DNA of 64,000 bases, from the NCBI RefSeq assembly GCF_030389965.1, contig NZ_CP128401.1, positions 310,001 through 374,000 on the forward strand. The letters run 5' to 3'. This document shows positions 1 through 64,000 of the stretch, in pieces. Source of the DNA: Candidatus Chlorohelix allophototropha. Lineage in GTDB: Bacteria > Chloroflexota > Chloroflexia > Chloroheliales > Chloroheliaceae. Numbering within the stretch: the first letter of the stretch is position 1; each line of letters begins with the position of its first letter. The notes beneath the pieces were generated by a model. It was not told the DNA's origin, did no database searches, and saw only the letters and a list, made by a program, of their open reading frames with translations. The translations under genes and the position numbers were made by a program.

Positions 1-292
1 GTTTGATGGTAAAAGAACATGGGAAGGAACAGCGACTGAACTGCTAAAGGAATTACGGAACGCTAACATGGAGGATGGCAATGATAAGATAAAACTACCC
101 GCTGATGGCGCTCACTTAAGTAGGGAAATAAGCCGGTTAATACCCAGCTTGCGCCTTGCCGACCCGCCTATTTATATTACCAAAGCTCGCAACAGAAAAG
201 GCAGTAATATGCGTATTTCCAATTCTGAAGAAGAGCAATTGGATCAGGAGGTTCAACTTATTTTTGGACAGGGAGAAATGGAGTATTTATGA
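1..292 (+). CDS. C-terminal end of a phage/plasmid primase- or helicase-type protein (partial)
   Basis: The reading frame is open from base 2 to the stop at 290-292, so this is the last ~96 residues of a gene that begins before the window; the internal ATG at 68 is not its start. The fragment contains GTATELLKEL, then an L..L..L.P.LR pattern and an I.ITKARNRKGSNMRI stretch. This layout matches the winged-helix-like C-terminus of DUF3987/primase-helicase proteins of phages and integrative plasmids, where GTATELL is followed by a helix pair and a basic strand. No catalytic motif lies inside the window, so the family call is inference. Its position beside the heptamer cluster at 302-569 fits a replication gene next to its origin. 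Confidence 0.5.
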   Translation, partial: FDGKRTWEGTATELLKELRNANMEDGNDKIKLPADGAHLSREISRLIPSLRLADPPIYITKARNRKGSNMRISNSEEEQLDQEVQLIFGQGEMEYL

Positions 293-301
293 TCATTTAA
301 T

Positions 302-569
302 GTGACGCTGTGACGCTGTGTGACGCTAACTTTTTTGTGTAGCGTCACGGCTTTTACCGCATTGTAGTGGGATAAGCAACAGCGTGTGACGCTGTGACGC
401 TAACTTTTCTATACTTACCAAAAAAGAGAGAGAGAAATAAAAAGTATTGGGAATTATAGCGTCACAGCGTCACAGACCCCCCCGCTAAGGCTGTTTGTCC
501 CTTTGTACTGGGATAACCCCCTGTGACGCTGTCGCTATTTATCAGCGTCACCTAGCGTCACAGCGTCAC
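302..569. repeat. Cluster of 12 GTGACGC heptamers, six in each orientation
   Basis: GTGACGC starts at 302, 310, 320, 386, 394 and 523, and its complement GCGTCAC at 342, 459, 467, 545, 555 and 563. Neighbours are often 8 bp apart (302/310, 386/394, 459/467, 555/563), giving tandem pairs, and opposite orientations face each other so stems can form. The block follows directly after the primase-type gene. Iterons of a replication origin, a partition or repressor site, or a replication-termination array would all fit. It is not a CRISPR array because spacing is irregular and units are too short. Confidence 0.7.
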
Positions 570-1038
570 CACTTTTTGATTATTTGATTTAAGAGCGCTT
601 TACGAAAGCCGATTAGCTTTTTCTCAACCCAAGTTGGTCATACCCTTTACTACTTTTCTGTCAGCCCCACTCCACCCATACCACTGCCCAAGTTTATCAG
701 CCCCTGTGTAAAACCCCTAATGAAATTAGTGTCGAACTTTCCCCTGCTGACCGGAATATATGTAGGGGGTAAAGTCTATTCTAATGCATCTGGCTTGCTG
801 ACTACGTATATGTTTGTTGTTCACTTGCTTTTTACCAAAAGTGGTTGCGGGATTGTATATAATAGGGATAGTCACAATAGTTTAGCTTTGTTGCGGGCAG
901 TTCACTCAATGGAGTGCGTCTAGGTACATTACAGTTCCAATCTGTAAGGGATATATGTTTAAACCAAATCCCAGTCAATCCCCATTACTTCTGATTTCTT
1001 ACTTTTCGTATGTGAAGCACTTTTATCGGTAACTGTTT
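570..1038. other. Stretch without a supported gene
   Basis: AT-rich sequence between the heptamer cluster and the helicase gene. A TATAAT hexamer at 858-863 lacks a good -35 box. The short open frame at 720-923 has no ribosome-binding site and no recognisable protein pattern, so I do not call it a gene. Confidence 0.5.
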
Positions 1039-1258
1039 ATGCTACCCAACACATTCAAGTCTTTAACAGTACCACAATTTTTAGATACATCCGGTAATGA
1101 TCTCACACGGGATTTTTTCCAACCGCTCCTTTCTTGTGCAATCCGTTATGATAGGGGAGTAGGTTTCTTTAGTTCTAGTTGGCTGCGCATCAATGCACAG
1201 GGTATGGCAGCATTTGCCAAGAACCATGGTCATGCCCGCTGGGTTACTAGTCCAATTT
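1039..1258 (+). pseudogene. 5' fragment of PLD-nuclease/SF2 helicase gene, cut by IS insertion
   Basis: This codes for the first ~73 residues of a phospholipase-D-type helicase (FFQPLL, RYDRGVGFFSSSWLR, RWVTSPI). The frame then runs into the insertion sequence at 1259 and ends inside it. Removing 1259-2483 joins GTTACTAGTCCAATTT to TATCCCAAACTGAC in frame, giving VTSPILSQTDWDALLTG and one continuous frame of 691 residues. The ATG at 1039 has only a weak ribosome-binding site, so the true start is moderately certain. The rest of the gene is at 2484-4339. Confidence 0.8.
1249..1258. repeat. 10-bp target-site duplication, left copy
   Basis: AGTCCAATTT lies directly left of the IS end and recurs at 2474-2483 directly right of it. 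Ten base pairs is within the range known for IS4-family elements. It proves insertion into an intact gene. Confidence 0.85.
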
Positions 1259-2473
1259 TTGCTACCGTACACAATTAGAAATCCTCTAAAAGAAAAGGGA
1301 TAAAGGCGACTGGTAAGGGTAAATGTTCATTCAAAAAATGCTCAAGCAGGTTCAAACCTAAATTGAACAGGCTCAAATCCAGTCGTTCGGTGCGATGAAT
1401 GACCCGGTTCCAGCCTTCAGCTAAAGCTATCGTACCCAGATGTACAATCCAAAGATAAGCCAGACAAGCCGCTAACAATAACCTTTCTAGCCGTTTAGGG
1501 TCATCCAAATGGCTCTTGTCCAGCCGAAACCCTCGGCTCTTGCTATCGGAAAAGAAGGTTTCAATCCTAAACCTCTTTTTGTAGTACCGGATTGCTTCCT
1601 GGGCTAGAGCCAAATTACTCACCAGATAAAGTGGCTCACGGTAAGGCTTTTGCCAGACCGCTATGACCAGTACTGGTCCGTACTCGTGTTTGCTGAATGC
1701 TACGCCGCTCTGACTCACTACCTGACCAGGCTGAACCCCTAACTTACTGATGGCATAATGAGCTTGTTCATCCAACCAGACCTGGCTATTTTTAGCAGTA
1801 CGACAGACATACTGCCAACCGTAATAATCTAACCGTCTTAACAAACGACAGCCATCGAATTCACCATCACCCAAAAAGACTACTTGGCTACCAGACGGAA
1901 CCAACGAGTGAACTTGCTTTAACAATCTGATGTGCAAAGCTTGAGCTAAATGTCCCTTTTTAGCCTTAACCACCAACCAACCCAAAGGTAAAGCCCGCCC
2001 CTGATATACTACACTGATTACTAAGCCCATTCCACCAGCACCAACCTGACTGCCATCTATCACCAGTACCAGTGGACAATGACACAGGCTACTCAGCAAT
2101 TGTTTGGCGAAAGGAGCATACACCACTTTTTGGTTAAAGTTATCATTTTTGAGCAATCGGCGCATTCGGATGATGCGGCTTTCCCGTTTAGTTTTATCTG
2201 GCACTTTGGCGGCGATATTAGGCAACGCACTATGCCGACTACCTACAATCCCACTGATCACCATCGCTAGAATTGTTAAATATTGTAATTCGCGCCCCTG
2301 CGCTTGTGGGTGGAGTTGCAACAATTGCTGTTTTATGGCACGATGTCGGCGAAGGTTGTCACTCATTTTGGTATCCTTTTGCTTTCTACTTTGGTCGGTA
2401 AGAAAACTACAGTTTACCACTCTGCCTCAACCTTCTCCTCCTTTTCCTCTCCTTTATATCTGTACGGTAGCAA
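1259..2473. mobile_element. IS4-type insertion sequence, 1215 bp, inside the helicase gene
   Basis: The element starts TTGCTACCGTACA and ends TGTACGGTAGCAA, a perfect 13-bp terminal inverted repeat. It is bounded by the 10-bp duplication AGTCCAATTT (1249-1258 and 2474-2483). It carries one transposase gene on the minus strand. The perfect ends and exact duplication suggest a fairly recent insertion. Confidence 0.9.
1275..2366 (-). CDS. IS4-family DDE transposase
   Basis: Catalyses cut-and-paste movement of the element. DDE residues are visible as LVIDGSQ (first D), FLGDGEFDG (second D) and the YKKRFRIETFFSDSKSRGF block that carries the glutamate typical of IS4 transposases (Y-R-E-K region). 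I place the start at the ATG at 2366, which has AAAGGA eight bases upstream, not at an in-frame codon 54 bases further up (2420). That gives 363 residues, usual for a compact IS4 transposase. The gene fills almost the whole element and reads opposite to the gene it interrupts. Confidence 0.88.
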   Translation of the reverse strand: MSDNLRRHRAIKQQLLQLHPQAQGRELQYLTILAMVISGIVGSRHSALPNIAAKVPDKTKRESRIIRMRRLLKNDNFNQKVVYAPFAKQLLSSLCHCPLVLVIDGSQVGAGGMGLVISVVYQGRALPLGWLVVKAKKGHLAQALHIRLLKQVHSLVPSGSQVVFLGDGEFDGCRLLRRLDYYGWQYVCRTAKNSQVWLDEQAHYAISKLGVQPGQVVSQSGVAFSKHEYGPVLVIAVWQKPYREPLYLVSNLALAQEAIRYYKKRFRIETFFSDSKSRGFRLDKSHLDDPKRLERLLLAACLAYLWIVHLGTIALAEGWNRVIHRTERLDLSLFNLGLNLLEHFLNEHLPLPVAFIPFLLEDF

Positions 2474-2483
2474 AGTCCAATTT

Positions 2484-4339
2484 TATCCCAAACTGACTGG
2501 GACGCTCTTCTAACCGGCGATGCTGCCCGTACTGATCGGGCAATATACGATGCTCTTGAACATACCATTCAAGATTTAGCTAAGACATTAGAAAAAGATA
2601 CGCTGTCTGCGCTAGCTTGGATGGTGGCTGATGGAATCCTAACCTTTCGGTTGGCACTCCCCCGCAATAAATTAGATCAGGGTGATTTTCACGACAAATT
2701 CGGTATATTTACCGATGTTGAAGGAAATGAAATTTCTTTCAACGGTTCCTATAATGATAGCTTTCAAGGTACACGCAATTACGAATCAATAAAAGTGTTT
2801 TGTTCTTGGGAGTCTGCCTACACAGCTTTTGTGAAGGCGGATATTGAGCGATTTGAAAGACTATGGAATAATTTTGATCCTAATGTCAAAGTATTTGATC
2901 TTCCCGAAGCTGCTCGCCAACAAATCATCCGTCTTCAAACCTATGAAAGACCATATACTAAACCAGCCTGGCTCGATGGGAAAAAAATATCAGAATTAAC
3001 TTCCCCATATGAGTATCAAACAAGAAGACCTGCCCTGCCTGAACAAACAAGCTTAAGAGAATACCAGTTGGAGGCTATTAAGGCTTGGTTTGAACATGGC
3101 AGCTGTGGAATACTTGAAATGGCAACAGGGACGGGGAAAACTATAACGGCACTGGCCGCAGCTATTCGTCTCTACGAAAGGGAAACTCGCCTCCTTATTA
3201 TAATTTCTTGCCCTTTTACCCATCTTGTAACCCAATGGGAAGAAGTAGTAAAACAGTTTGGATTTAATACTTTTCTGGCTTTCGGTACAACCAGTACATG
3301 GGTTAATAAATTAGCAGATAAAGTTCTAAATTTTGCTACCGGGTATATTAATAATTTGGTGGTGCTAACCACTCATGACACATTTTCTAATCCTCGCTTT
3401 GGGAGTATTTTTCAAGAGAAGCACCTGCCCTATTTGGTGATAGTTGATGAAGTACATGATATTGGGGCACCCAAACGCCGCCAGGGTCTAATCAGTGAAT
3501 ATAAATATAGGTTGGGACTTTCTGCTACGCCTCGTCGGTGGCTGGATGAAGAAGGAACTGATACTATTTTTGAGTATTTTGGTGAAACAGTATTTGAATT
3601 CGATCTTGCTAAAGCGATTCCAAAATACTTAACACCTTATGAGTATTATCCTTACTTCGTAGAACTTTCATCGGAGGAACTGGCTGAATATGAGAAAATG
3701 ACTCAGAAAATCACCAAACGTTCCCGCGCCAGTGATGAGTCGAAAAACGATGAAATCCTGAAGCTCTACTTTATTTTACGCCAGAAAATTGTGGTTAACG
3801 CCCGTAATAAATTTACCTGTCTCGAAGAAATTCTTGGATCACTCCAAAATTATGATCACACTTTAGTCTATTGTTCTCCAGAGCAAATCGATCAAGTGCA
3901 GTATATACTCAATACCAATGGGATTGTTCAGAGCCGTTTTACCGGAGAGGAGTCCCTCCAAGAACGGAAAGTTTTACTTGAGTCTTTTGATAAAGGTCGC
4001 CATGAAATTCTAGTAGCCATGAAATGCCTTGACCAAGGTGTCGATGTTCCTTCAACTCGAACCGCTGTTATTATGGCCAGTTCAGGCAATCCGAAAGAAT
4101 TTATTCAGCGACGAGGGAGAGTGTTGCGGAAATATGAAGGAAAAGAAAAAGCCATCATTTATGATATTATTGTAGTTCCCACTTTAACTGGTAAGCTAAA
4201 CCTAAATGCCTTTGAACTGGAACGCAAGATACTGAAAAAAGAGTTGCAGCGCTACGATGAGTTTGCAGGTTTGGCACTCAACCGCATTTCAGCCTTGAAC
4301 AAAGCTGGACCGGTTAAGCGTAAGTATTTGATTAAGTAG
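2484..4339 (+). pseudogene. 3' part of PLD-nuclease/SF2 helicase gene (most of the protein)
   Basis: Continues the gene begun at 1039; the longest open frame with its own ATG is 2621-4339 (572 aa). Domains in order: a phospholipase-D half-site H-D-K-F-G-I-F then F-N-G-S-Y-N (the HxK...GSxN signature), then a superfamily 2 helicase with Walker A MATGTGKT, DEVH box (IVDEVHDIG), motif III LSATP, and motifs V-VI (MKCLDQGVDVPS, IQRRGRVLRK). PLD-helicase proteins of this kind belong to restriction or defence modules. It is followed by a 65-aa gene after 12 bases and an ATPase gene, all on one strand, beside the dnd genes, so I infer a restriction-like partner of phosphorothioation. The part without its N-terminus might still be translated, but the full protein is disrupted. 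Confidence 0.82.
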
Positions 4340-4351
4340 AGGGCTTATACA

Positions 4352-4549
4352 ATGGATGCGAATCAAATAAACCGTCTGATATTGGATAAAATTAGTAATC
4401 ACGAACTTCCTGGCTACGTTAAAGAGTTTATACGCGAGATTCTACAACACGAAAAAGGTGTCATGGATCAGGATTCTCCGCGCTATACTCAGGTTTATGA
4501 GAACCTACTAAATAAGTATAGCCGGTACTTAATGGCAGATAGCGAATAA
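4352..4549 (+). CDS. Small protein of the helicase-ATPase module, function unknown
   Basis: A 65-residue acidic, helical protein starting with MDANQINRL, with GAGGG eight bases before the ATG. It lies 12 bases after the helicase stop and 12 bases before the ATPase start, so the three genes form one operon. I do not recognise its family. Small connector proteins between a helicase and an SMC-type ATPase occur in several defence operons, which is the only hint of its job. Confidence 0.6.
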   Translation: MDANQINRLILDKISNHELPGYVKEFIREILQHEKGVMDQDSPRYTQVYENLLNKYSRYLMADSE

Positions 4550-4561
4550 CAGGAATAGCAT

Positions 4562-4900
4562 ATGAAAATTCATCATATCCGTCTACGCAACTACCGACAG
4601 TACCTGGATGCACAGATCAAGTTCAGTACCGATCCTGACCGTAATTTAACCTTGATACAGGGTTTTAACGGTGCAGGGAAATCCAATCTGCTTAATTCAA
4701 TTACTTGGTGCTTATATGGGGAAGAACGTCATTTACAGCAAGATGGCAAGAAAAATCAACTTCCAATATTAAATGAAAAAGTGTATCACTCCTTAAACCC
4801 AGGGGATCTTACTAAGGTCGAGGTTGAATTGGCTTTGGGTGACGACTCCCAAATAGAATATCGAATTACCCGCAAATTCACCACCGAAATTAGCATCTAG
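4562..4900 (+). pseudogene. Truncated SMC/RecF-type ATPase (N-terminal domain only)
   Basis: The 112-residue product opens like RecF, RecN or DndD proteins: MKIHHIRLRNYRQYLDAQI, then Walker A GFNGAGKS at about residues 37-44 and the SITWCLYGEE helix. Proteins of this class need a long coiled coil and a C-terminal ABC signature with Walker B. Both are missing: the frame stops at 4900 and none of the three frames behind it continues the protein. The HNH gene begins 17 bases later, so the junction looks like a replacement by recombination. The start has AGGA seven bases upstream. The fragment cannot hydrolyse ATP by itself. Confidence 0.75.
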
Positions 4901-4916
4901 GGAGTATCTTTAGAAA

Positions 4917-5906
4917 ATGTCAGAAGTTCTACAGAAATATGCAATACTCTTTTCAAAACTAAACCGTGAAAAAAACCGTAGTTGGGGTGATACCCTCAGT
5001 AACGGTGCGCCTTATAAGCCTTTATTGCTATTATCTGTAATCGACTTAATTGAGCGTGGCGAAATCCATGACAATTTAGTCGAACTAACACCAGAATTAG
5101 GCGAAATGTTTAATCTTTATTGTGCAAGGATTTTGCCAATGGGTGTATCTGGCGAAATTGCCTTACCCTTTTATCACTTAAAAAGTGATGGGTTTTGGCA
5201 TTTGTTACCTCGTCCAGGTTTTGAAGATGTTATTAAATATGGAGGTCCTATTCGTAGTTCTGGAAAGATTAGAGATATGCTTCTCGGAGCAACCTTTGAT
5301 AATGAACTATATCAACTGTTAGCTACTAAAGAAGAAAGAGATTTACTGCGAAGAGTTTTAATTGAAAGTTATTTTTCTTTTGACCTCCAACAAAAACTAT
5401 TAAAGTTGAAAGAGATAAACGCGGAAGCCTTTGAATATAGTAAAGAACTAATCGTTAGTACTCACACAAAATTTACTTTGATTAAAGAAGCTATAGAAAG
5501 TGAAACACCACTGGCTAAAGAAGTTCGTGACCAAGCTTTCCGAAGAATTATAGTTTCTGCTTATAACCATCAATGCGCTATATGTGGTATTCGAATATTA
5601 ACCGCAAAAGGTTATACTGCTGTTGCTGCTGCTCATATAATTCCTTGGAGTCTTAGCCATAATGACGACCCAAGAAATGGTTTTACTTTATGTCGTCTAT
5701 GCCATTGGGTTTTTGATGAAGGACTAACGACTGTCAATAATCACTACAAAGTAAAAACTTCTCCACAACTATATCTAAATGATAACATACCTCTACATGT
5801 AGCTTCCTTTGAGGGTAAAGAGATTTTAAAACCAACTGAAAGCAGATTCTTACCCGACTTGAGAGCTTTTGAATGGCATAAAAATAATATATTCAGAAAC
5901 GCCTAA
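4917..5906 (+). CDS. HNH endonuclease with sulfur-binding-like N-terminal domain
   Basis: The 329-residue protein has two parts. The C-terminal third is an HNH nuclease: CAICG, then AAHIIPWS (first His), DPRNGFTLC (Asn-Gly) and CHWVFDEGL (last His), with zinc-binding cysteines. The N-terminal half contains GAPYKPLLLLSVIDLI and ALPFYHLKSDGFWHL, a pattern found in predicted restriction endonucleases (COG3440) and, as far as I recall, in the sulfur-binding domains of phosphorothioate-dependent McrA-type enzymes. It would then read phosphorothioated DNA or sense the modified state; this is inference. It is convergent with the dnd operon and its stop overlaps the last minus-strand stop. If it cut the host's own modified sites the cell would suffer, so its specificity must differ or be controlled. 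Confidence 0.75.
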   Translation: MSEVLQKYAILFSKLNREKNRSWGDTLSNGAPYKPLLLLSVIDLIERGEIHDNLVELTPELGEMFNLYCARILPMGVSGEIALPFYHLKSDGFWHLLPRPGFEDVIKYGGPIRSSGKIRDMLLGATFDNELYQLLATKEERDLLRRVLIESYFSFDLQQKLLKLKEINAEAFEYSKELIVSTHTKFTLIKEAIESETPLAKEVRDQAFRRIIVSAYNHQCAICGIRILTAKGYTAVAAAHIIPWSLSHNDDPRNGFTLCRLCHWVFDEGLTTVNNHYKVKTSPQLYLNDNIPLHVASFEGKEILKPTESRFLPDLRAFEWHKNNIFRNA

Positions 5907-6970
5907 CCAATAAGTTCCGCCTCATATTTTTCTTCTTCTAGAGTTAGTGGCAGATTTAAAAGCATTCTTAAATAATTGGTAGTTAAAACTATACTATGTC
6001 GGGTTTTGCTCATACGCCCGTGATTCATTGCTCTTTTTTGCCATTCGGTGTTAGTTCGTTTCCAATCCACACGCTCTAATTTCTTTAAGTGCTTTTGCCA
6101 ATCATCAGGGTATTGCTCAATCAATTTGCACCCTAAATTACCTAATGATATTAGAGCCATACCATGAGCATGAATATAATTATTCCTAAGTTCTGATGTG
6201 CGTACCTCTCGCCGAATAGCTTGCTCCCATTCAGGAATAATTTGTGATAGTGCGTTCCAATACTGTATAGCTAATTCTTTATGCTGTGCTGTTAGTTCAG
6301 TTCGTTTGGTAGCACCAAGCAAGGCTTGGTTAGCTTGATAAATACTACTTAAAGTGAATAGTTTATTAGAACGGTTTGATAGAGTAGTTTTTTCGATCTC
6401 AGTCAGACCAGCAAATAAAGAAACCTCTTTTATTAACTCTTTGACTAAATATTCTAGATGATTTCCCTTAGTACTCAGGAATGCGCTTTTCTTGTAACTC
6501 GAAGTGATTTTCGTGTTTAAGTTTGAGAAAATCTGAGGCGTGTTTAAAAAATCCTCATCCGCAAAAAGCATTATTGGGACAGTATCATTAGCAATTTCAG
6601 GATGTTGTTGTAGTACTTCAATTAATGCTGCACGATAATTTTGCCCAAAATTCAAAACTATCATTGCTGACATTGGTATTAATAATCGTCCAAACCCCTC
6701 TCCAGAACTGCTTATTTCTTCAAAAATTATGGGTTGATTAATTGTAGCAAGGAAGGGAGGTAAAAGAATGTTATCAATTTTCGCTATAAGATATTTTGTG
6801 ATTATTTCTACTTGAGTTTCGTCAATTGATCGCTCTGCACGAATATTTTTTGGCAATTCAGACTCATCAAACAAAATGATTTTTGAAAGAAGTCTGATAG
6901 GGCACTGAATAACATAATATTCACGTCCACCTTGTTTACCACGAGTAGCAGCAAAAAGGTAATTGCTCAT
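5903..6970 (-). CDS. DndB-like protein with degenerate DGQHR motif (second dndB copy)
   Basis: Clearly paralogous to the product of 10947-12044 over its whole length: both begin with a G-[KI]-QxG-[RK]-YY motif, then CPI[RK]L[LI]SKI, LFDE[SD]ELP, and share the C-terminal HAHG, W.RTNT and GRMSK blocks. The DGQHRRAAI motif that names the DGQHR/DndB family has become NFGQNYRAAL, so the Asp and His are lost. It is the last gene of the dnd operon; the dndE stop is two bases before this ATG. A TTG at 6976 overlapping the dndE stop is an alternative start. The copy may have lost DNA binding and act as a modulator of the intact DndB, or may bind another partner. Confidence 0.8.
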   Translation of the reverse strand: MSNYLFAATRGKQGGREYYVIQCPIRLLSKIILFDESELPKNIRAERSIDETQVEIITKYLIAKIDNILLPPFLATINQPIIFEEISSSGEGFGRLLIPMSAMIVLNFGQNYRAALIEVLQQHPEIANDTVPIMLFADEDFLNTPQIFSNLNTKITSSYKKSAFLSTKGNHLEYLVKELIKEVSLFAGLTEIEKTTLSNRSNKLFTLSSIYQANQALLGATKRTELTAQHKELAIQYWNALSQIIPEWEQAIRREVRTSELRNNYIHAHGMALISLGNLGCKLIEQYPDDWQKHLKKLERVDWKRTNTEWQKRAMNHGRMSKTRHSIVLTTNYLRMLLNLPLTLEEEKYEAELIG

Positions 6971-6972
6971 AT

Positions 6973-7365
6973 TCAATTAATCCTAACTCTCATTAATAAA
7001 TTATCTCTGCCTCGGAGTTCTTTCAAACTCTTCACCCGGTCATATAGCAACAATACACCCCTTCCCAAGTGGGCGGAGAACTGATCATCAAAATCAGCAA
7101 TTGGATCAAGCCCGTCTTTAGCTAGGCGCTGTTTTAAGAGTGAATTAAAAAGCAGTTCCCAATCCCCGGTCAGGGTATACCGATTGAACTCTTTCCCATC
7201 CTTATCCCCGCTAAATTGCCGGGGATCTGGAATCGTAGGCTCTTCGAGCGAAAGACAGAACCCGATACGACAGATCAAGTTGGGCAACATCCCAAGGCGC
7301 GAGGCTAATAATGAAAGACGGCTACTCACCTCCCGGCTAAGATAAACCTTATACTTTAGCTTCAT
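6973..7365 (-). CDS. dndE: DndE, DNA phosphorothioation protein
   Basis: A 130-residue basic protein of the size of DndE. The sequence opens KLKYKVYLSREVSSRLSLLASRLG and later has NRYTLTGDW and a helix ending HLGRGVLLLYDRVKS, in keeping with the DndE family. In known systems DndE binds nicked DNA and works with DndC and DndD to replace a backbone oxygen by sulfur. I start at the ATG at 7365, with GAGG six bases upstream; the TTG at 7368 would leave too little space. It lies 48 bases after dndD in the same operon. Confidence 0.85.
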   Translation of the reverse strand: MKLKYKVYLSREVSSRLSLLASRLGMLPNLICRIGFCLSLEEPTIPDPRQFSGDKDGKEFNRYTLTGDWELLFNSLLKQRLAKDGLDPIADFDDQFSAHLGRGVLLLYDRVKSLKELRGRDNLLMRVRIN

Positions 7366-7416
7366 CAATCACCTCACTTGAAGAAGTATCTCGTTCCCAG
7401 AAATAGCCTTCCTCTA

Positions 7417-9417
7417 CTATAGTGCTATAGTGCGTCTTTCTGTCTGATCGTATTTAAGGTGATAACAATGCGATATAGCGGGTTCAAGCGCTGCAAAATA
7501 CTTCTGGTCAATTTCAGTATCGGTAGAAAGCAAGATTACCTGGTGACTGGCAAAAGGAAAGTAATTTTCCACGATCTGTTGCCGGTGGTCACTGTCCAAC
7601 CTACCCAAGGGTGTATCAATAATAACGGGCAGTGGTCGGTTGCTAATATCTCGCAGCGACCATAATAAGGCGATAGCATATATTTGTTTTTCCCCGGCGG
7701 AAAGCCCGTTTTTTGGTAGTAACTGCCCATCACGGGTATAGAGTGTAACCGAAAAATCCTCTCGCCCAATTTTTGCATTCCAGACCAAATTTCGCTTCCG
7801 AGAAAGCTGATTGAAATACCGAACCAGGGTAGTCTCAAGTTCTTGTATCCGGTTTTCTAAGATTTGAGAATGAAATTCCTCTAGCACGCCTTGGGCTTTC
7901 AGGGCAAGTAGGGTGCGTTCAGCGCCGCTTTGCATTTTTCGGATTTGTTCGTTTAGTGAGTCCCGCTTGCGTTCAAGGTTTTCATTTTCTCGAAGAATAC
8001 TTCTAAGGGTAGTGTTGATTTTATCCTTCTCATTTTGAAGCTGATCTTCTTGAGAAATTAGCCGAGCCTGTTTTTGCACCATTGGTAGAAGCACATCTTC
8101 GTTAGGAGCTAGTCGGGTAACATTCTCAAGTCGTACCAACTCATCTACAAATGCCTCATACTCTTGGAATGCGGCTCGTATTTCTCTGGGCGCTTCTTCT
8201 ACCGACCGATCAATCAAATCCAGTATGCGGCGGCGATCTCCCTCAGATAATTCATGAATAGTCTGGTAGTGTTCAAATTGAGAAGGAATTCGTTTTATTG
8301 ATTCCAGATCACTATGCAAACGTTCAAGGATTCTTACGGAATCCACACCAATTAAGTAATCAGGGGTACTAATGCTTTCAATAAGGTCTGAAACATAGCA
8401 TTCAAGTTGCTCCGAGGAGGCTTGCCACTTCAAATAAGCGTCCTCTAAAAGGAGTTGTGCTTTTAGTTCTAAACACAATTGCGGTACTGCCGCAAAAGGC
8501 ATTAACCCTTGAGGAAGTTCATCCTTCAGATTTTTCTCGACTTGGGCTAGCTTACCCCTGATTTCGCCTAATTTCCCCTCAGCTTCCTTTCGCTTTTCTG
8601 CAAATAGGCCGCCCTCTCGCTCGAAGTCCTCCCTTGTTTTAGTCAGTCGTTTTCGAACATCACTCAAACTTGCTTCTAAATCCCGTTGTTTTTGGGAAAG
8701 TTCAGTGATTTTATCTTGTTTCTCAATCAACTGTTGTTCAAGCCGATTTCTTTCTTCGATCAATTCGACATTGAGGCTCTTTTCCTCTTCTTTACGAACG
8801 TAATTGTCAATGTCGTTTATAAGATAGCCGACCAGGTTGATGCCAAAGGTTGCTTTAATAGCTTCGGCAAGCGCGGTACTACCGGTTTCGTCATCGGCTA
8901 ACTCTTGGATTTTTTCGCCGTCAAAGAAGAAAAGCTGTGAAACTCCTGGCGGCACTAGGTCTTTAATAAAGGCTTGCCAGATATCGATATCTACTTCCCG
9001 CAAGAATTCTGCGTTGCGCTGCACCAAAAATGATTCCTGTACACCATCACTGGAAGGTAATTGTCGCCAATTCCGTTCTACTTCGTAATAATCCACGACT
9101 CCGGCATGCGAGTGCTGGAATTTTAAAGTGACACGGGCTTGTTGTGCGGTTATTTCCTGACCGGCTTGCCGATGTATCAACTCAGACAGGTATTTTTGAT
9201 AGACCGCTTTTTCAACTCGTAACCCTAAGGCTTCCCGACCATACAGGCATAGCTTGATCATTTCAAGCAGGGTAGTTTTACCAGAACCATTCTTACCCCC
9301 AAACAAGATGATGGGGCGGTAGCTATTGTCTTCTGGATTAACCTGGGGTGCAAGATCGAAGACTTGCTTACCACGGTACAGTCCTACATTTGTGAGGGAG
9401 AGTTCGGTGAAAATCAT
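7417..9417 (-). CDS. dndD: DndD, SMC-like ATPase for DNA phosphorothioation
   Basis: The 666-residue protein has an N-terminal half-ATPase with Walker A GGKNGSGKT (residues 40-48), a long central coiled coil rich in E, K, L and Q (about 200-530), and a C-terminal half with ABC signature LSAGEKQ (about 572) and Walker B PVIIDTP followed by LGRLD. This is the RecN/SMC layout of DndD, which is thought to use ATP to open or nick DNA so sulfur can be inserted. Its ATG overlaps the dndC stop (ATGA), implying translational coupling. Length is usual for the family and all ATPase motifs are intact. Confidence 0.92.
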   Translation of the reverse strand: MIFTELSLTNVGLYRGKQVFDLAPQVNPEDNSYRPIILFGGKNGSGKTTLLEMIKLCLYGREALGLRVEKAVYQKYLSELIHRQAGQEITAQQARVTLKFQHSHAGVVDYYEVERNWRQLPSSDGVQESFLVQRNAEFLREVDIDIWQAFIKDLVPPGVSQLFFFDGEKIQELADDETGSTALAEAIKATFGINLVGYLINDIDNYVRKEEEKSLNVELIEERNRLEQQLIEKQDKITELSQKQRDLEASLSDVRKRLTKTREDFEREGGLFAEKRKEAEGKLGEIRGKLAQVEKNLKDELPQGLMPFAAVPQLCLELKAQLLLEDAYLKWQASSEQLECYVSDLIESISTPDYLIGVDSVRILERLHSDLESIKRIPSQFEHYQTIHELSEGDRRRILDLIDRSVEEAPREIRAAFQEYEAFVDELVRLENVTRLAPNEDVLLPMVQKQARLISQEDQLQNEKDKINTTLRSILRENENLERKRDSLNEQIRKMQSGAERTLLALKAQGVLEEFHSQILENRIQELETTLVRYFNQLSRKRNLVWNAKIGREDFSVTLYTRDGQLLPKNGLSAGEKQIYAIALLWSLRDISNRPLPVIIDTPLGRLDSDHRQQIVENYFPFASHQVILLSTDTEIDQKYFAALEPAISHCYHLKYDQTERRTIAL

Positions 9418-10919
9418 CTGCGGCTTTCTGTGAAAGTACCTAGTAAATTATCTTCTTTGTTCAAAACCTGATCTCGAGTACGCCAATCTTCTGAAAATAC
9501 CGCCCTGATTTTGTTTTGCACTGAAGAACGCCGACTCATGCCTTGCATTTGACGCTCTACTTCCAGCAATTTGGTAACCAATTCTACCGGAATGTCCTTA
9601 TCGCGGCAAAGTTTTTCAAGCAACTCTTTATCGCGGGGCTTAAAGAGACCAATATCATCCCTTACCCATTGCAACTCCCGATCAAGCACTTCTTTTACTA
9701 TAACCGGCAGTGAATCTTCCCAATCTCGTTCCTCAGTAATCCAAATGCGCCGGATCTCATGCAGTTCCGGTACTGAGATGAGTTCCATGCCAAACCCTTT
9801 AGGGGAAGTATTGATTATCCGCTGGGTTTCTAAGAGATCCCGAAGCATTTGTTTCCTGAACTCCATTGTATAGGGACCCCAGATGACCCCCCCATCTTTT
9901 TTGTACTTCACGCGACCGTTCCGACGTTTGAATTCTCGGACATCGCCTTTTGTGTCTGGATTTTGAGTTAAAGCTAAGCGATCACGGAATTGGAGCAAGG
10001 GAAGCATCCAATCTTCACCATTATCTATTAAATTAGTCATAGATTTATCTTTGGTAACAACCGTGCAAACCCAGCACCCAAATCGGCTATTACCACAAGA
10101 AGGGGTGGATTCGTCAATAACGAGGGGGCATTCTCCTCCCTGAGCGCTACGGTAAAGGGCAGCCAGTTGTTGGTTGTCGTTACCCCAAGGTGAGTCTACC
10201 TGCAACAGATATTCCCACACATCATCGGTTGAGAAATCTTCGATAGGGGTAAATACCCAAGCACGGGTGAGCGAAGAGTGCCGTGATAATCTGCCATGCC
10301 GCACATTGACTTTAGTATAATCGAAGTTGCTTTTTTCTTCTTCATCCCGTTTATCAGTACGTCCATCCATAAGCCCTAGCTGACGGGTGTTTATAATTTG
10401 TCCACGAGAGGAGCTTTCACTTTTTCGAGCCCCTAGTACCATGACCACTTCTCCAAACTGCGCCACTTTATCCAGTATAAAACGGTTGGCAGGCTGGATT
10501 TTCATGCGGTCTGTACACCAGCGGAACTCGGTATTTGGAGCAGGATACCCACGTCCTAGCAGGTTCACCCAAAATGTATCCTTAATCTGGGGCATCACTT
10601 TATCAGCAACGATAGGTAGCCATTGCTCTTTTGCAGCAGCATTGATCGAAGCTAGGCTACGGTCGATGTAATTCACTATAACGGGGGTTTCAACCAAGGT
10701 ATCGGAAGAGATTACAAAAACAGGCTTTATAAGCTGTTCGGCATTTAATGCTTTAAGGCTATTCCATACTAATTGAAGGGTGGCAGTAGAATCTTTACCG
10801 CCACTGTACCCAATTACCCATGGTAGGCGGTCTGCCAAATATATTTCCTGTATTTCATGGTGGATATCTCTAACAGTTTTAGTATCAAATATTGAATGTG
10901 CTTCTTGTTCTGCCGACAT
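9414..10919 (-). CDS. dndC: DndC, PAPS-reductase-like sulfur transfer enzyme
   Basis: The 501-residue protein carries the PP-loop SGGKDS (residues 39-44) of the ATP-pyrophosphatase/PAPS reductase fold, which adenylates its target for sulfur transfer. Cysteines at FRWCTDR and in the cluster CGNSRFGCWVC (near residues 280-290) fit the four-cysteine iron-sulfur site known in DndC. No cysteine desulfurase (dndA) is in the window; in many genomes a housekeeping IscS replaces it. I choose the ATG at 10919 with AAGG eight bases upstream. The gene follows dndB by 27 bases and overlaps dndD. Confidence 0.93.
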   Translation of the reverse strand: MSAEQEAHSIFDTKTVRDIHHEIQEIYLADRLPWVIGYSGGKDSTATLQLVWNSLKALNAEQLIKPVFVISSDTLVETPVIVNYIDRSLASINAAAKEQWLPIVADKVMPQIKDTFWVNLLGRGYPAPNTEFRWCTDRMKIQPANRFILDKVAQFGEVVMVLGARKSESSSRGQIINTRQLGLMDGRTDKRDEEEKSNFDYTKVNVRHGRLSRHSSLTRAWVFTPIEDFSTDDVWEYLLQVDSPWGNDNQQLAALYRSAQGGECPLVIDESTPSCGNSRFGCWVCTVVTKDKSMTNLIDNGEDWMLPLLQFRDRLALTQNPDTKGDVREFKRRNGRVKYKKDGGVIWGPYTMEFRKQMLRDLLETQRIINTSPKGFGMELISVPELHEIRRIWITEERDWEDSLPVIVKEVLDRELQWVRDDIGLFKPRDKELLEKLCRDKDIPVELVTKLLEVERQMQGMSRRSSVQNKIRAVFSEDWRTRDQVLNKEDNLLGTFTESRR

Positions 10920-10946
10920 CAATTTAGCCTTGCTTTCTATCTTACC

Positions 10947-12044
10947 TTAATCTTCACCCAGCGCCCTAAGGTACGACTCTTCGATCCGTGCTTCTTCCTC
11001 AGTTAAAGGCAAATCGAGAACTTTTTTTAAATATGAGGCGGTAAGAATAACATTGTTATGCGCTTTTGACATGCGTCCTGCTAGCATTGCACGACCTTCC
11101 CAAAATCCGGTATTGGTACGAGACCAATTAATTTTCTTCAGCGCATGAAGCCGTTCTTTCCAATCATTCGGGTAGGTTGCAATTAAACTGGCACCCATAA
11201 TGCCCAGTGCATGTAATACCACACCATGTGCGTGTACACATTCTTTTCTTAGATCATAGCTGCTGGCTTTTCTCTCGCTGGCTAACTTCCACTCAGGAAA
11301 TATTTCAGAGAGGGTATTCCAAAAATCTACAGCAAGCCTTTGTTGCTGGGGAGTAATATCAGATTTAGCTGGATTTTGGAGTAACGCCCGTGTAGCCTGA
11401 TAAAGACCACTTAAAGTAAAAAGTTTTATAGAGCGGTTTGAGATGCTGGTTTTCTCCATCTCAATCAACCCTTTAAACCCAACCACATTCATTGCTAGGT
11501 GTTTTGCAAGGTCAGCGAGTGGCTCACGGTGTTCAAATAAGACAGTAAGTGAATTACTTGGTTTAACCGCGTGTTTATTTAGATCAACAAAAAGCTGCTG
11601 GCTGCGCTTTAACCCTTCATCAATGAAAAAAACAACGGAAATGGTTTCTTCACCAAAATCCCGTCGCTCCTTAAGCGCCTCCTCAATGGCAGCCCGACGA
11701 TGTTGACCATCGTTGATCATTAGCCGGCTGGTCATAGCAATTTCCAGTTTGCCGATATTACGGTAAGCCCCTGTTTCTGCCACAGGTTTAAACTCTACCT
11801 TGCCATCTATGGAAGCGGTCAAGGCTGAAAACGCATATTCAGTGGGGTTATTTAATATGTAGCGGGTGATTTCGGGAATCCTGCTCCGATTGATGACCCG
11901 TTGGGCGCGAAGCTCTGCCGGTAATTCATCCTCATCGAAAAGAAAGATTTTGCTGATTAGCTTTATTGGGCACATTACCAGGTAATACGATTTACCGGCT
12001 TGGATTCCTCGTATAGCGTCAAATGTATAGCAAGCTTCGTCCAT
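10947..12044 (-). CDS. dndB: DndB, DGQHR-family regulator of phosphorothioation
   Basis: A 365-residue DGQHR-domain protein with the intact motif INDGQHRRAAIEEAL (near residue 113) and a downstream FVDLNKHAVKPS block. In studied systems DndB represses its own operon by binding the promoter and tunes modification frequency; it is not needed for the chemistry itself. It is the first gene of the operon, with AGGA seven bases before the ATG. Three TTTGGAAGT repeats around the promoter just upstream could be its operator. A diverged second copy closes the operon at 5903-6970. Confidence 0.9.
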   Translation of the reverse strand: MDEACYTFDAIRGIQAGKSYYLVMCPIKLISKIFLFDEDELPAELRAQRVINRSRIPEITRYILNNPTEYAFSALTASIDGKVEFKPVAETGAYRNIGKLEIAMTSRLMINDGQHRRAAIEEALKERRDFGEETISVVFFIDEGLKRSQQLFVDLNKHAVKPSNSLTVLFEHREPLADLAKHLAMNVVGFKGLIEMEKTSISNRSIKLFTLSGLYQATRALLQNPAKSDITPQQQRLAVDFWNTLSEIFPEWKLASERKASSYDLRKECVHAHGVVLHALGIMGASLIATYPNDWKERLHALKKINWSRTNTGFWEGRAMLAGRMSKAHNNVILTASYLKKVLDLPLTEEEARIEESYLRALGED

Positions 12045-12060
12045 AAGACTTCCTATCGTG

Positions 12061-12144
12061 TTTGGAAGTTAAATATTCTTGTTTGGAAGTTAAATCTGCG
12101 ATGATTATACGCTATAATTTGCTAAAGAGCAAGTATTTGGAAGT
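12061..12144. promoter_or_regulatory. Three TTTGGAAGT repeats around the dnd promoter, candidate operator
   Basis: The core TTTGGAAGT occurs at 12061-12069, 12082-12090 and 12136-12144. The first two sit within a longer identical unit GTTTGGAAGTTAAAT and are exactly 21 bp apart, two helical turns, so bound proteins would face the same side. They lie downstream of the predicted transcription start and the third lies just upstream of the -35 box, a layout that suits a repressor such as DndB or the integrase-linked regulator. Confidence 0.55.
12104..12132 (-). promoter_or_regulatory. Putative promoter of the dnd operon
   Basis: On the minus strand, TTGCTC (12132-12127) and TATAAT (12109-12104) are separated by 17 bp. 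The -10 hexamer is perfect and the -35 matches three of six bases. The predicted start of transcription, near 12097, is about 50 bases before the dndB ATG. Confidence 0.5.
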
Positions 12145-12404
12145 CTTTTTCACACTCTGATTATAGCACTTGCTAATATTCCATTCAATGTAACCAGACC
12201 GTTTGCGTAAATACAGGGGTGATAGGATAGAGGTAGGAGAAGAGGACAAATTCCTGGAATTTATAGCTTATGACAAGGAGGATTGTCGAAAGCTACGCCA
12301 AAATGTGCTATAATTAACCCCATCACAGAGGGAGAATAGCCCTATAAGGGAGGCACCTTCTACCTATTAGATAGAGGATATTGCGATACAGTTAACTTGC
12401 TGGA
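12145..12404. other. Intergenic region between dndB and the integrase
   Basis: Divergent promoter region. On the plus strand TATAAT at 12310-12315 could be the -10 of the integrase gene, but the nearest -35-like TTGTCG is 20 bp away. I see no gene here. Confidence 0.35.
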
Positions 12405-13463
12405 GTGAGCAACCGAAAGCGCCCTATTATGCCAGAGCCTGATAAGTTAGATACCGAGACCATTATCCTGCCTGCCGATTCCATGGAGTTGGTCACAGTA
12501 GAACTGCCCCCCTCGCTGCCCCTCGACCAGAACCCGGCTGCCATCTATCTCGCCTCCCTCCGCCCGGTTGGGCGGCGTGGCATGCGGCGTGCCCTCGCTG
12601 CCATTGTTGAGACCATCAAGGGGGAACCCTCCGACCCCCTCGACTTCCCTTGGCATTCCCTCCGCTTTCAGCACACCCAAGCCTTGCGCGCCAAACTGGC
12701 CGAACGCTACCGCCCTGCCACCGTCAACCACATGCTCTCCGCTTTACGGGGGGTGCTCTCCCAAGCCGAGAATCTGGGGCTTATCTCCGCCGACGATTTC
12801 CGTCGCACCACCAAGCTTAAGGGCATCAGAGGCGAAAGCCTGCCCAAAGGCAGGGCGCTGATTCCCACCGAAGTGACCCTCCTACTCAGGGTCTGCCAGA
12901 AAGATAAAAGTCCCAAAGGAGCTAGGGATTTGGCGCTGGTGGCGGTGCTGTACGGCGCCGGTCTCAGACGCAGCGAGGTGGTCAAGCTGGACTTGAAGGA
13001 TTTTGATCCCAAAGACAATTCCTTGAAAGTTCGCTCCGGGAAGGGGGGCAAGGACCGGATCACCTATCTGGGGCAGGGCTCGGGTACGGTGCTGGCAGCA
13101 TGGGTTACAGTCAGAGGGGAAGAGAGCGGTCCGCTGTTCTTACCGGTGAACAAAGTGGGGAAGCTGCAGAAGCGGCGTTTGAGCGACCAAGCGGTGTTAT
13201 GGATCTTGTCGCAGCGGGGCAAGGAGGCGGGGCTGGAACATTTCAGCCCGCACGATATGCGGCGCACCTTCATTTCTGATTTGTTGGATGCGGGAGCGGA
13301 TATTGCCACGGTGCAGAAGTTGGCGGGACATGCCAGCGTCACCACCACCGCCCGCTACGACCGGCGGGGAGAGGTTGCCAAGCAGAAGGCCGCCGAGTTG
13401 ATCAAGCTGCCCTTCGACTCGGTAGAAAGCGATCCGCCACCGGTTAGCTCAAATGACAACTAA
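12405..13463 (+). CDS. Tyrosine recombinase/integrase (phage integrase family)
   Basis: The 352-residue protein has the core-binding SAM-like N-terminal domain (RFQHTQALRAKLAERYRPATVNHMLSAL pattern in part) and the catalytic domain with the Arg in GAGLRRSEV (about residue 188), HDMRRTF (HxxR) and GHASVTTTARYDRRG (His and nucleophilic Tyr). All catalytic residues are present, so it should be active. The start is uncertain: the GTG at 12405 has GGA directly abutting it, and an ATG follows at 12429. The gene is richer in GC than the dnd genes. An integrase beside the dnd operon suggests that the operon travels as a genomic island. Confidence 0.9.
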   Translation: MSNRKRPIMPEPDKLDTETIILPADSMELVTVELPPSLPLDQNPAAIYLASLRPVGRRGMRRALAAIVETIKGEPSDPLDFPWHSLRFQHTQALRAKLAERYRPATVNHMLSALRGVLSQAENLGLISADDFRRTTKLKGIRGESLPKGRALIPTEVTLLLRVCQKDKSPKGARDLALVAVLYGAGLRRSEVVKLDLKDFDPKDNSLKVRSGKGGKDRITYLGQGSGTVLAAWVTVRGEESGPLFLPVNKVGKLQKRRLSDQAVLWILSQRGKEAGLEHFSPHDMRRTFISDLLDAGADIATVQKLAGHASVTTTARYDRRGEVAKQKAAELIKLPFDSVESDPPPVSSNDN

Positions 13464-13500
13464 ACGCCACCTGAGTTTTATTACCCAGCTAATAAAGGCT

Positions 13501-13520
13501 CCCCACCGCAAGTGGTGGGG
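13501..13520. terminator. Hairpin between two convergent genes
   Basis: CCCCACC, a 6-base loop and GGTGGGG form a 7-bp GC stem between the ends of the integrase (13463) and the DnaC-like gene (13556). No clear T run follows, so a bidirectional terminator is only a possibility. Confidence 0.4.
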
Positions 13521-13555
13521 AACTATGTGCAAATTCTTCCATTAAAGCAGATAAA

Positions 13556-14458
13556 TCAGGCAATATCCTCCTTGGAAAGATTAATCTGAGTATAACGCTT
13601 CAGACGGGCAATCACTCTCTCATCGTACCCGCGCTCTACCAATTCTGGGATGGTGAAAACAGTGGTTACTAGCGTGGCGTTCCCGCGGTTAATTCTGCCG
13701 TTCAAGAGGCTAAACAGCCGACTGAGCGACCTTGCGTCGATGGGTTCGGTGCCCAGATCCTCGAGCACCAAAATATCGATATTCAACAGAATATCCACTA
13801 GCAGTTCCTCGCTCAGCTCGTGGGGATTCTTCCCCTCTTTTGCCAGGTTCAGCAAATCAAGTAGCCCCGGCATGGTTAAGAACACCGCCTCTTTGCGGTT
13901 TGCAGACGCGCCGTTACAGTATGCCGCCGCCAGATGGGTCTTGCCGCTGCCTTTCGCGCCGGTGATTAGTAGGGAGGTGCCCTTTTTACAGGCGCTTTGC
14001 GCTTCATGCAGAGCATTTGACCTTGCATAGGAGCTGGCTTTGAAATTCTCAAAGCGCAGCTTGGTCAGTTCCCCTACCAGTCCACCGGACTTCACCACTA
14101 GGTTAGCCAACTGGTACTTGAGCTCCCGCTTCGCTCGGGCGAGCACCTCAGAGATTTTAATCCCTTCCGAGCAATCGGGACAAGGCATATACTGCGTCCG
14201 GTTATGGATCTGCACGGTTAGCCAGCCATACTGGCAAATGCACTGGTGCTGCGTCTGCCAGTTTTCCAACTCGGTAACGGCAATTATACAGCCTTGCTGC
14301 GGGCAAGGAGCGGTCCTCCAGGACAACTCTTCCAGTGTTTGGGTAGACCAGCCCACCAAGACAGCGACCGGCGTTTTAATAATACCGTTATCGGCACAGT
14401 AGGTACAGCGCCACCCTCCTGGTGCCAGGTTCGCTGGCTCGGGGTTATTTTGTTCCAT
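13556..14458 (-). CDS. DnaC/IstB-like ATPase with N-terminal zinc-binding region
   Basis: The 300-residue protein has a C-terminal AAA+ domain: Walker A ITGAKGSGKTH, Walker B ILVLEDLG, and a sensor region TLVTTVF. The N-terminal 110 residues hold cysteine pairs (WRCTYC, APCPQQGC, CICQY, MPCPDC) that could bind zinc. This is the layout of phage or plasmid helicase loaders of the DnaC type, which deliver DnaB to an origin. IstB-type transposition helpers share the ATPase, but they lack the cysteine-rich head, and no transposase is paired with it on its strand. Confidence 0.75.
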   Translation of the reverse strand: MEQNNPEPANLAPGGWRCTYCADNGIIKTPVAVLVGWSTQTLEELSWRTAPCPQQGCIIAVTELENWQTQHQCICQYGWLTVQIHNRTQYMPCPDCSEGIKISEVLARAKRELKYQLANLVVKSGGLVGELTKLRFENFKASSYARSNALHEAQSACKKGTSLLITGAKGSGKTHLAAAYCNGASANRKEAVFLTMPGLLDLLNLAKEGKNPHELSEELLVDILLNIDILVLEDLGTEPIDARSLSRLFSLLNGRINRGNATLVTTVFTIPELVERGYDERVIARLKRYTQINLSKEDIA

Positions 14459-14731
14459 AAAATCCCTCTTTTCGTAATGAAACGGTTAAAATAAAATTAG
14501 GCTCTCCCCGCCTAAAACCAATAAAGAATTGGTAATGGCTTTGGAAAGAGCCTGTTTTAATTTTGCCGACTTTCTCAAAGGGAGCCAATGTAGAATACGG
14601 GAAGGAAAGGAAAAGGATTCCGGGATAAAAATGCCGTTTTGGGTTTCTCTTAGAAGACCAATTTTGTAGAATAGTTGTTCTAGCAACACTATTGGCAAGA
14701 AGGGTGAGAAGAGAGGAGCTACGAGAAGGAG

Positions 14732-16255
14732 ATGTTAGAAGTTATGGCCAGAAGCGCAATAAAGTACCACCGGAAACGAGGGGACAACTACAACGTAATT
14801 GCGGGCAAAGTGCAACATGATGCCCGTACCGTAAAAAGAGTGCTAAATGAACCTAGCGACAAGGTACAAACCCGCCCCAATCGTGAAAGTAGTGTGGCAG
14901 TCTTCAAAGAACAGATTGAAGGCTGGCTAGAACAAAAACTACAAGTGAAAAGAATGCTGGAACTAGCGTGGGAAGATCCCAAACAGCCCTACTGTGGCAG
15001 ACCCACCGCCTTCTATGACTATGTGCGCAAGCTCAAAAAAGCCAGAGAGAACCAGGCTCATCAGGTACAGATACGTTTTGAGGGCTTACCTGGAGAGTTT
15101 TTGCAAATAGACTGGGGTGAAATTCGGGGAGTGCTGTTCAGTAAACAAGATAGTGTACCCCAAACCTTCTACTTTTTCTGTGCCCGGCTGAAATACTCGC
15201 GTTTTATGTATGTGAGCTTTCAGAAAGATATGGCCGAAGAAACGCTGGTGCGCTGCCTGGTGGAAGCCCTCAACCGGATGGGGGGAGTACCGTGGGTAAT
15301 TACCACGGATAATATGAAGACGGTGGTACTGAGGCGAGATGAAAAGAACCAACCAGTGTGGCATCCGGTGTGGCAGAAACTGGCACTAGAATTCGAGTTT
15401 CACCCGGAAGCCTGTGCCCCGGCCAGCGGAAACCAGAAAGGTGCCGTAGAAAATTTGGTAAAGTATACCAAAAACAATTTTCTAGCTGGTCGTACATTCT
15501 ACGATGCGGCGGATCTGGTAAGGCAGTTGGAAGAATGGTTAGGGGTAGTGAATTACGAGCGTACATGCGCAGCGACCGGGGAAATTCCGGGTAGCTTACT
15601 GGAAATAGAGCGTAAACACTTCAGCCCATTGCCTGCTAGTGCCCGGGATTACGGTTTATTTACCAGCCTGGTGGTAAACCGGGAAGGGGTAGTCATTTTT
15701 GAGACCAACAAATATAGCGTACCGGCGGAACTAATGGGACAAACCCTGACAGCCCGGATACATCGGGAATGGCTGAAGTTATGGCGGGGTACGGAACTGG
15801 TGGCACAGCACCCCCGTTGTTATTCCCGAAACCGCCGCTTAGTAATACCGGAACATTACACCCAAGCTTTTGAGATCAAACCCAGAGCCAGAACCATGGT
15901 GTGGCGGGATTGGTTGTTAAATTTAGGACCGCAAGTGTACCAGTATGTGGCGGTAATCTGTCGACGGCAAAGAGCCACCATGAGTGAACAAATCCACCAA
16001 CTATACGCGCTGGCCCAGCAGGTAGGGCTGGAAGAATTCCAGGCGGCGGTGGAATTGGCAACGGAACAACAGCTTTACGGGGCGGAATATCTCAAGGGTT
16101 TATTACTCAAGCCAGCGGGTTCAGGCAGTAATGCCGCTACCCTCAAGCCCACTCAACCAGCGGTGGAACGGCTACTCAGTGAATACGAACCACTGGTGGC
16201 CAACCGTTTTTCGGCCATACCTGAGGAAAATGAAATAGAAAGGGCGGTGGGATGA
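14732..16255 (+). CDS. istA: IstA, IS21-family transposase
   Basis: A 507-residue transposase with an N-terminal helix-turn-helix (NVIAGKVQHDARTVKRVL), a retroviral-integrase type core with the first Asp in QIDWGE, the second in ITTDNMKTV and the Glu in NQKGAVENLVKYTK, and the typical C-terminal beta-rich tail (NKYSVPAELMGQTL). Works with the IstB ATPase to move the element. The start codon follows a GAAGGAG about five bases upstream. Its stop overlaps the istB ATG (ATGA). Length is usual. Confidence 0.9.
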   Translation: MLEVMARSAIKYHRKRGDNYNVIAGKVQHDARTVKRVLNEPSDKVQTRPNRESSVAVFKEQIEGWLEQKLQVKRMLELAWEDPKQPYCGRPTAFYDYVRKLKKARENQAHQVQIRFEGLPGEFLQIDWGEIRGVLFSKQDSVPQTFYFFCARLKYSRFMYVSFQKDMAEETLVRCLVEALNRMGGVPWVITTDNMKTVVLRRDEKNQPVWHPVWQKLALEFEFHPEACAPASGNQKGAVENLVKYTKNNFLAGRTFYDAADLVRQLEEWLGVVNYERTCAATGEIPGSLLEIERKHFSPLPASARDYGLFTSLVVNREGVVIFETNKYSVPAELMGQTLTARIHREWLKLWRGTELVAQHPRCYSRNRRLVIPEHYTQAFEIKPRARTMVWRDWLLNLGPQVYQYVAVICRRQRATMSEQIHQLYALAQQVGLEEFQAAVELATEQQLYGAEYLKGLLLKPAGSGSNAATLKPTQPAVERLLSEYEPLVANRFSAIPEENEIERAVG

Positions 16256-16746
16256 ATAGTCTGGAACATAAACTCACCAGCCTAAAACTGGGCAGGGTAA
16301 AACAGGTATACAGCGATTGGATTGAACGGGCACGCGAAACCGGAATGGATTACGGGGAGTTTTTAGAAGAATTGTTAAGCGAAGAGTTGCTATCTCGTCA
16401 GGAGAACCAACTCAAAAAGCGTTTGCACTCAGCCAGTTTCCCTTTTGAAGCCAGCCTGGAACAATTCGATTTCAGTCGCCACCCGGAACTGAAGCGCAGC
16501 GTGATTTTACGCTATTTCGACAGCAGTTTTGTAGAAAAAGCTGGGAATTTACTCCTAATCGGGGCAAGTGGGCTTGGGAAAACCCATCTTTCGATTGCAG
16601 CCGGAATTAAGATGGTGCAGTTGGGTTACACCGTAAAGTTCATTACGGCTCAACAACTGGCGAACCAAGTGATTGCGGCTAGCACTCGCCAGGAAATAGC
16701 CAGGATTTTAGAGCCGCTTTTGAAATGTCAGGTGTTGGTATTAGAC
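16252..16746 (+). pseudogene. istB: 5' part of istB, cut by IS insertion
   Basis: Encodes the N-terminal helices and Walker A (GASGLGKTH) of the IstB AAA+ helper and ends within Walker B (VLVLD). The frame then enters the IS4-type element and stops at 16776. When 16747-18179 is removed, the join reads VLVLDELGYLPMD, the canonical Walker B of IstB, and the gene becomes 265 residues long, normal for the family. Confidence 0.85.
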
Positions 16747-16779
16747 CATAGGTTACAAGTTAAGGTAGCAAAGTAAATG

Positions 16780-18087
16780 TCAAATAAGAAGAGGTCTTTT
16801 GGAAGGGCGTTTGACAATCCCTAATAACTTGGCATTTTGAGCCAGATACTGAGAAACACTCAAGGTTTCTCCCCGCTTTAAGGCCTGGCTGTAATGGTAT
16901 AACCCCCGATAGACCATTTCTACTGAGATTGCCTTAAAAGGTTGTTTTAGTTCTTCCGCTACGCTGTCGGTCAAGTCTATCAAAACACAATACAATAACC
17001 AGGTAGCCCAGACCTGCAGGCAGATCGCATTTATGCTGCCGGCGTGAAAATAAGCCAGACCCAACTGCCGTTTTACTACCTTAAAAGCCTCCTCGATCCG
17101 CCACCGCTGGCGATAAAGATAGGCTATCGTAGCTCCAGTTAAACGGGACCTCTCCAACACATTGCTCAAATAACAATAACTTTTCCCCTCCCATTCCACT
17201 GCCACCAGACGCAGTACCTGCTCACTTTTCTCTTCTTTGGAACCCACCGCGATCAACCACTCCCGCACTCCCTCCTCATTGGTTAGCGCTTGCACCACCC
17301 GGTAGTCCATCCTACTTTTTACCCGTGTCACAAAGTACTTGTGCTCCACCGTCAACTGCCGGTAACGGCCATAATTTACAAAGCCCAGATCAAACAGCGT
17401 CAAACTCTCTGTTTCCAAAGTCTCGATAATGGCTTCCCACCAGCTCTGATCGTGGGCTGCGCTATTTTCACCATACCAGATTTTGAGGGGTAACTGGCTG
17501 GCTACATCCAGCAAACCCATCATTTTCCCCGCTAAGACGCTGCCTTCTATTTCTCGCAGTAAACCGGTTTTCTTGATCAAAGCATCCAGGGTGGAACCAT
17601 CCACCGCGGCCACCCGGCTGAAGTGGGCTAAAACCCTTTGCAGCTCAGGTGGCAGAGGACGCTGACGCTGGCGCCAACGCTGGTGCATCAGGGGCAGCAC
17701 TTCGTTTAGGACCGCTTCAAACAGAGCCGCTGGCATTTCCCGCAGGCGTTGACTGATCGCTTGCTGAGTGACCCTGATCGGCGGCTGCCATAACATTCCT
17801 TCTTGCTTGATTACTCTGACCGCTTCAGAGACGGCCCCGATCTGACGCCAGATCAGACTGAGGACGAAAGCCAGCATTACTGGCAGGGTCAGAGTACGCG
17901 CCCGTAAGCCCATTTCCTGATAGAGCCGGATCAGACTAAAAGTGTTGGGTTGCACCACTTCCGCCAGCAGTTGCTCGATTTCTTCGGGCGGGGGAGCGAT
18001 CGTGGGTCTTTTTGAGCGATCAAGGGCGATGGCTCTGGTATGCCGCACACTACTCGCTTTTTTTGGTGGTTTTTCTTCTTTTTCCAT
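16780..18087 (-). CDS. IS4-family DDE transposase
   Basis: A 435-residue transposase. The DDE residues sit in AAVDGSTLD, LFDLGFVNY and YRQRWRIEEAFKVVKRQLGL, the last being the YREK-like signature with Glu. The protein is longer than that of the first IS4-type element and shares only motif-level resemblance, so it belongs to another subgroup. The gene has AGGG next to the ATG, but that site lies in the arm of a hairpin (18089-18112), a known way to limit transposase production. Confidence 0.88.
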   Translation of the reverse strand: MEKEEKPPKKASSVRHTRAIALDRSKRPTIAPPPEEIEQLLAEVVQPNTFSLIRLYQEMGLRARTLTLPVMLAFVLSLIWRQIGAVSEAVRVIKQEGMLWQPPIRVTQQAISQRLREMPAALFEAVLNEVLPLMHQRWRQRQRPLPPELQRVLAHFSRVAAVDGSTLDALIKKTGLLREIEGSVLAGKMMGLLDVASQLPLKIWYGENSAAHDQSWWEAIIETLETESLTLFDLGFVNYGRYRQLTVEHKYFVTRVKSRMDYRVVQALTNEEGVREWLIAVGSKEEKSEQVLRLVAVEWEGKSYCYLSNVLERSRLTGATIAYLYRQRWRIEEAFKVVKRQLGLAYFHAGSINAICLQVWATWLLYCVLIDLTDSVAEELKQPFKAISVEMVYRGLYHYSQALKRGETLSVSQYLAQNAKLLGIVKRPSKRPLLI

Positions 18088-18088
18088 C

Positions 18089-18119
18089 GCCCTATTGTAA
18101 TTGGAATAGGGCTTTTTTT
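18089..18119. terminator. Hairpin at the transposase start, terminator-like on plus strand
   Basis: GCCCTATT, an 8-base loop and AATAGGGC form a perfect 8-bp stem. On the plus strand seven T residues follow, as in a Rho-independent terminator. On the minus strand the same stem holds the AGGG in front of the transposase ATG, so read-through transcripts would hide the ribosome-binding site. Confidence 0.6.
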
Positions 18120-18179
18120 CACCTCGTATTGATTTGACTTATCTCCTAATCCCTTAACTTGTAACTGATGGTATTAGAC

Positions 18180-18482
18180 GAACTGGGCTATTTACCGATG
18201 GACGCACGTGTAGGTCCGGCCTTATATGAGCTGATCAGCGGACGTTACCTCAGAGGTGCTACGATCATTACCAGTAACAAAAGCCTTTCTAACTGGGGCG
18301 AACTGATCGAGGGTGGTGATACTGCCTTGATGGTGGCGATTATTGACCGTTTATTGCATCACGGAGAAGTTTTTTATTTAAGAGGTAGCAGTTACCGCAC
18401 TTTAGGAAAGGAGAGTTACGGCTTAGAGCGTCGGCAACTTCCACCAGAAGAAAAGAAACCGGAAGCGGGAACTGGTTCTTAA
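18180..18482 (+). pseudogene. istB: 3' part of istB
   Basis: Continues Walker B with ELGYLPMD and encodes the rest of the AAA+ fold (sensor 1 IITSNKSLSNWGE) and the C-terminal tail that follows VAIIDRLLHHGEV, as in IstB. An in-frame ATG at 18168 exists only because of the insertion junction. The protein cannot be made complete while the IS is in place. Confidence 0.82.
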
Positions 18483-18862
18483 AGATTTCAAGAGGCTAAG
18501 ATTATTTCAGCCTAATAAGAGCTGGTTGAGCGCAAAAGCTTGGCTTTTGTGCGAACGCCAGCGTGCGACAGGCCACTGCCTGGAGCTTTTTCTTAAAAAA
18601 GTGGGTTAAATTCAGATGCATTTTTAGCCCGGAATATTGGGTCTTGACAACCGCAATCTACAGCCAAGAAGCTGTCGGGGATTTCTTCAGGAAAATGTCA
18701 GGGATTTCAGAAACTGACCGGTCTGCTACTTGGTGGTGCAGCTAGGTTGACCTAATCTGGAAAGCGCTTTTTCCGGTAAGATTTGCTCGTACAGGGTTAG
18801 CTCAAAACCCACGCGCTAGCAATGCCGAGGTGGGGAAAACAGATCAGGCTAGCTCAAGCCAA
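18483..18862. other. Intergenic stretch with remains of an IS end
   Basis: No gene is supported. Two imperfect direct repeats GTC(G/A)GGGATTTC at 18674-18685 and 18697-18708, 23 bp apart, resemble the multiple repeats at ends of IS21-type elements. I found no matching inverted copy on the left side. Confidence 0.4.
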
Positions 18863-20281
18863 TCAAACAGTTTGCCGCCTGTTTCCAGCCAGTCTCTCCC
18901 GTGCGAGTTTCACATAGTAAGCGTTTTGCTCAATCAAATGAGCCCTACGCCCCAATTTAAGCGCTGCCACTCCGGTACTGCCGGAGCCGGCAAAGTTGTC
19001 GAGTACCAGATCGCCGGGGTGGGTAGTCAACTGGATCAGGTTGGTTAACAGTGGTGAAACCGGCTTTTGGGTGGGATGATCAACCTTCTCCTGCGCCGAG
19101 ATGATATTGGTCTGAATCACATTACGCCGATCCCAGCCCGGCACCTCGTTGAAGGTGTAACGTGCCCCGGGTTTTACTGCCCAAAGGATGAATTCGGTGG
19201 AGCTGATCAGGTTGCGGCGCATCAGTCCGTTTGGGGCGCTGTTGGTTTTTACCCATGTAATGATGTTCTTGGGCGCCAGGGAATAGCGCACCATTGTTTC
19301 CCAGAGCTGCGACACCAGCGCCCGGTCGGTGAAAACGAGCAGCGAACCGCCGGGACGGAGTACCCGCGCCCATTCGGAGGTCCATTCCATAAGCTTTTGT
19401 TTGAAGATATATTCGGGAACGGTATCCCAATTCTCGTTGCCATCGAAATCTGCCGGGATTACGGTATCGCCCACTTTGGTAAGCTTGCCTCCCCCGCTTA
19501 TATTGTAGGGTGGGTCAACCAGCACCAAGTCCACGCTGCCATCAGCCACATGGAGAATATTATCCCGATGCTCTACCATACAAGTAGCAGGCATAATGGG
19601 GGTGGGTGTCGCTTCAAGCTCTTCCCGCTCCAATGCTCTGCGGGCTTCCCGCACCGAGGGAGCTGCTCCACTGGAGAGCAGTTCGGCTACCCGCCCTTGG
19701 AGAGCTGGCACCAATCTCAAGAATTCCTTCCGCTCCTGCGGATCATCTGCTATCGGGCTATTGAGCATCTTGCCGATATTGGCAGTATTTATCCGGTAGG
19801 TGGTGCCGTTGCGAGTGGCAAGACGGGATGTATCTTCTATCTTCGACATTGTCGAAGATACCTCATCCCGCATTCTTCTAACCGTTATTTCATTAACAGC
19901 GCACCTACGGGCTATTTCGACATTACTCCACTGCTGCCATTCCGCATCAAACAGGAGGGTTTCAACGGCTCTGCGCTTGTCGGCGTTGGTTCGCATGAGA
20001 CCATGGGTAGTATTGGCGCCAACCGAATAGAGAATAGCATCCCGGCGCGTGCCCATTCGGAAGTCTCCTGGCAGGCTAGTTATCCCGGCGCTGAGGGCAG
20101 CGCTATAACGGTGGAAGCCATCGGCCAACCAGTAGTCTGAGCCATCGAAGAAAACTACAACGGGGGGAAAGCTGTCCCCGTTTTGCATTGCTAGGGCGTA
20201 CTCCCCGATTGCAAACTCACTGAGAGAGGCTCTGGTCTGAGAGCCGCCATCAGTTCGGATTTTCTCCAAGTCGATTTCCAT
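18863..20281 (-). CDS. ParB-like domain fused to DNA methyltransferase
   Basis: About 472 residues. The N-terminal third is a ParB/Srx-type nuclease fold (a PPVVVF strand followed by YWLADGFHRYSAA) with a helix-turn-helix (WSNVEIARRCAVNEITVRRMRDE). The C-terminal half is an amino-methyltransferase with DPPYN (near residue 257) before FAGSGSTG (near 434), the order of the beta class, making N6-adenine or N4-cytosine. Such ParB-methylase fusions occur in phages and integrative elements. I start at the ATG at 20281, with GAGG five bases upstream, rather than a TTG at 20329 with no such site. No restriction enzyme is adjacent, so it looks like an orphan enzyme. Confidence 0.85.
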   Translation of the reverse strand: MEIDLEKIRTDGGSQTRASLSEFAIGEYALAMQNGDSFPPVVVFFDGSDYWLADGFHRYSAALSAGITSLPGDFRMGTRRDAILYSVGANTTHGLMRTNADKRRAVETLLFDAEWQQWSNVEIARRCAVNEITVRRMRDEVSSTMSKIEDTSRLATRNGTTYRINTANIGKMLNSPIADDPQERKEFLRLVPALQGRVAELLSSGAAPSVREARRALEREELEATPTPIMPATCMVEHRDNILHVADGSVDLVLVDPPYNISGGGKLTKVGDTVIPADFDGNENWDTVPEYIFKQKLMEWTSEWARVLRPGGSLLVFTDRALVSQLWETMVRYSLAPKNIITWVKTNSAPNGLMRRNLISSTEFILWAVKPGARYTFNEVPGWDRRNVIQTNIISAQEKVDHPTQKPVSPLLTNLIQLTTHPGDLVLDNFAGSGSTGVAALKLGRRAHLIEQNAYYVKLARERLAGNRRQTV

Positions 20282-20493
20282 TTGCGCCTCGATTCCAGCT
20301 TTTAACTCCAAAAGACATTTCCGGTGCAAACCGCGAAGAACATACGTACTATTTATGGTATGATTATATTACAAATTGATCCCACGAGTAACTACTTGGC
20401 GGTGGCATAATAAGCTACTAGTAGTCCCTACGGTTGGTTACGTTATAATACACTTGGGTAAGATGTTTTGTTCTATGAAAGGAGTTGCTAGTT

Positions 20494-21090
20494 TTGACAC
20501 GGCACGGGCAAACACACCGCACCAAAGGGCATATCTTGCATGATCGGATTAAGATTGGTGAATTGTACATTAAGGGTTGGTCGCAAGCTCGCATTGCCGC
20601 TGAACTGGGCGTGTCGCAAGCCACCGTTTCCCGCGAGATTAGGCGCATCTCCACCGAGTGGCAGCAGAAGTATCTAGGGGATTTCGATGCCATGGTCCGA
20701 AAGCAACTGATCGAAATCGACAACGTAATCGCTGAAGCTTATGCAGCTTGGGAGCGGTCGCAGCAGAAGCACGCCAGCCAAACCCGGCAATTGCTGGGAG
20801 AAACGGGCAGTGAGGCTAGCGGCAGGCTGCAGCAGTTCGGGATGCTCAAGATAACCGTCTCCGATGAGGTTGGGGACGTGGCTTTCCTGCAACTGATCCG
20901 AGATATGCTAGCGCAAAAAGCTAAACTGCTCGATTTAAATTTGCCAGAGCGCCACTTGATAGGTATGAGCGCCCAAGTGCAGAATAGCAGCGATGTAGCT
21001 TTCAAGATTCTGCACGATCCAGAAGCTGGTGATCTGATGCGACAACTAATGGAACACGTAGCAGGCAGTGATATTGTGTATCCAAATTGA
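20494..21090 (+). CDS. HTH protein resembling phage terminase small subunits
   Basis: About 198 residues with a clear N-terminal helix-turn-helix: GWSQARIAAELGVSQATVSREIRR. The rest is helical and charged. HTH proteins of this size, next to a ParB-methylase gene, are usually phage terminase small subunits or related DNA-binding proteins, but no terminase large subunit is present. GGAG at 20481-20484 favours the TTG at 20494 (nine bases) over the TTG at 20485, which abuts it. The gene diverges from the methylase gene. The exact role is unknown. Confidence 0.55.
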   Translation: MTRHGQTHRTKGHILHDRIKIGELYIKGWSQARIAAELGVSQATVSREIRRISTEWQQKYLGDFDAMVRKQLIEIDNVIAEAYAAWERSQQKHASQTRQLLGETGSEASGRLQQFGMLKITVSDEVGDVAFLQLIRDMLAQKAKLLDLNLPERHLIGMSAQVQNSSDVAFKILHDPEAGDLMRQLMEHVAGSDIVYPN

Positions 21091-21869
21091 TTTCCACCAA
21101 TTTTTTGCCCCGCACCCTGCGCGGACGTGCCATATTTCGCCTTTCCACTTTCCACCACACTCTTTTCACTACTCTTTGCGGCGATACGCTCCAACCGGTG
21201 GCTTGCAGATTTTGTACTGTGACTGACGGCTTCCCACCCTTCACCCTATCCCTTACAGAAAGAGAGAGAAGCGACTTGCGCTGGTGGGTGCGGCTTTAGG
21301 GGAGTGTTTTCTCTCTCTATTCAACTCTTGTTTCAAAGCGCCCTCTAATGGCGCTGACTAGCAGTGTGTTAATAGCGAGGAGAGAAAAGGGAGAGGAGGG
21401 TTACGCTAGTTGAGGTGGCAGGATTTGGGATATGTGAATCAGTGGAGAGGTTAGCGCTTTGCTTCTGTGGGCTAAACAAGGGATTGGTGGCTTTATGGAC
21501 AGGAGCGCGAGCCTAAAGCAGTTGCTGGTGCTGGAGGTCGGGCAGGCTATCCTGTGCAAATGTCGTGCCAGCGCTATGGGGCGCGATTTTTAGTTTGACG
21601 CTCAGACAAAGCAGGACAATTATTTTGAACCGGTAATTTCGTACACAATGAACGGTTAATTCACCGCATGCTAACCATTTGTAAGTTCAAATCTCCTAAA
21701 AATGGAGGGGGTAATTCCGGGTACTTTCGGGTGTAAATCTGGTACAAACGGGGGCAAAAACGCTACATTATGGGATTTTCGCAGTATTTATGGAGGTTTT
21801 ATAACAGAAAACATTGCTGCGCTGCGCCGGGTCAGTAAGCTTGTTCTATAGTTCTGATGGATTGGGTTC
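21091..21869. other. Long stretch without a supported gene
   Basis: Both strands show only short frames without ribosome-binding sites or protein-like composition. It may be decayed mobile DNA between the phage-like genes and the signalling locus. Confidence 0.45.
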
Positions 21870-22145
21870 TTACCGATCCAAATAATTTTCGACCAGGTTA
21901 TTCAGCCTGACCTTCCTTGCCTTTCCGATCATCTTAATCCATTCCCTTTTCACCACTAATATTTCCAGCAAAGAACGATAAGCCGCTATTACTGCTTTCA
22001 GTTGTAAAATACTAGAGCTATCTAGCCTATTGCGAAGCCTTAAAAGTAGCCACGCATTACAAGCCGTTTTAAGCCCGCCTATTTCACTGAGAGCAGCTAT
22101 CTTGCCTAATTCACTCACAAGCCGCCTAATATGGCTTCGTGGCAT
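21870..22145 (-). CDS. Small hypothetical protein
   Basis: A 91-residue basic, leucine-rich, mainly helical sequence with a plausible amino-acid make-up, e.g. LRLRNRLDSSSILQLKAVI. No family is recognised and the start has no strong ribosome-binding site. It stands alone between two empty stretches, so it may be a remnant of a longer gene. Confidence 0.3.
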   Translation of the reverse strand: MPRSHIRRLVSELGKIAALSEIGGLKTACNAWLLLRLRNRLDSSSILQLKAVIAAYRSLLEILVVKREWIKMIGKARKVRLNNLVENYLDR

Positions 22146-22700
22146 GAGGCTTTTTTGCCGATTTGGCTAATAATGGCTGGCTTTCAGACCTACTGCACTG
22201 TTTGCCGGAAAATACTATACAAAACACCGGCTAACCAGCTTGTTACAGAGGTGCTACACCTTCCTACTGATTCTCCCTCAGCATCACTACATTTCAGCTC
22301 TCCCTTCCCTCCGGCAAAGATTTTTCCCGACACTTTCCACATACTTTCTACCGCTAAGGAATATTAGAGACAAATATCCGCCTACCCCCTTTCCTCCAGT
22401 ATCATTTCTACTAGAAAGCTTACTACCCACCCATTATCGCAACCGGCGCTTTTGCACCAAGCTTTGTTCCCAACTTTCTTTCTTTGCCATAGCCGGTAAC
22501 TATCGGTCAATACTTCCAGACCCTTCGCTTTTGTCGCGCCTACGAGGTAACTCGCGCTGGCGCTCGGCAAGTAATCGGGGACTAAAGCAAAACCTATCGG
22601 AACACATCCGGGGAATTGAGAGACTGCTCCCCAACCCGGACTAAAGCTGATTAGGAATTGAGTTTAGCCACCATAGCTTACCTTATGGAGGTGAGTCTGG
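22146..22700. other. Stretch without a supported gene
   Basis: An open frame at 22240-22644 (plus strand) is rich in Pro, Ser and Leu with no start signal and no domain, so I do not call it. The last 40 bases hold the ribosome-binding site of the peptide gene. Confidence 0.4.
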
Positions 22701-22889
22701 ATGTCTACCCAATCTAACGCGATCAAGCGAATCTCTCGCAAAGCGCTCGCGCTGGCAGCGCTAGTTTTACTGACCCTACAAGTAGTGGCGGGTAACCCCA
22801 CGAACCCCCAAGCCGTGAACCCTTCCTCTTCTATTACCCAAGTGGTAGCGGATGGAGGAGGTTCGGCTACACCTCCAATACACGGCTAA
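22701..22889 (+). CDS. Small secreted peptide, possible signalling precursor
   Basis: A 62-residue product with a strong ribosome-binding site (GGAGGTGA, six bases before ATG) and its own terminator at 22900-22937. It has a basic N-terminus (IKRISRK), a hydrophobic stretch (ALALAALVLLTLQVVAG) and a polar, Gly/Pro-rich tail ending GGGSATPPIHG. That is the build of an exported pro-peptide; a short C-terminal piece could be released as a signal. The adjacent kinase and NHL genes make a sensing role attractive, but this is inference. It could also be a small exported stress peptide or toxin. Confidence 0.65.
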   Translation: MSTQSNAIKRISRKALALAALVLLTLQVVAGNPTNPQAVNPSSSITQVVADGGGSATPPIHG

Positions 22890-22899
22890 CCTCTAAGCT

Positions 22900-22937
22900 G
22901 GGCGCAGGGCTATAAACCTTGCGTCCAGTTTTATTTA
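22900..22937 (+). terminator. Rho-independent terminator of the peptide gene
   Basis: GGGCGCAGGG (22900-22909) pairs with CCTTGCGTCC (22917-22926) in a 10-bp stem with two G-U pairs and a 7-base loop. AGTTTTATTTA follows. It isolates the peptide gene from the NHL gene downstream. Confidence 0.65.
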
Positions 22938-22965
22938 CCCCAAGCATTTAACGTAGGTAGAAAAG

Positions 22966-23011
22966 ATTTTTAGTGACAGTTTTACACAGCGGTTGAGATT
23001 TGTATTATTCT
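22966..23011 (+). promoter_or_regulatory. Regulon box a and -10 of NHL gene 1
   Basis: ATTTTTAGTGACA at 22966-22978 (one base off the consensus ATTTTTAGCGACA) is followed after exactly 27 bp by TATTCT at 23006-23011. The box thus covers about -52 to -40, the usual place for an activator, and the -35 region is weak (TACACA). The NHL gene starts 64 bases after the -10. Confidence 0.6.
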
Positions 23012-23074
23012 GTAACAGGTGGAAAAGGAATCGAAAGTTGATTGGAAGCCTTGGGCAAAAGGGAGGAAGCTGCA

Positions 23075-24226
23075 ATGAGAAGCGGGAAGCGTCAGGGGAT
23101 AATTGGCTTATTGTTTGCCACATTACTACTAAGCACATTGTTCAATCCGGTGTTGACCCCGCTATTTGCGGAGGAGAGCCAGTATTTCAAAGAAACCGGG
23201 CATACTGTGAGCGGGAAGTTTCTGGACTATTGGCGCAACAATGGGGGACTGCCCACCTACGGCTATCCCATCACCGAGGCGCAGATGGAGACTGACCCTG
23301 AAACTGGCAAGCAATTCCTGACCCAGTGGTTTGAGCGGCACAGGCTTGAACTGCACCCGGAGAATGCTGGTACGAAATACGAGGTGTTGGCTGGACTTCT
23401 GGGCAAAGACCTGCGCCGGGAAGCGTTGGTGGTTGACCCCGATTTCCTGAAAGCGGAGGTGCTTTTCAATACCGCCTATTCCAAAGATGCGCAATGGTAC
23501 TTCCCCGAAACCGGACACAACCTGCGCTTCCGCTTCCTAGATTATTGGCAGAAGAATGGTGGACTAGAGCGTTTTGGCTATCCTATCAGTGAGGAACACC
23601 GGGAAATTGACCCGGAAACCGGGCAGATATTCGTAATGCAATGGTTTGAGAGGGCCAGGTTTGAATACCATCCTGAAAATTTGGGTACCCCTTATGATGT
23701 ATTACTTGGTCTTCTGGGAAACCAGCTTAAATCCCCTAAAAGTAAATTTGAATTTATGTGGAAAAAAGGGACTTCTTATCGAGATATCAAAGGGGCACGC
23801 TCCATAACCACTGATACGAATGGTAATGTTTATGTAGCAGATGCCGGAAATTATCAAATTGTTAAATTTGATAGAGACGGTCGGCTTATTACTAAATGGG
23901 GTTATAAAGGAAATGGTGATGGCCAGTTTACAAATGTTACGAAGGTAGTCGCCTCACCTGAGAATTTAATATTTACCCTTGATCCTGGAGACTTTAGCAC
24001 AACTACAAAACCCAGAATTCAAAAGTTTTCAGCAGATGGTAAATTTTTGGGTAGTATTAATGCATATGGCGGTAATTATTCGGACTTTACAAGATCGTCT
24101 AACATTGCAATTTCGCAGGATGGGATTCTTTATCGCTTGGATGTTAACCATGACTATACAGCTTCTAGAATAATGAAAATTAGCCCCAACGGTATTTACC
24201 TGGGGGGAATGGATCGTACCGGATAA
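23075..24226 (+). CDS. Secreted NHL-repeat protein 1, N-terminal part (frameshifted gene)
   Basis: Begins with a signal peptide (GIIGLLFATLLLSTL, then FAEES). Two copies follow of the ~80-residue repeat shared by all six paralogues (YFKETGHTVSGKFLDYW and YFPETGHNLRFRFLDYW, each with GYPI and QWFER), then NHL beta-propeller repeats (GNVYVADAGNYQIVKFD). The ATG at 23075 has GGAGG 10-15 bases upstream. The frame ends at a TAA at 24224-24226, 19 bases after a G6 run (24202-24207). Removing one G continues as GIYLGEW into the second part and gives a 781-residue protein, like its siblings. Either the gene is truly broken, is phase-variable, or the base is a sequencing error. Confidence 0.82.
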   Translation: MRSGKRQGIIGLLFATLLLSTLFNPVLTPLFAEESQYFKETGHTVSGKFLDYWRNNGGLPTYGYPITEAQMETDPETGKQFLTQWFERHRLELHPENAGTKYEVLAGLLGKDLRREALVVDPDFLKAEVLFNTAYSKDAQWYFPETGHNLRFRFLDYWQKNGGLERFGYPISEEHREIDPETGQIFVMQWFERARFEYHPENLGTPYDVLLGLLGNQLKSPKSKFEFMWKKGTSYRDIKGARSITTDTNGNVYVADAGNYQIVKFDRDGRLITKWGYKGNGDGQFTNVTKVVASPENLIFTLDPGDFSTTTKPRIQKFSADGKFLGSINAYGGNYSDFTRSSNIAISQDGILYRLDVNHDYTASRIMKISPNGIYLGGMDRTG

Positions 24227-25421
24227 GTACGGGCATGATTTAATTGCTGTTGATAATCAGGATAATGTCTATCTTAATGATAGAAGTGCTAATAGTAGGG
24301 TATTGAAATTTGATAGTAATGGTAGATACCTGAAAACTTTTGATGGCGCCTCCCAAGGCCTCTGGCTTCCTGTCTTAATCGTGATAGATAAAACCAATTC
24401 AATATATGTTGGTGATGAAATAAATAACCTCTTTACATTCAATCAAAATGGTGAGATTACTGGCAAAATTGGTTCAAAGGGATCCAACCCCGGACAGTTT
24501 AATCTACTTACCGATATGGCCATTGATAATACAGGAAATAGGTTTATTCTCGACTCTTCCTATTCATGCGGGAGGGGAGGGTGTTTGTCTACTAATAACG
24601 GTCGGATACAAAGATTTGACAGTAATGATAAATTTCAATCTCAATGGGGAACGACCGGGCTTGAACCTGATAGATTCCAAAACTTACAAAATGTTTTTAT
24701 CGATAATAAAGATAATATCTATGTATACGATACAAATGCAGGTTGTAGTACAAATGAGTTTTATAGGCTGAAAAAATTTGCAAATAACGGCCAATTTCTT
24801 TCGCAAAGAACAACTTTTATCGAAAGTTGCTACCTCACTAACTTCATTGTTGATAACGAGGAAAATTTATTTATACCGGATGGAAAAAAGGTTAAAGTCT
24901 TTGACTCGAATGGAAATTTAATACGTAGCTGGGATATCACAGGCACAACCTATTTTGCTGGATACATTGCAACTGATCGTTCGGGAATATTATATTTTTC
25001 ACCTGAAAGAAAGAAGATTGTGAAATACTCCCGAGATGGCCAATATTTAGGGGAGTTGGTAGGAAATTTTAACGAACCAGAAGTTCTTACTGGATCCGAT
25101 GGAAACCTTTATGTAATCAATACCGGGTCAAACCCAAGACTCATCCAGGTAATTGATACTAATGGAAGCATAATTAGGCAGTTTACAGCTGATCATCTCT
25201 TTAATTATGCAACAGATAAAAAAGGCAATTTTTATGTCTATACCTCAAAAGGTTCAGAACAAACAATAAGCAAATACACTCAAGATGGTAACTATACGAT
25301 CTTGTTTAATATACCGCATACAGATGGTGATGGTCAGATTGGATATCCCAAATTTGCAGTTGATACTAACCTTAATGTAATTGTCCTGGATAGCAGAATC
25401 CAGAAATTCCGGCAGCGTTAA
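24208..25421 (+). pseudogene. NHL-repeat protein 1, C-terminal part after the frameshift
   Basis: Continues the NHL propeller in another frame (AVDNQDNVYLND, VLKFDSNGRYLKTF) up to the ending IQKFRQR that all six family members share. These repeats are more diverged from the consensus than in the other paralogues, consistent with older or relaxed evolution. A start at an ATT or TTG near 24303 has no ribosome-binding site, so separate translation is unlikely. Confidence 0.75.
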
Positions 25422-25442
25422 GCTTTCGGGATTTCCTCTATT

Positions 25443-27326
25443 TCAGGATTTGGAGAGGGGAGCGAGAGTGATTTGCCCGGCATACAAGCGGGCAATACAC
25501 TCGTTCTCCTTGCACTTGCTGCTACCTCCCGTGAACAGAGAGATTGTCACCGTTTTCACCCGGTTTCCCTCCAGCACGGGTAACTGCCGCCGCACTTCCT
25601 CTTCCAGATTCGGTATGGAAAGGCTCTGCCCTTTCACCTCAAACCCTCGCACCGCGACCGTCCCACTTCTTGCCGAAGTTGTCAGTGGGTACAGCCCGAA
25701 GCCCTTGCCGTTCTCAAACTTGCTGCCCGTAACATATGCCAGCGTCCCGGCAGGGCGGTTCAAGTCCGCCTGTTGCGGCAGTTCGTAGTAGAAATTCAGA
25801 ACTAACCCCGCAATTCCGCTCGAATCCCTAAATAGTCCGTTGGTGGTGGTGTAGCCCGCCAATTGCGCCCCAAAGCTCAACCTGAAATTGTCCACCTTTA
25901 CCGTCTGGTACAATGCCATATAAGTCCGCCCGCTATGCTCCAGTTGCAGCGCAGTGCCCCCAATCGCGGGATATTGCAGGGTGGTTATCTCGTTCTTACC
26001 GCCCAAATCTTCCCCGCTGGCTCTGTTCCAGCCCTGCTGCCAATCGCGACTGAAAGTCCCATTACTGACCAGTGGCGTTGGAAGCGGGGTTGGAGTCGGA
26101 ATAACAGGAGTAGATGTAGGTAGGGGCGTGACAGTAGGTACTAGGGTAAGCGCGGTTCTGGCAAGAGTGTGGATAGGGGAAAGTGGTGAAGTAGTGGCTG
26201 AGATCGTTGCAGGGCTTGGGCTTGTTAGCGCAGAACTGGTGGTGATGACGCTCTTTTCCGCCGGAATGGTAGTAAGCATTTCACCAAACGGTGTGGGCGC
26301 GGGTTGGGTTAAGAATATTCCGCTCAGACCAAACAGGGTTATGAGTAATGCTAACAGCGCTACCAATATTACCGCCACCCCTGCCCGAGAGCGGTGAGGT
26401 TGCAGCGCTTTCCGAATAGCCCCTTCCAGCGCGGCAGCATTCGGGTAGCGCCGAGAAGGTTTCTCCTGCAATACTTTGGCAAGGACCTGCTCCAGCGCAA
26501 GCGGTACTGCCGGGTTGGTAGCGCGTATTTGCACTCCCTGTCCTGCCCGGTAAGGGCTTCCGGTCAGCATCAGGTGCAGCAGCAAACCCAGCGAATACAG
26601 GTCACTGCGTCCGTCCAATCCTTCGCCCCTTGCCTGTTCCGGGGACATGTACTCGGCTGAACCGGGATGATTCAGGGTTGCTTCAAGTGGGGTTTCAAGC
26701 GCTTCCGCATCATTTTCAGCCTCTCCCGTAAGCAGGAGGGCAGAACCAAACCCTGAGAGCAGCGCCTTTCCATTGGCAGCCAATAACACATGTGAGGGCT
26801 TGAGATCGCGGTGGATTATCCCTTTGGCATGGACGTACTCCAGTGCAGCGCAAAGGTCGAGGGCAATTCGGCAAGCCTGCGATACCGGTAGGCGACCGCG
26901 CTGCTCCAGCTTTTCCTGAAGTGACTCTCCTTCGTAATAGGGCATTACCAGATAATTTCGTCCCTCTACCTCAATGACATAGCCCCATAACGCCGGAATA
27001 TGGGAACAGCCTTCCAAGCGTTGCAGCAATACCGCCTCCCGCTCTAATCTGTATCCAGCTAAGCGGTATTGCTGGGAACTGCGAAAGGTGCGGTAAGGTT
27101 TGACCCGTTTCAGCGCTAGAGTGCGATTCCCCTCTGAAGCTAGCCACACCTCATTATCTCCGCTGGCGCACAGTAGTTGTTGCAGAGAGTAGCGACCTTC
27201 TACCAGCCCTTTAGGTGGGGGTGGTGGCATTTTGTCAGTGGCTTGTTCCCTCCTCGAATTGGGGAGGACAGGGAAAGGTTGGTAGGGTTTGGGCTGTTCG
27301 GGTTGAAACTTTTCATTCTCCGGCAT
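25443..27326 (-). CDS. Membrane Ser/Thr pseudokinase with extracellular C-terminal domain
   Basis: The 627-residue protein has an N-terminal kinase-like domain (about 40-305) with the VAIK-type lysine (LALKRVK) and HRDLKPSHVLL. Several catalytic parts are lost: the glycine loop is CASGDNEV, the loop Asn is His, and DFG reads GFG. Without the metal-binding Asp it should not phosphorylate, although it may bind nucleotide. A membrane segment (AVILVALLALLITLF, about 320-340), a Thr/Pro-rich linker and an extracellular beta-rich domain follow. AGGAG precedes the ATG. It is convergent with NHL gene 1 and divergent from nothing else nearby. It may be a scaffold or receptor for the other kinases. Confidence 0.85.
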   Translation of the reverse strand: MPENEKFQPEQPKPYQPFPVLPNSRREQATDKMPPPPPKGLVEGRYSLQQLLCASGDNEVWLASEGNRTLALKRVKPYRTFRSSQQYRLAGYRLEREAVLLQRLEGCSHIPALWGYVIEVEGRNYLVMPYYEGESLQEKLEQRGRLPVSQACRIALDLCAALEYVHAKGIIHRDLKPSHVLLAANGKALLSGFGSALLLTGEAENDAEALETPLEATLNHPGSAEYMSPEQARGEGLDGRSDLYSLGLLLHLMLTGSPYRAGQGVQIRATNPAVPLALEQVLAKVLQEKPSRRYPNAAALEGAIRKALQPHRSRAGVAVILVALLALLITLFGLSGIFLTQPAPTPFGEMLTTIPAEKSVITTSSALTSPSPATISATTSPLSPIHTLARTALTLVPTVTPLPTSTPVIPTPTPLPTPLVSNGTFSRDWQQGWNRASGEDLGGKNEITTLQYPAIGGTALQLEHSGRTYMALYQTVKVDNFRLSFGAQLAGYTTTNGLFRDSSGIAGLVLNFYYELPQQADLNRPAGTLAYVTGSKFENGKGFGLYPLTTSARSGTVAVRGFEVKGQSLSIPNLEEEVRRQLPVLEGNRVKTVTISLFTGGSSKCKENECIARLYAGQITLAPLSKS

Positions 27327-27545
27327 GGTATTCTCCTGTTAATATCTGTCGGCGCACGTTGAAATCTAACGGCTTTAACCTCGCTACCTCACTTAGGGAA
27401 CTGAAAGTTGCTGAGCTTGGTCACGAGGCTACCCTCTTGAAAGAAAAATGAACGGAATATGCCGCTGACAAAATGTTAGCAAATATTGCGTCTCTGAAGT
27501 GATTTCGGGGTTAAACTTTTGGGTTGCTTGGGAGGTAGCGGAAAG
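27327..27545. other. Leader region of the pseudokinase gene
   Basis: No gene is present. The region 27-bp downstream of regulon box b reads AAGTTT on the minus strand, a poor -10 hexamer, so the real promoter of this unit is not resolved. Confidence 0.4.
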
Positions 27546-27558
27546 TGTCGCTAAAAAT
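27546..27558 (-). promoter_or_regulatory. Regulon box b upstream of the pseudokinase
   Basis: A perfect ATTTTTAGCGACA on the minus strand, 220 bases upstream of the pseudokinase ATG. It is the only copy lacking a TANNNT hexamer at the 27-bp distance. Confidence 0.55.
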
Positions 27559-27570
27559 ATGTAGGGGGGT

Positions 27571-27610
27571 AAAAGGAAAACCCGGCTCAAAGCGCTAACT
27601 TCGAGCCGGG
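27571..27610 (-). terminator. Rho-independent terminator of NHL gene 2
   Basis: On the minus strand CCCGGCTC (27610-27603) pairs with GAGCCGGG (27588-27581) in an 8-bp GC-rich stem and TTTTCCTTTT follows. It lies 35 bases after the stop of the NHL gene and before the box of the next unit. Confidence 0.75.
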
Positions 27611-27644
27611 CAGTAGAGACTGTGGGTTTGGGAAATCCCGAAGC

Positions 27645-29873
27645 CTAGCGCTGCCGGAATTTCTGGATGCGACTATTGGCGGTATCCAATACGAAGACAT
27701 TGCCCTGCCCGTCCACAGCTACACCTATAGAAGATTGAAACTGCCCATCTCCGCTACCTTCGCTACCCCACTTAAGTTGAAACTTTCCACTGCTATCAAA
27801 CCCTTGGATACGAACGCGGTTGTTCCCAGAATCCGAGGCAAAAACATTTCCTTTCCTATCTACTGCTATGCCGCCAAGCGAGAAAAACTGCCCATCTCCA
27901 TTACCAAAACTGCCCAATTTAGTCAAAAACTGCCCGCTCGCGTCAAATTTCTGGATCCGAATATTACCCGAATCAGCGATATAGATATTATCCTGCCCAT
28001 CTAAACCTATTGTATGGGGCTGGTTGAATTGCCCATTACCGTTACCCTTGCCACCCCACTTGATCAGGAAGTTACCATTCCCGTCAAACTTCTGAATCCG
28101 ATTATTTGCGGTATCGGCTACAAAAACATTCCCTTGTCCAGCCACCGCAACTCCATAAGGAGTAGCAAACTGTCCATCGCCACTTCCCGGAGTACCCCAC
28201 TTGAGCAAGAATCTCCCGCTCACATCAAACTTTTGGATTCGACTGTTCCCAGAATCAACCACATATACATTCCCTTGCCCATCCACTGCAATTCCCCAAG
28301 GGCGCACAAACTGAGCATTTCCGCTACCCTGACTACCAAACTTGAGCAGAAAGTTGCCATTCCCGTCAAACTTCTGAATCCGATGGTTATCATTATCTGC
28401 CACAAATACATTGCCCTGCACATCAAGCGCTATCTTATAGGGGTTGCTAAACTGCCCAGCATCACTTCCCTGAGAACCCCATTTGAGCAAGAATTTCCCG
28501 TTTTTATCTAATTTCTGGATTCGATTGTTACCAGAATCAACCACATATACATTCCCTTGTCCGTCCACTGAAACTCCCCAAGGGCGCACAAACTGAGCAT
28601 TCCCGCTGCCCTGACTACCAAATTTGAACAAAAAGCTTCCGTTCCCGTCAAACTTCTGAATCCGATTATTTGCGGTATCGGCTACAAAAACATTCCCTTG
28701 CCCATCCACTGCAATTCCATATGGATTGTCAAACTGTCCTTCTCCGCCACCCTTGCTCCCCCATTTGAGCAGGAATTTGCCATTCCCGTCAAACTTCTGA
28801 ATCCGATGGTTATTGCTATCAGCAACGTAGATATTGTTTTGCGTATCCACGGCTAATCCAATTCCATAAAGGCTTACAAACTGTCCATCCCCGCTACCAT
28901 AGCTACCCCACTTGAGTAGGAATTTGCCGTTCCCGTCAAACTTCTGAATCCGATTATTATCACCGACATAAACATTGCCCTGTCCATCCACTGCAATTCC
29001 GTTGGGGTAGTTAAATTGACTTTCCCCACTACCTTGGTTACCCCACCTGATCAGGAAGTTACCATTCCCGTCAAACTTCTGGATACGATTGTTTTCAGTA
29101 TCGGCTACATAGACATTGCCATTTTTATCTACCGCTACTCCATTGGGCTTTTTAAGCCCGTTATAAGCAATTCCACCAATCTTCCAAACAAACTCAACAT
29201 TGCCAGACTTAGGGGTTTTAATTTGTTTACCCAATAATCCCAGCAGCACCTCGTAGGGTCTTTGGTTTTCAGGGTGAGACTCAAACCTAGCCCGCTCGAA
29301 CCACTGCATCACATACACGTTGCCAGTCTCAGGGTCAACCTCTTTATGCTCCTCGCTGATGGGGTAGCCGAAGCGTTCCAATCCTCCGTTCTGTTGCCAA
29401 TACTCTAGGAAGCGGAAGCGTAGGTTATGTCCGGTTTCGGGGAAATACCACTGCGCATCTTTGGAATAGGCAGTATTGAAAAGCACATCGGCTTTCAGGA
29501 AATCGGGGTCAACCGCCAACGCTTCCCGACGCAAGTCTTTGCCCAGTAGTCCCGCCAGTACCTCGTACTTCGTACCAGCGTTTTCAGGGTGTAACTCCAG
29601 CCTGTGCCGCTCAAACCACTGGGTGAGGAAGGTCTTGCCCGTCTCAGGGTCAGTCTCCATCTGCGCGTCGGTGATGGGGTAGCCGTAGGTGGTTAGTCCA
29701 CCGTTGTTGCGCCAGTAGTCCAGAAACTTCCCGCTCACCGTGTGTCCCGTCTCAGGGAAATATTGGCTTGCTTCCGCTGCCAACGCCGGAGCAAAGGGAT
29801 TAAAGAACATACTTACCGACAACAATACGATTGTAAACAAACCAAAACGAATTGCCCTACGCTTTAGATTCAT
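27645..29873 (-). CDS. Secreted NHL-repeat protein 2
   Basis: 742 residues, intact. Signal peptide (FGLFTIVLLSVSMFF, cleavage near PALAAEAS), two copies of the W/Y-rich repeat (YFPETGHTVSGKFLDYW, then YFPETGHNLRFRFLEYW), and about eleven NHL repeats of 47 residues with the pattern NHRIQKFDGNGKFLLKWGSxGSGDGQF..P.GIAVDGQGNVYVAD. Such propellers bind proteins or glycans and are exported here. The final RIQKFRQR is shared with the siblings. AGGA lies five bases before the ATG and box c is 160 bases upstream. It reads opposite to NHL genes 3 to 6. Confidence 0.9.
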   Translation of the reverse strand: MNLKRRAIRFGLFTIVLLSVSMFFNPFAPALAAEASQYFPETGHTVSGKFLDYWRNNGGLTTYGYPITDAQMETDPETGKTFLTQWFERHRLELHPENAGTKYEVLAGLLGKDLRREALAVDPDFLKADVLFNTAYSKDAQWYFPETGHNLRFRFLEYWQQNGGLERFGYPISEEHKEVDPETGNVYVMQWFERARFESHPENQRPYEVLLGLLGKQIKTPKSGNVEFVWKIGGIAYNGLKKPNGVAVDKNGNVYVADTENNRIQKFDGNGNFLIRWGNQGSGESQFNYPNGIAVDGQGNVYVGDNNRIQKFDGNGKFLLKWGSYGSGDGQFVSLYGIGLAVDTQNNIYVADSNNHRIQKFDGNGKFLLKWGSKGGGEGQFDNPYGIAVDGQGNVFVADTANNRIQKFDGNGSFLFKFGSQGSGNAQFVRPWGVSVDGQGNVYVVDSGNNRIQKLDKNGKFLLKWGSQGSDAGQFSNPYKIALDVQGNVFVADNDNHRIQKFDGNGNFLLKFGSQGSGNAQFVRPWGIAVDGQGNVYVVDSGNSRIQKFDVSGRFLLKWGTPGSGDGQFATPYGVAVAGQGNVFVADTANNRIQKFDGNGNFLIKWGGKGNGNGQFNQPHTIGLDGQDNIYIADSGNIRIQKFDASGQFLTKLGSFGNGDGQFFSLGGIAVDRKGNVFASDSGNNRVRIQGFDSSGKFQLKWGSEGSGDGQFQSSIGVAVDGQGNVFVLDTANSRIQKFRQR

Positions 29874-30000
29874 ATTTATCCTGCCTTCCCCGACCGCTAC
29901 TCTAGTATAATCAGGTCAATTATTGCTTTGAATTTATCGCACCAATATAGCTTCTCTTGAGTAAAGTATCCCTAACTCTCAACAAACACATTTTACTTCT

Positions 30001-30046
30001 AGTGTAACCCGATTTATTCCTGCTACTCAAAAGTGTCGCTAAAAAT
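30001..30046 (-). promoter_or_regulatory. Regulon box c and -10 of NHL gene 2
   Basis: Minus-strand ATTTTTAGCGACA (30046-30034), a 27-bp gap, then TACACT (30006-30001). Perfect box and exact spacing, transcription toward the NHL gene at 29873. Confidence 0.7.
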
Positions 30047-30435
30047 ATTTCCTGCACGTTTGTCTATTTTACCTTCCACTTCTCTCCTTTCCACTAACTT
30101 ATGACCATTTTCAAACCCGTTAGACCCAATTTGACGTTGCCTTCCCTTCCTGTTATCTCAAATAATTTAAATATTCAGAAAATGTTTACCTGTTTACTAC
30201 ATATATTAATCTTTTTAGTAATGTTGGTTTAGGATAATAGCTAAAGTTACGTAATTGGATATACTGCAAGCTATCTCATGCCACTGTTTACTACCAACCT
30301 CGGTTCGCTTGCCTTTACTTATCCAATCGCACGCATTTAACTTCTTTGTCTTTCGGCGTTACTTCTTATCAGATTTTAATAGTTTCCTAGTTATGCAGTT
30401 GGGCAAGTTCCAACTGCCGGAGTGAGGATGCTGCT
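30047..30435. other. Intergenic region upstream of the excisionase-like gene
   Basis: AT-rich, without genes. It contains the inverted repeat at 30396-30416. No regulon box points toward the plus-strand gene pair. Confidence 0.45.
30396..30416. promoter_or_regulatory. Inverted repeat 20 bp before the excisionase-like gene
   Basis: CAGTTGG, 7 bases, CCAACTG: a perfect 7-bp inverted repeat ending 20 bases before the ATG at 30436. It could be an operator for the encoded HTH protein itself or a hairpin in the leader. Confidence 0.4.
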
Positions 30436-30630
30436 ATGACCAATGAACTCCTAACCATTGACCAACTTGCCGAGTACCTTCAGCTTAACAAGAATACGGT
30501 TTACCGGCTGGCACAGGATCATAAAATCCCTGCCATCAAAATTGGCAGGGTCTGGCGCTTTCAGAAGGAGCTGATTGACCGTTGGCTCGATAGCAAGTTG
30601 CAAGGCGTTACGCTCCAGCCTAAGCCGTAA
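30436..30630 (+). CDS. Excisionase-family helix-turn-helix protein
   Basis: A 64-residue MerR-like/HTH_17 domain: LTIDQLAEYLQLNKNTVYRLAQDHKIPAIKIGRVWRF-type sequence with the helix-turn-helix and the wing ending in WRFQKELIDRWL, as in Xis and TorI-like proteins. It binds DNA and acts in excision or as a small regulator. GAGG is eight bases upstream. It is followed after 14 bases by a 471-aa gene of unknown function, so the two form a pair typical of integrative elements or plasmid remnants. Confidence 0.85.
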   Translation: MTNELLTIDQLAEYLQLNKNTVYRLAQDHKIPAIKIGRVWRFQKELIDRWLDSKLQGVTLQPKP

Positions 30631-30644
30631 CTCAGGAGTCCGCA

Positions 30645-32060
30645 ATGAGATCGCAGGACAGTTCCAAATATTTCCAAGCTCAGTTCGAACCCACTCATTA
30701 TCGGCTGCCCAAGGCTTTTGCCTGTTTGACTGCCAACGAAATCGATCTGTGGGACACTATTTTCTATCTGGCAGCTAAAACCAGATTGGAGATTCTTTCC
30801 TTGCCCACCGAAAAGGAGCGCCAACTCGCTTGGCGGGCTAATCCCCCCGGTTCTTTTGAGACTAACACTCCTGAACTGGTCGAGTTGAGTGGGGTTGGTC
30901 GGCAGGATGTGGGAGATATTATCAGTAAAGCAGAAAATAAAGGCTTGCTCAACAAAGGTTCTGCCCTCACCGGTCACTATTCCCAGTTTGTGATTGAGAA
31001 TTATGCCGCTTTGCAGCCAAAAGGTATCCTGAAGCCCTTGAGCTATATCAGGAACGGTTGGATTCAAGCGCTCAGAGGCGAAAAGAACTTGGCTTTACCC
31101 AAACGCTTGCTCAATCATTACTTCGGTCTGACTATCAATGTTTTCTCCAACCACAATGCTACTTCCACCGAGATGGGGGAGATTTTGCGGAAAGGTGAGT
31201 TAAGGGAGACCGAGGAAGGGCGTATCGAGTTAAGGAAGAAGGGGAAGTATGCCATTGCGCCTGCCAAGTTGTACGCGGCGCACCAAGTTCTGTTGGATTT
31301 AGAGTTGCTGGAAGAAAACCCTCGTCAATTGGGGCATTTTCGGCTGAACCGTGCCAGGCTGGAAGGTTTTCCACCCCTCTCGAGGCGTGACCCGCTGGCA
31401 GAGTTCTTGTCCGGCGAACTTTTCCAGCAGTATTCCGGGCAAGATGAGTTACGCAGTCGTTGGTTGGTGGAATTGCTGCGGTTGGGACATTATCCGCCGG
31501 AAGAAGAACAGGCTAAAGCGATCTGGCAAGACCTTTTTTATTTGTACGGGGATGTGCTGCGGTATGAGGTGCTCAAGCGCAAGGCGCAAAGGCAGCGCAA
31601 TACTGGAAATCCAGAGCAAAGGTGGGTGGAGACCAGACGGCGATTTTATGATGAGCTTAAGCGGCGCAGCGCCAGAGAAGAAACCACGCCACCCTACCGC
31701 TTCCCGCTCACTTTCGAGCAGGCTACCCACCGATTGGAATGGAGCGAGGAATTGAGCGCATTTGGGCGAAGGGTGTATGAGGAGCAGGTGAGGGTTAGGC
31801 TTTCAGCTCCCACTGCAATCCGCAGCTTTGCGACGGGTAGGCGGATGAATTTGAGCCTGAGAAATGGGAAAGGGGCAGCGCTGCACGTGGGGCAACTGGA
31901 GTTTGATGGGCAAGCCAGAGGGTTAAGAAGTATGGAGCAGGAGTTTGGGCAACCGGAGGAGCATTTCCCGTTGGAGATAGGGATAGAGGGGTGGGATGGG
32001 TCGGCAGAGTGCTATCTGGAGGTGTGGTTTCAGGGCTTAAGGTTGAAGCCTAAAGAGTGA
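30645..32060 (+). CDS. Unknown protein paired with the excisionase-like regulator, perhaps a replication initiator
   Basis: 471 residues, soluble and rich in charged residues. AGGAG is six bases before the ATG. I do not recognise the family. The stretch FACLTANEIDLWDTIFYL followed by LVELSGVGRQDVGDIISKAENKGLL looks like a winged helix-turn-helix, and a second such stretch may lie near EMGEILRKGELRETEEGRIEL. Two winged helices behind a small Xis-like gene are a feature of some plasmid replication initiators, so a Rep-like or regulatory role is possible but unproven. It sits in the middle of the NHL regulon without a regulon box, so it may have been inserted there. Confidence 0.5.
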   Translation: MRSQDSSKYFQAQFEPTHYRLPKAFACLTANEIDLWDTIFYLAAKTRLEILSLPTEKERQLAWRANPPGSFETNTPELVELSGVGRQDVGDIISKAENKGLLNKGSALTGHYSQFVIENYAALQPKGILKPLSYIRNGWIQALRGEKNLALPKRLLNHYFGLTINVFSNHNATSTEMGEILRKGELRETEEGRIELRKKGKYAIAPAKLYAAHQVLLDLELLEENPRQLGHFRLNRARLEGFPPLSRRDPLAEFLSGELFQQYSGQDELRSRWLVELLRLGHYPPEEEQAKAIWQDLFYLYGDVLRYEVLKRKAQRQRNTGNPEQRWVETRRRFYDELKRRSAREETTPPYRFPLTFEQATHRLEWSEELSAFGRRVYEEQVRVRLSAPTAIRSFATGRRMNLSLRNGKGAALHVGQLEFDGQARGLRSMEQEFGQPEEHFPLEIGIEGWDGSAECYLEVWFQGLRLKPKE

Positions 32061-32095
32061 GAGTAGTGTAAGCATGATAATGAAACACCGAAAAG

Positions 32096-32141
32096 AATTT
32101 TAGCGACAGGTTCTCAAAAGGCGAAAAAGGCAGACTACAAT
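32096..32141 (+). promoter_or_regulatory. Regulon box d and -10 of NHL genes 3 and 4
   Basis: AATTTTAGCGACA at 32096-32108 (one mismatch) is 27 bp before TACAAT at 32136-32141. The first gene begins at 32187 and the inferred operon runs to 37432. Confidence 0.65.
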
Positions 32142-32186
32142 CAAGAAGACGGCATAAACGGATAACGTGATGAAGGAGCGCAGGTG

Positions 32187-34532
32187 ATGGAGAACCGGAT
32201 AAAGCTGATACGAGCAGGGTTGATTGGGCTGGTAGCTTTAGCGATGAGTTTGTTCTTCAATCCGTTTGCCCCGGCGCTGGCAGCAGAAGCTAATCAATAT
32301 TTCCCTGAGACGGGGCATACGGTGAGCGGGAAGTTTCTGGACTACTGGAACAACAACGGTGGACTAACCACCTACGGCTACCCCATTACCGACGCGCAGA
32401 TGGAGACTGACCCTGAGACAGGCAAGCAATTCCTCACCCAATGGTTTGAGCGCCACAGACTTGAGCTACACCCTGAGAATGCTGGTACGAAGTACGAGGT
32501 ACTGGCGGGGTTGCTGGGTAAAGACCTGCGCCGGGAAGCGCTGACGGTTGACCCCGACTTCGTGAAAGCGGATGTCCTCTATAACAACGCTTATTCCAAA
32601 GAGGTGCAGTGGTACTTCCTTGAAACCGGGCACAACCTGCGCTTCCACTTCCTAGAGTATTGGCAGCAGAACGGTGGACTGGAACGCTTCGGCTATCCCA
32701 TCAGCGAGGAACATAGTGAAATTGACCCAGAGACAGGCAATGTGTATGTAATGCAGTGGTTCGAGCGGGCGAGATTTGAGTCACATCTTGAAAATGCTAA
32801 TACACCCTATGACATACTGCTGGGGCTACTGGGAAAGCAAATTAAAACCCCCAAGGCTGGCAGCGTCGAGTTCATGTGGGAAATTGGGGGTAATAACTTT
32901 AACGATTTAAAAAAACCTAGAAGAGTAGCGGTAGATGGGCAAGGTAATGTCTTCGTTGCTGATACTGATAACCACCGTATCCAGAAGTTTGACCGCAATG
33001 GGACGTTTTTAGCCAGATGGGGAAACGGAGGTAATGGAGATGGACAGTTTAATTCTCCTCAGGGAATAGCGGTGGATAGTCAGGGCAATGTCTACGTTGC
33101 TGATACTAATAACCACCGTATCCAGAAGTTTGACCGCAATGGGACGTTTTTAGCCAGATGGGGAAACGGAGGTAATGGAGATGGACAGTTTAATTCTCCT
33201 CAGGGAATAGCGGTGGATAGTCAGGGCAATGTCTACGTTGCTGATACTAATAACCATCGCATCCAGAAGTTTGACAAGAATGGTCAATTCCTAGCTAGAT
33301 GGGGAAACGGAGGTAATGGAGATGGACAGTTTTGGTTTCCAAAAGGAATAGCGGTGGATGGGCAGGGCAATATTTTTATCGGTGACACTTATAATGGTAG
33401 GATCCAGAAATTTGATGGAAACGGTAATTTCCTCCTCAAGTGGGATTGCGGGGAAATTACTGCAATAGCGGTGGATGGGCAGGGCAATCTCCATGTCGCT
33501 GATTCTGGCAACCATCGCATCCAGAAGTTTGACAAGAACGGCAAGTTTCTAACCAAATGGGGTAGCTACGGTGGTGAGAATGGACAGTTTAATTCTCCTA
33601 CTGGAATCGCGGTGGATGATCAAGGGAATGTCTATGTTGCTGATTCTTGGAATGATCGCATCCAAAAGTTGGATGGAAACGGCAATTTCCTCCTCAAATG
33701 GGGTCGTCAGGCTATTGCGGACGGACAGTTTAACTATCCTGAGGGAATAGCAGTGGATGGGCAGGGCAATTTTTACGTCGCTGATACCTGGAACAAGCGC
33801 ATTCAGAAGTTTGACAAGAACGGCAGGTTTCTAACCAAATGGGGCAGTTTTGGCAAAGGAGATGGGTTATTTGTCAATCTTAGGGGAATTGCACTTGATG
33901 GGCAAGGTAATGTCTATATAGCGGATGAAAATAATATACAGAAGTTTGATGAAAGTGGTAAATTCCTTCTAAAGTGGGGAGGATGTTACTATGGTTGTGG
34001 AGATGGGCAATTTGCTCTCAATCCTTCTGGGATAGCGGTGGACGGGCAGGGTAATCTCTACGTCGCTGATACTAATAACCACCGTATCCAGAAGTTTGAC
34101 AAGAACGGCAGGTTTCTAACTAATTGGGGTAGTCAAGGTGAAGGCGATGGGCAATTTTCCGATTTGGGTGCTATAGCAGTAAATGGACAAAGTAACGTCA
34201 TAGTTGCCGATTCCGGGAATAACCGTATCCAGAAGTTTGATAGCAGTGGCCGGTTCTTGACCAAATGGGGTAGTTGGGGTAGCGAGGACGCGCAATTTAA
34301 CCAACCTAATGGAATAGCAGTGGACAACCAAAGTAATGTATTTGTGGTTGATTCTGGCAATCATCGCATCCAGAAGTTTGACAAGAACGGCAAGTTTCTA
34401 ACCAAGTGGGGTAGTTACGGTAATGTGGACGGACAGTTTATCGATCCCACAGAAATATCGGTGGACGGGCAGGGTAACGTCTTTGTCGCTGATACTAACA
34501 ACAACCGCATCCAGAAGTTCCGGCAGCGCTAA
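32187..34532 (+). CDS. Secreted NHL-repeat protein 3
   Basis: 781 residues, intact, with signal peptide (GLIGLVALAMSLFF, PALAAEAN), two W/Y-rich repeats and about twelve NHL repeats, ending RIQKFRQR. AAGGAG lies eight bases before the ATG at 32187; a GTG at 32184 is the alternative. A 141-bp stretch (47 residues, one NHL repeat) is duplicated in tandem without change at 32971-33252. A 290-bp section of the N-terminal region is identical to that of NHL gene 4. NHL gene 4 follows after 21 bases, so they are co-transcribed. Confidence 0.92.
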   Translation: MENRIKLIRAGLIGLVALAMSLFFNPFAPALAAEANQYFPETGHTVSGKFLDYWNNNGGLTTYGYPITDAQMETDPETGKQFLTQWFERHRLELHPENAGTKYEVLAGLLGKDLRREALTVDPDFVKADVLYNNAYSKEVQWYFLETGHNLRFHFLEYWQQNGGLERFGYPISEEHSEIDPETGNVYVMQWFERARFESHLENANTPYDILLGLLGKQIKTPKAGSVEFMWEIGGNNFNDLKKPRRVAVDGQGNVFVADTDNHRIQKFDRNGTFLARWGNGGNGDGQFNSPQGIAVDSQGNVYVADTNNHRIQKFDRNGTFLARWGNGGNGDGQFNSPQGIAVDSQGNVYVADTNNHRIQKFDKNGQFLARWGNGGNGDGQFWFPKGIAVDGQGNIFIGDTYNGRIQKFDGNGNFLLKWDCGEITAIAVDGQGNLHVADSGNHRIQKFDKNGKFLTKWGSYGGENGQFNSPTGIAVDDQGNVYVADSWNDRIQKLDGNGNFLLKWGRQAIADGQFNYPEGIAVDGQGNFYVADTWNKRIQKFDKNGRFLTKWGSFGKGDGLFVNLRGIALDGQGNVYIADENNIQKFDESGKFLLKWGGCYYGCGDGQFALNPSGIAVDGQGNLYVADTNNHRIQKFDKNGRFLTNWGSQGEGDGQFSDLGAIAVNGQSNVIVADSGNNRIQKFDSSGRFLTKWGSWGSEDAQFNQPNGIAVDNQSNVFVVDSGNHRIQKFDKNGKFLTKWGSYGNVDGQFIDPTEISVDGQGNVFVADTNNNRIQKFRQR
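32971..33252 (+). repeat. Perfect 141-bp tandem duplication inside NHL gene 3
   Basis: Bases 32971-33111 and 33112-33252 are identical by eye. The period equals one NHL repeat (47 codons), so the frame is kept and one propeller blade is added. Confidence 0.8.
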
Positions 34533-34553
34533 TTAAATGTCAGAGTGGAGTTT

Positions 34554-36824
34554 ATGAAATACACTAATCTTTTAAGATATTGTTTGCTCGGTATTCTGGT
34601 AATGGCATTTAGCTTTTTTGGATATTTTGCCCCGGCTTTGGCGGCAGAAGCCAGCCAGTATTTCCCCGAAACCAAACATACGGTGAGCGGGAAATTTCTG
34701 GATTATTGGCGCAACAACGGTGGTCTGCCCACCTACGGCTACCCCATCACCGACGCGCAGATGGAGACTGACCCTGAGACAGGCAAGCAATTCCTCACCC
34801 AATGGTTTGAGCGCCACAGACTTGAGCTACACCCTGAGAATGCTGGTACGAAGTACGAGGTACTGGCGGGGTTGCTGGGTAAAGACCTGCGCCGGGAAGC
34901 GCTGACGGTTGACCCCGACTTCGTGAAAGCGGATGTCCTCTATAACAACGCTTATTCCAAAGAGGTGCAGTGGTACTTCCTTGAAACCGGGCACAACCTG
35001 CGCTTCCACTTCCTAGAGTATTGGCAGCAGAACGGTGGTTTGGAACGCTTCGGCTACCCCATCAGCGAGGAGCATAAAGAGGTTGACCCTGAAACTGGGA
35101 ACGTGTATGTAATGCAGTGGTTCGAACGGGCTAGATTTGAGTCACACCCCGAAAATGCCGGTACGCCCTATGACGTATTACTGGGGCTATTGGGAAAGCA
35201 GATTAAAACCCCCAAGGCTGATAACGTTGATTTCGTATGGAAGATTGGGGGAAATTATAACGGACTTAAGAACCCGTCAGAAATAGCAGTGGATGGGCAA
35301 GGTAATGTTTATGTTGCCGATAAAGATAATAATAGAATTCAAAAATATGATGGTAGTGGCAAATTTATTTCTAGGTGGGGTAGTCAAGGAAATGAAGGTG
35401 GACAGTTTAGCGCTCCCTTTGGAATAGCAGTAGATAGACAAGGCAATATTTATGTTGCTGATTGGGGTAACTCTCGTATCCAAAAGTTTGATGGAAGTGG
35501 TAGATTTCTCCTCAAGTGGGGTAGTTTCGGCAGCGGCGATGGGCAGTTTAGGGATCCCTATGGTATTGCAGTGGACGGGCAGGACTATGTATTTGTCACT
35601 GACTCTGTCAATCATCGTATCCAGAAGTTCGATGGAAAGGGTAATCTTCTCCTCAAGTGGGGTAGTCAAGGAAATGAAGCTGGGCAGTTTAACGACCCTA
35701 GAGAAGTAGCAATGGACGGGCAAGGCAATGTCTACGTGGCTGATATGGCTAACCACCGTATTCAAAAGTTCGACAACAATGGAAAGTTCCTTCTTAAGTG
35801 GGGCAGCTTTAATACAGGGGATGGGCAGTTTCTCTGGCCTCGAGGAATAGCAGTGGATGGGCAGGGTAACGTTTATGTGGTTGATTCTGTACGTATCCAG
35901 AAATTCGATGGGAACGGTAGGTTTCTCCTCAAGTGGGATAGCAGCGGTACTGGAATAGCAGTGGATGGGCAGGGTAATCTCTTTGTCGCTGATACTAACA
36001 ACAACCGTGTCCAGAAGTTTGATAGCAATGGGAGATTTCTACTCAAATGGGGCAGCGGAAATAATGGAGATGGGCAGTTTAGCAATCCCGAAGGAATAGC
36101 GGTTGATGGGCAAGGTAATCTCTTTGTAGTCGATAGGGGTAACCAACGCATCCAGAAGTTTGATCAGAACGGTAAGTTCCTGACCAAATGGGGCAGCAGC
36201 GGTAATGAAATAATTGGCATAGCAGTAGATAGACAGGGCAATGTCTTTGTCGCAGGTGACGTTATCCAGAAGTTTGACACTAATGGCAAGTTCCTCCTCA
36301 AGTGGGGTAGCGGCGGTAGTGGGAATGGGCAGTTTAGTTGGGCCTATGGCATAGCAGTAGATGGACAGGGCAATGTCTTTGTCGCCGATACAGGAAATAG
36401 CCGAATCCAAAAGTTTGACGGGAGTGGCAGATTGCTAAGCAAATGGGATAGCAAGGGCAGCGGGGATGGGCAGTTTAACTGGCCCAATGGCATAGCAATA
36501 GATGGACAGGGCAATGTCTTTGTCGCTGATGCTAACAACAACCGCATCCAGAAGTTTGACACTAATGGCAAGTTCCTGAGCAAATGGGATAGCGCTGGCG
36601 GGAGAGTAGCGGTAGATGAGCGGGGCAATATCTTTGTCGCCGATACAGGAAATAGCCGAATCCAGAAGTTTGACGGAAGCGGCAGGCTGTTGAGCAAATG
36701 GGGTAGCAGCGGTAGCGGGGATGGGCAGTTTAACTTTACTGAAGGCGTAGCGGTGGATGAGCAGGGCAATGTTTATGTGGCAGATTCTGGCAACAACCGT
36801 ATCCAGAAGTTCCGGCAGCGCTAA
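34554..36824 (+). CDS. Secreted NHL-repeat protein 4
   Basis: 756 residues from the ATG at 34554 (a GTG at 34545 is possible; GGAG lies between them). Signal peptide (LLGILVMAFSFFGYF, PALAAEAS), two W/Y-rich repeats, then about twelve NHL repeats, some shortened (RIQKFDGNGRFLLKWDSSGTGIAVDG in part), which would make an irregular propeller. Ends RIQKFRQR. Bases 34749-35038 match 32388-32677 of NHL gene 3 exactly, whereas the rest has diverged, a sign of gene conversion. The ESCRT-like gene follows after 29 bases. Confidence 0.92.
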   Translation: MKYTNLLRYCLLGILVMAFSFFGYFAPALAAEASQYFPETKHTVSGKFLDYWRNNGGLPTYGYPITDAQMETDPETGKQFLTQWFERHRLELHPENAGTKYEVLAGLLGKDLRREALTVDPDFVKADVLYNNAYSKEVQWYFLETGHNLRFHFLEYWQQNGGLERFGYPISEEHKEVDPETGNVYVMQWFERARFESHPENAGTPYDVLLGLLGKQIKTPKADNVDFVWKIGGNYNGLKNPSEIAVDGQGNVYVADKDNNRIQKYDGSGKFISRWGSQGNEGGQFSAPFGIAVDRQGNIYVADWGNSRIQKFDGSGRFLLKWGSFGSGDGQFRDPYGIAVDGQDYVFVTDSVNHRIQKFDGKGNLLLKWGSQGNEAGQFNDPREVAMDGQGNVYVADMANHRIQKFDNNGKFLLKWGSFNTGDGQFLWPRGIAVDGQGNVYVVDSVRIQKFDGNGRFLLKWDSSGTGIAVDGQGNLFVADTNNNRVQKFDSNGRFLLKWGSGNNGDGQFSNPEGIAVDGQGNLFVVDRGNQRIQKFDQNGKFLTKWGSSGNEIIGIAVDRQGNVFVAGDVIQKFDTNGKFLLKWGSGGSGNGQFSWAYGIAVDGQGNVFVADTGNSRIQKFDGSGRLLSKWDSKGSGDGQFNWPNGIAIDGQGNVFVADANNNRIQKFDTNGKFLSKWDSAGGRVAVDERGNIFVADTGNSRIQKFDGSGRLLSKWGSSGSGDGQFNFTEGVAVDEQGNVYVADSGNNRIQKFRQR

Positions 36825-36853
36825 TCAATCACAAGAAAGAGAGGGGTAAGGGC

Positions 36854-37432
36854 ATGAACCTGTTTGAGGGCAACCGCAAGAAGAAGGAGCAGGAGCGCGA
36901 GGTCGAGTTCCGGCAGGGACTGAACCGCATCCGTTCCTACCTCGCCGAGTGCCGCCAGCACCAGAAGCGCTATTGGGATTTGGCTCGTCGCGCCCGCTCT
37001 ATGGACGACCAACCCCAGTGTGAGCTTATCTCCCGCCGTTACCTCTGGACTACCGCCCAGATCAAAGCCTGGGAGAAGTATCTGCTCCAACTCGAAACCC
37101 TTTCCCTCACCCGTGAGCAGGTGCGCGCCTCCACCGCTTTCGGGCAATCCCTTTCCAACCTCTCCGCTTCGATGCTGTCGGGAGCCAGCCCGGCTGAGCT
37201 TTCCAGAATGCAGCACGACCTCGAACAGGCGATTGCCCGTGGCGCCAGTCTCGATGAGACCCTCTCGGTAGCGCTGGAAGCCAGTAGCCGCAGCCTGCTA
37301 AATAATCCCTCCCTCGCTCAAACGGTTGCTTGGGAGTCCGAGTTCGCCCGCTCCGAAGGTCCCGCTGAGCAGGAACAGTCCGAGCTTCAAGAGATTTACC
37401 GACGTTTGGATGAGGAGTTACACTCCAAATAG
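36854..37432 (+). CDS. Helical coiled-coil protein, possibly ESCRT-III/PspA-like
   Basis: 192 residues, almost all predicted helix, no signal peptide or membrane segment. A basic helix (RKKKEQEREVEFRQGLNRIR) is followed by a long one with ...ISRRYLWTTAQIKAWEKYLLQLET, then a shorter helix (LSRMQHDLEQAI) and a terminal helix ending EIYRRLDEEL. The order resembles the Snf7/ESCRT-III and PspA/Vipp1 fold: basic helix 1, long hairpin arm helix 2, and a small C-terminal helix. Such proteins polymerise on membranes. This is pattern-based inference; a simple coiled-coil linker is the alternative. GAGGGG precedes the ATG by five bases. Last gene of the NHL 3-4 unit and cytoplasmic, unlike the NHL proteins. 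Confidence 0.55.
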   Translation: MNLFEGNRKKKEQEREVEFRQGLNRIRSYLAECRQHQKRYWDLARRARSMDDQPQCELISRRYLWTTAQIKAWEKYLLQLETLSLTREQVRASTAFGQSLSNLSASMLSGASPAELSRMQHDLEQAIARGASLDETLSVALEASSRSLLNNPSLAQTVAWESEFARSEGPAEQEQSELQEIYRRLDEELHSK

Positions 37433-37478
37433 ATTTTTAGCGACATTTCCCGCTTTTTCTCCGCTTCTTCCCTAATAT
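37433..37478 (+). promoter_or_regulatory. Regulon box e and -10 of the FHA operon
   Basis: Perfect ATTTTTAGCGACA at 37433-37445, overlapping the end of the previous gene by no bases, then 27 bp and TAATAT at 37473-37478. The FHA gene starts at 37545. Confidence 0.7.
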
Positions 37479-37544
37479 AGTAGGAGCAGTTGCTTGAGGT
37501 AGTTCCAATCTTTAGCTAAGCGCCAATCGCAGGAGAATCTTCCT

Positions 37545-38453
37545 ATGAAACAGCCAGACTTCAACCAAGGCACGCCCTCTTATCCCGATGAACCAGAGCA
37601 AGCTATCCCTACCGGAGAAATGAGCCTCTCCGGTTTCCAACTGGTAGCGCTCAGCCCTGCCAGCTTGCAAGGGCAGGTCTTCCCCTTGCCTGTAACGAAA
37701 GCTGACGATCGCGCTCTTGAAATCGGACGCAAGCCCTCCTACATCTACGGTGGTATCACTATCCCTCTGAAGGAATTGGCAGAGGTACATCTATATATGA
37801 AGGTGAGCGGTTCGGTGGTTCAGGTCTATCACGAACCGGCGACCTACTTGGCGCTCAAAGGCGGTAAAACGCTGGCTGCCAGTAAATGGCATTCCCTTAG
37901 ACCAGAAGCAGTGCTGGAGTGCGGTTACAATATCCAACTAAAGCTGGTGAGAGTAGAGGATGCGGCTCCGCATACCCCTTATATGGGAGAGGAAGAAGAA
38001 CCATCAATCCAGTTCCAATCGCATTCTCAGGCCCCATCCCAGTCTCTGTTACCGGCTTATCGGTTGCGCATCGTCCAGAGCCGTTATGCTATCCCCCTCG
38101 ATAAGCTGGAGTTCTCGCTGGAGGAAGGGGAGGTGGTGGAAATCGGGCGAGAAGCGGTTACAGTAAATAAACACCGCCGCCTGATCATTAACGAACCCAA
38201 GGTAAGCCAGTACCACGCTTGGTTAATCAAACGCAATGGGCAGTTTGAACTGCACGATGGGCAGTATAACAGTAACAAGGTGAGCAGAAATGGGACGTTT
38301 ATTTCCAACCCGGAAGGGGGCTGGATGAAAATCGCCGAAGGCACTCCCCATTTTATCAATCCGGGAGCGGTAGCGCACGGTTTCGAGATAAAAGTTGGGC
38401 ATACCTATCTAGTGCTGGAAAAGACCGAGCAAGCAGAGCTTTTTACCGAATAA
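37545..38453 (+). CDS. FHA-domain protein
   Basis: 302 residues, cytoplasmic. A C-terminal FHA domain binds phosphothreonine: VVEIGREAV (Gly-Arg), VSQYHAWLI (Ser..His) and SRNGTFI (Asn-Gly). The N-terminal half (ALEIGRKPSYIYGG, HLYMKVSGSVVQV) looks like a second, degenerate FHA fold without the Ser-His pair. It would read the products of the neighbouring Ser/Thr kinases. First gene of the unit behind box e. A gene for an SPFH-like/FHA membrane protein follows after 16 bases. Confidence 0.85.
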   Translation: MKQPDFNQGTPSYPDEPEQAIPTGEMSLSGFQLVALSPASLQGQVFPLPVTKADDRALEIGRKPSYIYGGITIPLKELAEVHLYMKVSGSVVQVYHEPATYLALKGGKTLAASKWHSLRPEAVLECGYNIQLKLVRVEDAAPHTPYMGEEEEPSIQFQSHSQAPSQSLLPAYRLRIVQSRYAIPLDKLEFSLEEGEVVEIGREAVTVNKHRRLIINEPKVSQYHAWLIKRNGQFELHDGQYNSNKVSRNGTFISNPEGGWMKIAEGTPHFINPGAVAHGFEIKVGHTYLVLEKTEQAELFTE

Positions 38454-38469
38454 GGAGCCGTTCAGAAAG

Positions 38470-40155
38470 ATGGAACACAATTTACCTACTCTTACGGACT
38501 ACAACGATACTAGACTCTTCTTGCGGATTATTCCCAAAGACAACAAGCGGATTGATCCTAGCGATGACGATGGCAAGGTGCTGAAGCTGCAAAACGGGCG
38601 GGCAGTGGAGGAACTGTCCGAAGCCCAGAACCGTTCGCGGGAGCAAACCCGTGATGGCAACGGCTACATTAAGGTCAGCGCTTTTCTCAAAACTATCAGC
38701 TTGGTAAACGCCTTATACCAACAGGATAGCGCAAAGTGTCTGTTGCGTTTCGGCTTCGAATATACCCTAAAGGTCAATGATGCCATCCGCTTCTACAACT
38801 ATGTAAGAGACCAATATGAGCGCGGGGCTTTTGGGAAGGAGACCTCACTAGAAGACCTGACGGTAAGGCAACTGTTCAATAGCCTGTTTATTTCTCTATT
38901 CAAAGAGTTGGCGTTGCAGCTTCAGCAATTCGACCCGGATATGGCGCGGCAGGATGAAAGCACTAGGCAGGGAATTATGCGCCTGTTTGAGGAACTGATT
39001 AGGCAAAGGGGCGCTGATTTGAATAAGGCTGGGTTATCATTCTACCAAGAGGCTGGCATAACGCTGCTGGTGGAAAATGAGACCGACAAACTGCTATTGG
39101 CGCATGAAAAAGACAATCACCGCCAAATGCGGGAAGCTCTAAAGCCGCCCGTCAAGGAAGCGCCTAAACCCCCTGCGCCACTACCACCTCAATCTCCTAC
39201 TAGCCACTGGCTAGATCGCTTCGAGCTTGGCTCAATCAGCCCACTGATTGCGACCACCGGGCTATCGCTGGCAGTCTTTAACAGCCTCAAGGATAAAGCC
39301 ACGACTGTGCCGGGGTTCTTTCTGGCAGTCGGCTTACCCTTAACGCTGCTACTTACGGTTATTACGCTTTATCTGCTGGTCAGAAAGCGGAAGAACAAAT
39401 TGGCGGTTGTGGCGCATTTCAACTCCCCGCGTCCGCGCAAGGTCAGCAAGCGACAGTGGCGTTTCAGGCTGGGGGATTTTATCGCGGTCTCAGCGCTGGC
39501 GCTGGCTTATATCACTTTCATGCTAGACCGAGTGTCGGCGGAAGCGCAGGTAGGGTTGGTGGCGCTACCCTCCGGAGTTGCGATTATGGCAGCGTTAATC
39601 CTGTACCTTTCCACCCGTAACCGGACTGAAACGGTTACAGTCCCACCTGTGTTTCCGCCAATCCCTGTACCACCGGTAGAACCGTCCAACAAGTCTGAGC
39701 CACCGCAAGAACTGCCCAAGCCTGAACCGGTAGTGGCATTCGAGTTGGAGGTGAAGGACGGACTGAACCCGGGCAGGCTCAGACTTACGCTCGACTCGAA
39801 GAAGATTATTGAATGCGGCTTGGATAATTACGGCAGTGACAAGCTGTACTTCTGGGCATCAGACAACGCCGCCCGACGCTGGGAACTGAGCGCGCCCAAT
39901 CCTGAAGCGATAAAGGGAGTTTCCAAACAGCACGCTCATTTCAAGCTGGAGCAGGGGGAAGTCTGCGTGGTGAGCAGTAGCGTGGAGGGCGCTCCCAACA
40001 CTAACGGGGTGTACATCGGCGGAGAAAGAATGGATGACGGAGAGAGCAAGGGGCTAAGGGAAGGCGATTTGCTCGGCTTCGGTCCGCGCGGCAGTGGGCT
40101 AAACCGCCCCTTCTGCCGGGAGGGTGGCGTAACGCTGATAATCCACCGCAAATAA
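38470..40155 (+). CDS. Membrane protein with SPFH-like N-terminus and C-terminal FHA domain
   Basis: 561 residues. The N-terminal part (about 60-210) has the pattern of an SPFH/band-7 domain: a strand KCLLRFGFEYTLKVNDAIRFY, a helix LTVRQLFNSLFISLFKELAL and a LFEELIRQRGADLNKAGLSF segment. Next come a Pro-rich linker, two to four membrane helices (TTGLSLAVF, AVGLPLTLLLTVITLYLL, FIAVSALALAYITF, VAIMAALILYL), a Pro-rich linker, and an FHA domain with VSKQHAHF and NTNGVYIGG. It would tether phosphothreonine-bearing partners to the membrane. The SPFH call is pattern-based. The gene is followed by the interrupted NHL gene 5, whose ATG is 40 bases downstream. Confidence 0.7.
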   Translation: MEHNLPTLTDYNDTRLFLRIIPKDNKRIDPSDDDGKVLKLQNGRAVEELSEAQNRSREQTRDGNGYIKVSAFLKTISLVNALYQQDSAKCLLRFGFEYTLKVNDAIRFYNYVRDQYERGAFGKETSLEDLTVRQLFNSLFISLFKELALQLQQFDPDMARQDESTRQGIMRLFEELIRQRGADLNKAGLSFYQEAGITLLVENETDKLLLAHEKDNHRQMREALKPPVKEAPKPPAPLPPQSPTSHWLDRFELGSISPLIATTGLSLAVFNSLKDKATTVPGFFLAVGLPLTLLLTVITLYLLVRKRKNKLAVVAHFNSPRPRKVSKRQWRFRLGDFIAVSALALAYITFMLDRVSAEAQVGLVALPSGVAIMAALILYLSTRNRTETVTVPPVFPPIPVPPVEPSNKSEPPQELPKPEPVVAFELEVKDGLNPGRLRLTLDSKKIIECGLDNYGSDKLYFWASDNAARRWELSAPNPEAIKGVSKQHAHFKLEQGEVCVVSSSVEGAPNTNGVYIGGERMDDGESKGLREGDLLGFGPRGSGLNRPFCREGGVTLIIHRK

Positions 40156-40213
40156 GACAGGTTGGGTAGATAAGATAAACAGGGAGAGCTAAGGATGAAC
40201 GGGATGAAGTTTG

Positions 40214-40221
40214 TAAGATTT
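40214..40221. repeat. 8-bp target duplication of IS66-type copy 1
   Basis: TAAGATTT at 40214-40221 recurs at 41726-41733. Eight base pairs is the normal duplication for IS66-family elements. Confidence 0.85.
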
Positions 40222-41725
40222 GTAACAAATCAGCCAGGGTCAGTTGACGAGGCTGGTAGACTAAAATAATGACACCTGCGCAAGAACTAGAACAACTTAG
40301 AATAGAAAATGCCCAATTGCGAGAACAACTGACTTCACGGGATGCCTTGGTTACCCAACTGATAGAGCGAATTCAAACCCTTGAAGCCCGGCTCTCTCAA
40401 GATAGCCATAATTCTTCCAAACCGCCTTCTTCCGACGAGTTTAAGCGCTCGCCCAAAAAACGCAGCTTGCGCAAATCCAGCGGTAAGAAACCGGGTGGTC
40501 AACCTGGTCACGAGGGTCAGGCTCTTAAACAAAGCGAAAACCCAGATGCAGTGATTGCGCATCTGCCCACCACCTGTGAAAAGTGCCAGACTGACTTAAC
40601 CAAAGAAGCAGCGCTACCTCACTTCGAGCCTCGTCAGGTTTTTGAGCTGCCTACTCAACTCAAACTGCACGTCACCGAACACCGCACTTACAGCAAAAAG
40701 TGTCCTACTTGTCAGACTGTTACCAAAGCCAAATTCCCGCAGTCCGTCAAGAATTGGGTGCAATACGGACCTGGGTTTCGGGCTCTGGCAGTTTACCTGA
40801 TCACTTATCAACTGCTGCCTTATGCCCGGGTGTGCGAGCTACTTAATGAAATCTACAGCGAAAGTCTTTCACCCGGCAGTTTGGTCAATATGATAGCGGA
40901 GTGCTACGAGCAATTGGCTGAGCCAGAAAAAACCATCAAGACAGCGCTTACCCAGGTCAAAGTGTTACATTGCGATGAAACCGGGTTGTACGTAGAAGGC
41001 AAGCGCCACTGGTTGCACGTAGCCAGCACACCACATTTAACCCACTATGCTCACCATTTACGGCGAGGTAGTAAAGCCACAGACGAGATTGGGATTTTAC
41101 CGGCTTTCCAGGGCGCAGCGATCCACGACGGTTGGTCTAACTATCTGCGCTATGCCTGTACCCACGGTCTGTGTAACGCCCATCATCTCAGGGAACTTGC
41201 TTTTGTCTACGAACAACTCAAGCAGGCGTGGGCGGCTGAGTTCACCACCCTTCTTGTGGACTTGAAAGAAGAAGTGGAAGTCGCCAGGGCTAGGTCTGAA
41301 ACCAGTTTAAGCAGTGCACGGTTAGCGCATTTCGAAGAGCGCTACCAGCAATTGATCGCACAGGGTCTGGCAGCTAATCCTCCTCCCCAGGGTGGCTGGC
41401 CTTGTGGAAAACGGGGCAAGCCCCGGCAGAGCAAGCCTAAGAACTTACTGGATCGGCTGGATAAACAGCGTCATCAAGTGCTGCTGTTTGCCTACCGTTT
41501 TGATGTGCCTTTTGATAACAATTTAGCCGAGCGTGATATTCGGATGGTTAAAGTGCAACAAAAAGTTTCAGGTTGTTTTCGCAGTCAGGAGGGTGCCAGC
41601 TTCTTTTGTCGGATAAGAGGCTACCTTTCCACCATGAAAAAGCAAGGTGAAAATTTGTTGGTAGCACTCCTTGACACTTTTTGTGGGCATCCTCCCCTTC
41701 CCAAGCTTTTGGTCTGAACTGTTAC
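40222..41725. mobile_element. IS66-type element, copy 1, 1504 bp
   Basis: Begins GTAACAAATCAGCC and ends GGTCTGAACTGTTAC, imperfect inverted repeats with GTAAC termini, flanked by TAAGATTT. One long transposase gene, as in the single-gene ISBst12 branch of IS66. The same-length copy 2 lies at 47668-49171. It sits in the signal peptide of NHL gene 5. Confidence 0.9.
40269..41717 (+). CDS. IS66-family transposase (copy 1)
   Basis: 482 residues: N-terminal coiled coil, a basic PPSSDEFKRSPKKRSLRK segment, zinc ribbon (CEKCQTDL and CPTCQTV), then a DDE core with LHCDETGLYV, AIHDGWSNYL and NNLAERDIRMVKVQQK. All catalytic residues are present. The first ~28 residues differ strongly from those of copy 2, while the remaining 450 are nearly identical, so the two elements are mosaics of a common body with different 5' ends. 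Confidence 0.9.
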   Translation: MTPAQELEQLRIENAQLREQLTSRDALVTQLIERIQTLEARLSQDSHNSSKPPSSDEFKRSPKKRSLRKSSGKKPGGQPGHEGQALKQSENPDAVIAHLPTTCEKCQTDLTKEAALPHFEPRQVFELPTQLKLHVTEHRTYSKKCPTCQTVTKAKFPQSVKNWVQYGPGFRALAVYLITYQLLPYARVCELLNEIYSESLSPGSLVNMIAECYEQLAEPEKTIKTALTQVKVLHCDETGLYVEGKRHWLHVASTPHLTHYAHHLRRGSKATDEIGILPAFQGAAIHDGWSNYLRYACTHGLCNAHHLRELAFVYEQLKQAWAAEFTTLLVDLKEEVEVARARSETSLSSARLAHFEERYQQLIAQGLAANPPPQGGWPCGKRGKPRQSKPKNLLDRLDKQRHQVLLFAYRFDVPFDNNLAERDIRMVKVQQKVSGCFRSQEGASFFCRIRGYLSTMKKQGENLLVALLDTFCGHPPLPKLLV

Positions 41726-42245
41726 TAAGATTTAGCGGTTTTGCAGTAACGCTACTGGCTTTGAGCTTATTTTTGACTCCGGTAATAAGCACGCAAGCAG
41801 CGGAAGCAAGCCAATATTTCCCGGAGACGGGACATACGGTGAGCGGGAAGTTTCTGGACTACTGGCGCAACAACGGTGGTCTGCCCACCTACGGCTACCC
41901 CATCACCGACGCTCAAATGGAAACCGACCCTGAAACGGGTAAGCAATTCCTCACCCAGTGGTTTGAGCGGCACAGACTTGAGCTTCACCCTGAGAATGCT
42001 GGTACAAAGTACGAGGTGTTGGCTGGACTTCTGGGCAAGGACTTGCGCCGAGAAGCCTTGGCGGTTGACCCCGATTTCCAGAAGGCGGATGTCCTCAATA
42101 ACACTGCGTATTCTAAAGATGTGCAGTGTTATTTCCCTGAAACCGTGAAATGACCCAGTTTGTCAAGACAAAAATAAAAGCTTGGTTAAGGAGTGATACA
42201 GTCCTTTCTATAGAACTAATAATGTTAAATAGCTAGTAACTCTTT

Positions 42246-43115
42246 TTAGCTCTTTAACATAATTACTGGTGTCACGGTATTGAAATAAACCTGAGCCGGT
42301 GTCTGATATTTCAAAGCCTGATGAGGTCGAGTATTATTGTAGAAATCGAAATACTCACCAATCCCTAGCTTTGCTTCTTTGGGGTTCTCAAATTGTGCTA
42401 AATAAACACACTCATATTTTAAGGAACGCCAGAGCCTTTCGGTGAAAACATTATCTAGTGCTCGCCCACGTCCATCCATACTTAACTTTACACCTGCGCC
42501 CAATATCAAAGCAGTGTATTTAGGACTGGTAAAATGACTACCTTGGTCACTGTTAAAGATCTCCGGTTTTATCTTCGCCAACGCTCGCTCGGTAGTTCTA
42601 AGCACAAAATCGATTTCCAGAGTATCAGATAATTCCCAACTTACCACATATCTGCTGTACCAGTCGATGACAGCCACCAGATAAAGCCAACCGTGTTTGA
42701 GCTTGATATATGTGATGTCGGTACCGAATACCTGAGCGGGTCTGGTTATAGCCAGGTTCCTTAAGAGATAGGGATATACCCGCTGCTTTTGATCTCGTTT
42801 CGAAAGATTAGGACCAGGATAGATTGCTTCTAGCCCCATCTCCCGCATATAGTTTTGCACCGTTTTGCGGTTGAGGTGCTTGCCTTCCCGCAGTAATTGT
42901 TGATGAATTCGCCGATATCCATAAAAAGGGTAAACGGTGTAAATCTCATCAATTCGGTGTTTGAGCTCAATTTCTCGTTCGGTTGGTGCTACTGAGCGGT
43001 AGTACAAACTGGAACGGCTAATTCCTAGCAACTCACTTTGTTTTGAGAGTGAGAGTTCAGCTTTTTGGGTTTCGATTAGGCTTAATCTGACCGACCTGGG
43101 CAAAGCCTGCTTCAC
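42246..43115 (-). CDS. IS3-family transposase OrfB (integrase core)
   Basis: 289 residues with an HTH_21 segment (YPFYGYRRIHQQL) and a retroviral-type integrase core: GTDITYIKL (D), NSDQGSHF (D) and DNVFTERLWRSLKYE (E). It starts at GTG 43115, directly after an A9 run, and would normally be made as a fusion with OrfA by frameshifting. Here OrfB lies +1 (or -2) relative to OrfA, not in the classical -1 frame. Confidence 0.9.
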   Translation of the reverse strand: MKQALPRSVRLSLIETQKAELSLSKQSELLGISRSSLYYRSVAPTEREIELKHRIDEIYTVYPFYGYRRIHQQLLREGKHLNRKTVQNYMREMGLEAIYPGPNLSKRDQKQRVYPYLLRNLAITRPAQVFGTDITYIKLKHGWLYLVAVIDWYSRYVVSWELSDTLEIDFVLRTTERALAKIKPEIFNSDQGSHFTSPKYTALILGAGVKLSMDGRGRALDNVFTERLWRSLKYECVYLAQFENPKEAKLGIGEYFDFYNNTRPHQALKYQTPAQVYFNTVTPVIMLKS

Positions 43116-43401
43116 TTTTTTTTTCTAACCACCTGAGCTGTGTAGTCAGGCGACCTATTTCGGCGTAAAGTTGTTCTTTTTCTTGTTCGTACTGTGCGGT
43201 CAGCAGCGCGATTTGCTTCTGAGTACGCTCATCAAAGGATTGTGGCAGACCTTTTAGAGCCAGTTGTTTCCATTTAGTGAGCATATTCGGATGAATACCA
43301 TATTCAGAAGCTATCTGGGTAAGGGTTTTATTACCTTCCAGCACTTCTTGCACTCTTTGAGACTTAAATGTGGGTGAATACTTTTTTCTAGGTGTTGTCA
43401 T
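43057..43401 (-). CDS. IS3-family OrfA (helix-turn-helix)
   Basis: 114 residues from the ATG at 43401. HTH_Tnp_1 domain (YSPTFKSQRVQEVLEGNKTLTQIASEYGIHPNMLTKWKQ pattern in part) followed by a leucine-zipper coiled coil (IALLTAQYEQEKEQLYAEIGRL) for binding the element's ends. The run of nine A's at 43124-43116 near the OrfB start is a candidate slip site. A codon at 43425 is the alternative start. Confidence 0.82.
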   Translation of the reverse strand: MTTPRKKYSPTFKSQRVQEVLEGNKTLTQIASEYGIHPNMLTKWKQLALKGLPQSFDERTQKQIALLTAQYEQEKEQLYAEIGRLTTQLRWLEKKSEAGFAQVGQIKPNRNPKS

Positions 43402-43461
43402 GTTTTTAAGTATACACCTTACCAAACCCTTTTTAGTTGTTCAGTTCTTCTGGTTCATTAT

Positions 43462-45225
43462 ACCGGGCATAACCTGCGCTTCAGGTTTCTGGAATACTGG
43501 CAGCAGAATGGGGGGTTGGAGCGCTTTGGTTACCCCATCAGCGAGGAGCATAAAGAAGTTGACCCTGAAACAGGCAATGTATATGTGATGCAGTGGTTTG
43601 AACGCGCTAGGTTTGAGTCTCATCTAGAAAACCAGCGTCCTTATGATGTGCTGCTAGGGCTATTGGGGAAGCAGATTAAAACCCCAAAGGCTGGTAGTGT
43701 TGAGTTCGTGTGGAAGCTTGGTGGGGATTATAACGGGCTTAAGAACCCTAGTGGAGTAGCGATAGATAAAAGCGATAATGTCTATGTCGTCGACTCTGGT
43801 AACAATCGTATCCAGAAGTTTGATGCGAGTGGGAAGTTTCTGGCTAGGTGGGGTAACTATGGCAATGGAGTAGCGGTAGATAAAGATGGCAATGTCTATG
43901 TCGTCGACTCTGGTAACAATCGTATCCAGAAGTTTGATAGTAATGGGGAATTTCTCCTCGAATGGGGTAATCAAGGCAATAGCGATGGGCAGTTTAGCTC
44001 TCCCAACGGAATCGCAGGGGATAGTCAAGGCAATGTCTTTGTAGCCGATACATTAAACCATCGTATTCAGAAGTTTGACGGGAGCGGCAAGTTCCTCACG
44101 AAATGGGGCAGTTTGGGCAGCGGAGATGGGCAGTTTAGCTATCCCTATGGAATAGCGGTGGGCGAACAGGGCAATGTCTTCATCGCTGATTCTAACAACA
44201 GCCGCATCCAGAAGTTTGACGGAAACGGCAAGTTCCTACTCAAGTGGGGTAGCAGTGGTAGCGGAGATGGGCAGTTTAACTCTCCCGGTGGAATAGCGGT
44301 GGACGGGCAGGGCAATATCTTCGTCGCTGAATATGGTAACAACCGCATCCAGAAATTTGACGGCAGCGGCAGCTTCCTAACCAAATGGGGTGGTAACTAT
44401 GGTAGCGGGGATGGACAGTTTAGCTATCCCACAGGAGTAGCGGTGGATGGGCAGGGCAATATCTTCGTCGCTGATACTGGTAATTCTCGAATCCAGAAGC
44501 TTGATGGAAATGGTAGGTTCCTACTCAAGTGGGGTAGTCAGGGTAGCGGAGATGGGCAGTTTATAGGACCTTCTGGAATAGCAATAGACTCAAATAGCAA
44601 TATTTACATAGCAGATGGTGGCAATTTCCGCATTCAAAAATTTGATGTATATGGTAATTTCCTACTTAAGTGGGGTGGCCAGGGACAAGGAAACAGCCTG
44701 TTCAGTGCAGCTTTAACAATTGCAGCAGATTATATGGGTAATATCTACGTCGCCGATGGCGATAATAATTGTGTACAAAAGTTTGATAGTAATGGTAAAT
44801 TTATTCTGAGATGGGGTGTCAAAAATAGCGGGGATGGTCAATTCAATTATCCCGGAGGAATAGTAGTAGATAAACAAGGATATATATATGTAACAGATAG
44901 AGATAACCATCGCATTCAAAAATTTGATAGTAATGGAAAACTAATACTAAAATGGGGAAGCCAAGGTGAAAAGGATGGTCAGTTTAATCGTCCTCTGGGT
45001 ATTGGATTAGATAGTCAGGTTAATGTTTATATAACAGATATATATAACGCTCGAATACAAAAATTTGATTCGAATGGTCGGTTTTTATTAAAGTGGGGTA
45101 GTAAACAGCAAGGAAATGGGGATAGTGAATTCAGCTACACTGAAGGTATCGCAGTCGATAAATTGGGAAATATATATGTAACAGATATTGGTAACAATCG
45201 CATCCAGAAATTCCGGCAGCGTTGA
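43462..45225 (+). pseudogene. NHL-repeat protein 5, 3' part
   Basis: Resumes with GHNLRFRFLEYWQQNGG of the second W/Y-rich repeat and continues through about ten NHL repeats to RIQKFRQR. An open frame with its own ATG runs from 43516. No signal peptide remains with this part, so any product would stay in the cytoplasm. Two shortened repeats near 43787-43930 contain a near-perfect duplicate of the codons for NVYVVDSGNNRIQKFD. Confidence 0.85.
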
Positions 45226-45271
45226 GCTTACAGCTAACCAAGCAGCATACATACCAGAAAAGGAATAAACA

Positions 45272-46255
45272 ATGGCAAAGTTCTACCGCAGTATGAGCGC
45301 CGACCCGGCTAAAATAGATCCCACCGTTCTCGGCTGGCTCAACGACCGCCTCCCTGATGATTGCTGGGTGCTGGTCGAGTTCGCAGTCGATACCAAAAAC
45401 TGCGATTTCGCCATCCTAGCCGATAACAAAATAGCCGTCCTTGAGGTTAAAAGTATCAAATACCCCGTCAAGGGTTCGGCTAATTCGCGCTGGATCAATC
45501 TCAATAACAAAAAGCCGTTGGCAATCTCCTCTTCCACCGGCTACAGCGCCAACCCCGTTGGGCAAGCCCACAAGATTGCCGACACCCTCGTCGGGCACTT
45601 GCGCCAGAATATCTCCACTATCTTCGGTCAGGATTCTAAACTGCGACCAGAACGGCTCAAAGCCTTCCCCTTTGTGGTCATCCCCAAGCCCCATCCCAAA
45701 AACCAGATTGCCCGTGACGACGATTTCTGCTGGATTGCCGAGGGGCAGGAGCAATTCTTTGCCGCATTCCAAAAGCTCAAGTGGGATGCCGGCATCTCCC
45801 TAACACCCCTCCAAAAGGAACGTATCGTAAAAATGCTCAACTTGGAATATATCTCCAACCCTGAAAAGCTCTTCTCAGCCGGTTTGCCTACCCCTACCAG
45901 TAGCGGTGGTGAGGAAGAACTGATACCCGAACAGGAAGCTTTGGACGGTTGGGTGTCGCTGGATTATGGGAACGGTGTAACCGAAGAGTATCATTTGACC
46001 GACCGGATTACCAGAATAGGACGCGATAGAAACAATCATATCGTGGTAGATGATAGCCAAGTCTCTCGCGAGCATTGCCAGCTTGAATTCCGGAACGGGG
46101 ACTACTACCTGCGGGATGTGGGCAGCAAACACGGCACAACAGTGAAAGGGCGCAAGCTAAAAAAGAACGAACTGGAGCTTGTAAGCAACGGAACCGCTAT
46201 TCAACTTTCCAGCAAGGGTGTGAAGCTAATTTTGTACAGCAGTGGGAATGTCTAG
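45272..46255 (+). CDS. NERD-FHA protein
   Basis: 327 residues. The N-terminal 180 residues form a NERD (nuclease-related) domain of the PD-(D/E)XK fold: CDFAILADNKIAVLEVKS shows the D...E-x-K core, after an E in VEFAVD. The C-terminal part is a typical FHA domain, RIGRDRNNHIVVDDSQVSREHC and DVGSKHGTTVKG. It could bring a nuclease to phosphothreonine-labelled partners. AAAGGA lies eight bases before the ATG. It follows NHL gene 5 by 46 bases and precedes NHL gene 6, so it belongs to the box-e unit, now interrupted by IS elements. Confidence 0.88.
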   Translation: MAKFYRSMSADPAKIDPTVLGWLNDRLPDDCWVLVEFAVDTKNCDFAILADNKIAVLEVKSIKYPVKGSANSRWINLNNKKPLAISSSTGYSANPVGQAHKIADTLVGHLRQNISTIFGQDSKLRPERLKAFPFVVIPKPHPKNQIARDDDFCWIAEGQEQFFAAFQKLKWDAGISLTPLQKERIVKMLNLEYISNPEKLFSAGLPTPTSSGGEEELIPEQEALDGWVSLDYGNGVTEEYHLTDRITRIGRDRNNHIVVDDSQVSREHCQLEFRNGDYYLRDVGSKHGTTVKGRKLKKNELELVSNGTAIQLSSKGVKLILYSSGNV

Positions 46256-46292
46256 CAGTTAATGCGGGGTAAAGTTCAGGGAGGATAAGGGG

Positions 46293-47667
46293 ATGGTCAG
46301 CCGAAAGCGCTTAGGGATAAGCAGCATAGTTTTTGTGGTATTGATGGTTAGCTCGTTGTTTAGCACAGCCTTGCCTCCGCTATTTGCCGAGGACAGTCAA
46401 TACTTCCCGGAGACGGGGCATACGGTAAGCGGGAAGTTTCTGGACTATTGGCGGAGCAATGGCGGCTTGCCTACTTACGGCTACCCCATCACCGAGGCGC
46501 AGATGGAAACTGACCCTGAAACCGGCAAGCAATTTCTCACCCAATGGTTTGAGAGGCACAGATTGGAGTTGCACCCTGAGAATGCGGGCACAAAGTACGA
46601 GGTACTGGCTGGACTTCTTGGCAAAGACCTGCGCCGAGAAGCGCTAGCGGTTGACCCCGATTTCCAGAAGGCGGATGTTCTCAATAACACTGCCTACTCC
46701 AAAGATGTGCAGTGGTATTTCCCCGAAACCGGACATAACCTGCGCTTCCGCTTCCTAGATTATTGGCAGCAGAACGGAGGTCTGGAACGCTTTGGCTACC
46801 CTATTTCTGAGGAGCATAAAGAGGTTGACCCTGAAACCGGCAACGTGTTTGTAATGCAGTGGTTTGAGCGGGCTAGGTTTGAGTCACATCCTGAAAATGC
46901 CAACACCCCCTATGATGTGTTGTTAGGCTTACTGGGAAAGCAGATAAAGATCCCAAAAACCGGCAACGTTGAGTTCGTGTGGAAAATCGGGGGAGTGGAT
47001 TATAACGGGCTTAAAAACCCTTACGGGGTGGCAGTAGATGGGCAAAGCAATGTCTTTGTTGCCGATACTGATAACAACCGCATCCGGAAGTTTGATAACA
47101 GCGGCAGATTCCTCGCCCAGTGGGGCAGCTTTGGAAACGGTGATGGGTACTTTAACAACCCCAGAGGAATAGCAGTGGACGAGCAAGGCAATGTCTACGT
47201 GGCTAATTATGGTAACTCTCGCATCCAGAAGTTTGATCAAAATGGCCGCTTCTTGCTCAATTGGGGTAGCGATGGCAGCGGGGATGGGCAGCTTTCCTTG
47301 CCCATCGGAGTAGCGGTGGACGGGCAGGGCAGTGTCTTTGTTGTCGACTCTGGTAATGGTCGCATCCAGAAGTTTGATGGGAACGGGAGATTCCTACTCA
47401 AGTGGGGCAGCCAAGGTACTGGAGACGGGGAGTTTGACTCTCTTTGGGGAATAGCTGTAGATGGACAGGGCAGTGTTTTTGTTTCTGATATTCTTAATCA
47501 CCGCATCCAGAAGTTTGACGGGAATGGCAGGTTCCTTCTTAAGTGGGGCAGTTATGGCAATGGTGATGGACAATTTGCAGGTCCTGAAGGAATAGCTGTA
47601 GATGGACAAGGTAATGTATATGTGGCTAGTAGCAGTAACAATCGTATCCAGAAATTTAACAATAATG
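46293..47667 (+). pseudogene. NHL-repeat protein 6, 5' part, split by an IS66-type element
   Basis: Starts at an ATG preceded by GGAGG. Signal peptide (IVFVVLMVSSLFS, FAEDS), the two W/Y-rich repeats and about seven NHL repeats. At 47668 the frame enters the IS66-type copy 2 and would end at 47825, adding ~52 foreign residues after IQKFNNNGN. On paper removal of 47668-49179 joins FNNNG to GHFLLRWGS in frame, giving a 786-residue protein. Confidence 0.87.
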
Positions 47668-49171
47668 GTAACAGTTCAGACCAAAAGCTTGGGAAGGGGA
47701 GGATGCCCACAAAAAGTGTCAAGGAGCGCAACCAACAAGTTTTCACCTTGCTTTTTCATGGTGGAAAGGTAGCCTCTTATCCGACAAAAGAAGCTGGCAC
47801 CTTCCTGGCTGCGAAAACAACCTGAAACTTTTTGTTGCACTTTAACCATCCGAATATCACGCTCGGCTAAATTGTTATCAAAAGGCACGTCAAAACGGTA
47901 GGCAAACAGCAGCACTTGATGACGCTGTTTATCCAGCCGATCCAGTAAGTTCTTAGGCTTGCTCTGCCGGGGCTTGCCCCGTTTTCCACAAGGCCAACCA
48001 CCCTGGGGAGGAGGATTAGCTGCCAGACCCTGTGCGATCAATTGCTGGTAGCGCTCTTCGAAATGCGCTAACCGTGCACTGCTTAAACTGGTTTCAGACC
48101 TAGCCCTGGCGACTTCCACTTCTTCTTTCAAGTCCACAAGAAGGGTGGTGAACTCAGCCGCCCACGCCTGCTTGAGTTGTTCGTAGACAAAAGCAAGTTC
48201 CCTGAGATGATGGGCGTTACACAGACCGTGGGTACAGGCATAGCGCAGATAGTTAGACCAACCATCGTGGATCGCTGCGCCCTGGAAAGCCGGTAAAATC
48301 CCAATCTCGTCTGTGGCTTTACTACCTCGCCGTAAATGGTGAGCATAGTGGGTTAAATGTGGTGTGCTGGCTACGTGCAACCAGTGGCGCTTGCCTTCTA
48401 CGTACAACCCGGTTTCATCGCAATGTAACACTTTGACCTGGGTAAGCGCTGTCTTGATGGTTTTTTCTGGCTCAGCCAATTGCTCGTAGCACTCCGCTAT
48501 CATATTGACCAAACTGCCGGGTGAAAGACTTTCGCTGTAGATTTCATTAAGTAGCTCGCACACCCGGGCATAAGGCAGCAGTTGATAAGTGATCAGGTAA
48601 ACTGCCAGAGCCCGAAACCCAGGTCCGTATTGCACCCAATTCTTGACGGACTGCGGGAATTTGGCTTTGGTAACAGTCTGACAAGTAGGACACTTTTTGC
48701 TGTAAGTGCGGTGTTCGGTGACGTGCAGTTTGAGTTGAGTAGGCAGCTCAAAAACCTGACGAGGCTCGAAGTGAGGTAGCGCTGCTTCTTTGGTTAAGTC
48801 AGTCTGGCACTTTTCACAGGTGGTGGGCAGATGCGCAATCACTGCATCCGGGTTTTCGCTTTGTTTAAGAGCCTGACCCTCGTGACCAGGTTGACCACCC
48901 GGTTTCTTACCGCTGGATTTGCGCAAGCTGCGTTTTTTGGGCGAGCGCTTAAACCCGTCGGAAGAAGGCGGTTTGGAAGAATTATGGCTATCTTGAGAGA
49001 GCCGGGCTTCAAGGGTTTGAATACGTTCTATCAGTTGGGCAATCAAAGCTGCCTGTGAAGCGGCTTTAGCTTCAAGTTGGGCGTAATCGTTTTGAAGTTG
49101 GGCTAATTGCTCTTCTAATGTCATTTTATTAGTCTACCAGCCTCGTCAACTGACCCTGGCTGAATTGTTAC
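47668..49171. mobile_element. IS66-type element, copy 2, 1504 bp, inverted relative to copy 1
   Basis: Ends GTAACAGTTCAGACC and GTAACAATTCAGCC (read inward), flanked by the 8-bp duplication CAATAATG at 47660-47667 and 49172-49179. Exactly as long as copy 1 but in the opposite orientation, so the segment between (about 41.7-47.7 kb) could invert by recombination. Confidence 0.9.
47676..49124 (-). CDS. IS66-family transposase (copy 2)
   Basis: 482 residues, the same domain order and DDE motifs as copy 1 and nearly identical after residue 30. The N-terminus MTLEEQLAQLQNDYAQLEAK differs from copy 1 in most positions up to about residue 28, a mosaic junction. PPSSDGFK here replaces PPSSDEFK in copy 1. 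Reading direction is opposite to the host gene. Confidence 0.9.
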   Translation of the reverse strand: MTLEEQLAQLQNDYAQLEAKAASQAALIAQLIERIQTLEARLSQDSHNSSKPPSSDGFKRSPKKRSLRKSSGKKPGGQPGHEGQALKQSENPDAVIAHLPTTCEKCQTDLTKEAALPHFEPRQVFELPTQLKLHVTEHRTYSKKCPTCQTVTKAKFPQSVKNWVQYGPGFRALAVYLITYQLLPYARVCELLNEIYSESLSPGSLVNMIAECYEQLAEPEKTIKTALTQVKVLHCDETGLYVEGKRHWLHVASTPHLTHYAHHLRRGSKATDEIGILPAFQGAAIHDGWSNYLRYACTHGLCNAHHLRELAFVYEQLKQAWAAEFTTLLVDLKEEVEVARARSETSLSSARLAHFEERYQQLIAQGLAANPPPQGGWPCGKRGKPRQSKPKNLLDRLDKQRHQVLLFAYRFDVPFDNNLAERDIRMVKVQQKVSGCFRSQEGASFFCRIRGYLSTMKKQGENLLVALLDTFCGHPPLPKLLV

Positions 49172-49179
49172 CAATAATG

Positions 49180-50165
49180 GTCATTTCTTACTCAGATGGG
49201 GCAGCCAAGGTACTGGAGATGGGCAGTTTAGCTTTTCATTTGGAATAGCAGTAGACGGACAGGATAATGTTTTTATCGCTGATAGAGACAACAATCGTAT
49301 CCAGAAATTTGATGGAAATGGCAGATTCCTGACCAAATGGGGTATTCAGGGAAATAGTAATGGGCAGTTTAAGAAACTAGGGGGGATAGCAACTGATAAA
49401 CAGGGCAATATATATGTAGCTGATGGGTATAACAATTGCATCCAGAAGTTTGATGGGAACGGAAGATTCCTACTCAAGTGGGGTAATTATGGTAGCGGAG
49501 ATGGACAATTTATCTATCGGTGGCAAATGAGAGTAGCAGTGGATGGTCAGGGCAATGTCTTCGTAACCGATTCAGGTAACAACCGCATTCAGAAGTTTGA
49601 CGGGAACGGAAGATTCCTACTCAAGTGGGGTAATTATGGTAGCGGAGATGGACAATTTGATGATCCCAAAGGAGTAGCAGTGGACGGACAGGGTAATGTC
49701 TTTGTCTCTGATTCTAGCACCAATCCGAGTCAATCTAATAACGATCGCATCCAGAAATTTGACGGAAATGGCAGGTTCCTTCTTAAGTGGGGCAGCCAAG
49801 GTACTGGAGATGGGCAGTTTTACTTTCCGGATGGAATAGCAGTCGATAGACAAGATAATATTTTTGTAGCAGATAATACTGCTAGTATTCAGAAGTTTGA
49901 CAAGCAAGGCCATTTCCTACTCAAGTGGGATTCTTATAACCATGACATTGCAGTGGATAGTCAAGGCAATGTTTTTTCCGTCGGTGGCAGGGAGATGTAT
50001 ATCCAGAAGTTTGACGGGAACGGCAAGCTCTTACTCAAGTGGGGTAGCCAGGGTAGTGTAGATGGGCAGTTTAACAATCCCAGCGGAATAGCTGTGGATG
50101 GACAGGGCAATATCTTCGTCGCTGATACTTTTAACGCTCGCATCCAAAAGTTCCGGCAGCGTTAG
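49180..50165 (+). pseudogene. NHL-repeat protein 6, 3' part
   Basis: Continues with HFLLRWGSQGTGDGQF and about seven further NHL repeats to RIQKFRQR. It contains an ATG-started open frame from 49527, but no signal peptide. Some repeats are very similar to each other (GRFLLKWGNYGSGDGQF), as after recent duplication. Confidence 0.83.
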
Positions 50166-50199
50166 CGGGAAATGCCCTTATTGGCTTTTCGCAGAAAAT

Positions 50200-50245
50200 A
50201 TTTTTAGCGACAAATTTAACGCAAAGAGTGTGGATGGCTTATACT
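50200..50245 (+). promoter_or_regulatory. Regulon box f and -10 of the kinase-WD40 operon
   Basis: Perfect ATTTTTAGCGACA (50200-50212), 27 bp, TATACT (50240-50245). Transcription should start near 50252 and lead into the structured leader. Confidence 0.75.
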
Positions 50246-50251
50246 AATAAC

Positions 50252-50437
50252 TAATCGCAGACCTTTGCGGTCTGGAGAAAGAGCAATCAGGACTGGTGGC
50301 TGTAGCCCTGATGTAGCCGGAGATGTACCCAATCTACCGGATCAGTAAGTGCAAACTTATTGCTTGTCGGGTCGCAAGACCCTGCCACGTGGTGACCCTG
50401 CCGGTACAGTCAGGGTCGCTTTTCTCGTTTCTTGGCT
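50252..50437 (+). ncRNA. Structured 5' leader RNA, copy 1 (candidate cis-regulatory RNA)
   Basis: Stems: 50258-50274 (CAGACC/GGTCTG), 50286-50312 (ATCAGG/CCTGAT), 50317-50340 (CCGGAGAT/ATCTACCGG with one bulge), 50346-50359 (TAAGT-GCAA-ACTTA), 50369-50382 (GGGTC-GCAA-GACCC), and 50394-50417 (GACCCTG/CAGGGTC) followed by TTTTCTCGTTT. Two stems close with GCAA tetraloops, and the last resembles a Rho-independent attenuator. The gene starts 94 bases later. Nearly the same sequence lies before the kinase-TIR gene (+6006), and base changes between them fall mainly in loops or keep pairing (ATCAGG to GTCAGG by wobble). No known riboswitch consensus fits. Confidence 0.65.
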
Positions 50438-50510
50438 TCCGACGCAGTGAATAATCGATACAGGTTTAGGACACAGCAATGTTGGTGCCAGCTAGGATGA
50501 GCAGAGACAT

Positions 50511-52802
50511 ATGAATGAAACCGTCTATGCTGTAATAGAACTCGAAGCGGGCTATCAAGTAGATAAGTATATCCTTGAAGAACGGCTTGGCAGCGGCGGA
50601 TTTGGTGAAGTGTGGCTGGCACGCCACCAAAACAGGAATATGGAAGGCAAGAAATATGCCGTCAAGTTCCTATCTATTCCCGATCTTAGCGTAAAGAACC
50701 GCTTTGAACGGGAAATTAAAATTCTGGCGCAGCTAGATAGCAACCCTCATATTATCAAAGCTACCGATTGCGGCGAAATCATTGGAACTATTCAGGAAAT
50801 AGACAAAGCCACTGAAAAAGTTATCGGCGAATGGAAAAAGCAAATAATTCCTTTTCTGGTGATGGAGTATGCCGTAAAAGGCGATCTCTCAAAACTGGTG
50901 GGGAAAATAGCCCCTGCGGAAATAGCCGGATATTTGGCACAAATCGCCGACGGTCTGGATTTTGCCCATAAACATGGCTATATTCACCGGGACTTGAAAC
51001 CGGGCAATCTGCTACGGGATAGCCAAAACGTAATAAAAATAGCCGACTTCGGGATTGCGCATGCGGAGGGAAGCACTTCAACTAGAACCGGCAGGGGCTT
51101 AGGAACTGCCACGCATATGGCGCCGGAACAATTTGAGGATGCCAAGCGGGTGGGCAATACCGTCGATATATACAGCTTGGGAGTGGTAGCCTTTCAATTA
51201 CTTACAGGCAGCTTGCCATTTTTGGGCGCAAATTATGTCCAGTTGGCTAATGCCCATCTGCAGAAATCGGTACCACTTCTGAGCAAGTACCGGATGGGCT
51301 TGCCTTCCGGCTTACAAGCGGTAATCGAGAAGGCGATGGCGAAAGAGGCGAGCACCCGCTACCAAACGGCAAGAGCCTTTGCGGCGGCATTCGAGCGGGC
51401 GCTTGTACCGGAAAAGCCTGCCCCCGTAGTGCCACCCACCGAGGCTTATTCTGCGGATGCTCGGAGAGGATACCCACCCCCTAACCCGGTAAAACCGCCG
51501 CAATATGAGTACCCAAACCCATCGCCCCCAGTTTACCCACCTGTAAACCCCCGCATAGAGGCGGAAAAGCCGCGCCCCTATCAACCGCCCCAAGCAGAAA
51601 AAACCCGCCCCCCACGCCGGAGAATAAAACTGGGATGGCTAGCGGGAATCGGCTTGTTGGTGGTTGCGGTGATAGTGGCGCTGCTGACCCTGAATGCAAG
51701 CGGCGGAAGCGCTACCCCTACCCCAACAACTGAGGCTACCACAGTAGTGACTACAACCACCGCCCCTACCAAAGCGGATACCACCGCGGCAGCCACCGCT
51801 ACGCCAATTGCTGCGGCTACCACAGTAGCGATTGCAACCACCGCCCCTACCAAAGCGGCTACTACTGCGCCCGCCACGACAGTAGCTACAGCAACCCCAC
51901 TCCCTCCAAGCGCCTCTTTCAAACTCCTCAACACCCTCAGCGGACATTCTCACTGGGTCGAATCGGTAGCGTACAGCCCTGACGGCAAAACCCTCGCCAG
52001 CGGGAGTTTGGATAACAGCATCAAGCTGTGGGATGCGGTTACCGGCAAGGAACTGCGCACTCTCAGTGGTCACACTAGCGCTGTCGAATCGGTAGCATAC
52101 AGCCCGGACGGCAAAACCCTCGCCAGTAGCGGGAGTAATGATTACAGCATCAAGCTGTGGGATGCGGTTACCGGCAAGGAACTGCGCACCCTCAGCGATC
52201 ATGACTATGTCAGGTCGGTAGCGTACAGCCCTGACGGCAAAACCCTCGCCAGCGGGAGTGGGGCTAACAGCATCAAGCTGTGGGACATTGCCACGGGCAA
52301 GGAACTACGCACCCTCAGCGGTCATTCTTACGCTGTCGAATCGGTAGCGTACAGCCCTGACGGCAAAACCCTCGCCAGCGGGAGTGGGGATAACAGCATC
52401 AAGCTGTGGGACACCGCGACGGGCAAGGAACTGCGCACTCTCAACGGACATTCTAACTCTGTCTATTCAGTAGCATTTAGCCCTGACGGCAAAACCCTCG
52501 CCAGCGGGAGTGGGGATAACAGCATCAAGCTGTGGGACAGCGCCACGGGGAAGGAACTGCGCATCCTCAGCGGACATTCTAAAGCGGTCTATTCGTTAGC
52601 CTTTAGCCCTGACGGCAAAACCCTCGCCAGCGGGAGTGGGGATAACAGCATCAAGCTGTGGGACAGCGCCATGGGGAAAGAACTGCGCACCCTCAGCGGA
52701 CATTCTCAACTTGTCAAATCGATAGCGTTCAGCCCGGACGGCAAGAGCCTCGCCAGCGGGAGTTGGGATAAAACCATCAAGCTGTGGGGGGTGGGAAGTT
52801 GA
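50511..52802 (+). CDS. Membrane Ser/Thr kinase with WD40 propeller sensor
   Basis: 763 residues. Kinase domain (15-285) with glycine loop GSGGFGEV, KKYAVKF lysine, HRDLKPGNLL and IADFGIAH, all catalytic residues intact. A Pro-rich linker, a membrane helix (WLAGIGLLVVAVIVALL, about 375-392), a Thr-rich linker and exactly seven WD40 repeats follow (466-763; e.g. VESVAYSPDGKTLASGSLDNSIKLWD), enough for a closed propeller, placed outside the cell. It likely senses an extracellular ligand and signals inward; FHA proteins of the same regulon are plausible readers. First gene behind box f; a kinase-FGE gene follows after 51 bases. Confidence 0.92.
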   Translation: MNETVYAVIELEAGYQVDKYILEERLGSGGFGEVWLARHQNRNMEGKKYAVKFLSIPDLSVKNRFEREIKILAQLDSNPHIIKATDCGEIIGTIQEIDKATEKVIGEWKKQIIPFLVMEYAVKGDLSKLVGKIAPAEIAGYLAQIADGLDFAHKHGYIHRDLKPGNLLRDSQNVIKIADFGIAHAEGSTSTRTGRGLGTATHMAPEQFEDAKRVGNTVDIYSLGVVAFQLLTGSLPFLGANYVQLANAHLQKSVPLLSKYRMGLPSGLQAVIEKAMAKEASTRYQTARAFAAAFERALVPEKPAPVVPPTEAYSADARRGYPPPNPVKPPQYEYPNPSPPVYPPVNPRIEAEKPRPYQPPQAEKTRPPRRRIKLGWLAGIGLLVVAVIVALLTLNASGGSATPTPTTEATTVVTTTTAPTKADTTAAATATPIAAATTVAIATTAPTKAATTAPATTVATATPLPPSASFKLLNTLSGHSHWVESVAYSPDGKTLASGSLDNSIKLWDAVTGKELRTLSGHTSAVESVAYSPDGKTLASSGSNDYSIKLWDAVTGKELRTLSDHDYVRSVAYSPDGKTLASGSGANSIKLWDIATGKELRTLSGHSYAVESVAYSPDGKTLASGSGDNSIKLWDTATGKELRTLNGHSNSVYSVAFSPDGKTLASGSGDNSIKLWDSATGKELRILSGHSKAVYSLAFSPDGKTLASGSGDNSIKLWDSAMGKELRTLSGHSQLVKSIAFSPDGKSLASGSWDKTIKLWGVGS

Positions 52803-52853
52803 GCAATCTGGATAAACCGGAACAGGCAACCGCGTTAGTAGCGAGGAAAAGCA

Positions 52854-55800
52854 TTGGCAAAGTTCAGTGAGGGCGAAATAGTCGGCAGCTACGTGCTGAA
52901 AGAGAAGATCGGGGAAGGGGGTTGGGGCGAGGTCTGGTTGGCGCGCCATCCAACTTTATCCAACAAAGCGGTTGCAATCAAATTTTTGTTGCACCTACGT
53001 GAAGATATGCAGGAACGCTTTAAGCAAGAGGCGGTTATACTAGATAAATTACGGGAGAACCCGCATATAATCACGGTAGAGGATATCGGAGAGCATCGCG
53101 GTATAAGCTACTTCCTGATGCAATACGCCCCCGGTGGTGACCTGTCGGATAAGATCGGCAGTGGCATGTCCCCCGAAGTGGTGGGGAACTATTTGAAGCA
53201 AATTGCCAACGCCCTAGACTTTGCCCACGCGCAAGGGATAATCCACCGCGACTTGAAGCCGAGCAATATACTTTTCGATGCGGCGGGCAGCTTGCTGTTG
53301 AGCGACTTCGGGATAGCCCATGACGGAGGTAAACCGCTGACAGATACGAATGAGCGGTTGCGAACGCCGGAATATTGCGCGCCAGAGCAGTTCAAGCGTG
53401 CCAAAGACTTGAGCGCCACGGTGGATATATATGCGCTAGGAGCAATGACCTTCCAATTGCTGACCGGACGGTTGCCCTTTGGGGGAAGACCGTCAAAAAG
53501 CATCGTAGCGCTAGCGTTGGAGCATCTACAAAGCCCGGTACCACCCTTGAGCAAGTACCGGATGGGCTTGCCGAGTGGTTTGCAAGTGGTAATCGAGAAG
53601 GCGATGGCGAAAGAGGCGAGCGCGCGTTACCAATCGGCGAAAGCCTTTGCGACGGCATTTGAGCAGGTGTTGGTGAATGAGCCACCCCTCCTAGAAGATA
53701 CTGAAATTATTACCCCGCCACCTATCCAAGAAATTAAAATTATTACCCCGCCGAATGAATCGGAACAATATGGCAAGTATGCAGAGGAATTCGGCAATGC
53801 CACCGCGGGATTTCAAGCTCAGTTGGAATATTACGAGCAAGCGGTGAATGCAGTTGGCGAAAGCGTACTGAGCAAGGTATTTGCGGTAGAGTCTAGGCTG
53901 GTGGAGGAAAAGCTAGAGAAGCTAGAGAATATACTGAGGAAATGCAAAGCTCTGCCGAGACAGTCAGAAATACAGGGTAAGGTCAGCAAGCTGGAAGAAA
54001 TCTTTATAGAATGTAAGACGGATTATGAGGGAATAAATAGCCTTGTAAATAACCGGATACGGCTAGATACGCGGAAACAGCGTGCAAGCGGATTGAAAGA
54101 GCGGTTTAAAGCGGCGGAAGAGGATTACCGGAAGCGCTTGGGTACAATGACAACGCAAATCGAGCAAGGAGAGGAATACCTTGCCGAGCTAGATAAAGGG
54201 GTAAATACCCAATTGTTGCGCTTGTCAAGCAGTTTCAAGCGGACGGTGGAGAGTAGTATCTTGGTAGTATTCGAGGCAATAGTTGAGGAGAGCGGTGGCG
54301 AAGAAGATTTTGGGGATATGCAAAGAGACTATCAGGAATTAAGCAAGCGATACGAAGAGATTCAGGTGCGGATAAAACAGGTTGCGGACAGGGCGGAAGA
54401 AGTGACCGCCCGAAACAAACGAGAGAAGGAACAAATCGGTAAAGCGGAGGAACTTCGCCTAAGTATGGAGAGTGTTACTGCTGAAATGGTGAAAACTCTA
54501 GAGCGTTTCGAGGGACAAATCAAGAGCGCGACGGGGAATGCAACCGGGCTAAAAGAGGAATATGAAAGAGAAATAACCGGCTTAAGCGAAGGGCTAAAAG
54601 AAGCCGAAAGGCGGCGAGGGGAACTTGCGGGTCTAGCGCAACAAGGGGAGAGCATCGTCGTGAGGAGCGTCCTTTATGAAATGTTGTCGAGCCTCGAAGG
54701 CGGTATCTCCCGCTGCCGAAGCAGTTATGAGCGGGTAGCCAAGTTAGCGAGAGAGCGGGTGGAGCAGCAACTGCGAAGTGAGCAGGCAGCGGCAGCCCAA
54801 AAGCAGTGGGCGGAAGAGGAGTGGCGATTAGGAGAGGAAACGGCGGCGCAAAAACAGGCAGTGACGGCAGCGATGCAAGAATATCGGACAGCGGTGGAGA
54901 AGCCGGCGGGTCAAGCAGCGGGGTTGGAAAAAATATTCCGGCAGAAGTGGGAGCGGGTGACAGAGGGCTTTACCGCACTGGGGCAGCTAAACACGCGGTG
55001 TAAGGAGTTGGGAAAGCGGGTTATAGAACCGGGGCAAAAGCAGCGGGTTAATGGGCTTGCAGAGGAACTAGAGAGAGCATTGAGCGGGTATCGGCAAGAG
55101 CTAGCAGTATTGGACGGCAAGGCAGAGGCGGCGGTAAAAGTGGCGAGCGAAGTGACGCTATTGCTTGAAGAAATCGCTATGCCTAGCACCACCCACGCCC
55201 GCCGTGCTGAAATCGGGGACAGGTTGAGCGCAATCGGGGACACCCGAAAAGGCGTTGGCGTGGGAAAGGATGGCATCCCGGACATCGCGTGGTTGGCAGT
55301 AACGCCGGGAGGGAAGCTGGACATTAAGGGAACAGCTTTTAAGAGAACAGCTTTTGAGGTGCAACCCTTCTACATCGGGCAGTATCAGGTAACGTATGCC
55401 CAGTATGAGGCATTTGTGCAGGCAAGGGATGGCTACCAGCAGTGGGAGTGGTGGCAGGGGTACCAGCCGCAAAAGCTGTACGAGCAAAATCAGAAAGGCG
55501 CCAGCAACCCGCGGGATAGTATATCTTGGTATCAAGCGGTGGTGTATGGGCGGTGGCTGAATAAGCGGATGCAGGGGAGGGAGTTTCCGAATCCGAGTGG
55601 GAGCGGCAGTGCGATGATAATCGGGAAGAATGCGGAGGTGCGGTTGCCTACGGAATGGGAATGGCAGTGGGCGGCACAAGGTGGGCAAGAAGCTCGGAAA
55701 TACCCGTGGGGGGCATGGCAAGAGGGCTACGCTAACACGGATGAAGCGGGCTTGAAACGAACAATGGCGGTGGGGCTGTACCCGCAGGGGGCGGCGAAAT

Positions 55801-56033
55801 GCGGGGCGCAGGACATGAGCGGGAACGTGTGGGAGTGGTGCTTGAACAAGGGTGAGAAGCCGAAGGAGGTAGCGCAGGACGATAGCCATGATTCGAGAGG
55901 GATGCGGGGCGGGGATTTCAGCGGCAATCGAGCTGATGCGTCCTGTGCGTCCCGCGGCTACAATATCCCTTACCGCGATTTCAGCCGTGTCGGGTTTCGG
56001 TTGGTGGTTTGTTCCGCTAACGCGCCCCTCTGA
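52854..56033 (+). CDS. Ser/Thr kinase with coiled coil and C-terminal SUMF1/FGE-like domain
   Basis: 1059 residues, starting at TTG with GAGG seven bases upstream. Kinase domain: GEGGWGEVW, HRDLKPSNILF, LSDFGIAH. A long coiled coil (about 300-790, Glu/Lys/Leu-rich) is followed by a formylglycine-generating-enzyme-like domain (PFYIGQYQVTYAQYEAF, DSISWYQAVVYGRWLN, RLPTEWEWQWAA, SGNVWEWC, GFRLVVC). The cysteines that bind copper in true FGE are replaced (GGDFSGNRADASC), so it is probably a binding or sensor domain. There is no evident membrane segment, so the protein is likely cytoplasmic. Confidence 0.88.
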   Translation: MAKFSEGEIVGSYVLKEKIGEGGWGEVWLARHPTLSNKAVAIKFLLHLREDMQERFKQEAVILDKLRENPHIITVEDIGEHRGISYFLMQYAPGGDLSDKIGSGMSPEVVGNYLKQIANALDFAHAQGIIHRDLKPSNILFDAAGSLLLSDFGIAHDGGKPLTDTNERLRTPEYCAPEQFKRAKDLSATVDIYALGAMTFQLLTGRLPFGGRPSKSIVALALEHLQSPVPPLSKYRMGLPSGLQVVIEKAMAKEASARYQSAKAFATAFEQVLVNEPPLLEDTEIITPPPIQEIKIITPPNESEQYGKYAEEFGNATAGFQAQLEYYEQAVNAVGESVLSKVFAVESRLVEEKLEKLENILRKCKALPRQSEIQGKVSKLEEIFIECKTDYEGINSLVNNRIRLDTRKQRASGLKERFKAAEEDYRKRLGTMTTQIEQGEEYLAELDKGVNTQLLRLSSSFKRTVESSILVVFEAIVEESGGEEDFGDMQRDYQELSKRYEEIQVRIKQVADRAEEVTARNKREKEQIGKAEELRLSMESVTAEMVKTLERFEGQIKSATGNATGLKEEYEREITGLSEGLKEAERRRGELAGLAQQGESIVVRSVLYEMLSSLEGGISRCRSSYERVAKLARERVEQQLRSEQAAAAQKQWAEEEWRLGEETAAQKQAVTAAMQEYRTAVEKPAGQAAGLEKIFRQKWERVTEGFTALGQLNTRCKELGKRVIEPGQKQRVNGLAEELERALSGYRQELAVLDGKAEAAVKVASEVTLLLEEIAMPSTTHARRAEIGDRLSAIGDTRKGVGVGKDGIPDIAWLAVTPGGKLDIKGTAFKRTAFEVQPFYIGQYQVTYAQYEAFVQARDGYQQWEWWQGYQPQKLYEQNQKGASNPRDSISWYQAVVYGRWLNKRMQGREFPNPSGSGSAMIIGKNAEVRLPTEWEWQWAAQGGQEARKYPWGAWQEGYANTDEAGLKRTMAVGLYPQGAAKCGAQDMSGNVWEWCLNKGEKPKEVAQDDSHDSRGMRGGDFSGNRADASCASRGYNIPYRDFSRVGFRLVVCSANAPL

Positions 56034-56205
56034 ACTCTTAGCCTCTGGCGCTCTTTTCTCTAAATTAACCCAAAGACCTAGGGGTAGGGAAAGGTCAAGG
56101 GGGAAAGGTAAAGAGAATTTCCGAAAGCGCGAAGCGCCGCAATATTTGGGGCAGGGGTAGGAGGGTAAATTTAGGAAGTTAATTCCTTTTCCCCTCGCAG
56201 AAAAT
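56034..56205. other. Intergenic region before the second leader
   Basis: Between the FGE-type gene and box g. No gene. The last bases (CGCAGAAAAT) repeat the sequence in front of box f, so the duplicated control region starts near 56197. Confidence 0.5.
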
Positions 56206-56251
56206 ATTTTTAGCGACAAATTTAACGGAATGGGTGAGGATGGCTTATACT
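56206..56251 (+). promoter_or_regulatory. Regulon box g and -10 of the kinase-TIR operon
   Basis: Perfect ATTTTTAGCGACA at 56206-56218, 27 bp, TATACT at 56246-56251. Same as box f, at +6006. Confidence 0.75.
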
Positions 56252-56257
56252 AATAAC

Positions 56258-56443
56258 TAATCGCAGACCCTCGTGGTCTGGAGATAGAGCAGTCAGGACT
56301 GGTGGCTGTAGCCCTGATGTAGCCGGAGATGTACCCAATCTACCGGATCAGTAAGTGCAAACTTATTGCTTGTCGGGTCGCAAGACCCTGCCACGTAGTG
56401 ACCCTGCCGGTACAGTCAGGGTCGCTTTTCTCGTTTCTTGGCT
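56258..56443 (+). ncRNA. Structured 5' leader RNA, copy 2
   Basis: Same six stems as copy 1 at a constant shift of 6006. In the first stem the loop reads CTCGT instead of TTTGC while both arms are kept. In the second, G replaces A opposite T, keeping a wobble pair. The change CACGTGGTG to CACGTAGTG is in the linker before the terminator-like stem (56400-56423), which is followed by GCTTTTCTCG. The kinase-TIR gene starts 84 bases downstream. Confidence 0.65.
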
Positions 56444-56506
56444 TCCGTGAATACTCGGTATTCCGGGTGGAATCAAGCGCATTATTTTCGGGATTAGCAG
56501 GGACAA

Positions 56507-59500
56507 TTGGCAAACGAGAAAAATTTACTAAAATCCGAAGGCAGGTTCGGTAAATATATTCTCGCCGAGAAGGTAGGACAAGGCGGTTGGGGTGAGGTGT
56601 GGTTGGCTACCAACGCTTGGATTCCCAACAAACCACCCGTCGCCATCAAATTTGTGCTGCGCCAAAGATCCCAGAAAGAATTGGAGCGTTTTGAACACGA
56701 AGTAGCCATTCTTGGCAAATTGTGGGGGCATCCTAATATTATTACCGCCGACGATTACGGTGAGCAGAACGGCATCCCCTATCTGGTGATGGAATATGCC
56801 CCCAACGGAGATTTAGCTCGCCGGATTGCACAAGGCTTATCTCTCGAATTGGTAGCAGATTATCTTGACCAAATCTCCAATGGTTTGGACTATGTCCACT
56901 CGCAAAAGCCCCACCCTATTATTCATCGCGACCTCAAGCCTAGCAATATTCTTTTCGGGGTAAACGATGTTCTGAAGTTGGCAGATTTCGGCATTGCCCA
57001 CGATGAGGATGTAACTTTAACCTACACCGGAATGAACCTCGGCACTCCCGAATATATGGCGCCTGAGCAGTTCACAGACCCCAGAGAAGTTACTCCCGCT
57101 GCCGACATTTACAGTCTTGGCATAATAACCTTCCAGATGTTGACTCAACAGCTTCCGTTTGGCTTCCGTATCAAAGGTGAAGTATCGGCGGGGGATGTGG
57201 AGATGGGGCATCGCCACAAACCAGTACCCGACTTGAAGAAACTCAGGTACGGCCTACCCTCCGGGCTTCAGGATGTGTTGGAAACAGCCCTCCATAAAAA
57301 CCCGGAGGAGCGTTTCCCCTCTGCCGGAGATTTAGCCCGACGGTTTCGGGAAGAACTGGGAAAAGCGCCGCTGATACTTCCTACCGAATTCTATTCACAG
57401 TCTGAGGCGCAAATCGCCGAAGAGAACCGTTTCAAACAACTCGAAGGGCTTGTCCAAAGCTTCAAAGTGGTAGAGGAGGATTTTCGGGAGCAATTCCAGC
57501 TTGTCTGGGATATGGTTAACACGCAGGAAGGTTCGGCGGAGACGCTGAAGGAGTTGTTTGAACTTCGGCTACAGGCGATAAGGGAGAAGTTGGAAGGCTT
57601 TAATCGCTATATTGCCGACTGTGAAGCGATTATAGCCCAAGTTCCTACCGATTCAGATAGCTCTTTGGAGCGGGAAAAGCTAGAGGCACGCGCTCAAGAA
57701 TTGCGCCAGAGCCTAGCTCAAAACGAGGAGCAAATCGGTAAGGCTGAAAACATTGCGCAGTTGCGGGTAGAACGCCAGTTGGAAGCGGAGCAACTGGAGC
57801 AGCGCGTTGCCGAGAGGGTGCAGCAAGGCGCTGAGCTAAAGCGGCAATTTGAAGCTGCCGAGATGGGTTTCGAGTTCCAATGGGCAGAAGCTAGCCAACT
57901 ACTCGAACTCAGCACAAGCTATTCCCCAGCGCTGGAACCAGAATTCGAGCAGAAACTAGCGCAACTGGAAGCTACTTCCCACCCAATTGAAGCGCTCTTG
58001 TCGGCTTTTGCCGTGCTGTTGTCACAGTGCGAAAGCGAAGAAGAACGCACCCGCCTAGAAGCAGGCTATCCGGAACTGGAAGGGCGCTACAAGGAAATCC
58101 AGAACAAGCTGGCGCTAACCCGCACCCAGTTTGGCGAGAAATTGGCAACGCTAAGAAATGAAGCAGAAGCAGCCGTCAGGCAGGCAGAGGCGCTCGCCAA
58201 AGAAGAACGTGCGAAAGAGCGGGCAGCTACGGCGGAACTACTCCGGCGCGGCTTTGAGAGTTTTACTACCGACTTGCTGAATTCTCTTGCCCGCTTCGAG
58301 GCGAAGGTAAATTCCGCTACCGGGAATCCAAACCAGCTAACTCAGGCTTTTGAAAGAGAATTAGCCATCCTAAGCGAGGCGCTTAAAGAAGCCGAAAGCA
58401 GGCGAGGGGCTTATGCGGCGCTGGCGCCACTAGCAGAGAGCAAAAACGAGGAAAATGCCTTATCCGAAGCGCTGGTGCAACTTGATGCCGCTTTGTCCCG
58501 CTGCCGGGCCGGTTATGAGCAGGCTTTCATGGCAGCCGGGCAGCGGGTGGAGCAGCAGCAGGAAATTGATAAGCAGTTTGCCGAGGAGCAAAAAAGGCTG
58601 GCTACGGAAGAGCAGCGCCTTGGGGAAGAAGCGGCGACCACTCGCGGGTTGGTTGAAGCAGCCCTGAAGAACTTCCAATTGGCTATCGAGAAAACTGTCG
58701 GTCAGTCTAATGAGCTAAAGGAGGCTTACGGCAAGGAAGAAAAGCGCATCGCGGGACTGATTGCCCAATTGGAACAGCTTTCTTCCGGGTATGAGAAGTT
58801 GACACAGCAAGCCCCTGAGCCAGCCCAAAAACAGCGCCTGAACCAGCAGACAAGCGATTTACATAGAGCGTGGCGCAATTACCAACAAGAGTTTGAGACG
58901 CTTTCTGGGAAAGCGGCAGTGGTAGTTAAAGGCGCCGCCGAGTATGAGCAGCGCCAACAAGAAGAGGCGGAAGCCAAACGACAGCAGCAACAAGCCACCG
59001 CGGCAAGAGCGACGAGAGCAGCCGAGATAAAGCGGGCTTTTGAGCAGACGGAACAGAGTTTCCAGCGCCAGCGCCAAGCGGTAGAGCAGATGTTGAAAAA
59101 CAGCCAAGGCTCTGCCGAAAAGGTGAAACAGGACTTTGCCGCCAAAAAAGCAGAGCTAGAGGGACTGCTTAAAAAGCTGGAAGCGAACCTGACGGCGGTT
59201 AACGAGCTGGCACAACAAGCCGCTACTGCCGAGGAGAAATCGGCTTTTGAACGCGAGAGGCAGCAACTCAAAGCTCGGGTGCAGGGATATCGTGAGCAAT
59301 TGGAAGCATTAGGACAGCTGCACCAAGCGACCGTTGATAGGCTGAAAACTCCGCCTGTGCCGGTGACTAAGCCTCTAATTCCGCCCACCGAACCCCTTAC
59401 CCCGGCGCTTAAAACCGAACCGCTTACTGCTCTCAAACCTAATATCGCAGGAAATGGGGCAGTTAAAGCGCCCCATAAGCGCCTCAAAGTCTTTCTTTGT

Positions 59501-60697
59501 CACTCCAGCAAAGATAAACCACAGGTGTTAGAGCTTTATAAGAAATTGAAAACGGTGAGTTGGATTGAGCCATGGCTTGATCGGGAAAACTTAATTGGTG
59601 GACAAGACTGGCAGTTGGAAATCAGAAGAGCGGTAGAAGCCAGCGATGTAGTGATCGTAGTCCTCTCCAATGAAGCGGTGACAAAAGCCGGCTTCGTACA
59701 TAAGGAAATTGCTTATGCCCTGGATATGGCAGAATTGCAGCCTGAAGGTGCAATTTTTATCGTGCCGACTAAAGTGGAAGAGTGCAAAATTCCTGATCGT
59801 CTTTCCCGCTGGCACTGGGTAGAGCTTTTCCAGAAAGATGGGTATGGGCGACTTCTTCGGGCACTTAGCAAACGGGCTGAAGATTTAGGGCTGTTTGATG
59901 AGCCTAAGCCACCCAAACCCATAAAGAACAACAAAATTTGGTGGTCAGCGGGTAGTTTGTTGGCTATTGCAACAATATCAGTGCTATTTGCTTTAAATCT
60001 GCTCGGTGGAACTCCCCAAACTCCTTCTCTCGCCACCGCCACGGTTGCTGCGACAGCCGCAACCACCGCTACCGATACTACTACTGCCACAGTATTGCCC
60101 ACTGCTACCATCTCAGCTACTCCAACTGTCGCAACTACGGTGTCGATTACGACAATAGCGCCTACTGCTACTGTCATCACTCCTTCGCCCACTCCCGGTT
60201 CTAGTCTTGCCCTCTTTGGAACCGGTACTACCCGCCGAGGTGATTTAACTCAAGTTACAACCGCAGATGTGGTTACAAGTTTCTCCGAGGGTGAGGAAAT
60301 CTTTGCTTACCTTAACTTTGATGGCGCCAGACCGGGCGTGGATGAAATCGGAGTTATTTTGATAGCCAATGGCAATCCGGTTTCAGAGAATAAATACACC
60401 TTACAGAAAAAGAGTGGATTTGTGCTGTTTTCGCTAGGCAAGCAGGGCGCTGGTACTTTCAGGGTGCAGTTCCGCTATAACGGCGCAATTATTGCGGACT
60501 GGCAGCCTGACTTCCGGGTAACAGCAGTTACTACCACGAATTCCGCTCCTGTGGTGGTAGTAAACACCCCTCGAACCACAACCGTCTTTGTGCCTACTAC
60601 GGCAGCACCTGTACCACCCACCCCTACGCCGATACAGCCTACGGCTATTCCGCAGGGTATTCCTACACCCACTTTTTGCCCACCGGGTTCCTGCTAA
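56507..60697 (+). CDS. Ser/Thr kinase-coiled coil-TIR membrane protein
   Basis: 1396 residues, starting at a TTG (TTGGCAA, like two neighbours). Kinase (about 10-280): GQGGWGEVW, HRDLKPSNILF, LADFGIAH. Coiled coil of about 650 residues (305-960). TIR domain (about 990-1130): VFLCHSSKDK, PWLDRENLIGG, SDVVIVVLSNEAV, and the HKEIAYAL block holding the glutamate used for NAD cleavage in enzymatic TIRs. A membrane helix near 1145-1165, a Thr/Pro-rich linker and an exterior beta-rich domain follow. The TIR lies before the membrane helix, so it is cytoplasmic. A kinase linked to TIR suggests signalling that ends in NAD depletion or scaffolding, perhaps defence; this is inference. Confidence 0.88.
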   Translation: MANEKNLLKSEGRFGKYILAEKVGQGGWGEVWLATNAWIPNKPPVAIKFVLRQRSQKELERFEHEVAILGKLWGHPNIITADDYGEQNGIPYLVMEYAPNGDLARRIAQGLSLELVADYLDQISNGLDYVHSQKPHPIIHRDLKPSNILFGVNDVLKLADFGIAHDEDVTLTYTGMNLGTPEYMAPEQFTDPREVTPAADIYSLGIITFQMLTQQLPFGFRIKGEVSAGDVEMGHRHKPVPDLKKLRYGLPSGLQDVLETALHKNPEERFPSAGDLARRFREELGKAPLILPTEFYSQSEAQIAEENRFKQLEGLVQSFKVVEEDFREQFQLVWDMVNTQEGSAETLKELFELRLQAIREKLEGFNRYIADCEAIIAQVPTDSDSSLEREKLEARAQELRQSLAQNEEQIGKAENIAQLRVERQLEAEQLEQRVAERVQQGAELKRQFEAAEMGFEFQWAEASQLLELSTSYSPALEPEFEQKLAQLEATSHPIEALLSAFAVLLSQCESEEERTRLEAGYPELEGRYKEIQNKLALTRTQFGEKLATLRNEAEAAVRQAEALAKEERAKERAATAELLRRGFESFTTDLLNSLARFEAKVNSATGNPNQLTQAFERELAILSEALKEAESRRGAYAALAPLAESKNEENALSEALVQLDAALSRCRAGYEQAFMAAGQRVEQQQEIDKQFAEEQKRLATEEQRLGEEAATTRGLVEAALKNFQLAIEKTVGQSNELKEAYGKEEKRIAGLIAQLEQLSSGYEKLTQQAPEPAQKQRLNQQTSDLHRAWRNYQQEFETLSGKAAVVVKGAAEYEQRQQEEAEAKRQQQQATAARATRAAEIKRAFEQTEQSFQRQRQAVEQMLKNSQGSAEKVKQDFAAKKAELEGLLKKLEANLTAVNELAQQAATAEEKSAFERERQQLKARVQGYREQLEALGQLHQATVDRLKTPPVPVTKPLIPPTEPLTPALKTEPLTALKPNIAGNGAVKAPHKRLKVFLCHSSKDKPQVLELYKKLKTVSWIEPWLDRENLIGGQDWQLEIRRAVEASDVVIVVLSNEAVTKAGFVHKEIAYALDMAELQPEGAIFIVPTKVEECKIPDRLSRWHWVELFQKDGYGRLLRALSKRAEDLGLFDEPKPPKPIKNNKIWWSAGSLLAIATISVLFALNLLGGTPQTPSLATATVAATAATTATDTTTATVLPTATISATPTVATTVSITTIAPTATVITPSPTPGSSLALFGTGTTRRGDLTQVTTADVVTSFSEGEEIFAYLNFDGARPGVDEIGVILIANGNPVSENKYTLQKKSGFVLFSLGKQGAGTFRVQFRYNGAIIADWQPDFRVTAVTTTNSAPVVVVNTPRTTTVFVPTTAAPVPPTPTPIQPTAIPQGIPTPTFCPPGSC

Positions 60698-60783
60698 GTG
60701 GAGTAGTTTAAGGAGAACTCGAAGTATTTGAATAGCTATATGAGAAAGAATAGGGATTATAAACATTAGAAAGGTACAGTTCT

Positions 60784-62895
60784 TTGGCAAGGGAGTTGCA
60801 GATAGGGGATCAGTTCGGAAACTATAGCCTGATCCGGAAAATAGGGCAGGGCGGTTGGGGTGAGGTGTGGTTGGCGCACCACGTCAAATTGACCAATCGT
60901 CAGGTGGCGATTAAATTCGTGCTGCGCCCCCGTCCCAAAGAATTGCTGCGATTCGAGCACGAAGTGGAAATCCTCGACCGCTTGCGCCACAATCCCCATA
61001 TACTCAAGGCAGAAGATTTCGGGGAGCAAAATGATATTCCCTATCTGGTGATGGAATATGCTCCCGGTGGCGACCTTTCCCAACACATGAGGGGTTTGAG
61101 CCTACAGACGGTGGCGGATTATCTGTCCCAGATAGCCGATGCGCTGGATTATGCCCATGCTCAAAAGCCTAAGCCGATTATCCACCGCGACCTGAAGCCC
61201 ACCAACCTTTTGTTTGATGAACACGGCAAGCTGTTACTGGCTGACTTCGGGATTGCCCATGAAGATGATTACACTCTGACCTATTCCGCTACTAGCCTGG
61301 GTACGCCGGAATATATGGCGCCGGAGCAGTTCTTCGATGCCAAGCGGGTGGGTAAGGAAGCGGACATTTACAGTTTGGGGGTAATTGCCTTTCAGTTGGT
61401 GACGGGACGCTTGCCCTTTGGTAGCCGGGTGGAAGGGAGATCTTTCGGGGAACTGGAGATGGGGCACCGCAACCAACCCTTACCTCAAATTGGGCAGAAC
61501 AAACGGGAGTTGCTACCGACAGGCTTGCAAGCAACGCTAGAGAAAGCGATGGCGAAGGAGCCGAAAGATCGTTACCGGACGGCGAAAGCCTTTGCGACGG
61601 CATTCAAACAAGCGCTTGTGCCGGAAAAGCCCGCCCCCGTAACGCCGCCGCCCACTGAGGCTTATTCTGCGGATGAACGGAGAGGAAACCCACCGCTTAA
61701 CCCGGTAAAACCGCCGCAAAATTATTACCCAAACCCACCGCCTCAAGTTCCCCCACCTGCAAAGCCTCGTATTGTGGCGGATAAACATGGCATGTTTTCG
61801 TCTTCGAACCCCATGCAGATACATCATTCTTATTCTTATAGGAAAAGGAGGAATACTCTCTTCATGCGTTGGATAGCGGGAAGCGGCTTGTTGGTGGTAG
61901 CGGTGATAGCGGCGCTGCTGACGCTGAACACAGGCGGGAGGAGTACTACCCCTACGCCAATTGCCAAGGAAACAATAGTTACAGTCCCACCCCCCGCTTC
62001 AAGTGCTTCTTTCAAACTACTCATCACCCTCACCGGTCATTCTGGCGCTGTTTCATCGGTAGCCTTCAGCCCGGACGGCAAGACCCTCGCCAGCGGAAGT
62101 GATGATGGCAGCATCAAACTGTGGGACGCCGCTTCTGGCAACCTACTCAACACTCTCGCCGATCATTCTCTCCCTGTCAATTCAGTAACATTCAGCCCCA
62201 ATAGCAAAACCCTTGCCAGTGGAGGTGATGATAAAAACATCAAGCTGTGGGATGTCGCTACGGGCAAACTACTCAACACTCTCACTGGTCATTCCAATAT
62301 TGTCACATCAATTGTGTACAACCCAGATGGAAAGACCATCGCATCTGGAAGTGATGATACTAGCATCAAGTTGTGGGACACCGCTTCGGGCAAACTGCTC
62401 AACACTCTACAAGGGCATTCTAATATTGTCAGATCGGTAGCGTTCAGCCCGGACGGGAAAATCCTAGCCAGTGGAAGTTGGGATAACAGCATAAAGCTGT
62501 GGGACACCGCTTCGGGCAACCTACTCAACACTCTACAAGGGCATTCTAACGCTGTATGGTCAGTAGCGTTCGGCCCGGACGGGAAAATCCTAGCCAGTGG
62601 AAGTTGGGATAACAGCATAAAGCTGTGGGACACCGCTTCGGGCAACCTACTCAACACTCTACAAGGGCATTCTAACGCTGTATGGTTAGTAGCCTTCAGC
62701 CCGGACGGGAAGACCCTCGCCAGCGGAAGTGAAGATAAAAGCATAAAGCTGTGGGACACCGCTTCGGGCAACCTACTCAACACTCTACAAGGGCATTCTA
62801 ACGCTGTCAGATCGGTAGCTTACAGCCCGGACCGGAAGACCCTCGCCAGCGGGAGTATGGATAAAACCATCAAGTTGTGGGGGGTGGGAAGTTGA
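60784..62895 (+). CDS. Membrane Ser/Thr kinase with WD40 propeller sensor, second copy
   Basis: 703 residues from a TTG codon. Kinase: GQGGWGEVW, HRDLKPTNLLF, LADFGIAH. Pro-rich linker, membrane helix (WIAGSGLLVVAVIAALL, about 365-383), short linker, then seven WD40 repeats (about 410-703), ending IKLWGVGS like the protein at 50511. The two share a kinase-to-linker boundary (VIEKAMAKE or similar, then RYxTAKAFA, LVPEKPAPV), so they are duplicates. Three central repeats are nearly identical (LLNTLQGHSNAV), a sign of recent repeat amplification. The gene follows the TIR kinase by 86 bases and precedes another kinase by 51. Confidence 0.92.
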   Translation: MARELQIGDQFGNYSLIRKIGQGGWGEVWLAHHVKLTNRQVAIKFVLRPRPKELLRFEHEVEILDRLRHNPHILKAEDFGEQNDIPYLVMEYAPGGDLSQHMRGLSLQTVADYLSQIADALDYAHAQKPKPIIHRDLKPTNLLFDEHGKLLLADFGIAHEDDYTLTYSATSLGTPEYMAPEQFFDAKRVGKEADIYSLGVIAFQLVTGRLPFGSRVEGRSFGELEMGHRNQPLPQIGQNKRELLPTGLQATLEKAMAKEPKDRYRTAKAFATAFKQALVPEKPAPVTPPPTEAYSADERRGNPPLNPVKPPQNYYPNPPPQVPPPAKPRIVADKHGMFSSSNPMQIHHSYSYRKRRNTLFMRWIAGSGLLVVAVIAALLTLNTGGRSTTPTPIAKETIVTVPPPASSASFKLLITLTGHSGAVSSVAFSPDGKTLASGSDDGSIKLWDAASGNLLNTLADHSLPVNSVTFSPNSKTLASGGDDKNIKLWDVATGKLLNTLTGHSNIVTSIVYNPDGKTIASGSDDTSIKLWDTASGKLLNTLQGHSNIVRSVAFSPDGKILASGSWDNSIKLWDTASGNLLNTLQGHSNAVWSVAFGPDGKILASGSWDNSIKLWDTASGNLLNTLQGHSNAVWLVAFSPDGKTLASGSEDKSIKLWDTASGNLLNTLQGHSNAVRSVAYSPDRKTLASGSMDKTIKLWGVGS

Positions 62896-62946
62896 GCAGT
62901 CTAGGCAAACCGGAACAGGCAACAGCCCTATTAGCGAGGAATCTCT

Positions 62947-64000
62947 GTGCCAAATTTCAGTAAAGGCGAAAACGTCGGCAGCTACGTGCTGGACAAGAAG
63001 TTGGGAGAAGGGGGTTGGGGCGAGGTTTGGTTGGCGCGCCACCCCACCCTGTCCAAAAAACCGCCCGTTGCTATCAAGTTTTTGCTGCACCTCTCCGATA
63101 CAATGCTGGTACGCTTCAAGCAAGAGGCGGTTATCCTAGATAAGTTGCGGGATAATCCTCATATTATTACGGTCGAGGATTACGCCCAGCATCGAGGTGT
63201 ACCTTACCTGCTAATGCAATACGCCCCCAGAGGAAACCTTGCGGAAAGAATCGGTAATGGGCTGTCCCCTGAAGTAGTAGCAAACTATTTAACACAGGTA
63301 GCAGATGCGCTGGATTTTGCCCATGCTCAGGGTATAATCCATCGCGATGTGAAGCCCAGCAATGTTCTCTTTGACGGGCAAAATCGGTTGCTTCTGAGCG
63401 ATTTCGGGATTGCTCACGATGATTCCAAGCCATCTACCAACTCGGATGACCCCTTGAGAACACCGGAATACAGCGCGCCGGAGCAGTTCAAGAACGCCAA
63501 AGTTGTGACAGCGGCAGCAGATATATATGCGCTAGGAGCAATGACTTTCCAGTTATTGACCGGGCATTATCCTTTCGGAGCAAGACCGCTAAAAAGTGGG
63601 TATGAGTTGGCGTTTGCCCATTTCAATACTCCGGTACCAAAGCTGGAAAGCTACCGTGTGGGATTGCCAAGAGGCTTGCAAGCGGTAATTGAGAAGGCGA
63701 TGGCGAAGGAGGCGAGCGAGCGCTACCAAACGGCGAAAGCCTTCGCTATGGCATTCGAGCGGGCGCTTGTGCCGGAAAAGCCCACCCCCCTAGTGCCACC
63801 TACCGAGCCTTATTCTGAGAATGAGCGGATAGGAAACCCACCGCCTAACCCAGTAAAACCGCCCCAATATTATTACCCAAACCCATCGCCCCTAGTTTAC
63901 CCACCTGTAAACCCCCGAATAGAAGTGGAAAAGCCGCGTGCTTACCAACCGCCCCAAGCAGAAAAACCCCGCCCCCCACGCCGGAGAATAAAATTGGGCT
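62947..64000 (+). CDS. Ser/Thr kinase, N-terminal part (runs off the window)
   Basis: Open frame of at least 351 codons from GTG 62947, with GAGG seven bases upstream, and no stop by the window's end. Kinase motifs GEGGWGEVW, HRDVKPSNVLF (V for L in the HRDLKP motif), LSDFGIAH and APEQF are intact. It then has the shared linker (VPPTEPYSENERIGNPPPNP in part) and a basic RPPRRRIKLG just before an expected membrane helix, as in the WD40 kinases. Its C-terminal domain is unknown. Its kinase domain is closest to that of the FGE-type protein (ALGAMTFQLLTG). Confidence 0.9.
   Translation, partial: MPNFSKGENVGSYVLDKKLGEGGWGEVWLARHPTLSKKPPVAIKFLLHLSDTMLVRFKQEAVILDKLRDNPHIITVEDYAQHRGVPYLLMQYAPRGNLAERIGNGLSPEVVANYLTQVADALDFAHAQGIIHRDVKPSNVLFDGQNRLLLSDFGIAHDDSKPSTNSDDPLRTPEYSAPEQFKNAKVVTAAADIYALGAMTFQLLTGHYPFGARPLKSGYELAFAHFNTPVPKLESYRVGLPRGLQAVIEKAMAKEASERYQTAKAFAMAFERALVPEKPTPLVPPTEPYSENERIGNPPPNPVKPPQYYYPNPSPLVYPPVNPRIEVEKPRAYQPPQAEKPRPPRRRIKLG

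Follow-up and report, generated by a model that had tools for sequence, protein, structure and literature searches.

A structured, terminator-bearing leader stands in duplicate before two Ser/Thr-kinase operons on the 375-kb chromid of 'Candidatus Chlorohelix allophototropha' L227-S17, and from its sequence we judge it to be a real, constrained-looking element of what would be a chromid-specific regulon. The account we favor, with a probability of roughly 0.55, is that it acts as a cis-acting transcription-attenuation leader, and our best reading of its type is a lineage-specific, attenuator-type leader. It probably serves as an RNA gate on the two kinase operons, with two copies in one genome as the evidence; its status as a riboswitch is unproven. 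If it is an attenuator, an RNA-level gate would sit atop a dedicated promoter in a phosphosignalling regulon of eight promoters, carried on the chromid of a phototrophic, cultivated member of the Chloroflexota that has a type I reaction center. To our knowledge, bacterial Ser/Thr kinases are rarely gated by RNA.

The repeat and the operons behind it

The host genome consists of five circular replicons of 2.96 Mb, 2.45 Mb, 375 kb (the chromid), 241 kb, and 55 kb (PMC10972752). The window analyzed here comprises 64,000 nt (C3:310001-374000) of the chromid contig C3 (375,274 nt) in the five-contig assembly, and its features are compiled in Table 1. A direct repeat of 253 bp lies at 50189-50441 and, 6006 bp apart on the same strand, at 56195-56447, with 96% identity between the copies. 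From left to right it holds a 23-bp operator-like site, a promoter, the folded leader, and the terminator-like stem, and it is wider than the 186-nt leaders of the preliminary description, which are its right-hand parts. The repeat precedes only the two kinase operons and has no other copy in the 6.09-Mb genome (6,086,194 nt in total), where the rest of the sequence matches nothing more than a 23-bp piece at its left end. The preliminary description had called the leaders almost identical within dissimilar surroundings. Their near-identity stands (98% over 195 nt, with 6 differences within the modeled 175 nt), and the upstream flanks are indeed unrelated genes, but the shared sequence also spans the promoter, and the downstream flanks up to the start codons are weakly yet detectably homologous (none of 1000 shuffles reached their alignment score). 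A fifth kinase gene follows the last one listed in Table 1 and extends beyond the window end.

Table 1. Features of the repeat, the leader, the composite promoters, and the kinase operons (window positions unless marked C3)
Feature	Position	Strand	Basis or remark
Operator-like site, 23 bp (CGCAGAAAATATTTTTAGCGACA), copy 1	50190-50212	+	Pattern scan
Operator-like site, copy 2	56196-56218	+	Pattern scan
Sigma-70-like promoter TTAACG-N18-TATACT, copy 1	50216-50245	+	-10 exactly 27 nt past GACA, as at 7 other sites
Promoter TTAACG-N18-TATACT, copy 2	56222-56251	+	Promoter scan, composite pattern
Composite promoters, chromid	C3:12324, 332968, 340001(-), 342098, 347435, 360202, 366208, 375148		
Composite promoters, window	22968, 30001, 32098, 37435, 50202, 56208		
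Structured leader RNA, copy 1	50252-50441	+	Start inferred from -10
Structured leader RNA, copy 2	56258-56447	+	Folding, repeat alignment, covariance model
Hairpin P1	50258-50274	+	Loop differs at 3/5 nt between copies, stem same
P0 5' strand (GAGAAAGAGC)	50275-50284	+	Can pair with U-rich tail GCUUUUCUC (50418-50426)
Hairpin P2	50286-50312	+	3' arm 50305-50312; alternative partner 50409-50416 (candidate antiterminator)
Hairpin P3	50317-50340	+	Folding
Hairpin P4, GCAA loop	50343-50362	+	Folding
Hairpin P5, GGGUC-GCAA-GACCC	50369-50382	+	Folding
Terminator-like stem (GUGACCCUG/CAGGGUCGC), 9 pairs, loop 10, U-rich tail UUUUCUCGUUUCUU, copy 1	50392-50433	+	
Terminator-like stem and U-rich tail, copy 2	56398-56439	+	
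Kinase 1, Ser/Thr kinase with WD40 propeller, first gene of operon 1	50511-52802	+	Pfam
Kinase 2, Ser/Thr kinase with C-terminal FGE-sulfatase domain	52854-56033 (start may be 52878)	+	Pfam
Kinase 3, Ser/Thr kinase with TIR domain, first gene of operon 2	56507-60697	+	Pfam
Kinase 4, Ser/Thr kinase with WD40 propeller	60784-62895	+	Pfam

Eight promoters on one stretch of the chromid

The 23-bp site occurs at 4 places with at most 2 mismatches, every one on the chromid (0 in a reversed-pattern control), and its conserved position just upstream of the -35 region suggests that a chromid-specific activator may bind next to the -35. The composite pattern TTTTAGYGACA-N27-TANNNT matches 8 times genome-wide and never in the reversed control, and all eight sites fall on one 54-kb stretch of the chromid that runs across the numbering origin (332,968-375,191, plus the site at 12,324); none was found in the 30 related genomes scanned. 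The -35 region is poorly conserved among these promoters. The genes behind them encode NHL beta-propeller proteins, an FHA protein, a PP2C-type phosphatase, and the kinases of the two leader-bearing operons, and at another of the promoters an AAA ATPase gene and a kinase gene come after a first gene of unknown family, suggesting that the eight promoters may form a local phosphosignalling regulon specific to this stretch under a putative common regulator.

The leader is an insertion between promoter and gene in only two of the eight cases, those of the kinase operons. From the -10 to the start codon these measure ~265 nt (50245 to 50511) and ~255 nt (56251 to 56507), compared to roughly 15-130 nt at the other composite promoters, so that the leader amounts to an extra ~190 nt. 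Each leader lies, as in an attenuator, between a promoter-like site of the eight-member set and the gene it precedes, and promoter scans of both copies found no second promoter conserved between the terminator and the gene.

Boxes related to the operator-like site occur elsewhere on the chromid. A ninth box (CCCCCTACATATTTTTAGCGACA) at C3:337546 (window 27546-27568, minus strand) lies ahead of a kinase gene (27326-25443), with no clear -10 at the usual distance. Diverged relatives (ATTTTTACCGACACTTTCC, ACTTTTACCGACACTTTCC, and ATTTTTCCCGACACTTTCC), located at C3:16592 and C3:18963 (L010) and at window position 22320, may belong to the regulon as well or represent a second form of the site.

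Leader fold, terminator-like stem, and candidate switch

The leader folds better than its dinucleotide shuffles (z -2.9 for copy 1 and -2.3 for copy 2) into five hairpins, P1 to P5, two of which carry GCAA tetraloops, plus the terminator-like stem, in good agreement with the five or six stems originally described. Folding alone does not fix the strand because the z-score of the minus strand is at least as good, and it is the promoter, the GNRA loops, and an A-U to G-U change that favor the plus strand as the RNA. The minimum free energy structures of both copies (modeled 175 nt) contain an additional closing helix, P0, whose 3' strand is the U-rich tail adjoining the terminator stem; the A50279T difference is accommodated in this helix by a one-base bulge shift.

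The terminator-like stem with its T-rich tail, also pointed out in the preliminary description, obtains a good TransTermHP-style score (hairpin -11.4, tail 3.86) that is the same in both copies, and an intrinsic terminator with U-tail is in this way predicted before each start codon. Only 22 positions (~18 separate sites) on both strands of the chromid (375 kb) score as well, and 21 of them lie outside long ORFs even though such ORFs make up 76% of the sequence, indicating that the score picks out real-looking terminators. A strict scan missed the stem because its loop is 10 nt long. Its U-tract is interrupted (UUUUCUCGUUUC).

An 8-bp duplex of -13.2 kcal/mol is possible between the 3' arms of P2 (GCCCUGAU) and of the terminator (GUCAGGGU) and would give an attenuator-like layout. 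This duplex is not significant, since equally good pairing arises in 36 of 500 shuffles of the upstream sequence, and the antiterminator is for that reason a hypothetical one. In copy 2, folding predictions favor the antiterminator pairing at a transcript length of ~164-166 nt and the terminator thereafter; in full-length copy 1, the terminator fold is strongly favored (-67.5 kcal/mol versus -47.8 kcal/mol without the terminator).

In an attenuation mechanism built from these parts, a chromid-specific activator at the 23-bp site would activate transcription from the repeat's 5'-end promoter, and RNA polymerase would make a compact, multi-hairpin RNA of ~170 nt whose terminator would stop most transcripts by default. 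A signal (a small molecule, a protein, or some other cue) would refold the leader and let polymerase read into the kinase genes, possibly through capture of the terminator 3' arm by the P2 3' arm. Termination would be favored when P0 closes correctly on the U-rich tail, and through this pairing release of the tail would depend on how the leader as a whole is folded. Transcription, termination, switching, and an effector of the leader are all things that we infer from sequence. Points against attenuation are the two copies in one genome with no homologue found in the others searched, the minus-strand fold, the weak antiterminator, the strong preference for the terminator at full length, and the interrupted U-tract. 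A more specific proposal strikes us as rather doubtful, namely a class of riboswitches or protein-responsive attenuators restricted to Chloroheliales that would gate a Ser/Thr-kinase signalling island by the P2-arm switch, with P0, as the stem closing the aptamer, completed by the terminator U-tract. Where the preliminary description had proposed an attenuator or riboswitch deciding on transcription of the kinase operon, the structured leader, the shared promoter, and the terminator-like stem speak for the former, and the latter is not supported.

Homologues, constraint, and competing explanations

Rfam 15 (4227 families) yields no match in the window at the gathering threshold, in keeping with the earlier impression from visual comparison that no known riboswitch class fits, and at E<=10 only chance-level partial matches (E 5.5 and 8.8) fall in or near the leader. 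BLAST found no leader homologue in 200 relatives, and neither, weak matches aside, did a covariance model in these relatives and 400 genomes of the phylum (overlapping samples), though strongly diverged homologues could escape this model because it was built from two near-identical sequences. Its two best matches (G198 and G077) lie inside long ORFs and two further ones reach only 16 bits, and all four were judged to be chance; a short BLAST match in another genome (G128) falls, by eye, within a cytochrome-biogenesis-like reading frame. Four genomes of the same family yielded no leader homologue, nor is there one at those of their kinase loci that were scanned, including that of the closest kinase (in G002, 58% identical). 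The plasmid and phage collections yielded none either, exact patterns of 16-23 nt found only isolated stretches of ~16-21 nt without model support in genome and viral contigs, and no match in GTDB contigs was supported by the covariance model. The covariance-model search had been suggested at the outset, with homologues found only as identical duplicated DNA named as grounds for rejection, and the lack of matches outside the genome, which leaves no covariation to assess, counts against the riboswitch claim.

With transcription-attenuating leaders in general (riboswitch expression platforms and protein-responsive attenuators), the element shares a structured 5' leader between promoter and gene, a U-tailed terminator-like stem ahead of the start codon, and a possible alternative pairing of that stem's 3' arm, but it differs in having no known aptamer, no Rfam match, and no significant antiterminator, and in occurring as two copies in one genome with kinase genes downstream. 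Like the rare orphan riboswitch candidates that comparative genomics has turned up (reviewed, for instance, in PMC7266159), it is associated with one gene type and no known ligand; those candidates are conserved in sequence and structure across many genomes, whereas this one has no homologues. T-box and peptide-coded attenuators also have a terminator at the leader end, but the leader has no T-box sequence, no tRNA, and no credible leader peptide ORF. The T-box sequence is AGGGUGGNACCGCG; a T-box or tRNA-like leader was rejected on the lack of an Rfam match, of any tRNA found, and of this consensus on reading through the leader. Only one longer ORF begins in the leader (43 codons from an ATG at 50323). 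Its start codon abuts GGAG, with no spaced ribosome site; it shows one synonymous difference between the copies, and its C-terminus diverges past the repeat and is not shared.

Ten differences separate the two copies of the repeat, four of them in the 18-nt spacer between -35 and -10, three in the 5-nt P1 loop, and one each in a bulge, in an A-U to G-U change in P2, and in a short loop. The operator, the hexamers, and the P1 stem are free of differences, and no stem pair is broken anywhere. All six leader differences are thus in loops or bulges or preserve pairing, just as the preliminary description had it, and this pattern taken alone carries little weight (P about 0.07). Stronger is the concentration of 7 of the 10 differences in those 23 nt, which has a hypergeometric P of 2e-6 with the segments as given, and a scan that allows for the choice of windows gives P 0.007. 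The kinases behind the leaders are 43% identical compared to 96-98% for the leaders, a contrast that would fit constraint on the leader itself. Each of these kinases is nearer to a leaderless one (63% and 57% identity; the 63% is that of kinase 1 with the kinase at C3:8912, against 43% with kinase 3), so the leader appears as a module independent of kinase ancestry. Selection on the element seems to be the best account of the clustered differences and the identity taken together.

The identity could also stem mostly from recent gene conversion or copying between the loci, with the leader as a 5' untranslated region (UTR) without regulatory role. Patchy conversion has to be considered because the right 155 nt of the repeat hold 1 difference compared to 9 in the left 98 nt, as a conversion tract might leave, and the lack of homologues elsewhere and a leader distribution at odds with kinase relatedness point the same way. 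We find this explanation unlikely given that the promoter spacer and the P1 loop hold most of the differences, with zero in the operator, the -10, and the P1 stem between them, and that a plain UTR would have no need of a terminator-grade stem. A rather doubtful alternative sees two copies of a small-RNA gene with a trans-acting product, the kinases being expressed by read-through or from another promoter. The repeat does end just beyond the terminator and holds a complete transcription unit, and the structure is compact and closed by P0, but both copies share strand and position, 60-70 nt ahead of a kinase start, the promoter directly precedes protein genes at its other sites, and past the terminator no promoter is conserved between the copies. 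That the leader works after initiation on mRNA stability or translation (as a protein-binding or 5'-protecting element) and not via termination appears quite improbable: the interrupted U-tract would suit it, as would the stable 5'-terminal GNRA hairpins, but terminator scores of this type are almost confined to noncoding DNA, and whole-UTR folds reveal no start-region pairing conserved between the copies.

Matches of the kinases in a defense library (PD-T4-6 and similar) were read as generic kinase-domain matches. Three nearly identical IS66-family transposases are found in and around the island (window 40269-41717 and 47676-49124, and L010:17255-18703), and two of the three appear to interrupt propeller genes.
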